A DNA stretch of 64,000 bases from Lactiplantibacillus xiangfangensis (GTDB lineage Bacteria; Bacillota; Bacilli; Lactobacillales; Lactobacillaceae): NCBI RefSeq assembly GCF_001438845.1, contig NZ_JQCL01000057.1:306911-370910 (forward strand). Reading direction: 5' to 3'. The position numbers were made by a program, and so were the translations under genes. Shown here one piece after another: positions 1-64,000 of this stretch (position 1 is its first letter; each line of letters starts with the position of its first letter). A model generated the notes under the pieces. The model was not told the origin of the DNA. It made no database searches and was given only the letters and a program-made list of their open reading frames with translations.

Positions 1-1309
1 ACTCTTGATAGATTGGCTTGAACAGGTCGCTTTCGGCGTCCTTACTGAGCATTTCTTTCGGGAAGAAGAAGCGTTGGTCCCCGGATACTTTACCCGTAAT
101 GGCCCGCACGAGGTCGCTGACGGTCGACAATTCGAGTAAGGAACCATCTTTTTGCATCAGCTCAATTTGGGTCCGCGGTTTTTTCATCTTGGGATCGTAG
201 GCATCGTACGGCAAGTCGTAACTATCATTAGTATCAGTATAGTAGTGACTGTCGAAACCGGCCTGTTCAATTAATTGCTGTAAATCAGGAATTAACGGCT
301 GTGTCAGGTGGTCAACGCGGGCGGACTTTAACGGACGCCGGTCTAAGAAACGGGTAGCTAGGTCTGCTAGGATGCTGTCCCGGCTGTCACGCCAATGGTT
401 GAAGTACGTGTTGAGGACGCCATCATCCAGCCGCAAATAATCATGTAACGTAAAGTTGTTATTGAAAAACGGCAACAACATGTGCGGCGTTGCTTCGGCA
501 TCGCTTGCGTGACTTTGATAAAGGTCGTTAGCGCGTTCTAGGAGGTGATCCAAGATGACTTCCATGGATCGGGAGACTGGATGAAAGTAGACCTGCATGT
601 ACATCTGAAACCGGCTGACAATGTAATCTTCCACGGCGTGCATACCTTCCATCATGAAGGTGATGCCACCTTGGTAGGGCCGCATGACCCGCAAGATCCG
701 CGTCAAATCAAAGTTCCCGTAGTTCGTCCCCGTAAAATAGGAGTCCCGTAAGAGGTAGTCCATCCGATCGGCGTCGATTTGACTGGAAATCATCTGCACA
801 ACCTGGGGATTGGGATACGTTTTTTGAATCACGGCCGCGACTTGTTCGGGAAAGTCGGGTGCGACTCTGCGTAGTACTTGGTTGACTTCGGTTTCGGGCG
901 ACGTAATGATTTGTGCGGTGATGGCCTCGTGGTCGGTGTGGAAAATATGTTCAAACGTGTGCGAATACGGGCCGTGTCCGATGTCATGCAGTAGTGCGGC
1001 GCACAAAGCCACTAACCGCTCGTTGTCGTCCCAACCGCCGTCACCGGGGGTCTTCGTGGGATAGTTACGGGCAAAGTTGTCACAGATGCGCCGGGTCACT
1101 TCGTAAACGCCCAGGCAGTGCCCGAAGCGGGAATGTTCTGCGCCGTGAAAAGTCAGCGACGTGGTCCCAAGTTGTTTGATCCGGCGGAGCCGTTGAAATT
1201 CGGACGTGTTGATCAAGTCTAGGATGACTTGATGTTGAACGTAAACGTAATCGTGGACGGGGTCGCGAAAGACCTTCTCCATGGGTAATAATTGTTGGCG
1301 GTAAGTCAA
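1..1309 (-). CDS. HD-domain phosphohydrolase, YwfO/dGTPase-like (3' end outside window)
   Basis: Translating the minus strand from a TTG at 1309 gives an open frame that runs off the left edge (about 436 codons visible). The TTG is preceded by GAGG with a 7-nt gap; an in-frame ATG lies at 1282. The N-terminal part carries the metal-binding HD signature: the segment FGHCLGVYEVTRR is followed by LLHDIGHGPYSHTFEH, with His and the His-Asp pair placed as in metal-dependent phosphohydrolases. This matches the YwfO group, HD proteins related to dGTP triphosphohydrolases and often annotated as such; the true substrate cannot be read from sequence. It starts 17 bp after lipL on the same strand, so the two probably share a transcript, as ywfL and ywfO neighbour each other in Bacillus. 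Membership is secure, substrate is not, and the C terminus is not visible. Confidence 0.85.
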   Translation of the reverse strand, partial: MTYRQQLLPMEKVFRDPVHDYVYVQHQVILDLINTSEFQRLRRIKQLGTTSLTFHGAEHSRFGHCLGVYEVTRRICDNFARNYPTKTPGDGGWDDNERLVALCAALLHDIGHGPYSHTFEHIFHTDHEAITAQIITSPETEVNQVLRRVAPDFPEQVAAVIQKTYPNPQVVQMISSQIDADRMDYLLRDSYFTGTNYGNFDLTRILRVMRPYQGGITFMMEGMHAVEDYIVSRFQMYMQVYFHPVSRSMEVILDHLLERANDLYQSHASDAEATPHMLLPFFNNNFTLHDYLRLDDGVLNTYFNHWRDSRDSILADLATRFLDRRPLKSARVDHLTQPLIPDLQQLIEQAGFDSHYYTDTNDSYDLPYDAYDPKMKKPRTQIELMQKDGSLLELSTVSDLVRAITGKVSGDQRFFFPKEMLSKDAESDLFKPIYQE

Positions 1310-1326
1310 AAAAATTCCTCCGTTCG

Positions 1327-2142
1327 TTAACGCAAGCGTTGCTGACGGCGTTGCATTTGTTGGTAAGCCTGAGCTAAGTGGGCTTGAAATTCTGGTTCCT
1401 CGGTGAGTAACGGTAGGGTCGTCGTGTCAACCGTTCCAAATTGTGCCAGAACGTGGCTGAATTGGTGCTGAGCAGCGGTCACGCTCAACGGTGTGTTAAG
1501 CTTTGCACTCACGGTTGTCATGACCGTGGGATCAATATCTGGAAACCGGTCGTCCGTTTTCCCAGCGAGACCGGTCTGATAAAATTGCTGAATCAGTTGG
1601 CTACGACTCGTCTGGTCGCCGTTGATACTGACGTACAGCATGATGACCAGTGCGTCGGCGGTGCGCCGTTGTGACATGCCCGCAATTTTTTGACCATCAA
1701 TGCTCAGGTCATAATCACCGGGACAGTACGAGCGGGTGATCTCACCGGTGGTAATCACGAGGGTGGGCCACACCGCTTGGACGTACTTGGTCATCAGTTG
1801 GTAGGCGTCCGTAATGGAATAGTCACTACGGTTAGCGGGCAAGAAGAGCGAGACGTTGAGCACGCCGTCATCCGCGACCACGGCGAGACCACCTGAATTG
1901 CGTAGCAAGGTCTGATAACCGGCCTGCTGAAGTCCCGTTAAACTGGTCGCTAGTTGTGGTAACTGCTGATCTAACAGCCCTAAAATAACGGTCTGCGAGA
2001 GCTGCCAAAAGTGAACGATTGGTTGTTGGCGTTCCGCAGTCAGCCAGAGTAGCGCGTTCGTATACGCAAAGCTATCAAGCATCGCGGCTGATTCATAATG
2101 TTGACTTAAAGTTGCAATGGTTGGTTGCGTCAATGGATTCAC
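1327..2142 (-). CDS. lipL: Octanoyl/lipoyl-[GcvH] amidotransferase family protein (LipL-like)
   Basis: A 271-aa protein of the biotin/lipoate protein ligase fold. LipL moves an octanoyl or lipoyl group from GcvH to the E2 subunits of 2-oxoacid dehydrogenases through a Cys thioester. Family features are visible: RNSGGLAVVADDGVLNVSL near residue 80 (the R(R)SGG...HD.G..N region), then SYCPGDYDLS with the Cys expected to be catalytic, followed by GQKIAG with the conserved Lys. The C-terminal domain that true lipoate ligases (LplA) use is not evident. The start is GTG at 2142 with a poor Shine-Dalgarno; the frame is closed by TGA 15 nt upstream, so little extension is possible. It lies 17 bp upstream of the YwfO-like gene. 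An ordinary lipoate ligase is the main alternative. Confidence 0.8.
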   Translation of the reverse strand: MNPLTQPTIATLSQHYESAAMLDSFAYTNALLWLTAERQQPIVHFWQLSQTVILGLLDQQLPQLATSLTGLQQAGYQTLLRNSGGLAVVADDGVLNVSLFLPANRSDYSITDAYQLMTKYVQAVWPTLVITTGEITRSYCPGDYDLSIDGQKIAGMSQRRTADALVIMLYVSINGDQTSRSQLIQQFYQTGLAGKTDDRFPDIDPTVMTTVSAKLNTPLSVTAAQHQFSHVLAQFGTVDTTTLPLLTEEPEFQAHLAQAYQQMQRRQQRLR

Positions 2143-2169
2143 CCCGTTTAGACATCAGTTTCACCCTTA

Positions 2170-2253
2170 ATTATACTCGAATTGCCACTACGGCGCAGGT
2201 CGAGCTAGACGATAGGTTGATTTTTAGTTATTTTAAGATGAATGGCTTATAAT
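2170..2253. promoter_or_regulatory. Divergent promoter region between lipL and ywiB
   Basis: The 222-bp divergent gap has a perfect minus-strand -10 (TATAAT, 2175 to 2170) facing lipL. On the plus strand there is TATAAT at 2248-2253 with a weak TTAGTT at 2224-2229 (18-bp spacer) facing ywiB. Neither has a good -35, so these are predictions only. Confidence 0.5.
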
Positions 2254-2314
2254 TAAGATGACGTTTGAAGGCGCAAGCGCAGTCGCGTGCAACGCACAAC
2301 AAACTTGGAGATAA

Positions 2315-2344
2315 TGGACGTATCGAGTCGTGCGGATACGTCCA
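2315..2344 (+). other. Perfect hairpin in the ywiB leader
   Basis: TGGACGTATC, a 10-nt loop, then GATACGTCCA: perfect 10-bp arms in the ywiB 5' leader. The hairpin ends about 7 nt before the AGGAGG ribosome site and has no T tract, so it is not a terminator. It could affect mRNA stability or ribosome access. Confidence 0.6.
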
Positions 2345-2364
2345 GTAATTAGGAGGAAAAAGTT

Positions 2365-2805
2365 ATGGATGATTTAACAACCGGAGTACCCGTAGCCATT
2401 CATTTAGAGACGCAGGCTCTTCAAGACGGCGATACGGCCAACTATGCGTTAGATGTTGATGGTCAGCTGGTTCAAATGGGCGGGGCATTTTACTTACGCT
2501 ACAAGGAAGTCAATGATGATGCACCTGAACCCATTCCGGTGACGATCAAACTCGCCAATAATGGTGACGTGGTCTTGACGCGCAGTGCAACGAACCGGTT
2601 GCGATTACACTTTGCGAACGGAAAACGGGTGCGCGCACACTACCAAACACCGATGGGGATGCTCCCCGTTGAGACGGTGACGCCGATGTTACAAGTGCGG
2701 CTTCGTGAGCGGCCATTTTCCGGTGAAGTCAACGTTAATTACGACTTATATGCGGGTGAACAGCTGGTTGGTAACTACAAGTTGAGATTGCAATTCACGG
2801 CCTGA
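2365..2805 (+). CDS. ywiB: DUF1934 family protein (YwiB-like)
   Basis: A 146-aa soluble protein of the DUF1934/YwiB family, small calycin-like beta barrels found in Firmicutes. Visible features fit: alternating beta-type segments, GGAFYLRYKE around residue 40, and a C-terminal GNYKLRLQF strand. AGGAGG sits about 8 nt before the ATG. Function is unknown. It precedes rpoE by about 45 bp with no terminator between, so co-transcription with the RNA polymerase delta gene is likely. No signal peptide or membrane segment is seen. Confidence 0.85.
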   Translation: MDDLTTGVPVAIHLETQALQDGDTANYALDVDGQLVQMGGAFYLRYKEVNDDAPEPIPVTIKLANNGDVVLTRSATNRLRLHFANGKRVRAHYQTPMGMLPVETVTPMLQVRLRERPFSGEVNVNYDLYAGEQLVGNYKLRLQFTA

Positions 2806-2849
2806 TTTGGTATGATGAACTGTAAACTGTGGAAAGGACGTGCACCAGT

Positions 2850-3461
2850 TTGGAACTTAAACAATTTGATGGACAAAAAAAGTCCGAATTATCTTTAATC
2901 GAGGTTGCGCATGCGATCTTATCACAACATGGTGATGCGATGGCGTTTGCCGATTTAACCAATGCTGTGCAATCATATTTAGGTAAAAGCGACGAAGAAA
3001 TTCGGGAGCGTTTATCACAATTTTATACCGATCTGAACATCGACGGTAGTTTCATTTCCCTCGGTGACAATATGTGGGGCTTGCGTGCATGGTACCCATT
3101 TGAATCCATTGACGAAGCCGTTATCCATACCGATGACGACGAAGATGATGATCGGCCAAAGCGTAAGAAGCGTAAGAAAGTTAACGCATTCTTAGCTGAC
3201 GCTGGGGATGATGACGACGTGATCGATTACGATGACGACGATCCCGAAGACGATGACAATTATGATGATGACGATTCTGAGAGTGACGATGACGACGATT
3301 CAGAAGGCAAAGGCAAGTACGATGAATTAGCCGGCGTTGATGATAGTGACGATGACGCTGCTGACGAAACGTTACCCGACGGCATTGAAGGCCAATTATC
3401 CGAGTTAAATGACGACGATGATGATGACTTTGATGACGACGATGAAGACGAAAATAAATAA
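2850..3461 (+). CDS. rpoE: DNA-directed RNA polymerase delta subunit
   Basis: The delta subunit binds RNA polymerase, speeds recycling and raises selectivity for promoters and initiating NTPs. The N-terminal globular domain (about residues 1-90) begins [21 protein letters not shown], the HARE-HTH/RpoE delta fold, followed by a basic patch RPKRKKRKK. The remaining ~100 residues are almost entirely Asp/Glu, the disordered acidic tail typical of delta. I place the start at TTG 2850 (AAAGGA 11 nt upstream), not at the in-frame codon 21 nt upstream, because family members start at the ELKQF segment; this gives 203 aa. It is followed by pyrG, as in Bacillus, but pyrG has its own promoter and attenuator. 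Confidence 0.95.
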
Positions 3462-3479
3462 GCTTCTCGAGATTCAACC

Positions 3480-3521
3480 TTGACGAAAAGGCAATCTCCT
3501 TGTATTATCTTAATTGGGCTC
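3480..3521 (+). promoter_or_regulatory. pyrG promoter with GGGCTC initiation site
   Basis: TTGACG (3480-3485), 17-bp spacer, TATTAT (3503-3508); seven bases later the predicted transcript starts GGGCTC at 3516. That initial sequence is what Bacillus subtilis pyrG uses for CTP-sensitive G reiteration. Confidence 0.85.
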
Positions 3522-3554
3522 TCTGGTAGAAATACCCGAGACAAACGAACGTAA

Positions 3555-5246
<1,692 letters not shown>

Positions 5247-5265
5247 GTTAGCTTAGTTAGATGAA

Positions 5266-5297
5266 GCACTCAAGTATATGACTTGGGTGCTTTTTTA
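5266..5297 (+). terminator. pyrG terminator
   Basis: GCACTCAAGT, a 5-nt loop, ACTTGGGTGC, then six T, starting 20 bp after the pyrG stop. Confidence 0.9.
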
Positions 5298-5523
5298 GCG
5301 ATAGCACAAATTTTGTGACTTAAAGTAATCAAGCGTGTCGCTAATTTAGTTGGCAGGCAACAGTAATATAGAAACAATTGATATGCTATCAGGCTATTAC
5401 CAATTTTGATTAAATAGTAGTGATATTTATTTAAACAAAAAATTTTTCCGAGTGTTACCGCTTGCAAATTGATGATATATGTAGATTCTTGTCCTCTTAG
5501 ACGCCCCTCAAATAATTAACGGC

Positions 5524-5552
5524 TTGAATGTTTGCCGTGTCACTCTTATAAT
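5524..5552 (+). promoter_or_regulatory. Promoter of the giant surface protein gene
   Basis: TTGAAT, 17-bp spacer, TATAAT. This is the only strong promoter in the AT-rich 560-bp gap after the pyrG terminator (5298-5854). It predicts a 5' leader of about 295 nt. Short minus-strand frames in the gap have no recognisable content, and nothing else was seen there. Confidence 0.75.
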
Positions 5553-5854
5553 ATATTTATTAATTCACTTATATAAATAAGTCTGTCCGATAGATGATAA
5601 AGATGGTGAAACTTTTTACTTTGATAGAGGTTAAAAGTGTGTAATGGTTTAAAAGGAAACATAGCAAAGATACGGGGAAGAATCCGTTGAAAGCACAACT
5701 GGTTTTTAAGGGTGTTGTACCAGCTAATGGCAATACCGATAAGCAAAGCAATCATTGAAAATTAATTGTCCGAACTGGTCTTTTGAAGATTGTCAGCTTG
5801 ACAATTAAATTGAGCGCGGGGGATTCATCGTCGTTGAAAAAGGAGCGGGAAAAT

Positions 5855-8800
5855 TTGAAACAAAAAATAGCAAATCAATCAATCAAGAAGAATTTCATTT
5901 TATACAAGGGCCATACGGGTTGGAAAATCAAGACCCGTTTATTTGGGACGTTATTAGTTGGTCTTTCCGCGATGACTATCGCAGAAAGTGTAGGAACGGT
6001 TAACGCCCATGCCGCAACGGAAGCATCACCATCTGAGGATGCTTCTCCGGCACCAGCACCGAAAACGACTGGGACTGCGACACTTAAAGGTAGTAATACT
6101 GATGAAACGCCATCAAGCCAAGAATCAAGTAGCCAAGAATCCGGTAGCCAAGCACCAGCAAGCCAAGAATCCGGTAGCCAGGCATCAGGCAGTCAAGTAC
6201 CCGCAAGTAGCCAGGAATCCGGTAGCCAAGCACCAGCAAGTCAGGAACCGGTAAGTCAAGCACCGACAAACAAAGAATCAGGCAGCCAAGCACCTGCGAA
6301 CAAGAAATCAGGTAGCCAGGCATCTGCAAGTGAAGAGTTAACGATCCAAGCACCAGCAAGCCGAAGATTAGCAACACGAGCGCTTGCAGCTAACCTATCA
6401 ATTGCCCCAGCGTCTATGCGGATTGCACCAGAGAGCTTTTCGCTTGATAGTGTGGCAACTGATACAACTAATGATGCTGCGACTTATCAAACGTTAACGC
6501 CGGGTCAAACAGTTGAAGTTGGCAAGACGGATGGCTCTGGAGTGACGTTATCTGGTAGTCAAGTGCTGGATCACTTTACGAATACGGTCCAAAACTACAG
6601 TAGCGCAACAATCACACCTGAAGTTACTGCAGCGAATACAGTGACGTCCCCGGCTGATGCTAATGGCGTTTGGCAGTTGACGACTAATGGTAAGCATCCT
6701 TACATCGATCCAGATCACCCACAGTATCCCACGACGGCTACTGGTCCCCAAGTTGCCCATGTTTCTTTTGAAAACGACATTGATTTTGAACATAATTTTA
6801 CCATGACTGGTGCGTTAGGTATTGGGACAAAAGCTTTAGGCGGAGCTGATGGTGTTGGTATTGTTTTCGCACCCGGTGACCCGAAACATGCAACGGAAGG
6901 CAAGAAAGGTGGCAATTTAGGCTTAGGTGGCTTGGATAACGCATTTGCCTTCGTTTATGATGATCATCATAACGATGGTACAGATGACACCAAAGTTGTT
7001 GACCCTGGTTCAGGTGCTTACTTTGGTTGGCGGTCGACTGATGCCAATGGTGCCATTCAAAATGTTACTAACTCAAATGATTGGAAAGCTGCTAACGCAC
7101 TTAGCTTAAATGATCGGGTAGTCAATCCACTTAATAATTTCACGATGACCTATGACGCAGGGACAAAACTGTTATCAATAACTATTGGTGGTCAAGAATT
7201 TACACGAACAATTTCTGACACCTCAACTGGATATTCAATTTCAATTGCTGCTTCAACTGGACAAGATAAGAATGATTACTCCGCCAAAATTGACAGCTTT
7301 ACCTACACGCCAAAGACAGCTTCAGTGAATGTCACCGTGGCTGATACTACGGTCGGAGATACACAAGTAAGTACTACTACGCCAGTCACTGCAAACATTG
7401 GGGATACAATTTATGTATTTTCAACGAAGGCCGCAGCGGAACGAGCAGTAGCCGCAGACTCAAACCTGGATCCTAAATTGGTTACGGTAATTCCTGCAAG
7501 TACGACTAACAATGTTTATGTTATCGATGGTGACAAGGCCGCTACCGGCAATGGGGCGGTCCACTATATCAATGACGACTCAAGCATTGCCGATGGGGCG
7601 TACTACAGTTACACCGTGACCGGGGATGCTAGCCAAGCCTTGACTGTTCCTATTAGTCAAGCCTTTACAGCCAACGTTACGCCAGTTGATTCAGTGACTG
7701 GAGATCCCATTCCTGGCATGGACCCTATTCAAGTGAATTCGGTTGCCGGTAAATCAGTTGTTATTCAAGTGCCTGGTTATACCCCTGTGACCGTTAAGCT
7801 GGATGCCCCCGCTGCTGGTGAAACAGTGGTCAATGAGAAAGTGAAGATTAACACGGGTACGACACCATCGACAGCAACTGATGTCGCAAATCCGATTGAA
7901 CATTATTACACGGCTGCTGGTGAGACAATTGATGGGACACCAGTTACTGCTAATGTGACGGTAGGGACGAATCAATCCGTTACGGATGCCCTCAATGCAA
8001 CACCAATCGGTGAAGATGGTAAACCTGTCACGGACGGTAGCACGCCAGCCTACACTTGGTCGACGGTTTCTAATGCCAGTGCCACGGACTCTACAGATTC
8101 TACGGCACCTCAGGATAGTAAGAGTATCTTGGTCCCAACGAAGGTAACGCTTGATAAATGGTTGCAGAAGGCTAAAGATAACCAAGCCAAGGCGGACGAC
8201 TACCAAAAGAAAACGCAAGCTGTTTATGATAAATTTGTTGGCTTAACGGGGATTACACAGGAGCAGAAGGCCGCCGCACAGCAACTCTTGGATTCTGTTA
8301 ATGACATGTATGCTCAACTTTCGACAGATAATGCCACGGCTAAGGATGCCTTGCAGGCCGCCGAAGATGCTACGGACCCAGAGACAATCTTTGAAAAGGG
8401 TCAAGCCGGGTATGGTGCTTTAGCTAACATGGATGACACCATGACGACGTTCCAAAATGATCTGGATAACCTGACTGCAACTAATGATGCCACGGTGGCA
8501 AGCTTAGCGACCTTTATTTCCTGGTCACGGGATTACGGCCAAACTTTAGGCTTCCCAGATGTGACCGTTGGTGATGGATTTGGCGCAACGTTGACTCAAG
8601 CTCAAAAGGATGGTTTTAACAATCCGGATTACTACTACTATGTTAATGCTACAGATTCGGATACCCACGTCACGCCTAAAGATGCCGGGACCTATTACTT
8701 CAAGTTGACGGACGATGGACGTACTTATCTTAAGAGCTTGACCACTAATACTAATGCTGGTCTTTACACGTCGGCAGCGCTCACGATTAATCCGGTTGAT

Positions 8801-11800
8801 GTGACGCCAACCCTTACTGATTCTAGTCTGCAATATGGCGGTGTTGCCGGCATATTACCATTAGCCAATATCAACTATCATCTGGGTACGGTGGCTGGTG
8901 ATGATGATCCGGCGCTTAAAATTACTCAGGACGATTTTGAAATTGACGATGCCAATAACAATAAGGTCGAAATCAACCAGTTGCAAGTCGGTGGCAAGTA
9001 TACGATTCGTTATACCAATGATGCTCAGGCTACCTTGAAGGCCGATAAGAATTACAATTTCACGTTTGACAAGACCAGCACGGCCACATTGACTGTGACA
9101 CCACGGGAAGTTTTGATTGTTGCTGCAAATGTCAAGAAGACTTATGGCGACACTGATCCAGCAGCTCTGAGCTTGGACAATGATTCTGCCAAAGCTGCTT
9201 TAGTCAACGGTGATGACGTCTCTAGTCTTGGCGCCAATCTGACGCGGGAAACTGGCGAAAATGCTGGTAGCTATAAGATCTCCGGTACCGCCACGGCAAA
9301 CAAGAACTATGCCGTAACGGTTAGGGATGGGAAATTTACTATTGCTCAAAAGGCAATCACGGTAAAGGCAAATAACGTCAGTGTCGATTATGACGGCACG
9401 GCCCATCAAGTTGACCAATTAGGTTTCACGATTCCAGATGGTGCGTTAGTTGGCACCGATACGGCGGCCGATTTGGATGTGACGTTGACACCAAGCGCTG
9501 AAACCAACGCTGGCACGTATACCATTTCGGGTACCTCAACAGCAGCGAACTATGCCGTTACTGTCGAAGATGGAACTTTAACCATTGCTCAAAAAGCTGC
9601 CACGGTTACTGCCAATGCTGCTACCGTGGGGTATGGTGATGCTTTACCAACGCTTACGGTAACTAACAGCGATACGGGCTTAAAGACCACACTCGATAAT
9701 ACTGATTTTGAAATTTTTGATAACAAGGCAAAAGCAGTTGCTACAGGTCAGTTGCAAGCCGGTGGCGACTACACGATTCGATTGACTCAGGCGGCCCAAG
9801 ACAGTTTGAATACTGCCAATCCTAACTACAAGCTTAGCTTTGGTACAGATGTATTGACTGTTAACAAGAAGCCAATTACGGTACAAATTAATAATGTCGA
9901 TGCCACTTACGATGGTGCAGCACATGGTGCAAATGGCTTTAGCATTTCAAAGGACGATAAGTTAGTTGATGGCGACAGCGATGATGCACTCGGTGTAACT
10001 CTTGATCCAATTTCTGAGACTGATGCTGGGACGTATACGATTACTGGGAAGACCGATTCAGCGAACTATGACGTTACTGTCAATGATGGAACTTTAACCA
10101 TTGCTCAAAAAGCTGCCACGATTACTGCCGATGCTGCTACCGTGGGCTATGGTAATGCTTTACCAACGCTTACGGTAACTAACAGCGATACGGGCTTAAA
10201 GACCACACTCGATAATACTGATTTTGAAATTTTTGATAACAAGGCAAACGCGGTTGCTACGGGTCAGTTGCAAGCCGGTGGCGACTACACGATTCGATTG
10301 ACTCAGGCGGCCCAAGGCAGTTTGACCAAAGACAATCCTAACTACAAGCTTAGCTTTGGTGAGAACAAGCTGACCGTTACGCAACGGGCAATTACGGTTC
10401 ACATTGAAGATGGTGGCAAGGATTATGGTGTTACGACCGATCCAGCCTTGACGTTTACTATTCCAGCAACCACTGCCGCAGGTCAAACTAACGGTACGTT
10501 GGTTGATCCAGATACTCAGGATGCACTAGGAGTGACGTTAACTCGGGAAAATGGGAACGACGCCGGTTCTTACAATATTACTGGGACAGCCTCCAATGAT
10601 GGTAATTACAAGGTCTCCATTGAAAACGATGGGACCTTCACGATTGCACCGATTGCTGGAACTGCCACGGTTGCCGATACTAGTGTGGTTTACGGTGATG
10701 CCTTGTCAGATGATAAGGTAACGGTCAACGGAACAGACACTAGTGAACTTAGTGCGGACAATTTTGAGATTGTTGATACAAAGACAAAATCTGTTGTAAC
10801 TGCTGACAAACTGCAAGTTAACGGAAGCTACACGGTGCAGTTGACACAAAAGGCTCAGGATGCTTTGAGCAAGGCTAACCCTAACTATACTCTCAGCTTT
10901 GCTGCGGGTGGATTGACCGTAACAAAGCGGCCAATTACTGTACAGGTTAATAATGTTACTACCACTTATGATGGCAAGGCGCATGGTGCGAATGGTTTCG
11001 TCGTTGCAACGGATGTGTCGAATAACGCGTTAGTCGATGGTGACAGTGATAATGCGCTTGGCGTTACTCTGAATCCAATTTCTGAGACTGATGCTGGGAC
11101 ATATACGATTACTGGAAAAGCTGATTCAGCGAACTATGATGTAACGCTTAAAGATGGGGCGCTGAATATTACCCAAGCGGACGGAAACGTGGTCGTAACG
11201 GGGACTAGTGTCGTTTATGGTGATTCATTGCCAAGCCTGTTGGTCTCGGTTCATGGGGCGGCTGCTATTGAGATGAGCGCGGACAATTTCGAGATTGTCG
11301 ATACAAAGACAAAATCTATTGTGACCGCTGATAAACTACAAGTTAACGGAACCTATACGGTGCAGTTGACGAAAGTAGCTCAAAATAAGTTAAGCAAGGA
11401 TAACAGCAACTACAAACTTAGTTTTGGTACGGATGCTGCTTTGACTGTGACTAAGCGGCCAATTACGGTACAAATTAATAATGTTACTACCACTTACGAT
11501 GGTGCAGTGCATGGCTCAAATGGCTTCATCGTTGCAACGGATGTGCCGAATAACGCGTTAGTCGATGGCGACAGCAATGGTGCACTTAGTGTTACTCTGA
11601 ATCCAATTTCTGAGACTAATGTTGGATCATATACGATTTCTGGGAAGGCTGATTCAGCAAACTATGATGTAACGCTTAAAGATGGCGCACTGAATATTAC
11701 CCAAGCGGACGGAAACGTGGCCGTAACGGGGACTAGTGTCGTTTATGGTGATTCATTGCCAAGCTTGTCAGTCTCAGTTAATGGGGCAGCTGATAGTGAG

Positions 11801-14800
11801 TTGAGTGCGGACAATTTCGAGATTGTTGATACAAAGACAAACGCTGTTGTGACTGCTGATAAACTACAAGTTAACGGAAGTTACAAGGTGCGGTTGACAC
11901 AAAAGGCTCAGGATACTTTGAGCGATGCTAATAGCAACTACAAACTCAGCTTTGGTACAGATGCTGCTTTGACCGTAACCAAGCGGCCAATTACGGTGCA
12001 AATTAATAATGTCGAGACCACTTACGATGGTACAGCGCATGGCTCAAATGGCTTCAGCATTGCCAAGGACGATAAGCTAGTCGATGGCGACAACGATGAT
12101 GCGCTCAGTATTACTCTGAATCCAATTTCTGAAACTAATGTTGGGTCGTATACGATTACTGGGAAGAATGATTCAGCAAACTACGATGTAACCCTTAAAG
12201 ATGGAACGCTGAAGATTGATCAAAAGGCTGGTAACGTAGCCGTAACGGGGACTAGCGTAGTTTATGGTGATTCGTTGCCAAGCTTGTTGGTTTCGGTTAA
12301 TGGTGCGACGGCTAATAAACTTAGTGCGGACAGTTTCGAGATTGTCGATACCAAGACCAAATCTGTGGTAACTGCCAGTCAATTACAAGCTGGTGGTAGC
12401 TACACGGTACAGTTGACACAAAAAGCTCAGGATACTTTGAGCGATGCTAATGGCAACTACAACCTTAGTTTTGGCACAGATGTATTAACCGTAACTAAGC
12501 GGCCTGTCACAGTTCAAGTTTCCGACCAACAATCTTATGCAGGTGAAGCTAACCCGCAAAACGATGCGAAATTAACAAGTGGTGCGTTTAAGGATGGCGA
12601 AGGGGTAACTGACCTGAACTTAACTTACAGCGAACCAACCAATCCTGCTGTCGGAAGTTACACGATTGATGCAACTAACGGAAATGCTAATTATGATGTG
12701 AAGGTTCTTTCTGGTCAGTTAACAGTTTTAGGCAAGGAAAAAGATGCGGCTGGCACTACGACAATCACTGAAAAAGATTCAGCTGGCAACGTGGTCAAGA
12801 TTGATAAGCAGTGGCCAGATGGTAGCCACACGACGTACACTTATGATCCAGCGACAGATAAGCGGACTGTAAGTGAGCAAAAGGATGGCAAACCAGTTGG
12901 CGAACAGGAACTTAACCCTGCGCCAGCTAAGGTAACGCTGTCTGATGATACCAATACAAGCACGACCGTTACGCTTGATCCTGAAACCAAACAGCCAGTG
13001 TTTGAACACGACACGACGCAGACGGCTGGCGACACGACCACGACGAAAGACGCCGATGGTAATGTCGTTAAAGTAGTCAAGCAATGGCCAGACGGTAACC
13101 AAACGACTTACACTTACGATCCAATTAGTGGGAACCGGGCAGTGACGGAACAAAAGGATGGCAAGCCAGTCGATCAGCAGAAGATTACGTCTGATGATGC
13201 AAAGACAACCTTGTCAAGTGGTGATGACGTTAAAACTATCGTTGATACTGGGAAACCAGGGTCGCAACCAACGTTTGAACATGACACAACGCAGACGACG
13301 ACCGATGATGCTGGCAACGTTACTGCCACGACGAAAGACGATGCTGGCAACGTTATTGATGTCACCAAGCAGTGGACCGATGGAAGTACGACGAAGTACA
13401 CTTACGATCCAGCTACTGGTAAACAGAATGTGACGGAACAAAAGGATGGTAAGACAGTCGATCAAAAGACCATCATTCCCGATGCGCCGAAAGCAACCTT
13501 GTCGACCGGTAACGGTGTTGAAACCATTGTTAATGCGCCGAAACCAGGTGCGGAACCAACGTTTGATCATGAGACGACGCAGACAACGGGTGATACGACC
13601 ACGACGAAAGACGCCAACGGAAACGTTATCAAAGTAGTTAAGCAGTGGCCCGATGATAGTCAAACGACTTACACCTACGATCCAGCTAGTGGGGATCGGA
13701 CAGTGACGGAACAAAAGGATGGTAAGACAAACGCTCAGCCAATTGCAAAAGATACTAACAAAGCAACCGTATCTGCTGTAGATGGTGCTAAAACGATTGT
13801 TAATGCCGGACAACCAGGGTCACAGCCAACGTTTGAACATGACACAACGCAGACAACGAAAGATGATGCGGGTAACGTTACTGCTACAACGAAAGACGAT
13901 GCTGGCAACGTCATTGATGTCACGAAGCAGTGGAACGATGGGAGTACAACTAAGTACACTTACGATCCAGCTACTAAGACGCAGACGGTAACGGAACAAA
14001 AGGATGGTAAGACGGTCGATAATAAGACCATTACCCCTGATGATCCGACGGCAACGTTGAAGAGTGGTGATGGTGTTAAAACTATCGTTGACGCTACGGA
14101 ACCAGGTGCAGAACCAACGTTTGATCATGAGACGACGAAGACTGATGGTGATACGACCACGACGAAAGACGCCGATGGCAATGTCATTAAAGTAGTCAAG
14201 CAATGGCCAGACGATAGTCAAACGACTTACACTTACGATCCAACCACTGGTAACCGGACTGTGACGGAACAAAGAGACGGTAAGACCGTTGACCAGAAGA
14301 CATTTGGGACCGACCCTGCGAAGGAAACGTTGGCAAGTGGCGATGGCGTTAAAACTATCGTTAATGCTGGGCAACCAGGGTCACAGCCAACGTTTGAACA
14401 TGACACAACGCAGACAACGACCGACGATGCTGGTAACGTTACTGCTACAACGAAAGACGATGCTGGTAACGTTATTGATGTCACCAAGCAGTGGACCGAT
14501 GGGAGTGCAACGACGTACACCTATGATCCAGCTACTAAGACGCAGACGGTAACAGAACAAAAGGATGGTAAGACGGTCGATCAAAAGACCATTACCCCTG
14601 ATGCACCGAAAGCAACTTTGTCGACTGGTAACGGTGTTGAAACCATCGTTAATGCGCCGAAACCGGGTGCAGAACCAACGTTTGATCATGAGACGACAAA
14701 GACAACTGGTGATACGACCACGACGAAAGACGCCGATGGTAATGTCATCAAAGTAGTCAAGCAATGGCCAGACGATAGTCAAACGACCTACACTTACGAT

Positions 14801-16135
14801 CCAACGACTGGTAACCGAACAGTAACGGAGCAAAAAGACGGTAAGACCGTTGATCAGAAGACATTCGGGACCAATCCTGCGACGGAAACGTTAGCAAGTG
14901 GTGATGGCGTTAAAACCATCGTTAATGCTGGAAAACCGGGAGCAGAACCAACGTTTGAGCATGATACAACCAAGACCACGACTGATAAGGCTGGTAACAT
15001 TACGACCACGACGAAGGACGCTGGCGGCAATGTCATCGAGGTTACGAAGCAGTGGACCGATGGGAGTAAGACAATTTACACCTCTGATCCAACGACTGGT
15101 AAACAGACGGTGACTGAGCAAAAAGATGGTAAGACGGTCGATGAGAAGACCATTACACCTAATGCGAAAGCCACATTGGCAAGTGGTAATGGTGCTGAAA
15201 CCATCGTGACTGCTGGGGAACCAGGCACAGAACCAACGTTTGAACATGATGCAACCAAGACCACGACAGATAAGTCCGGTAACGTTACGACCACGACCAA
15301 AGACGCCAATGGGAATGTTATCAAGGTTACTGAGCAGTGGACTGATGGGAGTGTGACGACTTACACTTACGATCCAGTCACCGGTAAACGAGTGGTTACG
15401 GAACAAAGAGATGGTAAGGTAGTTGATCAACAAACCATTGATCCTGATGCGACGAAAGCCACATTATCGAGCGGTGTTGGTGTTGAAACGATTGTGAACG
15501 CTGGGCAACCAGGGTCACAACCAACGTTTGAACATGAGACCATCAAGACCACAACTGATAAGTCTGGTAACGTTACTGCAACGACAACGGATGCCAATGG
15601 CAATGCTGTTAAAGTAGCAAAGCAGTGGACCGATGGGAGTAAGACGATTTACACTTACGATCCAGCTACTGGTAAGCGAACTGTTACGGAACAAAGAGAC
15701 GGTAAGACGGTTGATCAACAAACGATCGATCCTAATGCCTCGCAAGCAACGTTAGTAGATGGTGCTGGTGGTAAAGTCATCGTCAACTTTGGTAAAGCTG
15801 GGGCAGAACCTTCCTTTACACGTCAACTTGCTGCTCAAACGGGTCGTCGCCAGGTAACGGTACAAAAAGCTGGTATCAACCAAGGCAAGCGTGCAAATAA
15901 GCAAGCGAAACCAGCGGATCAAGGTAAAAAGAATGTGCAGTCAGCAACTGCCAATGAAGTAGCGGGTGACGTTGCTGTAACTGGACGTGTGCGGTCGCAA
16001 CAAAAGGCGAAGTCCAATCAGAAGCAAACAGAATTACCACAAACGGGTCAAAAGAATGAGAATGTATTGGCCGAAATAGGGGTAGTCTTGTTAGCACTGT
16101 TGGCAGTACCATTTATTCGTCGGCGCTCACATTAA
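5855..16135 (+). CDS. Giant LPQTG-anchored surface adhesin with L-type lectin domain and MBG repeats
   Basis: A cell-wall protein of 3426 aa. I start it at TTG 5855, with AGGAG 9 nt upstream, because the product then begins with a long export signal (residues 1-53) containing YKGHTGWKIKTRLFGTLLVG, a KxYKxGKxW-like signal; the frame itself is open 72 nt further. Order of parts: Ser/Gln/Ala-rich linker (about 54-185); legume-type (L-type) lectin domain (about 209-485, with GADGVGIVFAPGD and FAFVYDDHHND); beta-rich spacer; Ala/Lys/Gln-rich helical stretch (about 759-882); MBG-type beta repeats (about 980-2290); eleven ~93-aa repeats carrying TYTYDPxTGxRTVTEQKDG (about 2294-3326); LPQTG near 3394, a hydrophobic segment and RRR. 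Likely role: sugar-binding adhesion or aggregation, inferred from the lectin domain. The ligand is unknown. A single gene with its own promoter and terminator. Confidence 0.9.
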   Translation: MKQKIANQSIKKNFILYKGHTGWKIKTRLFGTLLVGLSAMTIAESVGTVNAHAATEASPSEDASPAPAPKTTGTATLKGSNTDETPSSQESSSQESGSQAPASQESGSQASGSQVPASSQESGSQAPASQEPVSQAPTNKESGSQAPANKKSGSQASASEELTIQAPASRRLATRALAANLSIAPASMRIAPESFSLDSVATDTTNDAATYQTLTPGQTVEVGKTDGSGVTLSGSQVLDHFTNTVQNYSSATITPEVTAANTVTSPADANGVWQLTTNGKHPYIDPDHPQYPTTATGPQVAHVSFENDIDFEHNFTMTGALGIGTKALGGADGVGIVFAPGDPKHATEGKKGGNLGLGGLDNAFAFVYDDHHNDGTDDTKVVDPGSGAYFGWRSTDANGAIQNVTNSNDWKAANALSLNDRVVNPLNNFTMTYDAGTKLLSITIGGQEFTRTISDTSTGYSISIAASTGQDKNDYSAKIDSFTYTPKTASVNVTVADTTVGDTQVSTTTPVTANIGDTIYVFSTKAAAERAVAADSNLDPKLVTVIPASTTNNVYVIDGDKAATGNGAVHYINDDSSIADGAYYSYTVTGDASQALTVPISQAFTANVTPVDSVTGDPIPGMDPIQVNSVAGKSVVIQVPGYTPVTVKLDAPAAGETVVNEKVKINTGTTPSTATDVANPIEHYYTAAGETIDGTPVTANVTVGTNQSVTDALNATPIGEDGKPVTDGSTPAYTWSTVSNASATDSTDSTAPQDSKSILVPTKVTLDKWLQKAKDNQAKADDYQKKTQAVYDKFVGLTGITQEQKAAAQQLLDSVNDMYAQLSTDNATAKDALQAAEDATDPETIFEKGQAGYGALANMDDTMTTFQNDLDNLTATNDATVASLATFISWSRDYGQTLGFPDVTVGDGFGATLTQAQKDGFNNPDYYYYVNATDSDTHVTPKDAGTYYFKLTDDGRTYLKSLTTNTNAGLYTSAALTINPVDVTPTLTDSSLQYGGVAGILPLANINYHLGTVAGDDDPALKITQDDFEIDDANNNKVEINQLQVGGKYTIRYTNDAQATLKADKNYNFTFDKTSTATLTVTPREVLIVAANVKKTYGDTDPAALSLDNDSAKAALVNGDDVSSLGANLTRETGENAGSYKISGTATANKNYAVTVRDGKFTIAQKAITVKANNVSVDYDGTAHQVDQLGFTIPDGALVGTDTAADLDVTLTPSAETNAGTYTISGTSTAANYAVTVEDGTLTIAQKAATVTANAATVGYGDALPTLTVTNSDTGLKTTLDNTDFEIFDNKAKAVATGQLQAGGDYTIRLTQAAQDSLNTANPNYKLSFGTDVLTVNKKPITVQINNVDATYDGAAHGANGFSISKDDKLVDGDSDDALGVTLDPISETDAGTYTITGKTDSANYDVTVNDGTLTIAQKAATITADAATVGYGNALPTLTVTNSDTGLKTTLDNTDFEIFDNKANAVATGQLQAGGDYTIRLTQAAQGSLTKDNPNYKLSFGENKLTVTQRAITVHIEDGGKDYGVTTDPALTFTIPATTAAGQTNGTLVDPDTQDALGVTLTRENGNDAGSYNITGTASNDGNYKVSIENDGTFTIAPIAGTATVADTSVVYGDALSDDKVTVNGTDTSELSADNFEIVDTKTKSVVTADKLQVNGSYTVQLTQKAQDALSKANPNYTLSFAAGGLTVTKRPITVQVNNVTTTYDGKAHGANGFVVATDVSNNALVDGDSDNALGVTLNPISETDAGTYTITGKADSANYDVTLKDGALNITQADGNVVVTGTSVVYGDSLPSLLVSVHGAAAIEMSADNFEIVDTKTKSIVTADKLQVNGTYTVQLTKVAQNKLSKDNSNYKLSFGTDAALTVTKRPITVQINNVTTTYDGAVHGSNGFIVATDVPNNALVDGDSNGALSVTLNPISETNVGSYTISGKADSANYDVTLKDGALNITQADGNVAVTGTSVVYGDSLPSLSVSVNGAADSELSADNFEIVDTKTNAVVTADKLQVNGSYKVRLTQKAQDTLSDANSNYKLSFGTDAALTVTKRPITVQINNVETTYDGTAHGSNGFSIAKDDKLVDGDNDDALSITLNPISETNVGSYTITGKNDSANYDVTLKDGTLKIDQKAGNVAVTGTSVVYGDSLPSLLVSVNGATANKLSADSFEIVDTKTKSVVTASQLQAGGSYTVQLTQKAQDTLSDANGNYNLSFGTDVLTVTKRPVTVQVSDQQSYAGEANPQNDAKLTSGAFKDGEGVTDLNLTYSEPTNPAVGSYTIDATNGNANYDVKVLSGQLTVLGKEKDAAGTTTITEKDSAGNVVKIDKQWPDGSHTTYTYDPATDKRTVSEQKDGKPVGEQELNPAPAKVTLSDDTNTSTTVTLDPETKQPVFEHDTTQTAGDTTTTKDADGNVVKVVKQWPDGNQTTYTYDPISGNRAVTEQKDGKPVDQQKITSDDAKTTLSSGDDVKTIVDTGKPGSQPTFEHDTTQTTTDDAGNVTATTKDDAGNVIDVTKQWTDGSTTKYTYDPATGKQNVTEQKDGKTVDQKTIIPDAPKATLSTGNGVETIVNAPKPGAEPTFDHETTQTTGDTTTTKDANGNVIKVVKQWPDDSQTTYTYDPASGDRTVTEQKDGKTNAQPIAKDTNKATVSAVDGAKTIVNAGQPGSQPTFEHDTTQTTKDDAGNVTATTKDDAGNVIDVTKQWNDGSTTKYTYDPATKTQTVTEQKDGKTVDNKTITPDDPTATLKSGDGVKTIVDATEPGAEPTFDHETTKTDGDTTTTKDADGNVIKVVKQWPDDSQTTYTYDPTTGNRTVTEQRDGKTVDQKTFGTDPAKETLASGDGVKTIVNAGQPGSQPTFEHDTTQTTTDDAGNVTATTKDDAGNVIDVTKQWTDGSATTYTYDPATKTQTVTEQKDGKTVDQKTITPDAPKATLSTGNGVETIVNAPKPGAEPTFDHETTKTTGDTTTTKDADGNVIKVVKQWPDDSQTTYTYDPTTGNRTVTEQKDGKTVDQKTFGTNPATETLASGDGVKTIVNAGKPGAEPTFEHDTTKTTTDKAGNITTTTKDAGGNVIEVTKQWTDGSKTIYTSDPTTGKQTVTEQKDGKTVDEKTITPNAKATLASGNGAETIVTAGEPGTEPTFEHDATKTTTDKSGNVTTTTKDANGNVIKVTEQWTDGSVTTYTYDPVTGKRVVTEQRDGKVVDQQTIDPDATKATLSSGVGVETIVNAGQPGSQPTFEHETIKTTTDKSGNVTATTTDANGNAVKVAKQWTDGSKTIYTYDPATGKRTVTEQRDGKTVDQQTIDPNASQATLVDGAGGKVIVNFGKAGAEPSFTRQLAAQTGRRQVTVQKAGINQGKRANKQAKPADQGKKNVQSATANEVAGDVAVTGRVRSQQKAKSNQKQTELPQTGQKNENVLAEIGVVLLALLAVPFIRRRSH
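6111..6330 (+). repeat. Ser/Gln/Ala low-complexity repeats in the surface protein
   Basis: Short degenerate units encoding SQESGSQAPASQ-like segments, repeated about ten times between the signal peptide and the lectin domain. Typical of a flexible stalk; such tracts expand and contract by slippage. Confidence 0.8.
8800..12510 (+). repeat. MBG-type domain tandem repeats, period about 520-528 bp
   Basis: About seven double units of ~173-176 aa. Each has a half ending SYTVQLTQKAQ..NYKLSFGTD and a half beginning RPITVQINNV..TYDG and ending SANYDVTLKDG. The block starting near 11200 recurs at 11728 (528 bp later) and 12247 (519 bp later) with high nucleotide identity, showing recent duplication. 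Central copies are most alike and the first copies most diverged. Confidence 0.85.
12735..15830 (+). repeat. Eleven ~93-aa C-terminal repeats, partly as alternating pairs
   Basis: Each unit has GNVIKVVKQWPDGS, TYTYDPxTG, VTEQKDGK and KTIVNAGQPGSQPTFEHD. Units 2 to 8 alternate between a form opening GDTTTTKDADGNV and one opening DDAGNVTATTKDDAGNV, so the array grew by duplicating pairs. Units 9 to 11 share a third opening, DK(A/S)GN. Confidence 0.85.
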
Positions 16136-16209
16136 TTCGATTCATTAAAGGTTTTAGATAGATCCAAAAACCGTCCTGAGATTAAGGGCGGCTTTTGGGG
16201 TTCTACGAT

Positions 16210-16248
16210 AAAGCGCATCTTGTTAATCAGGATGCGCTTTTCTTATAC
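16210..16248 (+). terminator. Terminator of the giant surface protein gene
   Basis: AAAGCGCATC, an 11-nt loop, GATGCGCTTT, then a T-rich run. A weaker GC-rich hairpin without a T run lies just upstream (about 16166-16198). Confidence 0.85.
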
Positions 16249-16305
16249 TGAATTTTAAGGAAGTTGTTTTTAATAATAAATATTTAAAACGATAATAAAA
16301 AACTA

Positions 16306-16334
16306 TTGACTTTGATTGGCGAGTAGTTTAGATT
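16306..16334 (+). promoter_or_regulatory. serS promoter
   Basis: TTGACT, 17-bp spacer, TAGATT, placed just upstream of the T-box leader. Confidence 0.8.
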
Positions 16335-16341
16335 AGAAGGC

Positions 16342-16590
16342 GTAATGAAAGCGCAACCATAATGGCTAGTAAACGAACGGCTTATTTAGAGAGCTAACGG
16401 TTAGTGGAAGTTAGTTAAGCTGGTTGGTTGAATCCACCATTTAGCGCTTGGTTTCGAAATAAGAAACCACGGTGAGGCGTTATACTCATTAGAGAATGCC
16501 GATGCATTAAATTGGGTGGTACCACGTTGATAATCAACGTCCCATAGTCTTAGTAACTAATTAAGACTATGGGACGTTTTACTTTTTTTA
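16342..16590 (+). promoter_or_regulatory. T-box riboswitch (serine specific) controlling serS
   Basis: A ~250-nt leader with the canonical T-box element TGGGTGGTACCACG at 16513-16526. It is followed by a 17-bp perfect terminator hairpin (arms 16536-16552 and 16562-16578) and a T-rich tail. In the Stem I region GAATCCACC fits a specifier loop with TCC (Ser) at 16433-16435, agreeing with the downstream gene. Uncharged tRNA-Ser is expected to stabilise the antiterminator and switch serS on. Confidence 0.95.
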
Positions 16591-16602
16591 GGAGGTTTTA
16601 TT

Positions 16603-17874
16603 ATGTTAAATCCCAAATATATTCGTAACAATCCAGAACTGGTCAAGACTAAGTTACAAACGCGGAAGGTTGATCCCGCTGAAGTTGAAGAATACTTACA
16701 GTTAGATCGTCAAAACCGCGATGCGATTACCAAGGTCGAGGGGCTTAAACGTGAAAAGAATCAATTGACTCAGCAAGTTAGCCAAAGTGATCCTAAAACG
16801 GAAGCAGGACAAGCCCTGATTCAACAAATTAAAACCATTAACGGGGACATTAAGAGTACCGAAGCGGCCCAAACGGAAGTTAGTGAGCGCTTGAATTATT
16901 TGGCGATTCGCTTCCCGAACTTACCAGCCGATGACGTTCCCGTTGGCCCTGATGAAGATAGCAACGTTGAACAACGCAAGCATGGCGACATTCCCACTTT
17001 TGACTTCCAACCTAAAGCCCACTGGGAATTAGGTGAAAGCTTGGGCATTCTCGATTTTGATCGGGCGGCTAAAGTTTCTGGGGCACGCTTTGTTTATTAT
17101 AAGGATGCCGGGGCGTTGCTAGAACGGGCCGTTTACAGCTTCATGCTTGACCTGCATACCCAGAAGCAGGGCTACCACGAAATTATTCCGCCATACTTGG
17201 TCAACGCGCAGACGATGTACGGAACGGGACAATTTCCTAAGTTCAAGGAAGACGTCTACACGGTTGAATCTTCGGGGATGACGTTGATTCCAACGGCGGA
17301 AGTTCCATTGACGAACTACTACGCCAATGAAATTTTAAGTGAGAATCAATTACCAACTTACTTCACCGCGATGACGCCGTGCTACCGCTCAGAAGCGGGG
17401 AGTGCTGGTCGGGATACGCGGGGCTTGATCCGGATGCACCAGTTCCACAAAGTTGAAATGGTGAAGTACTGTAAGCCGGAAGACTCATACGCAGAATTGG
17501 AAAAATTGACGGATAATGCGGAAGAAGTCTTACGTGAACTGGGCTTGGCCTACCACGTGATTGAGCTATCAACGGGTGATACGGGTTTCTCATCAGCTAA
17601 AACGTATGACGTTGAAGTGTGGATGCCAGAACAGGGTGTTTACCGTGAGATCAGCTCGTGTTCAAATTGCTTGGACTTCCAAGCACGACGGGCCATGATT
17701 CGTTACCGTAAAGCGGATGGCACGGTTGACTATGTCCACACCTTGAATGGCTCAGGCTTAGCCGTTGGTCGGACGGTTGCTGCGATATTGGAAAATTTCC
17801 AACAAGCGGATGGCTCGGTTAAAATCCCGGCAGTACTCCAACCTTACATGCATGGCATGACTGAAATAAAATAA
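16603..17874 (+). CDS. serS: Seryl-tRNA synthetase
   Basis: Class II synthetase that charges tRNA-Ser; 423 aa, the normal length. The N-terminal coiled-coil tRNA-binding arm spans about residues 25-105 ([15 protein letters not shown]...). The core has motif 2 ([27 protein letters not shown]) and motif 3 ([18 protein letters not shown]), plus [20 protein letters not shown] lies before the ATG. The gene is transcribed alone behind a Ser T-box. The downstream operon also concerns serine (catabolism), a thematic neighbour rather than part of the same transcript, given the intervening terminator-like hairpins. Confidence 0.98.
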
Positions 17875-17878
17875 AATT

Positions 17879-17996
17879 ATTATGAGAATAAATTATTATT
17901 CTCATAATTAACATAACTAATAAATCCATTTATATCAATAGATTGACGTTTAGATAAATTATCATTTTAATCTAAATGCCAATCTATTTTAATTTG
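17879..17996 (+). terminator. Two terminator-like hairpins after serS
   Basis: The first is ATTATGAGAATAA with its exact complement (17879-17908). The second has 18-bp arms with two mismatches (17938-17955 and 17970-17987) followed by TTTTAATTT. Both are AT-rich, so efficiency is uncertain. Confidence 0.6.
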
Positions 17997-18075
17997 TGCA
18001 ATTAATTTATTAGGGCTTGCAATTGAATTCACACGCGAAAATTCTCTATTGATGATAATCTTTTATCGTAAATGA

Positions 18076-18150
18076 AAGGGCTTCCAAAGATGAGAAAGTG
18101 ATGCAGCTCACAATCCGGATATTGCGAATTTCATCTTTGAGACGACCCTT
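18076..18150 (+). other. Structured leader upstream of the serine catabolic operon
   Basis: Outer stem AAGGG (18076-18080) with CCCTT (18146-18150), then after an internal loop CAAAGATGA (18085-18093) with TCATCTTTG (18131-18139). Inside sit GTGA-TCAC (18098-18111) and AAT-ATT small hairpins. AGGAGG follows within about 15-20 nt. This could be a riboswitch-like or protein-binding leader; it matches no class I know. The rest of the 300-bp gap holds no clear promoter. Confidence 0.45.
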
Positions 18151-18177
18151 ACGGAAAAAGTTAGGAGGAAATTAATC

Positions 18178-19236
18178 ATGCAGATAATTTTGGGCGTACT
18201 AGTATTACTTAGTGTGATTGCGGTGATGACACTGTTCACCTTTAAAGCACCGCAAGGCCAAAAAGCAGTTAGTGCACTTTCGGGGGCTGCTTGCGCAACA
18301 TTTTTACCACAAGCATTTTTAAGTTATGCCATTGGGGGCGTATTCCATATTGATTTTATTAAACAAATTGGGGACACCATGGGATCGTTAGGCGGATTGG
18401 CTGCAGGGGCGTTAGTCCCATTAGCCTTTGGGATCAATCCAGTATTTGCAGTTTTATTGGGGGTTTCCTTACTTAAAGTTAAATTGTTACCAGCATTTAT
18501 TGCCGCTTACATTGTGTCATTCTTAATTAAAGAAATTCAGAAGCGGGTTACGGATGGTTTAGACCTTATTATTATCGTGTTAGTCGGCCCCGTCTTAGTT
18601 AATTTCATCGCAGGGTTAATTTCACCCGTAGTTTTAATGATTTTGAACACGATTGGTGGGACAATTGTGACAGCTACTAAGGGGAACCCATACGTTATGG
18701 GCGCGGTCTTAGGTGCAATTATTCCATTAGTCGGGATGACGCCATTATCATCAATGGTTTTGACCAGTTTGATTGGGTTGACCGGCGTGCCAATGGCAAT
18801 CGGAGCGCTCGGTTGTACTGGAAACTCCTTCCTGAACTTTAGCTTCTTCCGGAAGTTGAAATTCGGTGACAACTCCACGACTTTAGCGGTGGCAATTGAA
18901 CCGTTAACACAAATAGATATTATTGCAGCTAATCCAGTCCCAATCTTTGCTACCAACGCGGTGGCCGGGGCCATCAACGGAATCATCGTAACGGCCTTTG
19001 GATTGGTTATTAATGTGACCGGGATGGCGACCCCTTGGGCAGGCTTAATTGTCACCTTTGGGATGAATCCAGTTATGAAAGTTTTACTTGCGGTAGTCTT
19101 AATCTTTATTAACAGTACGATTTGGGCTTACGTTGGTGCCTGGGTATTTAAGAACTTCAAGATTCACACGGTTTCTGAAATTCGGGCTGACGATCAAACG
19201 GATGACTATCAAGCTGGTGTCGAAGCGAAAGCTTAA
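18178..19236 (+). CDS. EIIC-like multi-pass permease (PTS_EIIC_2 family) of the serine dehydratase operon
   Basis: A 352-aa integral membrane protein, about nine to ten hydrophobic segments, of the family annotated as PTS_EIIC_2. No EIIA or EIIB gene or fused domain is present nearby, so phosphotransferase-coupled sugar transport is doubtful. It begins an apparent operon, 36 bp ahead of sdaAB, with sdaAA following. By context it may move serine or a related amino acid or its product across the membrane; that is inference only. Gly/Pro-rich loops such as IIPLVGMTPLSSM and ALGCTGNSFLNFSFF (around residues 180-225) are conserved-looking and could line the substrate site. AGGAGG lies before the ATG. 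Confidence 0.75.
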   Translation: MQIILGVLVLLSVIAVMTLFTFKAPQGQKAVSALSGAACATFLPQAFLSYAIGGVFHIDFIKQIGDTMGSLGGLAAGALVPLAFGINPVFAVLLGVSLLKVKLLPAFIAAYIVSFLIKEIQKRVTDGLDLIIIVLVGPVLVNFIAGLISPVVLMILNTIGGTIVTATKGNPYVMGAVLGAIIPLVGMTPLSSMVLTSLIGLTGVPMAIGALGCTGNSFLNFSFFRKLKFGDNSTTLAVAIEPLTQIDIIAANPVPIFATNAVAGAINGIIVTAFGLVINVTGMATPWAGLIVTFGMNPVMKVLLAVVLIFINSTIWAYVGAWVFKNFKIHTVSEIRADDQTDDYQAGVEAKA

Positions 19237-19272
19237 GCATCACGGTGATGATTTAGTAGGAGGATGACGACG

Positions 19273-19926
19273 ATGACGGTTAACTATAAAAGTGTATTTG
19301 ATATCATTGGTCCGATTATGATTGGACCATCTAGCTCACATACGGCTGGCGCCTGTGCGATTGGCCGCGCTGCCAACAGTATTTTTAAGGATAAGCCAAT
19401 GGATATTGTTATTCATTATTACGAATCCTTTGCTCAGACGCATAAGGGGCACGGAACGGATTACGCCATTATCAGCGGTATCTTAGGTTTCGACCCGGAT
19501 GACAGTCGGGTGCCATACGCGATTGGGTTGGCACGGGACCAAGGCATTAACATCACGTTCATCGAAGAACCTGGTGATAGTCCAATCAATCATCCTAACA
19601 CCGCAATTATCGATTTGAAGAATGAGCATAAACAAGTGTCAGTCTCCGGTTGCTCCATCGGTGGTGGGACAATTGAAATTCGCGAGATTCATATGGATGG
19701 GTTTGACATTAAACCAAAGGGGCCACTTCCAATCCTGTTAGTTCAGGGGGGCGAAGATGACCATCAAAACGTCACTAAGCAATTAGCAGATTTAACTAAA
19801 GTGAATGCGCATCAACGTTATCAAACGACCAAGGGGAATATGTACGAATACGATTTGGATCGGCGTTTGAAACATGATGAGATTGAAAAGATGGCCAAAG
19901 ATTATTCCAAGTTAGTTTACTTATAG
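19273..19926 (+). CDS. sdaAB: L-serine dehydratase, iron-sulfur dependent, beta subunit
   Basis: Together with the alpha subunit it deaminates L-serine to pyruvate and ammonia. The N terminus KSVFDIIGPIMIGPSSSHTAGA is the signature of the beta/regulatory chain. The C-terminal part (about 145-217) looks like the ACT-type region but is short. Two in-frame ATGs exist (19264, 19273); AGGAGG at 19258-19263 abuts the first and is 9 nt from the second, so I choose 19273 (217 aa). It sits between the EIIC-like permease and sdaAA (13-bp gap). In this two-gene form the protein matches the split enzyme of Gram-positives. Confidence 0.93.
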   Translation: MTVNYKSVFDIIGPIMIGPSSSHTAGACAIGRAANSIFKDKPMDIVIHYYESFAQTHKGHGTDYAIISGILGFDPDDSRVPYAIGLARDQGINITFIEEPGDSPINHPNTAIIDLKNEHKQVSVSGCSIGGGTIEIREIHMDGFDIKPKGPLPILLVQGGEDDHQNVTKQLADLTKVNAHQRYQTTKGNMYEYDLDRRLKHDEIEKMAKDYSKLVYL

Positions 19927-19939
19927 GGGGTACGAAAGC

Positions 19940-20830
19940 ATGTATATGAGTGTAGCGGATTTAGTCGCAGATTCAGTTGCGAAAAGTAAACCAGTCTATG
20001 AATTAATGATCGAACAAGAAATGGCCACTTCGAATTGTACGCGTGAAGAAGTTTGGCATACAATGAGCCGAAACTTGGACGTCATGGAAGCCGCCGTTAA
20101 AAAGGGCGCAACGGGTGATGGGGTTTACTCGACGACCGGTTTGACCGGGGGCGAAGCCGTCCTGCTTAAAAAGTACCGTCAAAAGGGAAAAACCTTATCT
20201 GGCGATACGATGATGCAAGCCGTTCAAAATGCCATTTCAACTAACGAAGTTAACGCTGCAATGGGGGTTGTCTGTGCGACACCGACGGCCGGATCAACGG
20301 GGACCTTGCCAGGTGTGATTTTCACCTTGAAAGACCGTTTGGATTTGAGCCGGGACCAAATGATTCAATTCCTATTTACAGCGGGCGCATATGGCATGGT
20401 CATCGCTAATAATGCCAGCATCGCTGGAGCCACTGGCGGCTGTCAGGCCGAAGTTGGGAGTGCCTCCGCAATGGGAGCCGCTGCCGCGGTTGAAATCGCT
20501 GGTGGGACTGCTGAACAGAGCTCTGAAGCCTTAGCCATGGCAATCAGTAACTTATTAGGGTTAGTTTGTGACCCCGTTGCGGGCTTGGTTGAATTACCTT
20601 GTGTTAAGCGGAACGCCATTGGGGTCGGTAACGCATTGATTGCAGCCGACATGGCTTTGGCTGGCTGTACGAATAAGATCCCCGCTGACGAGGTTATCGG
20701 CGCGATGGACCGGGTTGGTAAGGGACTACCGAAGGCGTTACGGGAAACTGGTTTGGGTGGCTTAGCGGCTACGCCAACTGGGATTCGGATGAAGATGAAG
20801 ATCTTCGGTAAGACCCAAACGAAAGCTTAA
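19940..20830 (+). CDS. sdaAA: L-serine dehydratase, iron-sulfur dependent, alpha subunit
   Basis: Catalytic chain (296 aa) carrying an oxygen-sensitive [4Fe-4S] cluster that activates the serine hydroxyl. Visible motifs: VVCATPTAGSTGTLPG, GATGGCQAEVGSASAMGAAA, and LVCDPVAGLVELPCVKRN, which supply the cysteines expected to hold the cluster, plus the later GCTNKIP. The 13-bp gap after sdaAB and the strong terminator after the stop mark it as the last gene of the operon. The PAS/HTH regulator gene immediately downstream is a candidate controller. Confidence 0.95.
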   Translation: MYMSVADLVADSVAKSKPVYELMIEQEMATSNCTREEVWHTMSRNLDVMEAAVKKGATGDGVYSTTGLTGGEAVLLKKYRQKGKTLSGDTMMQAVQNAISTNEVNAAMGVVCATPTAGSTGTLPGVIFTLKDRLDLSRDQMIQFLFTAGAYGMVIANNASIAGATGGCQAEVGSASAMGAAAAVEIAGGTAEQSSEALAMAISNLLGLVCDPVAGLVELPCVKRNAIGVGNALIAADMALAGCTNKIPADEVIGAMDRVGKGLPKALRETGLGGLAATPTGIRMKMKIFGKTQTKA

Positions 20831-20846
20831 AAAGTTTCTCAGGCAA

Positions 20847-20881
20847 GATGACGGCCACTAAAGCGGCCGTCATCTTTTTTA
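20847..20881 (+). terminator. Terminator of the serine dehydratase operon
   Basis: GATGACGGCC, an 8-nt loop, GGCCGTCATC, then a run of T. Confidence 0.95.
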
Positions 20882-20911
20882 TCAGGAAGCAGTGGAATTA
20901 ATGCGAGCGGT

Positions 20912-20955
20912 TTTATTATTGTGATAAAATAGTATTAAATATCGTGATAATAAAA
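20912..20955 (+). promoter_or_regulatory. Direct repeat upstream of the PAS/HTH regulator (candidate operator)
   Basis: GTGATAA occurs at 20921-20927 and 20944-20950, 23 bp apart, each in an AT-rich setting (TTATTATTGTGATAA and AAATATCGTGATAA). A third similar site, ATTATTACCGTGATAA, lies at about 22321-22336 in the gap before the small gene at 22497. Two-turn spacing suggests cooperative binding of a dimeric regulator, possibly the product of 20999-21733. Confidence 0.4.
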
Positions 20956-20998
20956 TTTTAGCGTAGCAATAGTGAAAGACCTAGTGAGGTGACGGTCC

Positions 20999-21733
20999 AT
21001 GGAAAAGACATTATCAATGAAACAGGCCTATGTCCGAGAGTTCATTCCCTTTGTTGATTTCTTAGCGGATATTTTAGGCCCCAATAGTGAAGTTGTATTA
21101 AATGATTTATTAGACTTGAACCATTCCGTAGTGGCCATTCGGAATTCACATATTTCGCATCGCAAAGTTGGCGATCCAGCTACCGACTTAGCCTTACGAA
21201 CGATGAAGGCTGGTAAAACTGAAAAGCGCGATTACTTAGCAAACTACAAGGGTGTGACCCATGGAAAATATCCGATGCGGTCGTCAACTTACTTCTTGCG
21301 CTTAGATGGTGAAATCGTTGGGATGATTTGTATTAACACCGACGAGAGTGATCTGGATGAACTCCAACAGCAGGTCATTAAGATTATGCGCGATTACAAG
21401 CATTTAAACGCGCCAAATATTCATACGCCCAAAGCTGCCCCGGTCCAAGAAGAAGTCCACGACTCACCGGTCGCACCAGAACATTTGACCACGTCGATTA
21501 CCGACTTAGCGCGTGAAGTCACCCAGACGGTCTGTGCGGAATACGGTGTGTCAGTTGAATACTTAAAACAAAACGAAAAGTTAGAAATTGTGCGGAACTT
21601 GTACCACCAAGGTTATTTCCTGTTGAAGGATTCGGTGAATGAAGTCGCGAAAGTGATCAAGGTTTCTGACCCGAGTGTTTACCGTTACTTACAGACGGTT
21701 AAGGATGAGGATAAAAACATTAATACTGACTAA
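20999..21733 (+). CDS. YheO/DauR-type transcriptional regulator (PAS_6 + HTH_22)
   Basis: A 244-aa protein with an N-terminal YheO-like PAS domain (about residues 8-125; FVDFLADILGPNSEVVLNDL opens it and GEIVGMICINTD closes it) and a C-terminal helix-turn-helix (about 165-240; EIVRNLYHQGYFLLKDSVNEVAKVI, then SVYRYLQ). Relatives include E. coli DauR/YheO, which controls D-amino-acid catabolism. Placed just after the L-serine dehydratase operon on the same strand but behind its terminator, it is a good candidate for a serine- or amino-acid-responsive regulator of that operon. The ligand is not visible. The stop is followed by its own terminator. Confidence 0.85.
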   Translation: MEKTLSMKQAYVREFIPFVDFLADILGPNSEVVLNDLLDLNHSVVAIRNSHISHRKVGDPATDLALRTMKAGKTEKRDYLANYKGVTHGKYPMRSSTYFLRLDGEIVGMICINTDESDLDELQQQVIKIMRDYKHLNAPNIHTPKAAPVQEEVHDSPVAPEHLTTSITDLAREVTQTVCAEYGVSVEYLKQNEKLEIVRNLYHQGYFLLKDSVNEVAKVIKVSDPSVYRYLQTVKDEDKNINTD

Positions 21734-21735
21734 TG

Positions 21736-21772
21736 AAAAGACACCCTGCAGAATGGCTGCAGGGTGTCTTTT
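21736..21772 (+). terminator. Terminator after the PAS/HTH regulator
   Basis: AAAAGACACCCTGCAG, a 5-nt loop, CTGCAGGGTGTCTTTT. Nearly symmetric, so it may also end minus-strand transcripts from the next gene. Confidence 0.95.
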
Positions 21773-21796
21773 ACGTTAGTGTTATTGTTTGAAGAA

Positions 21797-22123
21797 CTAC
21801 GACCGCTTTTTGAGGCTTAAGGTCATTGATGATGTTTCTGATTTTTTGGAGGGACGCACCTGTTGCGGATGTTTGGTACCCCATTCGTAGAGCCAGAAAA
21901 GCCAATAGGCAACGATCAATTGACCAACGATTAGAAGCGCACTGTTGGCCGTGATACCAGCGACGGCTACGATTAGTAACGGCATGACGATGGCATAACT
22001 AATAGGTAGGATACGTGCTGTGCGGACTGAAGCTTTCATCACTCCCAAGGCATACTGCAAATAGACGTTTAAAATAATGACCGCAACTAAGCAAAAGACA
22101 ACGATATAATTACTTATCAGCAT
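21797..22123 (-). CDS. Small membrane protein of unknown function
   Basis: A 108-aa protein with about three predicted membrane segments (ISNYIVVFCLVAVIILNVYL; ILPISYAIVMPLLIVAVAGI; SALLIVGQLIVAYWLFWLY) and a basic, Ser-rich cytoplasmic-looking tail. The ATG at 22123 has GGAGG 8 nt upstream, which decides against the GTG at 22132. Not recognised beyond conserved-looking lactobacillar membrane proteins. It converges with the PAS/HTH regulator gene across a symmetric terminator. The 370-bp gap on its other side holds one GTGATAA-type site and nothing else I can name. Confidence 0.7.
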   Translation of the reverse strand: MLISNYIVVFCLVAVIILNVYLQYALGVMKASVRTARILPISYAIVMPLLIVAVAGITANSALLIVGQLIVAYWLFWLYEWGTKHPQQVRPSKKSETSSMTLSLKKRS

Positions 22124-22496
22124 AATTCCCACCTCCGATATCTAAATTAGTTGCAGTATATCATAGATTTAAATGGGAAACAGGTATGAAAGAAAGCAGT
22201 GTTTATGAAAATATGATTAGACCGGCCTTTGGCGCTGGTTGCTGCAAAAACTTTCTATCAATTATTAAATATTATCATGTCAGCGTTAGGCGCACCCGTT
22301 TGAATTTCAGTTATCGATTGATTATTACCGTGATAAATCTCATTCATTTTTAACTTGCTCAAAGTAGTTGAAAGCCTTTACAGTCAACCGTTTAGCACGT
22401 GAATTCATGATTATTAGAAATTATCAAATTGGTTGCACGGTCTAAACGGAGCATTTTATATGATATGATATTGAGTAATCAATGGAGGTGAGGAAT

Positions 22497-22688
22497 ATGT
22501 TAACTGCCAAGCAAGTCAGACGCCGATTGCAATGTGAGTTAGTCACGATTGCCGACGATTACCAAGTTGATATTGAGGATCGGATGTATACCGAAGCCGA
22601 ATATCAGGGATTGATGCACCTACTGTTAAATCTCCGCGAGTTGAATATGGACCCGGACAACGTGGGCCAGCTACTAGCGATTAATTAA
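22497..22688 (+). CDS. Small conserved-looking protein, function unknown
   Basis: 63 aa, starting at ATG 22497 with GGAGGTGAGG just upstream; the earlier in-frame ATG at 22482 overlaps that site and is rejected. The product is charged and helical (MLTAKQVRRRLQCELVTIAD...), with no membrane segment or motif I recognise. The strong ribosome site supports real translation. A TATAAT (22704-22709) and another ribosome-binding sequence follow closely. Confidence 0.6.
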   Translation: MLTAKQVRRRLQCELVTIADDYQVDIEDRMYTEAEYQGLMHLLLNLRELNMDPDNVGQLLAIN

Positions 22689-22722
22689 AGAACTACCACA
22701 ACAATATAATAAGGAAGTGATT

Positions 22723-22773
22723 ATGATGACAGCCGATAGTCCGTCAGGCTCAATTCAGTCCAGAGAGTGCTAA
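22723..22773 (+). CDS. Possible 16-aa leader-type peptide
   Basis: ATG ATG after a well-placed AAGGAAGTGA encodes MMTADSPSGSIQSREC, and its TAA lies inside the 5' arm of the terminator at 22766-22808. Ribosome occupancy could therefore influence that hairpin. No gene follows for 500 bp, so a regulatory role is speculative. Confidence 0.25.
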   Translation: MMTADSPSGSIQSREC

Positions 22774-22807
22774 TGCCCAAATAACCTTTGCGCATTAGCA
22801 CTTTTTG
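22766..22807 (+). terminator. Terminator downstream of the small gene
   Basis: AGTGCTAATG, a 17-nt loop, CATTAGCACT, then TTTTT. Confidence 0.85.
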
Positions 22808-22820
22808 AATACATAAAATT

Positions 22821-23056
22821 CGGTTAGCTAGTCCGGTTGTCGCTGATAACATGCGGTCGTGGGACCGGGTCAAGCCTGAGAAACGTCTTGCCCCTCGCCC
22901 GGAGCGATTGCAAAATGCGCAATTGTCCCGGACCGTCCGTAGCCTAAGACCGAAAAATCATCGGTCAAAGGCTACCTTCACGACCGATGCTATCAGTGAC
23001 AACCTCCGAGTAACCGACAGTGATAGCAATAGTAAGACTGTTTTGAGCGGGGTCGG
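22821..23056 (+). repeat. Structured intergenic repeat, module A copy 1
   Basis: A ~180-bp cloverleaf-like inverted repeat with a conserved tail. Closing stem GGTTGTCGCTGAT (22835-22847) with ATCAGTGACAACC (22992-23004); second stem CGGTCGTG (22854-22861) with CACGACCG (22979-22986). Internal hairpins: CGATTGC-GCAATTG and the nested GTAGCCT/GACCG-CGGTC/AGGCTAC. Copy 3 (50446-50668) keeps all pairings with different bases. The tail AATAGTAAGACTGTTTTGAG is also shared. An 80-codon frame inside it (22851-23093) is almost certainly not a gene. Confidence 0.85.
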
Positions 23057-23065
23057 TAATTTCAA

Positions 23066-23105
23066 ATTAATTAACTTTTACTTCTTCACCTGAAAGTTAA
23101 TTAAT
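23066..23105 (+). other. Perfect 13-bp inverted repeat next to module A
   Basis: ATTAATTAACTTT, a 14-nt loop, AAAGTTAATTAAT, lying 10 bp after module A copy 1. No T run follows. The rest of the gap to murA contains only the murA promoter. Confidence 0.6.
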
Positions 23106-23242
23106 GCGCACAAATGTTAGGGGAGGAAGCATTTTATTGTGGGTTAACGGGGCCAAAAAAATGTGGAATCTTAATGAAAACGGTTAAATGGGAACAGTAC
23201 AAGAATTTCTTGTTTAAAAAGATTACAGTTTCCTGATATTGG

Positions 23243-23271
23243 TTGTTTTTTCGGGCGACATTCTTTATTAT
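23243..23271 (+). promoter_or_regulatory. murA promoter
   Basis: TTGTTT, 17-bp spacer, TATTAT, about 55 bp before murA. Confidence 0.65.
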
Positions 23272-23325
23272 GGTTAATGATTGTATGATACAGTGTGACA
23301 CTTATTTAGCGAGGAAAGTTATGTT

Positions 23326-24606
23326 ATGAAAAAAATGATTATCCATGGCGGAAAACGACTTTCTGGGGAATTAACGATCGGTGGCGCAAAAAATAGTACC
23401 GTCGCACTGATTCCTGCTGCGATTCTCGCAGATACTCCGGTCCGATTTGACACGGTTCCGCACATCCTTGACGTTCACAACTTAAAGATTATTCTAGAAT
23501 CGATGAACGTCCATTCCACATTTGAAAATGATGTTTTAACCATTGATCCAACCCACATTGAAGAATCCGAATTACCAAGCCACGCAATTAAAAGTTTGCG
23601 GGCTTCATATTACTTTATGGGTGCCTTACTTGGGCGTTTTAACCGTGCTACGGTGACGTTCCCAGGTGGGGACAACATTGGGCCACGGCCCATTGACCAA
23701 CACATTAAGGGCTTCAAAGCACTTGGTGCCAATGTCGTTGAAGAAAACGACTCTGTGTTTATCTCAACTGGTACGGAAGGCCTGCACGGTGCCCGCATCT
23801 TTTTAGACGTGGTTTCCGTTGGTGCCACGATTAATATTATCTTAGCGGCTGTTAAAGCCCATGGGACAACCACAATTGAAAACGCTGCAAAAGAACCCGA
23901 AATTATCGATTTAGCGACCTTTTTAAACAACATGGGTGCTAAGGTTCGGGGCGCTGGTACGGATGTTATCCGGATCGAAGGCGTTGATTCCTTGCGTTCA
24001 CGGGCGACCCATACGATTATCCCTGATCGAATTGAAACGGGGACTTATTTATCGCTAGCGGCTGCGTTAGGTGACGGTATTTTGCTGAAGAATGTCATTC
24101 CAGAACATATGGAGTCCTTTACGGCTAAGATGATCGAGATGGGCGTTGACCTGCAGATCAATGAAGATAGCATTTACGTTCCACGCACGACTAATCTCGG
24201 ACCAGTCCGGATTAAGACGGCGACCTATCCAGGTTTTGCAACCGACTTACAGCAACCCATTACGCCGCTATTATTACGGGCGACGGGCAACAGTGTTGTG
24301 ATCGATACGATTTACCCACAACGAACCCAGCACATTGCGCAGTTGCGTAAAATGGGTGCGGACATTCACGTCCAGGACAACTTGATCGTGGTGGGACATT
24401 CTTCCCACTTACAAGGTGCTCACGTTGAGGCGGGCGAAATCCGCTCGGGAGCTGCATTAATGATTGCTGGCTTAGCGGCCAGTGGCACGACTGAAATCTC
24501 ACGTGCTGACAATATTTTACGGGGTTACGATCGGGTAATCGAAAAGCTGCACACTTTAGGTGCGGACGTAGAAATTGCGGCGGATGAACAAATTTCTGAA
24601 GGCTAG
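23326..24606 (+). CDS. murA: UDP-N-acetylglucosamine 1-carboxyvinyltransferase, Cys-to-Asp active site
   Basis: First committed step of peptidoglycan synthesis: transfer of enolpyruvate from PEP to UDP-GlcNAc. 426 aa with the two-lobed EPT fold; N-terminal GGAKNSTVALIPAAIL, the PEP loop region FPGGDNIGPRPIDQHIKGF, and C-terminal RSGAALMIAGLAASG. The loop normally reads GGCxIGxRP; here residue 116 is Asp (GAC at 23671-23673) where the Cys alkylated by fosfomycin usually sits. Asp at this place is known in naturally fosfomycin-resistant MurA enzymes of other bacteria and is compatible with activity. It is followed 32 bp later by rho with no terminator between, so the two form a transcript, as the second MurA and rho do in Bacillus. 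Confidence 0.95.
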   Translation: MKKMIIHGGKRLSGELTIGGAKNSTVALIPAAILADTPVRFDTVPHILDVHNLKIILESMNVHSTFENDVLTIDPTHIEESELPSHAIKSLRASYYFMGALLGRFNRATVTFPGGDNIGPRPIDQHIKGFKALGANVVEENDSVFISTGTEGLHGARIFLDVVSVGATINIILAAVKAHGTTTIENAAKEPEIIDLATFLNNMGAKVRGAGTDVIRIEGVDSLRSRATHTIIPDRIETGTYLSLAAALGDGILLKNVIPEHMESFTAKMIEMGVDLQINEDSIYVPRTTNLGPVRIKTATYPGFATDLQQPITPLLLRATGNSVVIDTIYPQRTQHIAQLRKMGADIHVQDNLIVVGHSSHLQGAHVEAGEIRSGAALMIAGLAASGTTEISRADNILRGYDRVIEKLHTLGADVEIAADEQISEG

Positions 24607-24638
24607 ACCGCGGTTACAAGCTAAAGAGAGCTGTGCTT

Positions 24639-25934
24639 ATGGAAAAAATTTTAACGATGCACGACCTTGAGCAGAAAACGCTGAAGGAAATTTATACCTA
24701 TGCACGCGACTATAAAATTCAGTATTATTCACAGATGAATAAGAAGGAATTATCGTTAGCCGTATTGCGAGAACAGGATAAAAAGCGTGGGTTTGTGCAA
24801 ATGGAAGGCGTCTTGGAAATTATTGGCCAAGAGGGCTATGGTTTTTTGCGGCCAATTAACTACGGGCCGTCGCAAGAAGACATCTACATTTCACAATCTC
24901 AGATTCACCGGTTTGGATTACGGAACGGTGATTACGTTGCTGGCCAAGCACGTCCACCCAAGCCGAACGAGCGTTATTACGGGTTGATGCGTGTTGGAAC
25001 GGTCAATGGTAAAAATCCCAATGACGCTAAGCAGCGGCCGCATTTTCCGGCGTTAACGCCGTTATATCCAGATCGACAGATTAAATTAACAACAACTAAG
25101 TCAATATTAGCCACCCGGTTAATTGATACGTTTGTTCCGATTGGGTTCGGACAACGGGGCTTGATTGTGGCGCCCCCTAAGGCCGGGAAAACGACGCTAT
25201 TAAAAAATATCGCCAACGGAATTATGACTAATTATCCGGACGCTAAGTTAATTATGTTATTGATTGATGAACGTCCAGAAGAAGTGACCGACCTTGAACG
25301 CTCAATTAAGGGTGAAGTGGTCAGTTCAACTTTTGACCAGCAACCACAAAATCACGTGCGAGTTGCTGAGTTAGTCTTAGAACGGGCACGCCGGTTAGTT
25401 GAAGATAAGCAGGATGTGATTATTTTGTTGGATTCAATTACCCGTTTGACCCGGGCCTATAACTTAGTGATCCCATCAAGTGGTCGGACGCTTTCTGGTG
25501 GGTTAGATCCCACGGCCTTTTATAAGCCGAAGCGGTTCTTTGGTTCCGCACGGAATATCGAAGAGGGCGGAAGCCTGACGATTCTAGGGACGGCCTTAGT
25601 GGATACGGGCAGTCGTATGGACGATATGATTTATGAAGAGTTTAAGGGAACCGGGAATTCGGAATTGCAACTTTCACGAGAACTGGCAGAACGCCGGGTC
25701 TTCCCCGCGTTGGATTTGAAACAATCCAGCACGCGGAAGGAAGAGTTGTTGATTACGAAGCAGAAACTCGAACCGATTTGGCAGATTCGCCGGTCGATGA
25801 ACGGGAATGCGTTAGAGTATACGGAGCAGTTACTACAATTCCTCCGGCATACGAAAACCAACGCCGAGTTTTTGCGTGATCTGGCGAGTTTAAAGTTTAG
25901 TGGTCAGTCATCGCGGCGACCGCGCCGCTCGTAA
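24639..25934 (+). CDS. rho: Transcription termination factor Rho
   Basis: Hexameric RNA-dependent ATPase that ends transcription. 431 aa from ATG 24639 (AGAGAG 9 nt upstream; a GTG two codons earlier is less likely). Rho_N helix-extended-loop-helix at about 1-45, cold-shock-like RNA-binding domain with QEGYGFLRP (about 60-125), and the RecA-type motor with Walker [24 protein letters not shown], Walker [12 protein letters not shown] and the Q/R loops (about 160-415). It follows murA in one transcript and precedes rpmE2, the usual Firmicute arrangement. Confidence 0.98.
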
Positions 25935-25940
25935 ATCAAC

Positions 25941-25970
25941 TTGACGATTATAGCGGGTTCATGATAAGAT
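25941..25970 (+). promoter_or_regulatory. rpmE2 promoter
   Basis: TTGACG, 18-bp spacer, TAAGAT, starting just after the rho stop. Confidence 0.75.
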
Positions 25971-26040
25971 GTTACCCGTTGATTAAAACAATGATAATCT
26001 CTGTTTCAGCAAATGATTCAGGGCAAAGGAGCGTAATATT

Positions 26041-26286
26041 ATGCAAAAAGGAATCCATCCAGATTACCACGCCGTTGTCTTCCAAGATTCAACGACTGGT
26101 TTCAAATTCATCTCTGGTTCAACAGCAACGTCAAGCGAAACTGTTGAATGGGAAGATGGTAACACTTACCCATTGATCCGTGTTGAAATTACTTCAGATT
26201 CACACCCATTCTACACTGGGAAACAAAAGTTCAACAAGGCCGATGGTGCTGTCGATCGTTTCAACAAGAAATACGGTCTCAAATAA
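26041..26286 (+). CDS. rpmE2: 50S ribosomal protein L31 type B
   Basis: 81 aa beginning [20 protein letters not shown], with [22 protein letters not shown] at the C terminus. The zinc-binding cysteines of the primary L31 are absent, so this is the zinc-independent (C-minus) type. In some bacteria that type replaces L31 under zinc limitation; many lactobacilli carry it as the only copy. AAAGGAG lies 10 nt before the ATG. It has its own promoter and a following terminator. Confidence 0.97.
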
Positions 26287-26300
26287 GCATTCAATTAATG

Positions 26301-26332
26301 GACGTTCTAGCTTTGGCTGGGCGTCTTTTTTT
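26301..26332 (+). terminator. rpmE2 terminator
   Basis: GACGTTCTAGC, a short loop, GCTGGGCGTC, then seven T; the stem contains G-T pairs and one bulge. Confidence 0.8.
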
Positions 26333-26388
26333 GTGGTGTCACGCATTAACTTGGATAAGATTGAAATGATTATTGACGTAGAAAAATG

Positions 26389-26427
26389 ATGACCGTTCAG
26401 AAATGTTTAATGCTGCTGAACGGTCAT
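26389..26427. other. Perfect 12-bp hairpin between rpmE2 and the surface protein gene
   Basis: ATGACCGTTCAG, a 15-nt loop, CTGAACGGTCAT. Only a weak T-rich stretch follows, so it may be a second terminator. Confidence 0.5.
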
Positions 26428-26491
26428 TTGAGTTTTCCACTAGCCCTTTTTGAATCAAATATTACCCGTTCATAATAACCGAAGATTAAAA

Positions 26492-26556
26492 CTTTTCCAT
26501 TTTCTGAAAAGTCGCGTGATGGAATCTTTTCCATTCTTAACCACGAATCCTATAAT
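26492..26556 (+). promoter_or_regulatory. Promoter of the 1188-aa surface protein with a 10-bp direct repeat
   Basis: TTTCCA (26528-26533), 17-bp spacer, TATAAT (26551-26556). CTTTTCCATT occurs twice, at 26492-26501 and 26526-26535 (34-bp period); the second copy covers the -35, as an operator would. Confidence 0.65.
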
Positions 26557-26613
26557 GAATTTGAAACGTTAGGTTAACTTACAAATCACACAGCTATTTT
26601 AGGGGGATTATGA

Positions 26614-29600
26614 ATGTTAATGGGTAACGATCAAAAGGTTCATTTTAAAATGTACAAAAGTGGTAAGACTTGGTTAGTGGCAGGAGTCATTGCATTGGCG
26701 TGGCCAGTTGTGGGGCTAACGGGCCATGCCGCGACAGCCGCTTCTAAGCCGGATACCACGCAGGCAGCGAAGGTCGCTAGTAGACAGGTGACGGCTGAAA
26801 AGGTAGTCACTTTGCAGGGGGTGGGTAGTCAGGCACCAGCAAAGGCAGCCAGTCCGAAGGTGACAGTGCCATCTGATGTTAAACCGGAAGCAACAACTGC
26901 TGATAAGCCAGTGGTTAAAGTCGCGTCTAAGGAAAGTGAACAGCCGACAGCGCCACTGGCAACGCCCAAAGCGCAACCCCAAGATCAACTAAGCGACAGT
27001 CAGCCAATCGCTTCTAAGTCGGACGATTCGGTATCAAAGACTAGCGAGTCGAAACCAGTGCTACCAGCTGCGCCGATTAAATCAACGGTACCAGCAGAGT
27101 TGGACACGAGTAAGGTAACGGTCACCCCAAAACCAGATACTCCGGCGCCCACCGCTCCCGTAGTCAAGACGCCAGAAACGCAACCGGATGCAGTCGTTAC
27201 GCCTGAGAAGGTAGCACCTAAAACACCCGTAAGTACGAGTGAAGTACCTGCCACCAAGCCAGCACCACGGGCGGTGACCACCAAATCGGAACAACCTGAT
27301 GTTGATCCGAACCAGGCAGATCAGCAAGTGCGCACCGCAGTGGATTACCTTGCTTATCATCAAACTGATAATGTAGATAATGGGCAGTTTGGGACTAGTG
27401 AATATTGGATTGACGCTAATAATGTATTACATATTGGGGCTGGTCAACTCGATAACACTGGGGTTTATGCAGTTGATGACCCAGATTATCCGAATCAAGC
27501 TAATCAGTGGGGTTACCAAATTCGCGATGTGACAAAGATCAAGTTTGAGGGCAAAGTAGTGGCTAATGCGGATGCGTCAGGACTGTTTATGGATATGGGT
27601 TCGTTGGAATCAATCGATGGCCTTGATCAGCTGGATACTAGTCAAGTAACAAATATGGCGTATATGTTTGCTAACGATACTAGTTTGCAAATGTTAGATT
27701 TAGCGGGTAAAGACACGAGCAAAGTGACGAATATGGCATCTATGTTTGCCGGTGATAGCAGCTTGAAAACTTTGAATCTGACGGGGATGAATACAAGCAA
27801 AGTCACTGACATGCGAAATACCTTTTATGGACTGGACACGCTAAAAAGTTTAGATTTAAGTTCATTTGATACGGGGCAGGTTACTTCGATGGCGGGAATG
27901 TTAGGCTCTGATTCGGATTTGATTAACCTTAATATATCAAGTTTAAATACCAGTAAAGTTACAGATATGTCTGGAATGTTTGCATTGGATCATAATATTG
28001 TGACACTTGACTTATCAAACTTTAATACGAGTAAAGTAACAACGATGGCATCCATGTTTCAGGAAATGTCGGCTCTGAAAGACTTAAATATATCAAGATT
28101 TGATACAAGTCAAGTCCAAGATATGTCATACATGTTCAGTAAAATGCCGGCCCTAAGAGATTTAAACTTGGTAAACTTTGATACGAGTCGAGTTCAAGAT
28201 ATGTCATCTATGTTTGATGGAGCTGGTTCTAACACAATGATTACAATTAATCTTGCAAGCTTTGACATGAAGAACGTAGACCAATTACCTTATATGTTAA
28301 ATGCGACGCCATTGAGAATTACGCTAGGGGCTAATACGGTGTTATCGTTGGACGGATATTATCCTGTAAATGGATATCATTCTGCATATGAGAAGTATCT
28401 TGCAAATGAATATTATGATCTGGATGATAGCAATTCAAAGCGTCCTCAGCCATCTGGATTGCAATCATTCTCGCCGAAGGTTCCCCACGACGGAGACTGG
28501 TACACAGGCAAGTGGTTCGATGTAAAAGACCATAAAATTTATACTACTGATCAGCTGATTGCACTGTACGCTACTATTGGGCATAATCCAACTGCAACTT
28601 ATCAACAACAAACTAATTTAGAAGTTCAGGATAGCGTTATCCATTTAGGGGAAAACTGGCAAGCAGGTGATAACTTTGTTAGTGCTACTGACAAAGATGG
28701 CAGTGATGTGAAAGTCGATAATCCAATGATTACGATCAAGAGGCAGCCTGATACGCAACAATTAGGAAAACAGATTGTTGTTTATACTTTTGTAAATACG
28801 GATGGAAATGTCGCTACCCGGCAAGCGCAAGTGTTGGTTACGGGAATTGCTCTCCATGACTCAAGTAAACGGATTAGTACGACCACAGCCTGGTCCCCTC
28901 GTGATAACGTCAAATTAGCAGTTGATGCGCAAGGAAATCTAGTCGATGCCAGTGCAATTGTTATGACCATTGTTAATAGCCAAGGCCAAACGGTGACTAA
29001 TTTTCAAACACCCGGATCTTATCTAATTCATTACCAGATTGGTGACGATTTGGCTAGTCGGGTCACGATTCCGTTAACGGTCTATAGCCTTGCAGCCCTC
29101 ACTGGTAAGAATAGTGCAATTAACTTAGGGGCAACGTGGCATCCTAGCGATAATTTCAGTGCTGTTGATGAAAACGGTCACCCACTAACGGTCACTTCAC
29201 CTGGTGTTAGCGTTAAGGGTCAACCTAACATTAACGTTCCTGGCAATTACCAAGTCACGTACAACTATGTTGATGCGTCTGGCTATGCCGTTAGCCAAGT
29301 TCTCACCGTAACGGTGGCAGGTATCCAATTAAAGCAGCAAAATGTAGAAGCCACAACAACTGACCATTGGCAACCGGCAACCAACTTGCAGCGCGCCGTT
29401 AACGCTGAGGGTAAAAGCTTAAGTGCAGCGGACTTACAAATCGTGACGACCGCGCTAGCTCAGGGACGTACGGCTGGCAATGCGTTGTTAACGGTGCCGG
29501 GCACCTACTTGGTCACTTATCGGTTTGATGATCGGTTAGGCACCCATCAAGTGCAAACCCAAGTAAAAATCATTAGTAAAGCAAGCGTGGTTGCACACGA

Positions 29601-30180
29601 TCAAAAGATTCAAGTTGGCGCAACTTGGCAACCACAGGCTGGGTTCGTCAGTGCGACTGATGAGCATGGGCGGACGTTGTCGTGGGATAAAATCAAGGTC
29701 ACGGGTGATGTCGATACGCACCGTGCTGGTCGTTATTTAGTCCAGTATTTGTATACGGACGCCGCCGGTAATCAAACGAGTCAAACCACGGTTGTGACGG
29801 TATTCGATCCGAATACTGGCGGCGATTTAGGTGGTGGTGACCATAACATCGATGGTGGCAACGGTAATCAAGGTGGTAATAATTCAGGCGGTGACCATAA
29901 TTTAGGTAGTGGTAATAGCAACCAGGGTGAGCCTGATGGCAACCAGGATTGGAATGGTGGTTACCGGCCACAACAACCAGACTTGAATCAGAATGATAAT
30001 CAACTGACAACCCCTGTTTTGACCCGACCGAAACCAAGTCAGCCTACTTTGGCATCTAAACCAGCTAGTCTGCCCCAAACCAGCGAGACTGATAGCCATG
30101 AGGTGGGTGCGCTCATTGGCTTAACTGGATTAGTTGTTAGTGGTTACTTAGCGCTAGTTGGTCGTTTAAAGCGATACTAA
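26614..30180 (+). CDS. LPQTS-anchored surface protein with DUF285 repeats and Ig-like domains
   Basis: 1188 aa, exported and sortase-anchored. The N terminus carries a KxYKxGKxW-type signal (KMYKSGKTWLVAG, residues ~11-25) and a hydrophobic segment. A Lys/Pro/Thr-rich stalk follows (~45-230). Then come about nine DUF285 (BspA-like, ~25-aa) repeats with the pattern DTSKVTNMxxMFxxxxxLxxLDL (~330-560), five Ig-like/DUF5011-type units with patterns such as INLGATWHPSDNF (~670-1065), a Gly/Asn/Asp-rich stretch (~1070-1130), LPQTSE near residue 1150, a membrane segment and RLKRY. Such proteins often mediate adhesion or aggregation; the ligand is unknown. Its closest relative in the window is the larger minus-strand protein at 36591-41972, with the same signal type and domain order. 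It lies about 1.4 kb upstream of sortase srtA. Confidence 0.88.
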   Translation: MLMGNDQKVHFKMYKSGKTWLVAGVIALAWPVVGLTGHAATAASKPDTTQAAKVASRQVTAEKVVTLQGVGSQAPAKAASPKVTVPSDVKPEATTADKPVVKVASKESEQPTAPLATPKAQPQDQLSDSQPIASKSDDSVSKTSESKPVLPAAPIKSTVPAELDTSKVTVTPKPDTPAPTAPVVKTPETQPDAVVTPEKVAPKTPVSTSEVPATKPAPRAVTTKSEQPDVDPNQADQQVRTAVDYLAYHQTDNVDNGQFGTSEYWIDANNVLHIGAGQLDNTGVYAVDDPDYPNQANQWGYQIRDVTKIKFEGKVVANADASGLFMDMGSLESIDGLDQLDTSQVTNMAYMFANDTSLQMLDLAGKDTSKVTNMASMFAGDSSLKTLNLTGMNTSKVTDMRNTFYGLDTLKSLDLSSFDTGQVTSMAGMLGSDSDLINLNISSLNTSKVTDMSGMFALDHNIVTLDLSNFNTSKVTTMASMFQEMSALKDLNISRFDTSQVQDMSYMFSKMPALRDLNLVNFDTSRVQDMSSMFDGAGSNTMITINLASFDMKNVDQLPYMLNATPLRITLGANTVLSLDGYYPVNGYHSAYEKYLANEYYDLDDSNSKRPQPSGLQSFSPKVPHDGDWYTGKWFDVKDHKIYTTDQLIALYATIGHNPTATYQQQTNLEVQDSVIHLGENWQAGDNFVSATDKDGSDVKVDNPMITIKRQPDTQQLGKQIVVYTFVNTDGNVATRQAQVLVTGIALHDSSKRISTTTAWSPRDNVKLAVDAQGNLVDASAIVMTIVNSQGQTVTNFQTPGSYLIHYQIGDDLASRVTIPLTVYSLAALTGKNSAINLGATWHPSDNFSAVDENGHPLTVTSPGVSVKGQPNINVPGNYQVTYNYVDASGYAVSQVLTVTVAGIQLKQQNVEATTTDHWQPATNLQRAVNAEGKSLSAADLQIVTTALAQGRTAGNALLTVPGTYLVTYRFDDRLGTHQVQTQVKIISKASVVAHDQKIQVGATWQPQAGFVSATDEHGRTLSWDKIKVTGDVDTHRAGRYLVQYLYTDAAGNQTSQTTVVTVFDPNTGGDLGGGDHNIDGGNGNQGGNNSGGDHNLGSGNSNQGEPDGNQDWNGGYRPQQPDLNQNDNQLTTPVLTRPKPSQPTLASKPASLPQTSETDSHEVGALIGLTGLVVSGYLALVGRLKRY

Positions 30181-30211
30181 TCATACTAGCTATTTAGTTA
30201 ATCGTTAATCA

Positions 30212-30265
30212 AATAGCACGCCATAAGTAGTCCTACAAGTAGTAGGTGACTTATGACGTGCTATT
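30212..30265. terminator. Bidirectional hairpin between convergent genes
   Basis: Arms AATAGCACGCCATAAGT and ACTTATGACGTGCTATT (one G-T), separated by 20 nt, between the converging surface protein and baeRF-like genes. T-rich tails are weak on both strands. Confidence 0.65.
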
Positions 30266-30299
30266 AATTAGTTGTAATAAGATGGTTTCAGACGGCCGT

Positions 30300-31436
30300 T
30301 TAGTAGCGCAGTAACGCTAAGGCACCAGTGTCAGTTGGCATCTTGTCAGCGGGGATGATCCGGACCTGCCCGTTTTTAGCCATCACAACGTCGACTAAAT
30401 CGTCGATGAGGTTATCGGGTTGTGCAATGGGGTCGTCTAGTAGAACTTCGGTTGACGGCAAGGTCCCGGCAACGTTGGCGGAACTCGCCACGATCAACAT
30501 TTCAATACGACCGCTTAAGGCGGGCTTGATCATACCAAACGGATCGCTGAGTGCTAGTTGCTTAGATTGGGCCTTGTCGTAACGGTCTAGCATGATATCC
30601 GCTAGCTGCGTATGCCACTTAGTTTGGATGGCTTCGGTGGCTGTCTGGATTGCACCTAATGATAAGTTCTTAGGCGACTTTGGAATGCTGAGGTATTCAG
30701 ACAAGTACGGATTTTTATTAATTTGACGGAAGAGTGACTGGTTATGCGGTAAGCCCATCAAAATTAACGGTCGTTGCGTTGTCTGAGAATAATCTTGCAT
30801 GTACTGCGCAACTTGTTGGTAGTAGTTTTTTTGATCGATTTCACGTTCTTCGGCCTTAGCGTTGTGGCCGTGGTAGTTTACACCATGAACGGGACTGGAG
30901 TTAAAGTTTAAGTCACCACCGCGTTTTTCGGTACCCAGCGTAGCTTGTAACGTTGTGGGTGCTTCTGATGGTAAGTCTACGATGGTAAAGTTGCCCTGAC
31001 GCTGTTGATACATCATCAGTGAATCTTCATTTAAGGCTAATAAGTCAAAGTCAAATTCGTGTTGCCGGTCGGCTAAGATGGGCCGAATGGCGGGCATGCT
31101 GTTGACAATGACTTGGTTATCAGTCGGGTATTGCAGGTCGAAAATCATAACTTGTTGCTCGTTAGCAATTAAGCTTGTTTGCGGCCCGGTATGTTGTAGC
31201 CAAAAGTCATTATCACCGATGAGACGCTCAAATTGTTCGCGGAACGGCTGAAAACTGACACTAGGAAAGCGTTGGGCCAACTGGGTGCGTGCGTCGTTAA
31301 CCAGCTGCTTAAATTCCAAGCGCTGCCGGTTTAAATCATTCAGTACTGCCGCGGTATTCAGATAGATGGCGATGAATGGGCCAGCATCACGCTGTGCCAT
31401 TAATTGTGTGAGATCGTTTTTTACCATGGTATCCAT
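30300..31436 (-). CDS. baeRF-family (bacterial eRF1-like) protein
   Basis: 378 aa, soluble. The layout resembles the bacterial archaeo-eukaryotic release factor (baeRF) families. An N-terminal domain opens with an IAIYLNT segment and has a nucleotide-like/RNase E-inhibitor-like body; a C-terminal L7Ae-like part has RIEMLIVASSANVAGTLPSTEVL and ends VRIIPADKMPTDTGALALLRY. Members are thought, from comparative genomics, to act at ribosomes in rescue or stress; no biochemical role is established. ATG 31436 has AGTAGG 8 nt upstream. It is divergent from srtA and convergent with the surface protein gene, and probably monocistronic. The exact baeRF subfamily cannot be fixed by eye. Confidence 0.6.
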   Translation of the reverse strand: MDTMVKNDLTQLMAQRDAGPFIAIYLNTAAVLNDLNRQRLEFKQLVNDARTQLAQRFPSVSFQPFREQFERLIGDNDFWLQHTGPQTSLIANEQQVMIFDLQYPTDNQVIVNSMPAIRPILADRQHEFDFDLLALNEDSLMMYQQRQGNFTIVDLPSEAPTTLQATLGTEKRGGDLNFNSSPVHGVNYHGHNAKAEEREIDQKNYYQQVAQYMQDYSQTTQRPLILMGLPHNQSLFRQINKNPYLSEYLSIPKSPKNLSLGAIQTATEAIQTKWHTQLADIMLDRYDKAQSKQLALSDPFGMIKPALSGRIEMLIVASSANVAGTLPSTEVLLDDPIAQPDNLIDDLVDVVMAKNGQVRIIPADKMPTDTGALALLRY

Positions 31437-31634
31437 AGGTCCAACCTACTTTCTTTATTTGATAAATCTAGCATAACAAAAATTATATCGATTACGCAAG
31501 TGTTATGACTACGATAAGATAAAAATAATTAATCTAGCTTTTTAGAATTCGGTGCTTTCTTCTAGCGACTAATTAAGGTATATTTACGGTAGACGTCTTA
31601 AATAGTTGACGTTAAACATATGGGAGGCACGGTT

Positions 31635-32339
31635 ATGCAATCAAAAAAGCATCCCGCTTTAAAGTGGTTAGGTCGGGGATTGTTCGTTGTATTAATTGCA
31701 ATATCATTAGCACTGATTTTTAATGAACAGATTAAAAGCTGGTTAGTTAGTTCCTATTCACCAACGGTTACGGCTAAGACAGTTAAACAAAACGCTAAGA
31801 AGAAGAGTAACTTTGATTTCTCAAAAGTGAAGTCGCTAGATTTTCAGACGGTCGCTAAGGCTCGGATGAATAAGAATGCGATTCACGTGATTGGCTCGAT
31901 TGCGATTCCATCAGTTGATCTGTACTTGCCAATTGGAAACGGCGTCAGTAACGAAACTTTGGCACTGGCAGCCGGAACGATGAAGGCTGATCAGGAGATG
32001 GGGAAGGGCAACTACGCACTAGCGGGTCACCACATGATCAAGCACGGCGCGCTCTTTAGCCCACTCTATTACAAGAGTAAGGTGGGTCAGATGATCTATC
32101 TGTCCGATGCCAAAAACATTTATGCTTATAAGACGAGTAAGCGGACCTTTATTAAGGCAACCGACGTGCAGGTTATTGATGACGTGCCGGGCAAAAATTT
32201 AGTCACGTTGATTACTTGTGATAAGACGGGTGCGGGGCGCTTAATGATTCAAGGGACCTATGTTCAGAAATGGGCCTTTAAGCAGGCGCCGGATAGTGTT
32301 CAAAAATCGTTTGCAAGTCATTTCAATAACAAATATTAA
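31635..32339 (+). CDS. srtA: Class A sortase (housekeeping)
   Basis: Membrane-bound transpeptidase that cleaves LPxTG-type motifs and joins proteins to the cell wall. 234 aa from ATG 31635 (GGGAGG 7 nt upstream). One N-terminal membrane segment (~15-35) is followed by the sortase barrel with catalytic His in YALAGHHM, catalytic Cys in TLITCDKTG and Arg in GAGRLMIQG. It should process the three anchor-bearing proteins in this window (LPQTG, LPQTS, LPQTG) and others in the genome. Its own ~200-bp upstream region is AT-rich without a promoter I trust. Confidence 0.97.
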   Translation: MQSKKHPALKWLGRGLFVVLIAISLALIFNEQIKSWLVSSYSPTVTAKTVKQNAKKKSNFDFSKVKSLDFQTVAKARMNKNAIHVIGSIAIPSVDLYLPIGNGVSNETLALAAGTMKADQEMGKGNYALAGHHMIKHGALFSPLYYKSKVGQMIYLSDAKNIYAYKTSKRTFIKATDVQVIDDVPGKNLVTLITCDKTGAGRLMIQGTYVQKWAFKQAPDSVQKSFASHFNNKY

Positions 32340-32445
32340 CAATATTACATTTAATCTGAATGGTGTTCTCGGCTTAGGTTTCAAGGTACAATGTAAGTAA
32401 TTGATGTACTGTGTTAGTAGAATTTTTTAGAGGAGGCCTCACTTG

Positions 32446-33006
32446 ATGGTAGGTTTAATTATTATTGCTGTTATCCTAGTCCTGATTGCGATCTATGTCG
32501 TTATCTATAACGGTTTGGTCAAGTCCCGGATGTATACCCAGGAAGCATGGAGTCAGATCGATGTCCAACTTAAACGGCGGACGGATTTAATTCCTAACTT
32601 GGTTAATACCGTAAAGGGCTATGCGAAGCACGAAAAAAGCACGTTAGAACAAGTGGTGGCCTTACGGAACCAGTTAACGCAAGTTCCTAGTGGTGACCAT
32701 GAACAAGCAATGAAGGTTTCAGACCAATTAACGAATTCATTGAAGAGCATCTTTGCGTTAGCTGAAAGCTATCCTGATTTAAAAGCTAACCAAGAATTTG
32801 GTAAGTTGATGGAAGAATTAACCAATACGGAAAATAAGATTGCTTATTCCCGTCAGTTATTCAACTCCAGTGCGGCTAGTTACAACATGAAGTTGCAACA
32901 ATTTCCGTCTAACTTGGTCGCGGGAATTCACCATTTCCAGAAGGTCGACTTCTTAAGCGTTCCGGAAGTGGAAAAGGAAGCACCTAAAGTTTCTTTTGAA
33001 GATTAG
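32446..33006 (+). CDS. lemA: LemA family protein
   Basis: 186 aa, with a single N-terminal membrane anchor ([20 protein letters not shown]) followed by the helical LemA domain ([38 protein letters not shown] is its most conserved stretch). LemA proteins are of unknown function but are repeatedly linked with HtpX, as here, where htpX begins 11 bp after the stop. AGGAGG is 9 nt from ATG 32446; a TTG one codon earlier is possible. The pair likely acts in membrane protein quality control. Confidence 0.93.
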
Positions 33007-33017
33007 AGGTTATGCCC

Positions 33018-33917
33018 ATGTTATTTGAGCAAATTGCCCGCAATAAGCGGCACACGGTTTACGTGATGGCCGCTTTTGTCGTGTTAGTGGCCATAATTGG
33101 GATGGCTGTCGGGTATGTCTTTTTTGACAGCACGGTCGCCGGTCTAATTATGGCAATCGTTGTCGCGGCTATCTACATGATGATCATGATTGGTCAATCG
33201 ACCGATGTCGTGATGGGGATGAACCACGCCCGGGAACTGCACGGCGAAGATGATGATCCGGAGTTGTGGCACATGGTTGAAGATATGGCCATGGTGGCTA
33301 AGGTACCGATGCCGCGGGTTTTTATTATTGATGATGACAGTCCCAACGCATTTGCGACCGGGAATAATCCTGAACACGCCGCCGTTGCGGTAACGACTGG
33401 AATTCAAGCCCGCTTGAACCGTGAAGAAATGGAAGGCGTCATCGGACATGAGATGACCCACGTGCGCAATTACGATATTCGTCTACAGACAATTGCGTTA
33501 GCGCTAACCGCAGCAATCAGTTTGCTGGTCAACTGGGGGATGAACGCTTTTTGGTGGGGCGGTGGTCGCCGTCGCCGAGATGATGACCGGGATGGCAACG
33601 GTGCGCAACTGTTGATCATGCTTTTGGCGGTCGTGGTGATTATTTTGGCACCGTTGGCTGCGAGCCTTGTGCAAATGGCACTCTCTCGTAATCGGGAATA
33701 CTTAGCTGACGCCGGAAGTGTTGAATTGACCAGAAATCCGTTAGGCCTAATTAACGCCTTAGAAAAAATTGACGATAGCCAGCCCATGCAACAGGCGGAT
33801 CCAAGCAGCGCTGCTTTATATATTTCGGACCCGTTTAAGGCTAAAAAGTCGTGGGCGCACTTGTTTGATACCCACCCACCGATGGCTGATCGGATTGCCC
33901 GGTTAAAAAATATGTAA
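33018..33917 (+). CDS. htpX: Membrane zinc metalloprotease HtpX
   Basis: M48-family protease (299 aa) that degrades damaged membrane proteins. Two N-terminal membrane segments (~14-55), zinc motif [13 protein letters not shown] (HExxH, ~140-150), two further membrane segments (~160-225), and the third zinc ligand region [19 protein letters not shown] 33018 gives the family-typical [11 protein letters not shown] start with AGAGGT 7 nt upstream; an ATG two codons earlier is in frame. It is co-transcribed with lemA. No CtsR or HrcA site was seen nearby. Confidence 0.97.
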
Positions 33918-33986
33918 TAAAAGACTGTGATTACTGTAATAACGGATTATAATAAAACTAAATAGACAGTTGAAAGAGTGAGACGG

Positions 33987-34766
33987 TTGCAACGCAGATA
34001 TATTTACGCCAATTTAGAAAAACTTGATAATTTAGTCTTTGCCTATGGAATTGACCAAAGCGATTTTGTGCATGGTATTAAACGTTTACCCGCGAATATA
34101 GTCTCGCTAGTCGGGCTTGACGATGACGAGCACGCCGTTAATGCCCATACTGGATTAAACGTGATCAATGATGAAAACGAAATTCGGCGGTATCTGTTAC
34201 AAAGCCATTCGTTGCCAGTTAAGTGGTTGGATTACGATGAAGTGGGAGACCTAGACTTTTTGACCGCAACTGAAATTGCGGAATTATTATACCTGGGTCA
34301 CATGGATCGTCCGATTCGTTCACCTTTTAATTATAAGTTACGTAACCACTACGTCTTTTTGGAACAGCGTAATGGTGGCATTAAGGTCTATTTCTACTAC
34401 ATTTCGTCCTTTAGTCACATCTTGAGTGCGGCCATCGTGCGCCATACGTTGGCTGCCTACCGCGGTCGGCGGATGTTTATGCGCTCACTCAGTATTCCTA
34501 GGGTACCGGAAGTCATTTTAAAGCAATTAGTGAAGTTGATGCCAGATGGCTTGTTCCTGTACTTTGATCAAGCGATGGTTCGGCAGCGCCAATTACTAGT
34601 GCCGGTGCATACGGAGATGGCTAATAACGATATTGAAGTGTTTGATCCAGCGCGCAGTGAAGATAAGTTGCACACGCATAACGTGGCAACGTTAGCTTTC
34701 AACTTGGTCTCAGGTGAGTGGGAGCTACAAGTCCATGATCAGACAGCTTTTGAAGATCATTTATAG
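33987..34766 (+). CDS. Conserved-looking lactobacillar protein, function unknown
   Basis: About 259 aa, soluble, no signal or membrane segment. I choose TTG 33987 (AAAGAG 8 nt upstream); GTG 33978 is the in-frame alternative. Notable stretches are ATEIAELLYLGHMDRPIRSPF (~105-125), HYVFLEQRNGGIKVYFYYISSF and VRHTLAAYRGRRMFMRS. It is not a family I can name. It sits between htpX and murF and is followed by a terminator; it may be read through from lemA-htpX, since no terminator separates them. Confidence 0.75.
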   Translation: MQRRYIYANLEKLDNLVFAYGIDQSDFVHGIKRLPANIVSLVGLDDDEHAVNAHTGLNVINDENEIRRYLLQSHSLPVKWLDYDEVGDLDFLTATEIAELLYLGHMDRPIRSPFNYKLRNHYVFLEQRNGGIKVYFYYISSFSHILSAAIVRHTLAAYRGRRMFMRSLSIPRVPEVILKQLVKLMPDGLFLYFDQAMVRQRQLLVPVHTEMANNDIEVFDPARSEDKLHTHNVATLAFNLVSGEWELQVHDQTAFEDHL

Positions 34767-34776
34767 TGAAACGGAT

Positions 34777-34812
34777 TAGCGGATGTGACAATCGTCACGT
34801 CCGCTATTTATA
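34777..34812 (+). terminator. Terminator before murF
   Basis: TAGCGGATGTGAC, a 4-nt loop, GTCACGTCCGCTA (one bulge), then TTTATAT. Confidence 0.75.
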
Positions 34813-34869
34813 TGGTTAGCTGATGGAAATGGCGCATCTACGGGAACCTCACATTCTTTGGCGCTAAAG

Positions 34870-34878
34870 TGGTATAAT
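34870..34878 (+). promoter_or_regulatory. murF extended -10 promoter
   Basis: TGGTATAAT, an extended -10 with a perfect hexamer; the -35 is poor. It predicts a leader of about 100 nt. Confidence 0.65.
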
Positions 34879-34985
34879 TTTTATGCGCGTAGCTAATTTC
34901 AATTTAACTGCGATTCGAGAAAGTGGAGCCTTAGTCAAAATTGGGTTACCCATTATGGGAACCACGAATGGAGAGTTTAATCTAT

Positions 34986-36374
34986 ATGAAGATGCAAGTT
35001 ACCGAAATTGCCAAGGCCGTTCAAGCGGTCAATGCCGAACAGGCTTGGCCCGACGTCAACGTGACGGGGGTGGCCTTTGATAGTCGACGGTTACAAGCGG
35101 GTGACCTGTTTATTCCGCTAGTCGGTGAGAATGATGGGCATCAATTTATCCAAAGCGCAGTCGATAATGGCGCAGTTGCCACACTCTGGGCTAGTGATCA
35201 CGCGGACAGCGCACCAAAAAACTTGCCCGTCATTATGGTGGCAGATACCTTGAGTGCGTTACAACAACTTGGCCAATATTATTTGCAAAAAATCAACCCG
35301 AAAGTTGTTGCGGTTACTGGTAGTAACGGTAAAACGACCACGAAGGATATGATTGCAAGTTTGCTTGGGACGCAGTACAACGTGACTAAAACACACGCAA
35401 ACTTCAATAACCAGATTGGGGTTCCAATTACGCTACTGAGCATGGAACCTAACACTGAAGTGGTCGTTGTCGAAATGGGCATGGATCATTTTGGCGAATT
35501 AGATTTCTTGAGTCGATTAGTTCAACCAGACGTGGCAGTGATAACCATGATTGGTGAAGCACACATTGAATTCTTTGGGACCCGTGATAAAATTGCGGAC
35601 GCTAAGATGGAAATTGTTCACGGCTTAAAGGCGGACGGGACGTTCATCTTCAATGGTGATGAACCACTGTTACGGGAACGTGCAAAAGAAGTTACCCAGC
35701 ACCAACGGACGTTTGGGTTAGATGAAACCAACACGTTAGCGGGAAGCGACGTCGCAACGAGTCGGGCGCAAACCCAGTTCAAAGCCAGTTTGTGGCCAGA
35801 TGAAACGTACACGATCCCGATGATGGGGGCGTATAACGTCAATAACGCGTTAGCGGCACTGTTAGTTGCCGATACGTTCCACGTTCGGTCCAATGCGGCC
35901 CAACAAGCGCTTGCTAGTTTCGTTCCAACGGAAAACCGGACGGAATGGTTAACGGGGAGTAAGGGCGAAGCAATTTTAAGTGATGTCTACAATTCTAATC
36001 CGACTGCGGCACGGCGGGTATTAGCAGCGTTTGCTGCTGTACCAGCCAAGGGCAAGCGGATTGCAGTCTTGGGTGACATGCTGGAATTGGGTGAACAATC
36101 CGATACGCTCCATGTCAGCTTGGCAAGTGAGCTGAATCCTGAAACGATTCCAAGCGTTTACCTGAATGGTCAACACATGCAGGCGCTGGCGGCCACGTTA
36201 ACTAACAAGTATCCAGAAGGTGCGGTGCACTATTATCCAACTGAGGATCAGGATCAGTTAATTACCGCTCTTGAAAACGAAGTACAGGCGGATGACCAAG
36301 TCCTACTGAAAGGTAGTCACGGCATTCACTTGGAAAACGTTTTAACGGCGCTTGAAACGGCGGATCAGGCGTAA
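34986..36374 (+). CDS. murF: UDP-N-acetylmuramoyl-tripeptide--D-alanyl-D-alanine ligase
   Basis: Adds D-Ala-D-Ala to the UDP-MurNAc tripeptide, the last cytoplasmic step of the peptidoglycan precursor. 462 aa from ATG 34986 (GGAGAG 10 nt upstream); the frame is open 45 nt further but that extension lacks a ribosome site. Mur ligase signatures: N-terminal VAFDSRRLQAGDLFIPL, the ATP loop VTGSNGKTTTKDM (~115), THANFNNQIGVP, VVEMGMDHFGEL, and C-terminal SDVYNSNPTAA. It often neighbours a DEAD-box helicase gene in lactobacilli; here the 1793-aa surface protein gene lies between murF and cshA. Confidence 0.97.
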   Translation: MKMQVTEIAKAVQAVNAEQAWPDVNVTGVAFDSRRLQAGDLFIPLVGENDGHQFIQSAVDNGAVATLWASDHADSAPKNLPVIMVADTLSALQQLGQYYLQKINPKVVAVTGSNGKTTTKDMIASLLGTQYNVTKTHANFNNQIGVPITLLSMEPNTEVVVVEMGMDHFGELDFLSRLVQPDVAVITMIGEAHIEFFGTRDKIADAKMEIVHGLKADGTFIFNGDEPLLRERAKEVTQHQRTFGLDETNTLAGSDVATSRAQTQFKASLWPDETYTIPMMGAYNVNNALAALLVADTFHVRSNAAQQALASFVPTENRTEWLTGSKGEAILSDVYNSNPTAARRVLAAFAAVPAKGKRIAVLGDMLELGEQSDTLHVSLASELNPETIPSVYLNGQHMQALAATLTNKYPEGAVHYYPTEDQDQLITALENEVQADDQVLLKGSHGIHLENVLTALETADQA

Positions 36375-36398
36375 TTATAAAAATAATATCAAAGTAAG

Positions 36399-36437
36399 AG
36401 GGCTTAAGATTGTCAATCGCAATCTGAGCCCTTTTTT
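36399..36437 (+). terminator. murF terminator
   Basis: AGGGCTTAAGATTG, a short loop, CAATCTGAGCCC, then six T. Confidence 0.95.
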
Positions 36438-36475
36438 AGTCCGGTTGCCACTGATGACATGCGGTCGTGGGACCG
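36438..36475 (+). repeat. Truncated module A repeat, copy 2
   Basis: AGTCCGGTTGCC and the following bases through GTGGGACCG match the 5' arm of module A copies 1 and 3 almost base for base. The element then stops, with no 3' arm. It abuts the T run of the murF terminator. Confidence 0.85.
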
Positions 36476-36488
36476 AAACGGTTGTCCA

Positions 36489-36542
36489 GAAAAATAAAAG
36501 TTGACCACAACGATGCAATGATTGCATCATTGTGGCCAACTT
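36489..36542 (-). terminator. Terminator of the 1793-aa surface protein gene
   Basis: Arms of 22 bp with near-perfect pairing (36498-36519 and 36521-36542). Read on the minus strand the 3' arm runs into TTTATTTTT. Confidence 0.9.
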
Positions 36543-36590
36543 GGGTAACGAATTTGGGGGCGGTTATTAATTCGCTACGATTTGAAAACT

Positions 36591-39500
36591 TTAATCTTTA
36601 CGACGTTTCAAAGCGACTTTGCCTAAGCCGAAGAGTAATCCGCCTAGTGCTAAGAGAACGACACCCGACGTAACCGCTGCTTTGCGCGCAGTGGTTTCAC
36701 CAGTTTGTGGTAAGTTGTTTTGGTTACTTGCGGCCTGCTTAGTAGCTGACTTTAAGCTGACTTGAGCAGCAGCTGGTGTGACTGTCTTGGATTTAGCAGT
36801 CGTTGCATCATCGTGACTCGTCGTGGTATTGCTGTGATTCTTATCTTTAGCAACGCCGTTACCATTATTGACGGTATCGCCATCACTAGTTTCGTCAGTC
36901 GTGTTACCACTGCCGTTACTGTTGCCGGTATTGTGATCACCGCTACCGTTGTTATTGTTCCCGGTGCCATTGTTGTTGTCGCCGGTATCAGTGTCACCGC
37001 CACCGTTGTTGTTATCGCCGGTATCGGTATCACCACCACCGTTATTATTATCGCCAGTGTCAGTGTCACCGCCACCATTGTTGTTATCGCCGTCACCATT
37101 GTCACCATCACCATCGCCCGTATCCTTAGCCGTAACCGTTACGGTAATGTTCTTGGTCAATTCATGGCCACTAGCATCTTTGTAGCTGTAAGTGACTTGA
37201 TACGTTCCAGGAGTCTTTGTATCAACGGTGCCGTCAACGGTCACGTGGCTAAAGTCTAGCGCGTCTCCGTTTTCATCCGTTCCACTGACAAAGTTGTCTT
37301 TAGGATTCCAATTGTCGCCAACGGTGAGGTTAGAATCATTAACGTCAAGACTAGCTTTGCTGGAAACGACTACCGTTGCCGTAGTCGTATAGCTTTCACC
37401 CGTACGAGTGAGGAAACTGTAAGTGACGGTGTAGGTTCCGGGCTGTTTCAGTGATGTAACAGCGTTGCCGTTTTGATCCGTGATGGTAATTGAGAGGTCG
37501 CCACCGGTCAATTCCGTCCCGTTACCGTCCGTTGCCTTTTGAACGTTGGTTGCTGGATCCCAATCACTGGTGGTTGAAATCTCTTTGTTAGTTTCATTCA
37601 AGACGATTCCGTAAACCACCACTTTAACCGTTTGGGTGACAACTTTGCCGGTACTGTCAGTAAAACTGTAAGTGACGTTGTAAATTCCAGGAACCTTCGT
37701 ATTTACGGTATCTCCGGAAACGGTCACGTCCTTGAAGTTAACGGCCGTGCCGTCAGCATCGGTGGCGCCGTTAAAGTTTGCTTCCGGATCCCAATTATCG
37801 CCAAGTTGAATCGTGCCATCGTTGACGTCAAGGTTGGCTTGGTTAGCAGCCACCGTCACGGTCAACGTCTTGGAGACTTCATTCCCGGCGCCATCACGAT
37901 AAGTGTAAATAACGTTGTAAGTGCCTGGCTTGCTAGTGTCTACCTTATCGCCACTGATGGTGATTTGATCGTAATTGAGTGCCTCACCATTTTCGTCGGT
38001 CCCGCTCTTGAAATAGTCCTTAGCATCAAAGCTTCCGCCGTCAATGACGTTGACTTGGTTCGTGGTTAGGTCAAGGTTAGCTTTGCTAGTCACCGTAATC
38101 GTTGCGGTGACGGTGTAAGTTTCAGCGGAACGTGACCGGCTGATAAACGTATAAGTGACGGTGTAAGTGCCTGGTTTGTTCAGATTTGCGACCGTATTGC
38201 CATTGGCGTCTTTAATGGTGATGATCAAGTCATTTCCAGTTAAGGAGTCACCGGCTTGGTTGATTGCGGTATTAACGTTTGCGGCTGGGTTCCAAGTGCT
38301 GGTCGTTGAGATTTCCTTGTTAGTTTCTTTTAAGATAATCCCGTAAACAACAATTTGAACGTTCTTGGTAATCACGTTACCGGCACTGTCAGTAAAGCTA
38401 TAGGTAACAGTGTAAGTGCCCGGTGTCTTGGTATCCACCTTGTCACCGCTGACGGTCACGCGACTAAAGTCAACGGCTGAGCCATCTGTATCGACCCCGT
38501 CAAAGTGATCCGCTGCGTTCCAAGTATCGCCCAGCTCAACGGTTTGGTCAGGCGTTTCAACGGCGGCCGTTGTCTTAGTGACCGTGATGGTGGCCGTCTT
38601 AGTGAACGTTTGACCAGCAGCGTCCTTGTAAGTGTAGGTGACTTTGTAGACGCCAGCTTTAGTCAGGTCAACGGTATCGCCACTGACTGTAACGTCATCG
38701 AGTGTTAATTGGTTGCCGTCGTAATCGGTCCCACTGAAACCGTCACTGACGTCCCAAGTCGTATTTGGTCCGATGACTAAGTTACTGTCATTAGTTTCTA
38801 AGGAACTCTGACTGTTAACTTTTTCGTGGATGTAAATGCCCGCGACATTATTAGTCAACAGGTCGCTAGAAGAAGCGGTATTCCCATTGTTGCTGACCCA
38901 GTTTCCGGTATAGGTGTCATCCGCGGTAAGGTCTGGCAAACCAGTATCGGCAGTCCATTTATTTTTAGCGCCTAAGATAATCTTAGATAAGTTGGTATTA
39001 ACGAGCATACTTTCCGTCGTAGTGACGTTACTCATGTCCCAGTTAGAAAAATCAAGGGTGTCTAAGCTCTTGTTTCCCCAGAACATGAATCCCATGTTGG
39101 TGACTTTGCCAGTGTCCCATTTGGAAACGTCGAGCTTAGTTAATGCGGAGGCGCCGTCGAACATATTGTACATGGTTGTCACGTTGGCGGTGTTCCAGTT
39201 AGAAACGTCCAGGGTCTTTAGGTTAAAGTCGCCGAGGAACATGGCACTCATATTGGTGACGTTGCTGGTGTCCCATTTGCTAGTATCTAAGGTGGTCAGC
39301 GCTTCATTATAAGCGAACATGTTTTGCATGTTGGTGACTTTACTGGTATTCCAGTTGGCAACGTCCAGGCCATTTAAGAGCCAGGAACTGTTGAACATGA
39401 AACTCATATCAGTAACGTTGCTCGTGTCCCAGTTAGAAACGTTTAAGGACGTTAAAGCGTTTGTCACGTAGAACATGTAGCTCATGTTAGTGACCTTACT

Positions 39501-41972
39501 AGTATCCCACTTGGAGACATCCACGGTAGTTAACGCGGCGTCGCCATTGAACATCGAGAGCATGGTCGTCACGTTGGAAGTATCCCAGTTAGAAACGTCT
39601 AGGGTCTTTAGGTTAAAGTCGCCGATAAACATGCCGCTCATATTAGTGACTTTGCTGGTGTCCCATTTGCTAGTATCTAAGGTGGTCAGTGCTTCGTTGT
39701 AAGCAAACATGTTTTGCATGTTGGTGACGTTACCAGTGTTCCAGTTAGAAACGTTTAGGCCGGATAACGCCCACGCACTGTTGAACATGTAGCTCATATC
39801 GGTAACCTGACTGGTGTCCCAGTTAGAAACGTCTAGGGTTTTCAAAACGTTGGTGCCGTAAAACATGTAGCTCATATTAGTGACTTTGCTGGTGTCCCAT
39901 TTGCTGGTATCTAAGTTAGTCAGCGCTTCATCACAGTTAAACATCGTTTGCATGGTGGTGACGTTAGAAGTGTCCCAGTTGGAAACATCTAGTCCGTTTA
40001 ATACCCATGCGTTGTTGAACATATAGCTCATGTCAGTGACCTTACTGGTATCCCAGTTGGCAACGTTTAACGTTTTCAAAGCGTTTGCATTGTTGAACAT
40101 AGCGCGCATGGTGGTGACGTTGCCGGTCTTCCACTTGGATACGTCTAAAGTGGCCAGCTTAGTTGCACCGTAAAACATGAAACTCATGTTAGTGACTTTA
40201 CTGGTATCCCAGTTGGCAACGGCTAACGATGTTAACTTGGAATTGCCGTAGAACATGTCTACCATCGTCGTCACTTTGCTGGTATCCCATTTGGAGACGT
40301 CTAACTGGGTGAACTGGGTATTGTAAAAGGCGAATCCCATGTTAGTCACGTTACCAGTGTTCCAACCACTGACATCGATGTTGGCGAGTGCTTTATCACC
40401 GGCAAAGAGGTTATTCATGTTGGTGACTTTACCAGTATTCCAACCACTGACGTTGAGGTTGACCAGACTAGTTGTGTTTGCAAACATAAAGGCAATGTCG
40501 GTGACGTTGCTCATGTTCCAGTTGCTGACGTCAATGGTCTTGAGGGCCGTATTACCAGAAAAGACGCTACGCATACTAGTGACGTTGCCCGTGTTCCAAT
40601 TTGCAAAGCTAATCGAGACTAATCCAGTGTCATGGTAAAACAGGCTGTCCATGTTGGTGACCTTGCTGGTGTCCCATTTGCTTAGATCGAGAGTCGTCAG
40701 TGAAGACGTCGAATCAAACAGCGATCCCATGTTAGTGACGTTTCCGGTTTGCCAATTGCTGACATCAAGGGTTTTAAGCGATGAAGCGTTCCAGAACAGG
40801 GCCCCCATGTTGGTGACGTTGCTCGTGTCCCATTGAGAGACGTCAAGCGTGGTCAACGCGGAATCATTGGCAAACATTGACAGCATGTTTTTGACTTGGG
40901 TCGTCTTAAAGTTATTGGCATTAGTGACGGTTGTTAAACTACCTAAATCACGGAATAGTCCGGATGAATCGGAGGCACCGTTGACCGTGTCTTCAAAAAC
41001 AATCTCCTTGATATCCTTGGCGTAAGCAGCCCATGGATTTTTACCAGCGGTGTTAGCGAACGTTCCGCCACTGATGTGCAAGACGCCGTTACTATCGATT
41101 CGCCAGGCACTGTTACCGTAATTTCCAGTAGCAATATCCGCCTTTACGGCAGCTCTAGCAAGGGTTGCGGCCTTTTTCTTTGCAGTTGGTGCGGGAGTCG
41201 TTGTTTTGCTGGTTAACGCATCAGTTGTCGCATCGGCGACTGGTGACTCCTCAATCAGATCCGGTGCAACTGGATCGTCAACGGTCGTTGAGTCCGTTAC
41301 GGTCTGATTGGCGTCAGTGGTTGTGTCAGTTTCCGTGGAACCGGTAACATTATTATCGGTTCCAAATTGATTATCAGAGACTGTATTTTCAGATTGGCCT
41401 TGATTGGTCGTGTCAGTAGTAGTGTTGGTAGTTGTGTCGTCAACGGGTTGGTCGGTTTCTGTTGAGGTGTTGTTTTCACCATTAGAAGCAGGTGTTTCCG
41501 TAGTAGTAGAAACATCCGTAGTAGTAGGAGCCTCCGTTGTGGTCTGCTTGACGTCACCAGTCGTACCTTGATCGTCTTTTTTCACGGCTGGATCAGTGGG
41601 TTGTTCAGTCTTAGTATCGGTGCTTGGTGTAGTGATTTTGTCGTCAGTTTTAGTTGTGACTTGATCACCGCTGACGCCATCGTCAGTCTTGACCGTCACC
41701 GGTTCAGTCTTAGTATCCTCAGACTTAGTAGCTGCCTGGTCAGTCTTTGTTTCAGCGGTTTTCTCAGTCGTGGTTGCGGATGAAATCGTAGCTTCACTAC
41801 TAATAGCTGCGGGAGTCACCTGATTAGTGGTTACCGTGGCAGGCGTAACGGTATCTGCGTGAACGTTGATCGCATTTAGTTGCCAAGTAAAGGCGGTAAT
41901 ACCGGCAAAGACCCAGAAACGGCCTTTCTTGTACATCTTGTAATGCGTTTTTTGATCTGTAGAATGAGCCAT
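36591..41972 (-). CDS. LPQTG-anchored surface protein with 24 DUF285 repeats and Ig-like domains
   Basis: 1793 aa, exported and wall-anchored. ATG 41972 is preferred (AAAGGA 12 nt upstream); the ATG four codons earlier abuts that site. A KxYKxGKxW-like signal (YKMYKKGRFWVFAG) leads, followed by a Thr/Asp/Glu-rich stalk (~40-280). About 24 repeats of ~26 aa follow (~350-1000), pattern LDVSNWDTSNVTNMSYMFxGxxxL: DUF285/BspA-like. Then come seven Ig-like/DUF5011-type units (for example VELGDTWNAADHFDGVDTDG and ISTTSTWNPAANV) at ~1010-1600. A Gly/Asp/Asn tract with four DTDTGDNNNGGG-like units, LPQTGE near the C terminus, a membrane segment and KRRKD complete it. Adhesion or aggregation is a reasonable guess only. 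The promoter region holds a CcpA-type site. Confidence 0.9.
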   Translation of the reverse strand: MAHSTDQKTHYKMYKKGRFWVFAGITAFTWQLNAINVHADTVTPATVTTNQVTPAAISSEATISSATTTEKTAETKTDQAATKSEDTKTEPVTVKTDDGVSGDQVTTKTDDKITTPSTDTKTEQPTDPAVKKDDQGTTGDVKQTTTEAPTTTDVSTTTETPASNGENNTSTETDQPVDDTTTNTTTDTTNQGQSENTVSDNQFGTDNNVTGSTETDTTTDANQTVTDSTTVDDPVAPDLIEESPVADATTDALTSKTTTPAPTAKKKAATLARAAVKADIATGNYGNSAWRIDSNGVLHISGGTFANTAGKNPWAAYAKDIKEIVFEDTVNGASDSSGLFRDLGSLTTVTNANNFKTTQVKNMLSMFANDSALTTLDVSQWDTSNVTNMGALFWNASSLKTLDVSNWQTGNVTNMGSLFDSTSSLTTLDLSKWDTSKVTNMDSLFYHDTGLVSISFANWNTGNVTSMRSVFSGNTALKTIDVSNWNMSNVTDIAFMFANTTSLVNLNVSGWNTGKVTNMNNLFAGDKALANIDVSGWNTGNVTNMGFAFYNTQFTQLDVSKWDTSKVTTMVDMFYGNSKLTSLAVANWDTSKVTNMSFMFYGATKLATLDVSKWKTGNVTTMRAMFNNANALKTLNVANWDTSKVTDMSYMFNNAWVLNGLDVSNWDTSNVTTMQTMFNCDEALTNLDTSKWDTSKVTNMSYMFYGTNVLKTLDVSNWDTSQVTDMSYMFNSAWALSGLNVSNWNTGNVTNMQNMFAYNEALTTLDTSKWDTSKVTNMSGMFIGDFNLKTLDVSNWDTSNVTTMLSMFNGDAALTTVDVSKWDTSKVTNMSYMFYVTNALTSLNVSNWDTSNVTDMSFMFNSSWLLNGLDVANWNTSKVTNMQNMFAYNEALTTLDTSKWDTSNVTNMSAMFLGDFNLKTLDVSNWNTANVTTMYNMFDGASALTKLDVSKWDTGKVTNMGFMFWGNKSLDTLDFSNWDMSNVTTTESMLVNTNLSKIILGAKNKWTADTGLPDLTADDTYTGNWVSNNGNTASSSDLLTNNVAGIYIHEKVNSQSSLETNDSNLVIGPNTTWDVSDGFSGTDYDGNQLTLDDVTVSGDTVDLTKAGVYKVTYTYKDAAGQTFTKTATITVTKTTAAVETPDQTVELGDTWNAADHFDGVDTDGSAVDFSRVTVSGDKVDTKTPGTYTVTYSFTDSAGNVITKNVQIVVYGIILKETNKEISTTSTWNPAANVNTAINQAGDSLTGNDLIITIKDANGNTVANLNKPGTYTVTYTFISRSRSAETYTVTATITVTSKANLDLTTNQVNVIDGGSFDAKDYFKSGTDENGEALNYDQITISGDKVDTSKPGTYNVIYTYRDGAGNEVSKTLTVTVAANQANLDVNDGTIQLGDNWDPEANFNGATDADGTAVNFKDVTVSGDTVNTKVPGIYNVTYSFTDSTGKVVTQTVKVVVYGIVLNETNKEISTTSDWDPATNVQKATDGNGTELTGGDLSITITDQNGNAVTSLKQPGTYTVTYSFLTRTGESYTTTATVVVSSKASLDVNDSNLTVGDNWNPKDNFVSGTDENGDALDFSHVTVDGTVDTKTPGTYQVTYSYKDASGHELTKNITVTVTAKDTGDGDGDNGDGDNNNGGGDTDTGDNNNGGGDTDTGDNNNGGGDTDTGDNNNGTGNNNNGSGDHNTGNSNGSGNTTDETSDGDTVNNGNGVAKDKNHSNTTTSHDDATTAKSKTVTPAAAQVSLKSATKQAASNQNNLPQTGETTARKAAVTSGVVLLALGGLLFGLGKVALKRRKD
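39000..40900 (-). repeat. DUF285 repeat array with a ~390-bp higher-order duplication
   Basis: Twenty-four Trp-anchored ~78-bp units. Units 12-16 and 17-21 are a near-copy of each other: landmark AACATGTTTTGCATGTTGG recurs 390 bp apart (near 39316 and 39706). The array therefore grew in five-unit blocks. Confidence 0.8.
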
Positions 41973-42412
41973 GATTATAAACATTCCTTTCGCACGCCAC
42001 TCACAGCGGTTTTAGATGGGGTGAGTAGTATTAGTCGATTGTGTTTTTAGCTAAGCACGGTCGGTTAAGCGATACGGTAAGTGTGTTAATAAACTGATTA
42101 AGACAGTTTGTTGCAATAGATCGACTTTGTCAGTTTACTAAGCGTGTGAGCCGTAACGCTAAACGTCATGTTATATTTTGGTGCTTAACTATCGATAAGT
42201 TGTATTCTATATCAATAAATTTATTTGTAAATAGTTAATCTAGTCCGTGTAATCACTGATACATCAATGAATTGAAGGCAATATAAAAAATTATTATTAA
42301 CGATTTTGATAACACCTGATTGTTATATTTTTCGGACAATTAATTAATTATACTGATTTTAATTAATTAAAATGATTGTATCGGTGGCTTGTAGACAAAC
42401 TGATTGCATCAG

Positions 42413-42459
42413 AATATAGCGTGGCGGAGTTCCTAAAAGTCAATAGAAAACGCTTTCAT
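42413..42459 (-). promoter_or_regulatory. Predicted promoter with cre (CcpA) site for the 1793-aa surface protein
   Basis: On the minus strand: cre-like ATGAAAGCGTTTTCT (42459 to 42445), then TTGACT (42443 to 42438), a 19-bp spacer, TATATT (42418 to 42413). The cre abuts the -35, a position used for activation or repression by CcpA. It predicts a leader of about 430 nt. The long spacer lowers confidence in the promoter; the cre sequence itself fits the consensus fully. Confidence 0.6.
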
Positions 42460-42741
42460 AAACTTCTAATTTTCTAAACATTTAGTTATCATATAAAACC
42501 GAGTTAGTCGGATGAACAAATTGGGGATATTTTGGCTGACTAACTAATGTTTTGCTTATGCCAATTATTTTGAACGCAAGCAAATTTTTTTTATTTTTTA
42601 GCCTTGTTAATAAAGGTCACTAACGTTAAACGATGATTTATTCAGATTAGAGCCAAATCGACAATCGAAATTTTAGTGATAGTGGTGATAAATTTAAGAT
42701 TTTAAAGGGGAGGTCATTATAATAGGTAGTTTTGGATCGGC

Positions 42742-42784
42742 CCAACTAGTTAGTCGTAAAATTAGTGCATGACTAACTAGTTGG
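42742..42784. other. Perfect 14-bp inverted repeat in the 1.1-kb gap
   Basis: CCAACTAGTTAGTC (42742-42755), 15-nt loop, GACTAACTAGTTGG (42771-42784). A related pair, GTTAGTC and GACTAAC, flanks about 30 bp near 42503-42543. Apart from this, the cre/promoter and the cshA promoter, the AT-rich region 41973-43100 has no frame worth calling. Confidence 0.7.
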
Positions 42785-42953
42785 TTATGTGTCGGAATGC
42801 AATGGCGATATTCAGGGATGACAGCCTGTAAATGAATTTGCTCGCAATTCAAAATGAAAGAATAGCATCAATTTTCAATATTTATTTTCATTTAGAATCC
42901 TAGTAGTGGCGGGGAAGTTGATGACTGTGCGGGATTTGTGCCAAGTGTCTTTC

Positions 42954-42982
42954 TTGCTTATTCATAGTAACCGGTGTATGAT
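42954..42982 (+). promoter_or_regulatory. cshA promoter
   Basis: TTGCTT, 17-bp spacer, TATGAT. It predicts a leader of about 110 nt. Confidence 0.7.
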
Positions 42983-43010
42983 AATTCAGTTGTACCATTT
43001 GAAAGTCAGA

Positions 43011-43053
43011 CCGTTGGCTTGCATGATAGCGCCTTACGGGGAACGGATTTTTT
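43011..43053 (+). terminator. Possible attenuator in the cshA leader
   Basis: CCGTT (43011-43015) can pair with AACGG (43042-43046) around an inner GGC/GCC stem, followed directly by ATTTTTT. The stem is short, so this is a candidate only. Confidence 0.35.
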
Positions 43054-43100
43054 CCTAGCTGTCAGTAATCCCATGGTGTCATCCTTAGGAGGAAACATAT

Positions 43101-44690
43101 TTGAAGTTTAAAGAACTAGGCTTATCCGATAGCCTACTTAAAGCAGTTACTCGAGCAGGCTACGAAGAAGCCACCCCAATCCAAGCAGAAACCATTCCAA
43201 TGGTGCTTGATGGGAAAGACGTGATTGGCCAAGCACAAACCGGTACTGGTAAAACCGCCGCGTTTGCATTGCCAATCTTACAACGTTTGGATTTTGACAA
43301 TCCTAACATTCAAGCCTTAGTTATTTCACCAACGCGTGAATTAGCGATTCAAACCCAAGAAGAAGTCTTTCGTTTGGGTAAAGACGAACGGGCAAAAGTT
43401 CAAGTCGTCTACGGCGGTTCTGACATCCGTCGTCAAATCAGAAACCTGAAGCAACACCCACAAGTTATTGTTGGGACGCCAGGTCGTTTATTAGATCACA
43501 TTCGTCGCGGCACGGTCAAGTTGGACCATGTTAAGATGTTGGTCTTAGATGAAGCCGATGAAATGTTAGACATGGGATTCTTGGATGATATTGAATCAAT
43601 TATCAAACAAGTCCCTTCAGAACGGCAAACAATGCTCTTCTCAGCAACGATGCCGCCTGAAATCAAACGCATCGGTGTTCAGTTCATGCACGAACCACAC
43701 CATGTAAAAATTAAAGCAAAAGAATTGACCGCTGATACAGTTGATCAATACTACGTTAAAGCAAAAGAATTTGAAAAGTTCGATATCATGACACGGCTAT
43801 TCGATGTTCAGGCACCTGAATTAACCATTGTCTTTGGTCGGACGAAGCGCCGGGTTGACGAATTGTCAAAAGGCCTTGAAGCTCGTGGCTACAACGCCGC
43901 TGGGATTCATGGTGACTTGAGCCAACAACGACGGACGCAAATCATGCGTCAATTCAAAGCTGGTAAATTGGATATCTTAGTTGCAACCGATGTGGCTGCC
44001 CGGGGACTTGATGTTTCTGGTGTGACCCACGTTTACAACTATGATATTCCACAGGATCCAGACAGTTATGTTCATCGTGTTGGCCGTACTGGCCGTGCCG
44101 GACATAAAGGGGTTTCCTTAACCTTTGTAACGCCAAACGAAATGGAATACCTCCGGGTCATCGAAAAGTTGACCAAGAAGCGGATGTTACCATTGAAGCC
44201 ACCAACAGAAGAAGAGGCTTTCTCTGGCCAATTAGCAGCTGCTGAAGCTAGTGTTGGGGCGTTGGTTGCAAAGACTTCTACTGATAAGTATGCGGAACAA
44301 GCCGCAGAACTATTAAAGAAGTACGATGCAACTGACTTGGTTGCGGCATTATTAAATGACTTAACCAAGGATGACTCCACTGCAGTACCAGTTAAGATTA
44401 CGCCAGAACGGCCATTACCTCGTCATAAGGGTGGTGGCAACAACCGTCGTGGTGGCGGTGGTTACCGTGGTAACCGTAATCGTAACAGCAACCGTGGTGG
44501 TGGCCGTGGCGGCTACTCACATAATGGTCGGAACAGTGATCGTGATCGTGGCGGTCATGGTCGTGGTGATCATAAGAGTGGCGGCTACAAGGGTCGTTCA
44601 CGCGATGATAACCGAAGCAACAACCGTAATCATGATGACGGTCGTAGGCAAAGCAGCAAGCGGAGCTACACGATTCGAACGAACGATTAG
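43101..44690 (+). CDS. cshA: DEAD-box ATP-dependent RNA helicase CshA
   Basis: RNA helicase of the degradosome/cold-response type, 529 aa. TTG 43101 with AGGAGG 8 nt upstream begins MKFKELGLSDSLL. All helicase motifs are present: Q motif (ATPIQAETIP), I (AQTGTGKTAA), Ia (SPTRELAIQ), GG, Ib (TPGRLLDH), II (DEAD), III (SAT), IV (IVFGRTKR), V (VATDVAARGLD), VI (HRVGRTGRAG). The C-terminal ~100 residues are Arg/Gly/Asn-rich, an RNA-binding tail. Its leader is long and may respond to temperature or helicase level, as in other cshA genes. Monocistronic, with terminator. Confidence 0.97.
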   Translation: MKFKELGLSDSLLKAVTRAGYEEATPIQAETIPMVLDGKDVIGQAQTGTGKTAAFALPILQRLDFDNPNIQALVISPTRELAIQTQEEVFRLGKDERAKVQVVYGGSDIRRQIRNLKQHPQVIVGTPGRLLDHIRRGTVKLDHVKMLVLDEADEMLDMGFLDDIESIIKQVPSERQTMLFSATMPPEIKRIGVQFMHEPHHVKIKAKELTADTVDQYYVKAKEFEKFDIMTRLFDVQAPELTIVFGRTKRRVDELSKGLEARGYNAAGIHGDLSQQRRTQIMRQFKAGKLDILVATDVAARGLDVSGVTHVYNYDIPQDPDSYVHRVGRTGRAGHKGVSLTFVTPNEMEYLRVIEKLTKKRMLPLKPPTEEEAFSGQLAAAEASVGALVAKTSTDKYAEQAAELLKKYDATDLVAALLNDLTKDDSTAVPVKITPERPLPRHKGGGNNRRGGGGYRGNRNRNSNRGGGRGGYSHNGRNSDRDRGGHGRGDHKSGGYKGRSRDDNRSNNRNHDDGRRQSSKRSYTIRTND

Positions 44691-44740
44691 GTTTAAGCAT
44701 TCAAATAACAAATTAACGTCGTTACTGACGGATGATTTAA

Positions 44741-44769
44741 AAAAAGTCGAGCGTTTGCTCGGCTTTTTT
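44741..44769 (+). terminator. cshA terminator
   Basis: AAAAAGTCGAGC, a 4-nt loop, GCTCGGCTTTTTT. Confidence 0.95.
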
Positions 44770-44930
44770 GTTTGGCTATGATGATAGAATCAAGTTGTAT
44801 CAGTCTAAGCAGAAGAACCTTCATGACAACGTGAAAAGATTGCGTGCGGTTTAACCTTTTATCGTTCCCGTAGCTGTGGTAAATTGGAAACATCAAGCGT
44901 AATTGTTGGTTTTGAAAGGCGGCAGCGGAG

Positions 44931-45293
44931 ATGATTTACGGAACCGGAATTGATCTGACGGAGATTGGACGTATTCAAAAAATCGTGGATGCGGGACTTA
45001 AACTTCCTGAAAAAGTCCTGACTCCAGCGGAATTGGTGGTTTATAACCGCTATGGGTCAAAACGACGAATTGAATTTTTAGCGGGCCGTTTTTCCGCCAA
45101 GGAATCTTATAGTAAAGCTTTTGGAACTGGAATTGGTGCCGCGGTCGGTTTTCAAGATATTGAAATTTTGGATAATGAAGCGGGCAAACCGGAAATTACG
45201 CGTCATCCCTTTACCGGTCCGGCGTGGGTATCGATTTCCCATACGGACCAGCTCGTGATGACACAAGTTATATTGGAAAGAGGCAAAATGTGA
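44931..45293 (+). CDS. acpS: Holo-[acyl-carrier-protein] synthase
   Basis: Transfers 4'-phosphopantetheine from CoA to the acyl carrier protein. 120 aa, standard. [15 protein letters not shown] gives the N-terminal GxDxxxxxRI with the metal-binding Asp; [21 protein letters not shown] is the (W/F)xxKE motif. The stop TGA overlaps the alr start (TGATG), implying translational coupling, the acpS-alr order common to Firmicutes. Confidence 0.97.
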
Positions 45294-46420
45294 TGGTTGT
45301 AATTGGGGAACACCGCCACACACAAGTTAAAGTTGACTTGCAGGCAATCAAAAATAATATTAAAGCGGAGATGGATCGTAAAGATCCGTTGACTGAACTT
45401 TGGGCCGTTGTAAAGGCTAACGGGTATGGTCACGGCATTATCCAGGTCGCACAAGCAGCAAAACAAGCGGGTGCAACTGGGTTTTGCGTGGCAATTTTAG
45501 ATGAAGCGTTAGCTTTACGGGCAGCTGGCATAACGGAACCAATTTTAGTACTTGGCATAACGGAACCAGAATACGCGCCTTTAATTGCCGAAAAAGATAT
45601 TTCGGTAGCGGTTGGGACGCAAGACTGGCTGGACACCGCTACAACAATTTTGGCAGCCAATGACGTTACCACACCACTGCATGTCCACTTGGCGCTTGAT
45701 ACGGGTATGGGCCGAATCGGGTTCCAGACACCTACTGAATTAGCTGCGGCAGTGACGACGTTAAACCAAACTAACACACCGTTTGATTTTGAAGGCATCT
45801 TTACGCACTTTGCGACTGCGGATCAAGCCGACGACACCTACTTTACGCACCAGTTGAACAACTGGAAGACGTTAATTGCAGCGGTCGATGAGCTTCCCCG
45901 GTACGTCCACGTGTCAAACTCGGCGACTAGCTTGTGGCACCAAGCCTGCAACGGAAACGTGGTGCGGTTTGGCGTCGCGCTGTACGGCTTAAATCCGTCG
46001 GGGCAGGAACTTAGTGCGCCGTACGACTTACAGCCAGCACTATCTTTGACGGCGCAACTTTCTTTCGTTAAGAAACTAGCTAAGGGCAAGTCGATTAGCT
46101 ACGGTGCCACTTATACTGCGGCGGAAGATGAGTGGATTGGAACTGTCCCAATTGGTTATGCGGACGGCTATGAACGACGCTTACAAGGCTTTCACGTGTT
46201 AGTTGACGGTCAGGTTTGTGAGATCGTCGGCCGGGTCTGCATGGATCAAATGATGGTGCGCTTGCCGCACGAAGTTCCGGTTGGGACGCAAGTAACGTTG
46301 GTCGGCACGGATGGTGACCAGACCATTACGTTACAAGATATTGCGGATTATTGTGGTACGATCCACTATGAAATTGCGTGTGGATTAGCACCGCGGTTGC
46401 CACGAGTATACGTAGATTAA
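45293..46420 (+). CDS. alr: Alanine racemase
   Basis: PLP enzyme supplying D-alanine for peptidoglycan and teichoic acids. 375 aa from ATG 45293, which overlaps the acpS stop; AAAGAGG lies just upstream. The frame extends 69 nt back into acpS but that would remove the coupling. PLP-Lys in [11 protein letters not shown]; opposite-face Tyr region [17 protein letters not shown] near the C terminus. D-Ala from Alr feeds the MurF substrate made elsewhere. Confidence 0.98.
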
Positions 46421-46460
46421 TTTTGATGAAAAGTAACGTTGAGGTATTATGATGATTAAA

Positions 46461-46502
46461 TGGTCCCGCAAATCACATCATGTGATGAGCGGGACTATTT
46501 TA
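46461..46502 (+). terminator. acpS-alr terminator
   Basis: TGGTCCCGC and GCGGGACTA enclose a further ATCACAT/ATGTGAT stem; TTTTAT follows. Confidence 0.85.
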
Positions 46503-46564
46503 TGCAGATGGCGCTAAACTGAACTGGGTTAATAATCAACTGATTAGCCAAAGTTAGTAAACGG

Positions 46565-46594
46565 TTGCTAAAAGTGAAGAATTCATGCTATCAT
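46565..46594 (+). promoter_or_regulatory. mazF promoter
   Basis: TTGCTA, 18-bp spacer, TATCAT with an extended TGC, so mazF can be transcribed separately from alr. Confidence 0.6.
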
Positions 46595-46676
46595 GAGTAG
46601 CAAGAATAGTCATAATCAAAGTTACAATGGGGTACTGTGAGTAACTATGGGTGTCAGTATAAAGGGAGATGAGGCG

Positions 46677-47069
46677 ATGGCCGCAGCTGATATTAAGCGG
46701 GGTGATATTTTCTATGCAGATTTGTCACCCGTTGTGGGGTCCGAACAGGGCGGCATGCGTCCGGTGTTAATCGTGCAAAACAACGTGGGGAACCATTATA
46801 GCCCGACCGTCATTGTTGCCGCGATTACTGCCAAGGTCCAAAAGGCTAAGATGCCGACACATGTGAACATCAACGCTGCTCATACAGGAATTGAAAAGAA
46901 TTCAGTGGTGCTGTTAGAACAAGTTCGTACCATTGATAAACAGCGGTTGAAGGATCGCGTGACGCACTTAGATGATCAGACGATGCGGCGGGTTGATAAC
47001 GCGCTACAGATTAGTATTGGACTTGCTGATCGGACAAAACGTCATTCACAACGCACCTTACAACCATAG
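46677..47069 (+). CDS. mazF: MazF/PemK-type endoribonuclease toxin
   Basis: 130 aa from ATG 46677 (AGGGAG 8 nt upstream; ten further in-frame codons upstream are unlikely). Sequence-specific mRNA interferase family: [31 protein letters not shown] is its N-terminal core, with VVAAITAK-type strand, [16 protein letters not shown], and a short basic C-terminal tail. In Bacillus and relatives the antitoxin gene sits between alr and the toxin. Here the 256-bp gap holds only the alr terminator and a promoter, with no frame long enough for MazE. A terminator follows the gene. Confidence 0.95.
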
Positions 47070-47140
47070 TTGATTGACGGGAATTAGTCAGTTTACATAA
47101 TTGACCCAGCGCGGTGTGAACCGTGATGGGTAAGCAATGC

Positions 47141-47183
47141 AAAAGAACGTGTGCCTTTATAATAAGGGCGCACGTTCTTTTTT
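47141..47183 (+). terminator. mazF terminator
   Basis: AAAAGAACGTGTGCCTT, a 6-nt loop, AAGGGCGCACGTTCTTTTTT (one G-T pair). Confidence 0.95.
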
Positions 47184-47209
47184 AGCGGCTAAGTAATCTG
47201 AAATCAAGC

Positions 47210-47238
47210 TTGCGGTCCCGTGACTCCCGTGCTACGAT
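47210..47238 (+). promoter_or_regulatory. queT promoter
   Basis: TTGCGG, 17-bp spacer, TACGAT; the predicted start lies about 15 nt before the riboswitch. Confidence 0.7.
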
Positions 47239-47260
47239 GAAACCCGTTTTGCATTTTTAA

Positions 47261-47300
47261 TACGTGGTTCGTAACCATCCCACGTAAAAAAACTAGGAGG
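47261..47300 (+). promoter_or_regulatory. preQ1 class I riboswitch (translational)
   Basis: P1 stem TACGTGG with CCACGTA, a 12-nt loop TTCGTAACCATC, then the A-rich strand AAAAAAACTA running straight into GGAGG. This is the compact preQ1-I layout; the AACC of the loop can pair with the GG of the ribosome site, sequestering it when ligand is bound. The gene downstream is the matching transporter. Confidence 0.9.
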
Positions 47301-47310
47301 AATTATTAAC

Positions 47311-47817
47311 ATGACTCAATCGAAGATTCGACCGTGGATCATTAACGCCCTGGTGGCTGCGATGTACGTTGTTTTATGTCTCGGCCCGGCGGCGTTCAGT
47401 TTAGCTTCGGGTGCGATTCAGTTTCGGGTATCTGAAGGCTTGAACCACTTGGCCGTCTTTAATCGCAAATATATCTGGGGTATTGTCGCTGGTGTAATTT
47501 TATTCGACGCGTTTGGCCCGGGTGCCAGTTTACTTAACGTCTTGTTTGGTGGGGGTCAGTCCTTACTTGCTTTGCTCGTTTTGACTTGGCTTGCGCCTAA
47601 GCTGAAAACCGTCTGGCAACGGATGGTCTTAAACGTGCTTCTGTTCACAGTCTCCATGTTCATGATTGCGCTCATGATTACAATGATGAGTAGCGGCGTG
47701 GCATTCTGGCCGACCTACTTGACCACGGCAATTTCAGAACTGATCATTATGACGGTGACCGCACCGATTATGTACGGTCTTGACCGGGTACTCCACTTTA
47801 GTGATCGCATTAGTTAA
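47311..47817 (+). CDS. queT: QueT-family queuosine precursor transporter
   Basis: 168 aa, with about five to six membrane segments, of the QueT family (ECF-type S component for preQ1/queuosine precursors). It begins TQSKIRPWIINALVAAMYVVL and carries IQFRVSEGLNHLAVFNRKYIWG, the conserved family segment. The preQ1-I riboswitch immediately upstream independently supports the substrate. It works with a shared ECF energy module encoded elsewhere. Confidence 0.95.
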   Translation: MTQSKIRPWIINALVAAMYVVLCLGPAAFSLASGAIQFRVSEGLNHLAVFNRKYIWGIVAGVILFDAFGPGASLLNVLFGGGQSLLALLVLTWLAPKLKTVWQRMVLNVLLFTVSMFMIALMITMMSSGVAFWPTYLTTAISELIIMTVTAPIMYGLDRVLHFSDRIS

Positions 47818-47841
47818 TAGTAAATTTTAGAAATTAAGTTT

Positions 47842-47891
47842 AAAAAAGGCAGTCCCTTGATGGAAAAATCCATTTCAGGGACTGCCTTTTT
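47842..47891. terminator. Bidirectional terminator between queT and the CBS protein gene
   Basis: AAAAAGGCAGTCCCT and AGGGACTGCCTTTTT, with runs of A and T serving both converging genes. Confidence 0.95.
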
Positions 47892-47896
47892 AACTG

Positions 47897-48535
47897 TTAT
47901 TCAGCTTGGAGATCTTCAACTTCGATGACTTTAAACTGTTTACGGTTTAAGTTATCCGTGATGCGCTTGAGTTTCTCGGTGTCCACGTTTTCTGGTAAGG
48001 TGAACAGCGTCCGGTGGCCCAGCGTGCCGTTTTGAACGTCAAGAGTCAAACAACCGGCAATTGACGTGTACTTCGTGATGATCTTAGCCATGGCGGCCAA
48101 GTCACCACGTTCGCCGATTGAAACGACGGTCAAAACGTAACTGCCGACGTTCACGTTCCAAGATTGTGACAACATGTCCAGTAAGCGGGTATGTGTCAAA
48201 ATACCATAGAAGTAGCCATGTTCGTCTAAAACAGCGATGTAAGGTAAATCCTTGATCGAGAAGAAGACGTTATAAAAAGCAGAGTCGACTTGAATCGTTT
48301 TAGTCGCGTTCTTTAACAGTGAAGTTACTGGTAAAGACATGTCGCCACCACGCGACTTGTGACGGTAGATGTGCATTTTATAGATGTTACCGCGGAAAAT
48401 ATGGCCGGTTTCATCGAGGATCGGTACACAGCGGAAACCGGAATCTTCGAGAACTTGTAAGGCTTCTTCCAAGGTCGAATCGGCAGTGACCGTAGTTAAA
48501 CGTTCTTTAGGTTTAACGAGAGTTTTTAATAACAT
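47897..48535 (-). CDS. CBS-domain protein with C-terminal ACT-like region (CbpA-like)
   Basis: 212 aa. Two CBS motifs (about residues 5-135) form a Bateman module; FRCVPILDETGHIFRGNIYK and LPYIAVLDEHGYFYGILTHTRLLD are the typical CBS ends. The remaining ~75 residues (VGSYVLTVVSIGERGDLAAMAKIITKY...) look like an ACT domain. This two-part layout resembles Listeria CbpA, a cyclic-di-AMP-binding protein, so sensing c-di-AMP or another adenylate is plausible but unproven. GGGGGA precedes the ATG. It lies downstream of the L,D-transpeptidase gene on the same strand, separated by a terminator. Confidence 0.8.
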   Translation of the reverse strand: MLLKTLVKPKERLTTVTADSTLEEALQVLEDSGFRCVPILDETGHIFRGNIYKMHIYRHKSRGGDMSLPVTSLLKNATKTIQVDSAFYNVFFSIKDLPYIAVLDEHGYFYGILTHTRLLDMLSQSWNVNVGSYVLTVVSIGERGDLAAMAKIITKYTSIAGCLTLDVQNGTLGHRTLFTLPENVDTEKLKRITDNLNRKQFKVIEVEDLQAE

Positions 48536-48637
48536 AACGGATGATCCCCCAGATTTATTAGTTTGTTTTAATAAATGATACCATAAAACCCGTTCTAAGT
48601 TGTATCAATCCACGCTGATTTGACGTCGATTATCAGC

Positions 48638-48673
48638 AAAAAAGCCAGCCCAATGGACTTGGGCTGACTTTTG
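48638..48673 (-). terminator. Terminator of the L,D-transpeptidase gene
   Basis: On the minus strand AAAAGTCAGCCCAAG, a short loop, TTGGGCTGGCTTTTTT (one mismatch). Confidence 0.9.
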
Positions 48674-48689
48674 TTAAATTAAATTTAAA

Positions 48690-50084
48690 TTAGAAAACGA
48701 CGACGGGGGTACCGGTTGGCACTGCCGCGAAGACTTTGGCCATGACGGTCGGTGGGGTATTCACACAACCGTGAGAACCGTGCGTCTTGTACCAGGTGCC
48801 ACCGTAACGGGGTTGCCATGGTGAGTCATGAATCCCTTCGCCAGTGTCGTCAAATGGCATCCAGTAAGAAACTGGTTGGGTGTAGCTGGAACCATTGTCA
48901 TTGTCGCCTCGCAGCGTGGCGTTGTGTTGTTTGCTCCAGACGTCCCAGACCCCGGTAGTGGTTTCGTGCTTGCCGGGTTTCCCAGTAACGACGTCGGTTG
49001 AAACTTTCACTTTACCATCAACGTAGACCCACATGTGCTGGTTGACCTTGTCAACTTCGATGTAGGTGTTACCGATGTCGGTTCCTTTTTTGTTATAACC
49101 GGAACCGTTAATTATTGGCGAGCGGGTAAAGTCCTTACCTGCAAGAACTTCTTTGGAGAGGGCTTTGGCTTCAGCGGCCGTTTTAATGCTCCAACCGTAG
49201 AAACCGCCACTGACTTTGACCGTTCCGCGGCTCGTACTCTTAAACGTCCGGGTCGTGTGATAAGTATGGTACTTATCGTTAAGTTGCTTAACATAACTTT
49301 CAACGGCCGTTTGGTTCAACTTGATGTTACCCTGATGGTCAGCTTGAATCCAACTCAAAATGGTATCGTGCGGAATGTTGAATTTATGACCATTGATATG
49401 GTACGTGGCCGTTTCGGTAGCGTATTTTTGCGCCTTACCTTGGGCGGTCTTCAAGCTGGTACTCGTGCTCTTAACCGTGGGAGCCACGTAGGCGTCTTTC
49501 AGACTAATCTGGCTCTTACCTTCACTGAGTGATTTGGTGACGAGCGTTTTTAGTCGGGCCTGACTTAACTCGGTTCCTTGGACTTCTTTTTGAATGGCAA
49601 CGGCGTTATTTTTATAAACTAACTTAGCGTTTTCAGTTTTAGTCCGTTTAGTTTGGTTGGCTTTAGACGTGATGTTTTTAAGCAACGTCTGAAGATCAGA
49701 CTTAGCAATTGTTACGTCACCAACCGTGGTGTCATCGTCGGCTTGTGCAGAAGCAATCAATGAAACTGGCCAGCGCCAGTAGTTTTGATGTGAAATTAAC
49801 TTACTAAGTTCTTGGTTGGTATTAATTGAAATACCAGCTGATTTACTCGTAAAAGCGTACTGGGTTTGTCCGTTTTCAATGACGTGGTAAGTTCGGTGAT
49901 CTAAAGCGTGATTCACTTGGGGTGCGGCCTGAGCAGCGGTTTTTCCACTGATGTCAATGCCAGCAACTTCGGTATTTGGTAAAAAGGTATGCTGGTTTTG
50001 CCAAATCAGGCTGGTCGCAATGTATGCCACGGCGAGGACGCCGAGAATACTGCCACCAATGATGAGCCCGCGTTTGTGCTTCAT
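48690..50084 (-). CDS. L,D-transpeptidase (YkuD) with PG-binding domain
   Basis: 464 aa from ATG 50084 (GGAGG 11 nt upstream). One N-terminal membrane anchor (RGLIIGGSILGVLAVAYIATSL) and an extracellular region with a PG_binding_4-type repeat (~40-215) precede the C-terminal YkuD domain (~335-464). Its active-site segment GIHDSPWQPRYGG..KTHGSHGCVNTP contains the HxxxxGSHGCVN Cys. Such enzymes form 3-3 peptide cross-links or attach molecules to peptidoglycan, working outside the membrane. Residues SVKVSTDVVTGKPGKHETTTG-like fit the substrate strand. Monocistronic on present evidence. Confidence 0.93.
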   Translation of the reverse strand: MKHKRGLIIGGSILGVLAVAYIATSLIWQNQHTFLPNTEVAGIDISGKTAAQAAPQVNHALDHRTYHVIENGQTQYAFTSKSAGISINTNQELSKLISHQNYWRWPVSLIASAQADDDTTVGDVTIAKSDLQTLLKNITSKANQTKRTKTENAKLVYKNNAVAIQKEVQGTELSQARLKTLVTKSLSEGKSQISLKDAYVAPTVKSTSTSLKTAQGKAQKYATETATYHINGHKFNIPHDTILSWIQADHQGNIKLNQTAVESYVKQLNDKYHTYHTTRTFKSTSRGTVKVSGGFYGWSIKTAAEAKALSKEVLAGKDFTRSPIINGSGYNKKGTDIGNTYIEVDKVNQHMWVYVDGKVKVSTDVVTGKPGKHETTTGVWDVWSKQHNATLRGDNDNGSSYTQPVSYWMPFDDTGEGIHDSPWQPRYGGTWYKTHGSHGCVNTPPTVMAKVFAAVPTGTPVVVF

Positions 50085-50133
50085 AATAATGTTGGCCTCC
50101 ATTTGGTTTGTAATTGGTTTGTAATATTTTCAC

Positions 50134-50161
50134 CTTATAACAGAATCACTAGAAGTGCAAA
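50134..50161 (-). promoter_or_regulatory. L,D-transpeptidase promoter
   Basis: On the minus strand TTTGCA, 16-bp spacer, TATAAG with an upstream TGT. An 11-bp tandem duplication (TTGGTTTGTAA twice) lies in the leader. Confidence 0.55.
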
Positions 50162-50445
50162 CGCTAAGGCCGGTATAAGAGAGGTGAAACCCCAAATAAC
50201 GCACAAACTACTAGTAAATTAGACATAAATTAATTGAGACTATGAGACACAGTCAACTTAGGTTAATAACTGTAGTATGAAACGGTTCTAGTATAACTAT
50301 TTTAATTTAAAGTAGACGGGAACGAGGGCCAATCCATGATCCAAGAATTATGGTTACTAGAGGTTATGGGAGTGATTGATCTGTGTGAAATTAGTGAAAG
50401 TGAAAGGCTAGGGGGTGAATTTGGGAATTAGCTACTTGGTACCTA

Positions 50446-50668
50446 TTCCGGTTGCCACTGATAACATGCGGTCGTGGGACCGGGCCTAGCCTAGGGAGCG
50501 GTCTAGTCCCTCGCCCGTAATAATTGCAAAAAGCACAATTATTACGGACCGTCCGTGGTTTAAGACCGGAAAATCACCGGTCAAACACCACCGTCACGAC
50601 CGATGTCATTAGTGGCGACCTCCGATGGTCTGATATCAATAACAATAGTAAAACTATTTTTAGCGGAG
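50446..50668 (+). repeat. Structured intergenic repeat, module A copy 3
   Basis: Full-length module A. GGTTGCCACTGAT pairs with ATTAGTGGCGACC; CGGTCGTG pairs with CACGACCG. Inner hairpins GTAATAATTG-CAATTATTAC and nested GTGG/GACCGG-CCGGTC/CCAC occupy the positions of different sequences in copy 1. The tail AATAGTAAAACTATTTTTAG leads directly into module B copy 1. The region 50162-50445 before it shows nothing I can name. Confidence 0.9.
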
Positions 50669-50822
50669 TCGGGTAGAGTTGGTGTGCTATGTCGGCAAGA
50701 TTAGTGTGTTTTTTACACTAATCTTGCGGGGCGATTCAAAGACGTGATTTGTCGGCTTTGAATCGAGGTCGCAGACCGCAGTGTGGCTGGGGCCGTCCCC
50801 CATAGCATCCAATTCTACCCGA
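50669..50822 (+). repeat. Structured intergenic repeat, module B copy 1
   Basis: Outer arms TCGGGTAGAGTTGG... and ...CCAATTCTACCCGA enclose four hairpins. H1 is CAAGATTAGTGT-ACACTAATCTTG; H2 is GATTCAAAG-CTTTGAATC; H3 is GGTC-GCA-GACC; H4 is GGGG-CCG-TCCCC. H2 and H3 sequences are constant between copies, while H1 and the outer stem change in both arms together. Similarity to the other copy continues to about 50865 (TTGTGTTACGG). Confidence 0.9.
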
Positions 50823-50900
50823 CGGAGCGGTCAATTTAAGGATAAATAGTATTTGTGTTACGGCGATGATGATAATTTTTGATCTTTGAACCTTTAGACT

Positions 50901-50930
50901 AAAAAAGAACCCGGCGCAATGCCGAGTTCC
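50901..50930 (-). terminator. ldhL terminator
   Basis: GAACCCGGC, a 5-nt loop, GCCGAGTTC (one G-T), with TTTTTT on the minus strand. Confidence 0.95.
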
Positions 50931-50943
50931 CTGTAATTTAAAA

Positions 50944-51912
<969 letters not shown>

Positions 51913-51950
51913 TCATCCTCTCGTAATAAAAATTTGGTTTTTACGATTAG

Positions 51951-51959
51951 ATTATACCA
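51951..51959 (-). promoter_or_regulatory. ldhL extended -10 promoter
   Basis: TGGTATAAT on the minus strand, about 45 bp before the ldhL start; the -35 (AGACTT) is weak. Confidence 0.75.
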
Positions 51960-52006
51960 TGTTTAACAATCACAAGTCTCTAATTTTGATGTGCTTTTAA
52001 TGAAAT

Positions 52007-52020
52007 TGTTAGCGGTTGCA
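52007..52020. promoter_or_regulatory. cre-like site upstream of ldhL
   Basis: TGTTAGCGGTTGCA fits TGNNANCGNNNNCA. It lies roughly 65-70 bp upstream of the predicted ldhL start, a position suited to CcpA activation; it could equally serve the divergent pth side. Confidence 0.45.
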
Positions 52021-52055
52021 AAGCGTACGTTTGACGGGCGTTCACTAATTGATTG

Positions 52056-52064
52056 TGTTATACT
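52056..52064 (+). promoter_or_regulatory. pth extended -10 promoter
   Basis: TGTTATACT, with no clear -35. It predicts a leader of about 150 nt for the pth-mfd operon. Confidence 0.5.
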
Positions 52065-52153
52065 AATTGCACTAAATGGCCCCTATGAAAATAACCGTGA
52101 GTTTAGGTGGTCATCACGCATAATATTGAGTTGAAATAAGTAGCAGGCAGGTC

Positions 52154-52181
52154 GCCGAATCAGGGTAAGTCCCGATTCGGC
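52154..52181 (+). other. Strong hairpin in the pth leader
   Basis: GCCGAATC-a-GGG, a 5-nt loop, CCC-GATTCGGC, without a T run. Role unknown. Confidence 0.6.
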
Positions 52182-52222
52182 CTGTTTGGTATGTCAAAAG
52201 ATAACGGGAGTTCTATATAAGT

Positions 52223-52780
52223 ATGAAAATGATCGTAGGATTAGGCAATATTGGTAGTAAGTATGCAAAGACGCGGCATAATGTAGGCTTCATGGTAGTC
52301 GATGATTTAGCGCAGCGGCTCAATGCGGAATTTCAGACGAGTAAGTTTGAAGCTGAAGTAGCGACCGTTTTTAAAGATGGCGAAAAACTCATGCTGGTCA
52401 AACCGTCCACGTATATGAACGAATCTGGGCGAGCAGTGGGGCCGTTGATGAGTTATTACAACGTCGCCCCGGCAGATCTATTGGTCATTCATGATGATTT
52501 GGATTTACCCTTAGGCAAAGTTCGCTTGAAGCAAAAGGGCTCGGCCGGTGGTCATAACGGAATTAAGAGCATTATTAGTCACGTTGGCGATCCCAAGTTT
52601 AAACGGGTCAAGGTCGGGATTGATCACCCTGAAAAAATGAGTGTGGTCGATTACGTGCTCGGAAAATTTTCACCCGCACAGTTAGCGGACTTTAACGATG
52701 CTAAGATTACGGCGGTGGCCGCCATCGAAGCGTGGTTAACGACGGATGATTTTGCGGCGGTCATGAATCAATATAACTAA
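52223..52780 (+). CDS. pth: Peptidyl-tRNA hydrolase
   Basis: Recycles peptidyl-tRNA released from stalled ribosomes. 185 aa. MKMIVGLGNIGSKYAKTRHNVGF contains the catalytic His; KPSTYMNESGRAV and VIHDDLDLPLGKVRLKQKGSAGGHNGIKSI are the other signatures. mfd begins 16 bp after the stop, the usual pth-mfd pair; the genes from here to rqcP appear co-transcribed. Confidence 0.98.
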   Translation: MKMIVGLGNIGSKYAKTRHNVGFMVVDDLAQRLNAEFQTSKFEAEVATVFKDGEKLMLVKPSTYMNESGRAVGPLMSYYNVAPADLLVIHDDLDLPLGKVRLKQKGSAGGHNGIKSIISHVGDPKFKRVKVGIDHPEKMSVVDYVLGKFSPAQLADFNDAKITAVAAIEAWLTTDDFAAVMNQYN

Positions 52781-52796
52781 ACAGGGGGGCAGTCAC

Positions 52797-55700
52797 ATGG
52801 ATATAGAAGCGATTGTTGAGCAAACGCCCGACTTTCAAACAATTTTAGCGGGCATTAGTCCGAAGAGCCGGCAGTTAATAACCGGTTTGAACGGTTCCGC
52901 CCGGACGGTTTATTTAAGCGCGTTATTTCATCAATTGACACATTCTTTATTGATCGTGACGGACAACTTGTTTCATGCCAGTCAGATGGTCGATGACTTA
53001 ACGAGTCTGCTGGATGATGATCAAGTCTTCTTGTTCCCAGCCGAAGAAATGATGGCTTCAGAAATTGCCACGAGTTCTCCAGAGTACCGGGCACAACGGG
53101 TTCAGGCGGTTAACGCGTTACTGCGTGATCAGCCAGCCATCGTTGTGACCTCGGTTTCTGGTGCCCGGCGGTTCTTGCCACCGGTCGAACAATTTAAGGC
53201 GGCAAGGTTACCGTTAAAAGTTGGCGACGACCTCGACTTAACGCAGGTTCAAGTTCAGTTACACGACATGGGTTACGTTAAAGAACAGTTGGTTGCCCGT
53301 CCCGGGGACTTTGCGGTCCGGGGGTCAATTGTGGATATTTATCCGCTGGATGCCGATTATCCCGTCCGGTTGGATTTATTTGATACGGAAATTGATACGT
53401 TGAAGTATTTTGATCCGGCAACGCAGCGTTCGGTTGAAAATTTAGATGCTTATACGGTTTTACCGGCAACTGATTTTATTTTGACCAATGAAATGCTGCA
53501 AGCCGGTGCTAAACGGTTGAAGACCGCGATGGCTGCGGAAAACAAAAAGTTGAAACCCGCTGAACGGCAGACGTTAGTGGATAACTTGGCACAACCGCTG
53601 TCAGATATGGAAAAGGGTCTGATTGGAAGCGACCTGCTCCTGTATGGCGATTATTTATACGATCGCAAGACGAGTATTTTTGACTACGTCGCTAAGGACG
53701 GCGTCGTGGTGTTTGACGAGTACTCTCGGATTTTGGATAGCGAGCAGCAGTTACTGACGCAAGAGGCTGATTGGGTTACGGACCAATTGGCTCATCACCG
53801 GGTCTTGTCGACCGCGAACTACGGTAACGAGATGCGCGACTTATTGCGCGACGATCAACACGCGCAAGTCTTAGTGTCGCTATTTCAAAAGGGTATTGGA
53901 AACGTCAAATTAGCCCAAGTGACTAACGTGCGGACCCGGCCGATGCAAGAGTTCTTTGGTCAACTGCCAACGCTCAAAACGGAGCTTGACCGGTGGCATA
54001 AGCTCAAGCAGACCGTGGTCCTGATGGTTTCGGAAGCGGAACGCTTAACGAAGGTCAGCAACACCCTCGATGATTTTGAAATCAAGGCGATTATGACTAA
54101 GGCGGAGAACTTACAAGCCGGCGTCGTTCAGATCGTTGAAGGCAGCCTGCAAAATGGGTTTGAATTTCCAGACGGGCACTTAGTCGTTATCACCGAGCAA
54201 GAGATGTTCAAAAAGGTGGCCAAAAAGCGGCCACGACGCCAGACCTTAGCTAACGCGGAACGGCTGAAGAGTTACACCGATTTAAAACCGGGCGACTTTG
54301 TTGTGCACGTGAACCACGGGATTGGGAAGTACGTTGGGATGCAAACGCTCGAAGTCGATGGCGTGCACCAGGATTACATCACGATTGCTTATCAGAACAA
54401 CGCAAAAATTTTTATTCCAGTCACCCAACTGAACTTAGTTCAAAAATACGTTTCGTCAGAGTCGAAGACGCCCCACATCAACAAGTTAGGTGGGACGGAA
54501 TGGACCAAGGCCAAGCGTAAAGTTGCGGCCAAGATTGAAGACATTGCGGACGAATTAGTCGAGCTATACGCTAAGCGGGAAGCTGAGAAGGGATATGCGT
54601 TTCCAAAGGATGACAGTTATCAAGATGATTTTGATAATGAATTTCCGTACCCAGAAACCCCGGATCAGATTCGCAGTATTAATGAAATTAAGCATGACAT
54701 GGAACGTCCTAAGCCAATGGACCGGTTGCTGGTTGGTGACGTGGGCTATGGTAAGACCGAAGTTGCGTTACGGGCAGCCTTCAAGGCGATTGAAGCTGGT
54801 AAGCAGGTGGCGTTCTTAGTACCAACAACCATTTTGGCACAGCAACATTACGAAACGATGCTGAATCGATTTGAAGGGTATCCGGTGAATGTCGGGATGC
54901 TTTCGCGTTTCCGGACCAACAAAGAAATGAAGGAAACCGTTCAACAATTAAAGGACGGCGAACTAGACATTGTCGTTGGGACGCACCGGCTCCTATCTAA
55001 AGACGTCAATTTTGCGGACTTAGGCCTGCTGATTATTGATGAAGAGCAACGTTTCGGGGTCAAACACAAGGAACGGCTCAAATCGTTAAAAGCGAGTGTG
55101 GACGTGTTAACGTTGACGGCCACGCCAATTCCGCGGACCTTGCACATGTCGATGCTCGGCGTGCGGGATCTGTCGGTGATTGAAACGCCACCGACGAACC
55201 GGTACCCAATCCAGACCTACGTCATGGAACAAAACTTTGGTGTGATCAAGGAAGGTATCGAGCGGGAAATGCAGCGGAATGGCCAAGTCTTCTATTTGCA
55301 TAATCGCGTTCACGATATTGAAAAGGTCGTGGCGCAAATCAAGGACCTGGTTCCAGACGCCGCGGTAGCACACATCGATGGGCAAATGCCGGAGTCACAA
55401 CTAGAAGGCATCTTGTACGACTTTATTCGCGGTGAATACGACGTCCTCGTGACGACGACGATCATTGAGACCGGGGTCGATATTCCTAACGTGAATACGT
55501 TGTTTGTGGAAAATGCTGACCGAATGGGCTTATCGCAGTTGTACCAGTTACGGGGCCGGATTGGTCGTAGTAGCCGGGTCGCCTATTCTTACTTCACTTA
55601 TCAACAAAATAAAGTTTTAACCGAAGTTGGTGAGAAACGGTTGCAGGCCATCAAGGACTTCACCGAGCTGGGGTCGGGATTCAAGATTGCGATGCGTGAC

Positions 55701-56333
55701 CTTTCCATTCGGGGTGCCGGGAACTTGCTAGGTAAGCAACAACACGGCTTTATTGACTCCGTTGGGTATGACCTTTATACCCAGATGTTGTCAGAAGCGG
55801 TCGCTAAGAAACGTGGCCAACAAGCGAAGGTCAAGACGGACGCGACGATGGAACTTGGAATCGAAGCGTACTTGCCGACGAGTTACATTGAAGACGAACG
55901 GCAAAAGATTGAAATTTACAAACGGATTCGCCAGTTAGAAAATAATGATCAGTACATGGAAGTTCAGGACGACTTAATGGATCGCTTTGGCGATTATCCG
56001 GATGAAGTGGCGAGCCTACTTGCGGTCGGTAAGCTGAAAATGCTCGCTGATAACGCCTTAATTGAAAAGATTCAACGAACGGATGGCGACTTGCATTTGA
56101 CCTTGTCCAAACAAGGAACTGCCAAACTAGATACTAAAGATATCTTTAAAGCGTTGGCAAAAATCAAATTACGAGCGACAGTCGGAATCGATGATGATAA
56201 AATGAAGGTTAAATTAGTGATTCAACCAAAGATGCAAACAAAAGAATGGTTGAATGATCTGACCCAGTTCGTTCAGCAGTTAGGGGAGATCTTGATCCCC
56301 GCTGATACGGCGGTCAACGCACCGGTCAAGTAA
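52797..56333 (+). CDS. mfd: Transcription-repair coupling factor
   Basis: 1178-aa DNA translocase that removes stalled RNA polymerase and recruits UvrA. UvrB-like N-terminal region (~1-350, FLFPAEEMMASEIATSSPEYRAQR), RNA polymerase-interacting CarD-like domain (~495-565, LKPGDFVVHVNHGIGKYVGM), and the RecG-like motor with Walker A GDVGYGKTEVALRA, DEEQ box LLIIDEEQRFG, TATPIPRTL, and the translocation motif around RIGRSSRVAYSYF (~640-1000). A C-terminal TRCF domain closes it. It overlaps nothing; the flippase gene follows after 19 bp. Confidence 0.98.
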   Translation: MDIEAIVEQTPDFQTILAGISPKSRQLITGLNGSARTVYLSALFHQLTHSLLIVTDNLFHASQMVDDLTSLLDDDQVFLFPAEEMMASEIATSSPEYRAQRVQAVNALLRDQPAIVVTSVSGARRFLPPVEQFKAARLPLKVGDDLDLTQVQVQLHDMGYVKEQLVARPGDFAVRGSIVDIYPLDADYPVRLDLFDTEIDTLKYFDPATQRSVENLDAYTVLPATDFILTNEMLQAGAKRLKTAMAAENKKLKPAERQTLVDNLAQPLSDMEKGLIGSDLLLYGDYLYDRKTSIFDYVAKDGVVVFDEYSRILDSEQQLLTQEADWVTDQLAHHRVLSTANYGNEMRDLLRDDQHAQVLVSLFQKGIGNVKLAQVTNVRTRPMQEFFGQLPTLKTELDRWHKLKQTVVLMVSEAERLTKVSNTLDDFEIKAIMTKAENLQAGVVQIVEGSLQNGFEFPDGHLVVITEQEMFKKVAKKRPRRQTLANAERLKSYTDLKPGDFVVHVNHGIGKYVGMQTLEVDGVHQDYITIAYQNNAKIFIPVTQLNLVQKYVSSESKTPHINKLGGTEWTKAKRKVAAKIEDIADELVELYAKREAEKGYAFPKDDSYQDDFDNEFPYPETPDQIRSINEIKHDMERPKPMDRLLVGDVGYGKTEVALRAAFKAIEAGKQVAFLVPTTILAQQHYETMLNRFEGYPVNVGMLSRFRTNKEMKETVQQLKDGELDIVVGTHRLLSKDVNFADLGLLIIDEEQRFGVKHKERLKSLKASVDVLTLTATPIPRTLHMSMLGVRDLSVIETPPTNRYPIQTYVMEQNFGVIKEGIEREMQRNGQVFYLHNRVHDIEKVVAQIKDLVPDAAVAHIDGQMPESQLEGILYDFIRGEYDVLVTTTIIETGVDIPNVNTLFVENADRMGLSQLYQLRGRIGRSSRVAYSYFTYQQNKVLTEVGEKRLQAIKDFTELGSGFKIAMRDLSIRGAGNLLGKQQHGFIDSVGYDLYTQMLSEAVAKKRGQQAKVKTDATMELGIEAYLPTSYIEDERQKIEIYKRIRQLENNDQYMEVQDDLMDRFGDYPDEVASLLAVGKLKMLADNALIEKIQRTDGDLHLTLSKQGTAKLDTKDIFKALAKIKLRATVGIDDDKMKVKLVIQPKMQTKEWLNDLTQFVQQLGEILIPADTAVNAPVK

Positions 56334-56352
56334 TCGGTAGAAGGGGTTTGTT

Positions 56353-57957
56353 ATGCCAAAGGATCACCTGAACACGATGTTCCGGGGTGCCCTCATACTC
56401 TCGGTTTCGTCATTAGTGGCCAAGATCTTGAGTGCGGTATACCGGATTCCATTACAAAACATGGTGGGAAATACCGGTTTTTACGTTTATCAGCAAATTT
56501 ATCCGATCTATGGTATCGGGATGACGTTTGCGTTAAACGGGTTTCCCAACTTCATTTCAAAGTTAGTCGCAGAGCAGCCTGATGAGACGAGTAAGTCGTT
56601 AGTGACGCGGCGCGCGTTTCATATTTTAAGTGGGCTGTCGTTGGTCCTCTTCTTGGGACTACAACTAGGTTCTAATTGGATTGCGATTCGGATGGGTGAC
56701 ATCCGGCTAGCGCCGATTGTCAGCGCGGTCGCCTGGATGTTTATCTTCATGCCGTGGTTAGCTACGGGGCGGGGGTATTATCAAGGCCAGTTCTTGATGG
56801 GCCCCACCGCTGTCTCACAATTAATTGAGCAAGTGGTCCGGGTCGGTGTGATTATCATGGCCGCGTATTTTAGTATTCACCGCGGCTGGGATGATTACCA
56901 CATGGGCACGTGGGCAATGAGCTCGGCGGCGTTTGCGGCAATCTGTTCATCGCTTGTCTTTACCAGCTTTGGATTAAAATACCTGTTGGCGCCCGCGCCA
57001 CTGGCAACGCACCCCTTACCAAGCTACCGTAAATTAACGAAACGCTTCATTATTGAAGGCGGGACGTTATGCCTGGTAGCCGCTGTGGTCATTTTGCTAC
57101 AATTAGTCGATTCATTTTCGGTCATGAAGGGATTGATGACCCAGGGGCAATTACCTGACGTGGCGAAGTCCCTCAAAGGGGTCTACGATCGGGGCCAACC
57201 ACTCGTTCAATTAGGATTGGTGGTGGCAACCTCGTTTTCAGCCACGTTGTTGCCGGCGTTAACGAATGCGCTAGCTAAGCGACAATTAATTGAATTTAAA
57301 CGACACACTCAGGCGATGGTCCACGTGAGTTTGGCACTATCGATGGCGGCGACGGTCGGCTTAATCGTCTTGATGCCTGAAATCAACCGGCTATTGTTCG
57401 GTTCATTGGAAGGGACGACCGCGTTGCGCGTCTACGTAATCAGCATTATTTTTGCCGCGCTGATTACGACCTATACGAGCGTGCTCCAGAGTTTGAACCA
57501 GTATTCGGCGATGATCATTGGAATCATTGCTGGTCTGGTCATTAAGTTAACCTTGAATTACACGTTGGTCGTCCGTTACGGGATTAACGGGGCGAGCTTC
57601 ACTACGGTGCTTAGTCTGTTGGTGATGTTTATCATCATGTGGCTAGGGTCACCGGATGATTTACAACAAGTGTTATTAGAAAGCGGCTATGTGATCAAGT
57701 TACTAGCCATTAGTATTGGGATGGGAATCGTGGTATTGCTTACCAGCCACGAGATTCAAGCCTTAGTCGGGCCTGCCATGGCCAATAACCGGGGAACTGC
57801 GGGAATCATTACACTAATTGGTGTGGTGATCGGCGTTGTTGTCTTCGTTGGTGGAGCAGTCGCCACGCGGTTGTTCTCAATTCGCGAGTGGCTCGTATTG
57901 CCATATGGTAAACGCTTGATCAAAGCCGTTGCAAAAGGAAAGGAACATCATTCATGA
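56353..57957 (+). CDS. Polysaccharide/lipid II flippase-like MOP-superfamily exporter (YabM/SpoVB type)
   Basis: 534 aa with about fourteen membrane segments, of the oligosaccharide flippase (MVF/PST) group. It starts [48 protein letters not shown], the characteristic first helix pair. Members move undecaprenyl-linked wall precursors or polysaccharide units to the outer face; B. subtilis YabM occupies the same position between mfd and rqcP. Its particular substrate cannot be decided. The stop overlaps the rqcP start (ATGA), so translation is coupled. Confidence 0.9.
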
Positions 57958-58241
57958 GTATGCGACTAGATAAATTTTTAAAGGTTTCTCGGATTATTAA
58001 GCGGCGTTCCGTCGCAAAGGAAATTGCGGATAAGGGTCGAATTCAGATCAACGGTAAGGTTGCGAAGTCTTCCAGTAACGTTAATGTCGATGACGAATTA
58101 ATCATTGGCTTTGGTAATAAAACGTTGACTGTCAAGGTAACCCAGTTGTTAGAAACGACGAAGAAAAACGATGCTGAATTGATGTATGACATTGTTAGTG
58201 AAGACTACAAAACGGATTATCGCCAACCTTTTAGCGATTAA
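57954..58241 (+). CDS. rqcP: RqcP (YabO), S4-domain ribosome quality control factor
   Basis: 95 aa, almost entirely an S4 RNA-binding domain: [34 protein letters not shown]. RqcP works with RqcH on obstructed 50S subunits to add C-terminal alanine tails for degradation. It begins by overlapping the flippase stop (AAGGAA 8 nt before ATG 57954; a second ATG two codons later is possible). Position between yabM and divIC matches Bacillus. Confidence 0.95.
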
Positions 58242-58300
58242 TCGGGGTACTTTGGTTTATTGAAATGGCCCGAAACATTGATGTTATCATAATGATGTCG

Positions 58301-58329
58301 TTTACACCGCCGGTTGAAGTTGTTATAAT
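58301..58329 (+). promoter_or_regulatory. divIC promoter
   Basis: TTTACA, 17-bp spacer, TATAAT with an upstream TG: the best promoter of this cluster. Confidence 0.85.
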
Positions 58330-58362
58330 TTAGGCAACCCAATTTGAAAGGACTGCACTAGC

Positions 58363-58761
58363 ATGACGAATGGTTCACGGAATAACGTCAAACAGTTAAA
58401 TAATGATTATTCGCGGCAAGTTGCAACTGACCATCAGGGACAGAAGCAACGCGTCAGTCAAGTTCGGAAACGACGGTTTGTTTTGATCGTGGCAGTATTT
58501 GGTGCGTTGATGTTGTTTTTTGGCTATCAGCTGATCAATACGCGAGTAAGTTTGCATCAGGTGAATCAGCAAGTTGCGACTAGTCAGGTCAAATTGAAGA
58601 AAGCACAACAAAAAAACGGCCAGCTAGAAACGGAAATCAAGCAACTCAATAATAAGGATTATTTACAAAAGTTATTGCGTTCAAAGTACGATTACACGAA
58701 GAGCGGCGAAACGGTTTATAGCTTACCAAATGATAATGCGTCTGACGTAACTGCTAATTAG
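58363..58761 (+). CDS. divIC: Septum formation initiator DivIC (FtsB-like)
   Basis: 132 aa, bitopic. A basic cytoplasmic N terminus (~1-40), one membrane segment (FVLIVAVFGALMLFFGYQLI), then an extracellular coiled coil (VNQQVATSQVKLKKAQQKNGQLETEIKQL) and the short DivIC-type tail DYLQKLLRSKYDYTKSGETVYSLP. It joins FtsL and DivIB at the division site. Own promoter; a terminator follows, separating it from the S1 gene. Confidence 0.95.
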   Translation: MTNGSRNNVKQLNNDYSRQVATDHQGQKQRVSQVRKRRFVLIVAVFGALMLFFGYQLINTRVSLHQVNQQVATSQVKLKKAQQKNGQLETEIKQLNNKDYLQKLLRSKYDYTKSGETVYSLPNDNASDVTAN

Positions 58762-58771
58762 ACGGGGATGC

Positions 58772-58801
58772 GGTCTTCTTTTTGAAAGTAGACCACTTTT
58801 T
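58772..58801 (+). terminator. divIC terminator
   Basis: GGTCTTCTTT, a 3-nt loop, AAAGTAGACC (one mismatch), then ACTTTTT. Confidence 0.75.
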
Positions 58802-58841
58802 GCTCGTTGTTCAAATGTTTAACTCGGTATTTCACAAAGTA

Positions 58842-58850
58842 TGCTATACT
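58842..58850 (+). promoter_or_regulatory. Promoter of the S1-domain gene
   Basis: Extended -10 TGCTATACT; the -35 is weak. Confidence 0.6.
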
Positions 58851-58885
58851 AAAACCATTATTTCATAGGAGGAACAACTTTTTTT

Positions 58886-59431
58886 ATGGCAATTGAAGTA
58901 GGTACGAAAGTCACTGGTAAAGTATCTGGGATCACTAACTTTGGTGCGTTTGTGAATCTGGGTAATAATCAAACGGGACTAGTACACATCAGCGAAGTTT
59001 CCGATGGCTTTGTTAAGGATATCCACGATGTTTTGAGTGTTGGCGACGAAGTGACCGTCAAAGTGTTATCCGTTGGGAATGATGGTAAGATCGGATTATC
59101 AATCCGTAAAGCGGTCGATCATCCACAGGGTGAACACAGCCACAATGACCATCATAACGCCCATCAAGGTGGGAACCACCAGGGTAATAATCATGGCCAT
59201 TCTGATCATAATGAACACCAGAGCAATGGGAACCATCGCGAACGTTCCAACAATTTCCATTCACGGGGCGGTAACGGCGGTGGTCGTTTCCAATCACGTC
59301 AACATGAAAATAAGAAACAAGACTTTGATTCATTGATGTCCGGTTTCTTAAAGGACAGTGAAGACCGGTTGGCAACGTTGAAGCGCAACACTGAAGGCAA
59401 ACGTGGTGGCCGTGGCGGTCGTCGCAGCTAA
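58886..59431 (+). CDS. yabR: S1 RNA-binding domain protein (YabR-like)
   Basis: 181 aa. The N-terminal S1 domain (~1-75: GTKVTGKVSGITNFGAFV, TGLVHISEVSDGFV, GKIGLSIRKA) matches YabR and the polynucleotide phosphorylase-type S1 fold. A His/Asn/Gly-rich low-complexity segment follows (~80-140), then FDSLMSGFLKDSEDRLATL and a GGRGGRR tail. Probably binds RNA or ribosomes; no defined role is known. The His/Asn-rich insert is longer than in Bacillus YabR. Confidence 0.9.
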   Translation: MAIEVGTKVTGKVSGITNFGAFVNLGNNQTGLVHISEVSDGFVKDIHDVLSVGDEVTVKVLSVGNDGKIGLSIRKAVDHPQGEHSHNDHHNAHQGGNHQGNNHGHSDHNEHQSNGNHRERSNNFHSRGGNGGGRFQSRQHENKKQDFDSLMSGFLKDSEDRLATLKRNTEGKRGGRGGRRS

Positions 59432-59475
59432 TACTCAGTAGCTTGCTGCCATTAATTTAATTTAAATAAAAAAGC

Positions 59476-59513
59476 ACGGACGTGACGCATATGGGTCACG
59501 TCCGTATTTTTTT
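59476..59513 (+). terminator. Terminator after yabR
   Basis: ACGGACGTGAC, an 8-nt loop, GTCACGTCCGT, then ATTTTTTT. Confidence 0.95.
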
Positions 59514-59552
59514 AAAGATGACTAAGGGTTGAAAAGTCTAAAATTGCTATTA

Positions 59553-59822
59553 ACACCGTAACAATGGCGATAGTTATTCCTAAATTATCCGCTTCGGCGG
59601 ACAGAACCGATGTGCTATGGGGGGCGGTCCCAGCCAAAGTGCGGTCTGCGACCTCGATTCAAAGCCGCCAGCCCACGTCTTTGAATCGCCCCGCAACGGT
59701 AGTCGACGAAAATCATCGGCTACCGTTGCCGACACAGCACATCAATTCTGTCCGCCTGCGCTAAATTAGCTTTGTTATTATTATCGGATAATCGGAAGCT
59801 GTCATCAGTGGCAGCCGGAATA
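59553..59822 (-). repeat. Structured intergenic repeat: module B copy 2 with a collapsed module A remnant
   Basis: Inverted relative to the 50669-50822 copy. Core at 59596-59756, outer arms GGCGGACAGAA... and ...TTCTGTCCGCC. Read on the minus strand, H1 is CAACGGTAGCCGA paired with TCGACTACCGTTG-like sequence (copy 1 has entirely different bases), while GCGATTCAAAGACGTG, GGCTTTGAATCGAGGTCGCA and CCCCCATAGCA are kept. On its 5' side (59760-59822) a remnant of module A joins TTCCGGCTGCCACTGATGAC directly to the module A tail, lacking the internal hairpins. A short frame at 59564-59764 is not credible. The rest of the gap to tilS is unremarkable. Confidence 0.9.
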
Positions 59823-59968
59823 ACTCACAAGTAGCCAATTTGAGTTTGGATACTGATACAACGGTAATCAATCCCTAAATTTAACTTTCAATCTTCAGAA
59901 AATGACGACTGATTGGACAATGTTAAGATCAAGACACTGTGCTTTGAAATTAAGTGAGAGGTGATTTA

Positions 59969-61333
59969 ATGACCCCAGTTCAACAATTTAATCGCCAATT
60001 GGCACGCGCGCAGTTACTTAAACCAGATGTGACGGTGGTCGTCGCCGTTTCGACCGGTGTTGACTCAATGGTGCTGCTAACGTTATTGCAGCGGCTGCCC
60101 GTCGCGCAACGGCCGCAAATCGTGGTCGCACACGTTAACCATCATTTGCGAGCGCAAAGTCAACGCGAAGCGGAATTTTTGCAGGCATACTGTGCACGGC
60201 ATGACCTCACACTACGACTGGCGGATTGGTCGGTCGCACAACACCCGCTTACCGGTGTCGAGGCAGCTGGGCGCGCGTTTCGGTATCAGTTTTTCACTGA
60301 GGTGATGCGGACCACCCATGCGAGTGCGGTGCTGACCGCACACCATGCAAATGATCAAACTGAGACCTATTTAATGAAGCTAGCTCGCGGAGGAGACCTG
60401 GCGCAACTGACGGGAATTAGGCCACGGCGGCCCTTTGCATCCGGCCAACTCGTGCGTCCGCTGTTGACGTGGTCCAAACCGCAGATTCGCAAATATGCGG
60501 CGGCGCATCAAGTCACGTTCTTTGAAGATGTGACTAATCAAGACGTGCGGCTGACGCGTAACCGAATCCGTCACCGGGTAGTCCCCGAACTTTTAGCGGT
60601 TAATCCTGAACTGTTGACGCACGTTGCGGCGTACGAACGACAGTTGCAGACTTTATTGGAAGCAAAGCAAGCCATGGTGACACAATTATTACCGACGGTT
60701 GTCGGGGCGGATAGTCGTTTGAAACTGGTTGCATTTAACCAAGTATTACCACAGTGGCAAGTTCCCGTTTTGAAAGGTTGGCTTGAACAACGGACGGGGC
60801 AGCTCGTTAGTGAAGATAAGTTAACCCCCGTACGACACTGGATTCAAAATGAAAACCAGCCGACCGGGAAGCGCCAAATAAGTGGGAACGTGGACTTGGT
60901 GAAAAGGGTTGGTACCATTGATGTTCAACCACATAAAAAAAGGGTTAAAAAGTTAATGCCCGGTGAAAAAACTATGGTAGACTTAAACCAATGGCAGAAA
61001 ATAACTGCAACTCAAACTGTGGGTTTATTCACGCGGATGACTGAGCAAACGGCCCAGCAAACGGCCCAGCCCTTGCGATTAACGGATACGGATTGGCCGC
61101 TTTACTTTCGACCATGGCAGGCGAGTGACCAGCTCACACTTCGGGGTGGCGGTCACCAGTCGATTCGACGGATCTTGATTAATCAAAAGGTCCCGGCTAA
61201 TCAGCGCGATGGAATCTACGTGTTAGTGAACGCACGGGGCGAGGCCTTATGGGTCGTGGGGCATAAGTTTACTTATCGTGCCCATGACTTTGGAACGCAA
61301 ACAGTATTTTTAGCCTTAAAACATGAGAGTTGA
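59969..61333 (+). CDS. tilS: tRNA(Ile)-lysidine synthase
   Basis: Modifies C34 of tRNA-Ile(CAU) to lysidine so that it reads AUA; essential. 454 aa from ATG 59969 (AGAGGTG 8 nt upstream; GTG 59954 is less likely). The PP-loop ATPase reads [14 protein letters not shown], so the usual SGGxDS has Thr for the second residue of the motif. Further signatures: [38 protein letters not shown] and [13 protein letters not shown], then the C-terminal TilS domains (~235-454). hpt starts 20 bp after the stop. Confidence 0.96.
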
Positions 61334-61352
61334 AAGGAGTACATCTGAAACG

Positions 61353-61892
61353 ATGAACAACGACATTGAACGAGTACTTTATAGTCGCGAGGATATCCAT
61401 CAGGTTGCACAGAAACTTGGAAAAGAATTAACGACCGCTTATGCCGGCAAGAACCCACTAATTATTTGCGTACTCAAGGGTGCCGTGTTATTCACAACGG
61501 ATATCATCCGGGAGATGGACGTTTATGCGGATCTTGATTTTATCAACCTGTCCAGTTACGGTAATGAGACCATCTCAAGTGGTGAAGTTCAGCTAACGAA
61601 GGACCTTGATGCGGATGTCACTGGCCGCGATGTGCTAGTTATCGAAGACATTATTGATACTGGTCGGACACTGAAGTTTTTGGTGGACTTGTTAAAACGA
61701 CGGGACGTCAACTCTGTAAAGGTCTGCACGCTGCTAGATAAACCGGCAGGGCGCCTCGTGGATATTAAGGCTGATTACATTGGGTTTGAAGTGCCAAACG
61801 AGTTTGTCGTCGGCTACGGATTAGACTATGCGGAACGCTATCGTAACTTACCGTATGTCGGAATTCTTAAGCCAAAAATTTATGAGCATTAA
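61353..61892 (+). CDS. hpt: Hypoxanthine-guanine phosphoribosyltransferase
   Basis: Purine salvage: joins hypoxanthine or guanine to PRPP. 179 aa from ATG 61353; the AAGGAG lies 13 nt upstream, a long gap, and the frame is open further, but family members start at this Met. PRPP-binding motif [14 protein letters not shown] (~95-108), LKGAVLF near residue 45, and the C-terminal [18 protein letters not shown]. The tilS-hpt-ftsH order is conserved in Firmicutes. Confidence 0.97.
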
Positions 61893-61895
61893 TAA

Positions 61896-61925
61896 TTGGT
61901 CAATGATAGTCAAATGTGCTATTAT
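61896..61925 (+). promoter_or_regulatory. ftsH promoter with CtsR operator
   Basis: TTGGTC (61896-61901), 18-bp spacer, TATTAT (61920-61925). Overlapping the -35 is GGTCAAT-GAT-AGTCAAA (61898-61914), the heptad direct repeat recognised by CtsR with one mismatch. From memory, ftsH is reported to belong to the CtsR regulon in L. plantarum. Confidence 0.8.
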
Positions 61926-61992
61926 TTAGACTATCGAAGTATAGTACCATGCTTTTAATAGTATATAAAAAGTTTCGATGAAGGAGGCACAT

Positions 61993-64000
61993 ATGAACAA
62001 TCGACGCAATGGACTCTTTCGTAATAGCTTATTTTATATTTTGATCTTCTTAAGCTTGATGGGGATTATCTACTTCTTTTTCGGTGGGAATTCCAGCTCA
62101 CAGACCCAAAATATTCGCTATAGCGAATTTGTCAAACAATTAGACAAGAATAACGTTAAGAACGTTAGCATCCAGCCTAGTGGTGGCGTCTACAAAGTAA
62201 CCGGTTCATATCGTAAGGCACAAACAACTTCTTCCGCTAACGCGTTAGGGATTAAGAGTGCTTCAACGAAGACCACGTCGTTTTCAACGACTATGTTGGA
62301 AAACAATTCGACGGTCGACCGCGTTTCTAAGTTGGCGGCTACACACAACGTTAATTTGACGGCAAAAGCTGAAGAATCTAGCGGGATCTGGGTCACGTTG
62401 TTGATGTATATCGCGCCATTGATCCTGTTTGTATTCCTATTCTATATGATGATGGGACAAGCCGGTCAGGGTGGCGGTAACAATCGTGTGATGAACTTTG
62501 GTAAGACTAAGGCTAAACCAGCCGACAGTAAACAAAACAAAGTTCGTTTCTCAGATGTTGCTGGTGAAGAAGAAGAAAAGCAAGAATTGGTCGAAGTTGT
62601 CGAATTCTTGAAAGATCCGCGCAAGTTCGTTTCATTGGGCGCTCGGATCCCATCGGGGGTACTTCTCGAGGGGCCTCCGGGTACTGGTAAAACGTTGCTT
62701 GCCAAAGCGGTTGCCGGTGAAGCCGGCGTGCCATTCTTCTCAATCTCTGGTTCTGACTTCGTCGAAATGTTCGTCGGGGTTGGTGCTAGCCGGGTTCGTG
62801 ACTTGTTTGAACAAGCTAAGAAGAACGCACCGTCAATCATCTTTATTGATGAAATTGATGCCGTTGGGCGGCAACGTGGTAACGGTATGGGCGGCGGTCA
62901 TGATGAACGTGAACAAACTTTGAACCAATTGTTGGTTGAAATGGATGGTTTCACGGGTAACGAAGGTGTTATCGTCATGGCTGCGACTAACCGTTCTGAT
63001 GTTTTGGACCCTGCCTTACTTCGTCCAGGTCGTTTTGACCGGAAGATCTTGGTTGGTCGTCCTGACGTCAAGGGCCGTGAAGCCATTTTGAAAGTCCACG
63101 CTAAGAACAAGCCATTGGCTGCCGATGTTGATTTGAAAGAAATCGCTAAGCAAACGCCTGGGTTTGTGGGTGCCGACCTTGAAAACTTATTGAACGAAGC
63201 GGCTTTATTAGCTGCTCGTCGGAATAAGAAACAAGTCGACGCATCTGACTTAGATGAGGCTGAAGACCGGGTTATCGCTGGTCCAGCCAAGCATGATCGC
63301 GTGGTCAGCAAGCGGGAACGGGAAACCGTTGCCTACCATGAAGCTGGTCATACGATTGTCGGGTTGGTCTTAAACGATGCACGGGTCGTTCATAAAGTTA
63401 CGATTGTGCCACGGGGTCGTGCTGGCGGTTACGCCATCATGTTGCCACGTGAAGATCAAATGTTGATGTCGAAACGTGATGCTAAGGAACAGATGGCTGG
63501 TTTAATGGGTGGTCGTGCCGCCGAAGAAATTATCTTTGACGCACAGTCATCCGGTGCTTCTAATGACTTTGAACAGGCAACGCAAATTGCCCGTGCCATG
63601 GTCACTCAATACGGGATGAGTGAAAAACTCGGACCGGTTGAATTAGAAAATGCCAACCAGCAAGCTGCTTACCAACAAGGGATGGGCGCAAACGCCTTTT
63701 CACAGCACACGGCGCAATTAATTGATGACGAAGTTCGACGGTTAGCTGAAGAAGCGCACCAGACAGCAACGGATATCATTCAATCACACCGTGAACAACA
63801 TAAGGTGATTGCGGAAGCCCTCTTGAAGTACGAAACCTTGGATGAAAAGCAAATCCTCAGTTTATTTAAGACTGGTGAAATGCCAATTAAAGATAGTGCT
63901 AGCGAATTTCCTAGTGAAAAAGCGGCCACTTTCGAAGAATCCAAGCGTGAACTGGAACGGCGCGAAGCTGAAAAGCAAGCGTCACAAGCCAGCGAAGGCA
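61993..64000 (+). CDS. ftsH: ATP-dependent zinc metalloprotease FtsH (3' end outside window)
   Basis: Membrane-bound AAA+ protease that degrades misfolded and regulatory proteins. ATG 61993 has AAGGAGG upstream. The visible 669 residues include an N-terminal membrane segment ([19 protein letters not shown]), an extracellular domain (~35-130), a second membrane segment ([21 protein letters not shown]), Walker A GPPGTGKT and Walker [22 protein letters not shown], and the protease zinc motif HEAGH. The remaining sequence is the Glu/Lys-rich tail, cut by the window edge. Promoter under likely CtsR control. Confidence 0.98.

Follow-up and report, generated by a model that had tools for sequence, protein, structure and literature searches.

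What is the cloverleaf-forming sequence that occurs twice, on opposite strands, in a stretch of the Lactiplantibacillus xiangfangensis genome, and on whose behalf is its fold kept? The stretch of 64,000 nucleotides analysed here (contig NZ_JQCL01000057.1, positions 306,911 to 370,910; hereafter the window) had been read from its letters as holding a repeat, termed module B, with constant loops and freely changing stems as expected of a selected structured RNA. We find that the selected fold, the constant loops and the variable stems are real, but that module B does not stand alone, being half of a mobile element in which it is paired with an inverted partner, module A. Below, the window's own genome is called G000, its sister genome G004, and a relative with a recent burst of copies G020.

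The two cloverleaf units, their fold and their distribution

Covariance-model matches at 50662-50835 on the plus strand (186.6 bits with model R1, which has a 62-pair consensus) and at 59584-59762 on the minus strand (184.1 bits) bear out the two copies of module B, which are 74% identical across 264 bases. The blocks GGGGCGATTCAAAGACGTG, GGCTTTGAATCGAGGTCGCA and CCCCCATAGCA, described in the original prediction as almost unchanged, are identical in copies 1 and 2, and hairpin H1 is indeed swapped with equal pairing, being formed by CAAGATTAGTGT/ACACTAATCTTG in one copy and CAACGGTAG/CTACCGTTG in the other; the outer stem likewise differs in both arms. These two are far from the only copies, a possibility that would have weakened the case. 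BLAST searches of G000 gave 40 scored matches to module B from 77 candidates; for the A side, 100 candidates gave 42. In the window together with the fetched loci of this genome we placed 57 B-like units, of which 52 are B and five belong to a third type, as well as 39 A-like ones, both counts being lower bounds. The tally of 106 covariance-model matches in G000 may include A units and the antisense of one place and is not a copy number. The third, diverged cloverleaf type (79-110 bits) occupies one side of elements L005, L035, L047, L055 and L146 of this genome.

Aligned with one another, 31 module B copies from G000 share a core in which the loops are invariant and the stems change; RNAalifold gives 62 pairs for it, 25 of them with double changes. 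Pairing holds in 96.3% of the cells of this sequence-only alignment, against 33-38% when the partners are slid by one to three columns. Across genera, 81 matches pair in 94.3% of cells (30-39% when slid) in an alignment that was fitted to the covariance model and is hence biased towards it; double changes occur in 54 of the 62 pairs, and double-changed cells number 1259, against 357 in shuffles that do not preserve relatedness. The H1 helix, in which a loss of pairing in further copies would also have weakened the case, carries double changes in 13 of its 14 pairs across genera. By this comparison, the fold is kept by compensatory changes across genera.

The B model also matches module A, on the opposite strand, at window positions 50438-50626 (46.8 bits) and 22823-23010 (39.8 bits), and A is thus a diverged opposite-strand homologue of B with which it forms one inverted pair; an interpretation of A and B as two separate repeat families was rejected for this reason. 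RNAalifold on 28 copies of A returns the same topology as in B, namely an outer stem, H1 and a short P2 stem enclosing H2 and H3; of the 60 pairs in A, 21 carry double changes. P2 reads GGAC/GUCC in A and GGGG/CCCC in B, where it takes two bases that RNAalifold pairs differently; its four pairs in B hold in 68/80, 60/69, 74/77 and 64/80 sequences of the wide alignment.

RNA read from the outward strand is the more stable of the two in 51 of the 52 B units, all five third-type units and 38 of 39 A units; beyond G000 and G004 the same holds for 65 of 70 B units. The p-values of this bias are too small, because the sequences are related and the tests not independent. G-U cells outnumber A-C cells in B by 70 to 27, and no such excess is found in A (34 to 35) apart from four pairs in which G-U is the commonest form. 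This last test supports the RNA strand for B and not for A, and is mixed overall.

The search across Lactobacillaceae that had been proposed as a check shows the unit to be spread over several genera. At E ≤ 1e-4 the B model matches 16 of the 21 genomes of the genus and gives no match in the other five; under stricter filters it matches 46 of 301 genomes across the family, belonging to 8 of 40 sampled Lactobacillaceae genera, and of 395 sampled genomes of the order the ten that match at E ≤ 1e-6 are all Lactobacillaceae. In Rfam there was no gathering-level match over the elements in the window; 50300-50940 at E ≤ 10 and ten loci of several genera at E ≤ 0.5 likewise gave nothing that came near a threshold, two weak miRNA matches on one H1 hairpin among the ten loci being taken as chance. 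With no Rfam match, a known RNA family (riboswitches, T-box, introns, sRNAs) was rejected. The window does hold known leaders elsewhere: a T-box (16347-16547), an L31 leader (25999-26031) and a PreQ1 riboswitch (47258-47302). A phage or plasmid origin was rejected as well, 201 bases of copy 1 being unmatched in plasmids and phages; the exact core pattern was found in no viral contig. No description of the cloverleaf element was recognised in the literature searched; in the available part of PMC2267715 Lactobacillus is named once, for L. johnsonii.

Terminal repeats, insertion sites and the IS4-family partner

Module B is the right half of a composite element with two back-to-back cloverleaf units, each reading outward. 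The order is constant, with the 5' ends of A and B facing inward in 21 of 21 pairs (40 loci from eight other genomes), and copies with both ends measure ∼320-545 bp. The element of copy 1 spans 50391-50897 on the plus strand: behind a decayed left end come module A on the minus strand, a linker between the two 5' ends (50627-50661) that falls between the two model matches, module B, and an intact right terminal inverted repeat, TTTGAACCTTTAG, at 50885-50897 (plus strand), a motif also present in other copies. The element of copy 2 (59522-59898, minus strand) has both terminal repeats and an internally deleted module A, and is flanked by a target duplication identical in six of seven positions, AAGATGA on the left (59515-59521) and AAAATGA on the right (59899-59905). 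A third element consists of module A and only the start of the B side (22823-23010, minus strand; 79% identity to 50440-50672), and a fragment of the module A outer arm (36437-36475, plus strand; 95% across 39 bases) lies directly behind a T-tract.

Intact copies are framed at both ends by the terminal inverted repeats YTAAAGGTTGAAA, and a 16-mer of this repeat has 43 matches with up to two mismatches in G000, against eight for a reversed control. For the burst in G020 we counted 26 pieces of a 544-bp element, which are 84-100% identical to the query copy; 11 of them are near-full-length, at 93-100%. Exact target duplications of 7-9 bp flank 10 of the 17 G020 copies with both ends and are absent in the other seven; mismatched left/right pairs gave none in 272. 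Several G020 copies carry internal deletions, and two share the same 62-bp deletion breakpoints. Spread of a deleted form was considered and rejected for these two, whose deletions are probably independent because each copy shares different point changes with others. In G000, a 40-bp remnant consists of little beyond the two terminal repeats (L219 1501-1540; G000:C15:86920).

Comparison with the sister genome bears directly on mobility. The site of copy 2 is near-empty in G004, with 6 bp in place of 426 bp in the window (the 377-bp element and ∼45 bp of adjoining sequence); the flanks on the two sides match at 99 and 91%. The 507 bp of copy 1 face a 136-bp stretch in G004 that resembles a remnant in the other orientation, with flanks at 95 and 98%. 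We compared 65 loci of G000, for 40 of which the flanks were present in the fetched stretches of G004; at least one unit is kept in place between the two genomes at 12 of these 40 orthologous loci, and five of the 28 non-conserved loci have no more than 17 bp between the flanks in G004. Three same-site pairs hold elements in opposite orientations in G000 and G004 (L132 and L061, L054 and L400, L009 and L410). Clean in-place inversion is not favoured as their cause, since the elements are 76-84% alike against 91-97% for the flanks, which makes independent insertion or conversion as likely as inversion.

In G020, 13 of the 17 insertions have, no more than 20 nt away, a T-tract of five or more T that points at the insertion, compared with 447 of 3400 random nearby points (13%). 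Predicted intrinsic terminators adjoin both window copies: one behind the ldh gene at 50904-50932 (minus strand), with its T-tract ending a few nucleotides from the element of copy 1, and one beside copy 2 at 59476-59505 (plus strand). In the Lactiplantibacillus group, then, most insertions of the element follow closely on terminator-type T-tracts. Among 70 loci (49 in G000, 21 in G004) the neighbouring genes are convergent at 40, tandem at 26, divergent at three and unresolved at one; the background of gene gaps above 30 bp in 1.19 Mb of G004 is 165 convergent, 344 tandem and 150 divergent. The prediction that orientation to neighbours is not fixed is upheld, as B reads with the genes in 14 tandem pairs and against them in 12. 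A cis-regulatory leader RNA was rejected on the same counts, the fixed upstream orientation of a leader being missing and only 3 of the 70 loci lying in divergent gaps. Promoter-like sites near the window copies are no commoner than in shuffles; in copy 2 one such site stands immediately 5' of B.

The copies are short and carry no transposase gene of their own, and an open reading frame of at least 100 aa spans B at only 7 of 70 loci. A candidate source of transposase emerged from the terminal-repeat search in G020, where one pair of repeats 1.57 kb apart, G020:C1:64426-65992 (L275 927-2493), encloses a gene for a 457-aa transposase of the IS4 family (NCBIfam NF049925, 460 bits against a cut-off of 250). 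This insertion sequence has the same ends as the element and is flanked by a 7-bp duplication, ATAGGAG; the cloverleaf is absent from it at E ≤ 10, on which ground the fold was rejected as part of the transposase's own ends. It sits right behind a T-tract and has a terminator-like hairpin and T-tract just inside its left end. Relatives at 50-59% identity occur in four other genomes of the genus, and in two of these the terminal repeat recurs beside them. G000 holds no IS4 relative at E ≤ 1e-30, so movement there would be past or driven from another source. Because terminal ends and duplication length are shared, we infer that an IS4-family transposase moves the element in trans via its short ends.

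In its sequence the element thus has the features by which a miniature inverted-repeat transposable element (MITE) can be recognised, namely terminal inverted repeats, target duplication, shortness without a transposase, and ends shared with an autonomous element in G020. It is accordingly best described as a MITE-like, non-autonomous element with a structured cargo of putative function. The ends are not the same everywhere. In G325, from another genus of Lactobacillaceae, the unit lies between different terminal repeats of ∼40 bp, about GTTTGTGTCCAGCGTAAGCAT (from two left and six right ends, aligned). Its A-side unit was identified by visual inspection of the sequence, the B model not reporting it at E ≤ 0.001. 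At G325 loci including L310 and L313 the element with these unrelated ends is ∼0.95 kb long, and L310 has no open reading frame over 98 aa. In G219 the YTAAAGG end recurs at the A side of two copies, and loci inspected in several further genomes showed no terminal repeat.

The level at which selection acts

We consider it likely that a non-autonomous, MITE-like element carries the two outward cloverleaf units and that their fold is selected mainly in the source elements that spread. An IS4-family transposase would mobilise the element in trans by recognising the short YTAAAGGTTGAAA ends, and the cloverleaf units may act as folded RNA within read-through transcripts, where transcription from either side yields one correctly oriented cloverleaf because the units are paired and inverted. 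The fold would help the element to multiply, or render its insertions harmless, and so be kept in source elements, while most settled copies would subsequently drift.

The chief question put to this explanation is whether each copy serves the host instead, as a structured RNA working in cis within the 3' regions of neighbouring genes (a bidirectional insulator, an RNA stabiliser or an RNase target), with mobility having merely spread the family. Deep compensatory conservation and the strong bias towards convergent gene pairs and T-tracts would suit such a role. If each copy were host-serving, its private changes would be expected to keep pairs. At nine orthologous B loci, 28 single changes keep pairing and 30 break it, against 37% kept under the null (21 and 27 without locus L136). 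L136, to which 10 of the 13 double changes belong, is probably no true orthologue; the totals for both pairing and orthologue divergence include it. Stems at these loci changed less than unpaired positions (87/1101 against 62/504), which points mildly towards a per-copy role. Between G000 and G004 the B core is also slower (128/1593, 8.0%) than arms and linkers (220/1827, 12.0%; p 1e-4). The A core is no slower than the arms (162/1476, 11.0%), however, and either core has diverged further than intergenic sequence beyond the element (115/2963, 3.9%) or open reading frames (7.0%). Within the G020 burst seven changes keep and 16 break pairing, near the neutral expectation, and 3 of 62 pairs are non-standard in the consensus of this active lineage; older orthologous copies retain pairing only slightly better than neutrally expected. 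The retention of a unit at no more than 12 of 40 orthologous loci between sister genomes, and the five genomes of the genus without a match at E ≤ 1e-4, also tell against service to the host, which we regard as unlikely. With little or no pairing preference in the changes of settled copies, a per-copy role is not well supported, and since these copies drift after insertion a host regulatory RNA at each place is weakly supported. Selection seems to act mainly on spreading elements, with weak constraint at most on settled copies. The description of module B as a selected structured RNA is upheld as regards the fold.

Other explanations change what the fold does or whom it benefits. It may matter as DNA, with single-stranded hairpins or cruciforms near the transferred-strand ends aiding transposition or replication; the 3' side of each unit does face a terminus, symmetrically, the units of several G020 copies have suffered internal deletions of the sort seen in hairpin-prone DNA, and module A lacks the excess of G-U over A-C. 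We nevertheless think this rather improbable, as a fold of this kind is missing from the insertion sequence that shares the ends, IS4-type transposition acts on double-stranded ends, and the strand bias in stability is more easily explained by RNA. It is doubtful, to a further degree, that the cloverleaf pair is a selfish RNA module riding different DNA transposons, its RNA aiding transposase capture in trans, as a bacterial counterpart of the SINE RNAs that parasitise LINEs; here the vehicles do differ (IS4-type ends in Lactiplantibacillus, unrelated ∼40 bp ends in G325) and the inverted cloverleaf pair is conserved. Very improbable, finally, is an inert passenger, that is, a plain MITE in which copying alone has preserved an ancestral palindrome as the fold, its structure being under no selection. 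The near-neutral decay of single copies would agree with it, and BOX, RUP and other MITEs are likewise described as tightly folded in the available part of PMC3049150. An unselected, drifting palindrome would lose pairs, however, whereas 54 of 62 pairs are double-changed across genera, with the excess of double-changed cells over relatedness-blind shuffles given above, and the same unit is found between two unrelated sets of terminal repeats.

Significance and relation to known systems

A folded element outside Rfam accounts for dozens of intergenic insertions in G000, and within its family at least eight genera have it. The common view is that a non-autonomous element requires little beyond its ends. 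Here, a complex internal fold is kept by compensatory change across genera and is found between two unrelated sets of ends, though it is missing from an insertion sequence that shares one of these sets. Whether RNA structure can aid the spread of a DNA element thereby becomes a testable question. Insertion behind terminator T-tracts, which the element has in common with the single copy of its IS4-family partner, is a second concrete and testable point.

With regard to movement, a parallel is MIC231 of Bacillus cereus, whose non-autonomous cassettes are moved in trans by an IS4-family transposase (IS231). Movement of this kind would be alike in both, the difference being that MIC231 carries cargo genes and the present element two structured non-coding units. 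ERIC, REP/BIME and SPRITE sequences are shorter than this element, with other folds and with other or unassigned movers. Like it, they are palindromic intergenic repeats, often near 3' ends (in part from the portion of PMC3049150 available). The bcr1-bcr18 repeats of B. cereus resemble the element as interspersed repeats of 100-400 bp; in the available parts of PMC6542083 and PMC3446304, bcr1 reaches up to 130 copies, bcr1-3 are called MITE-like, and bcr10 and bcr18 have conserved RNA structure. Their mobility is tied there to a TTTAT motif, and no inverted cloverleaf pair or IS4 partner is described in those parts (PMC6542083, PMC3446304).

Similar in habit are BOX and RUP of Streptococcus pneumoniae, which according to the available part of PMC3049150 are likewise intergenic, high in copy number, tightly folded and enriched between convergent genes, BOX being modular and the ends of RUP resembling those of a host insertion sequence. 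The likeness to BOX, which is built of boxA-boxB-boxC modules, is one of way of life only. Unlike BOX and RUP, as far as they are described in that part of PMC3049150, the element reported here has its homologous cloverleaves as an inverted pair, shares its ends with an IS4-family partner, inserts behind T-tracts and is conserved across genera of a family.
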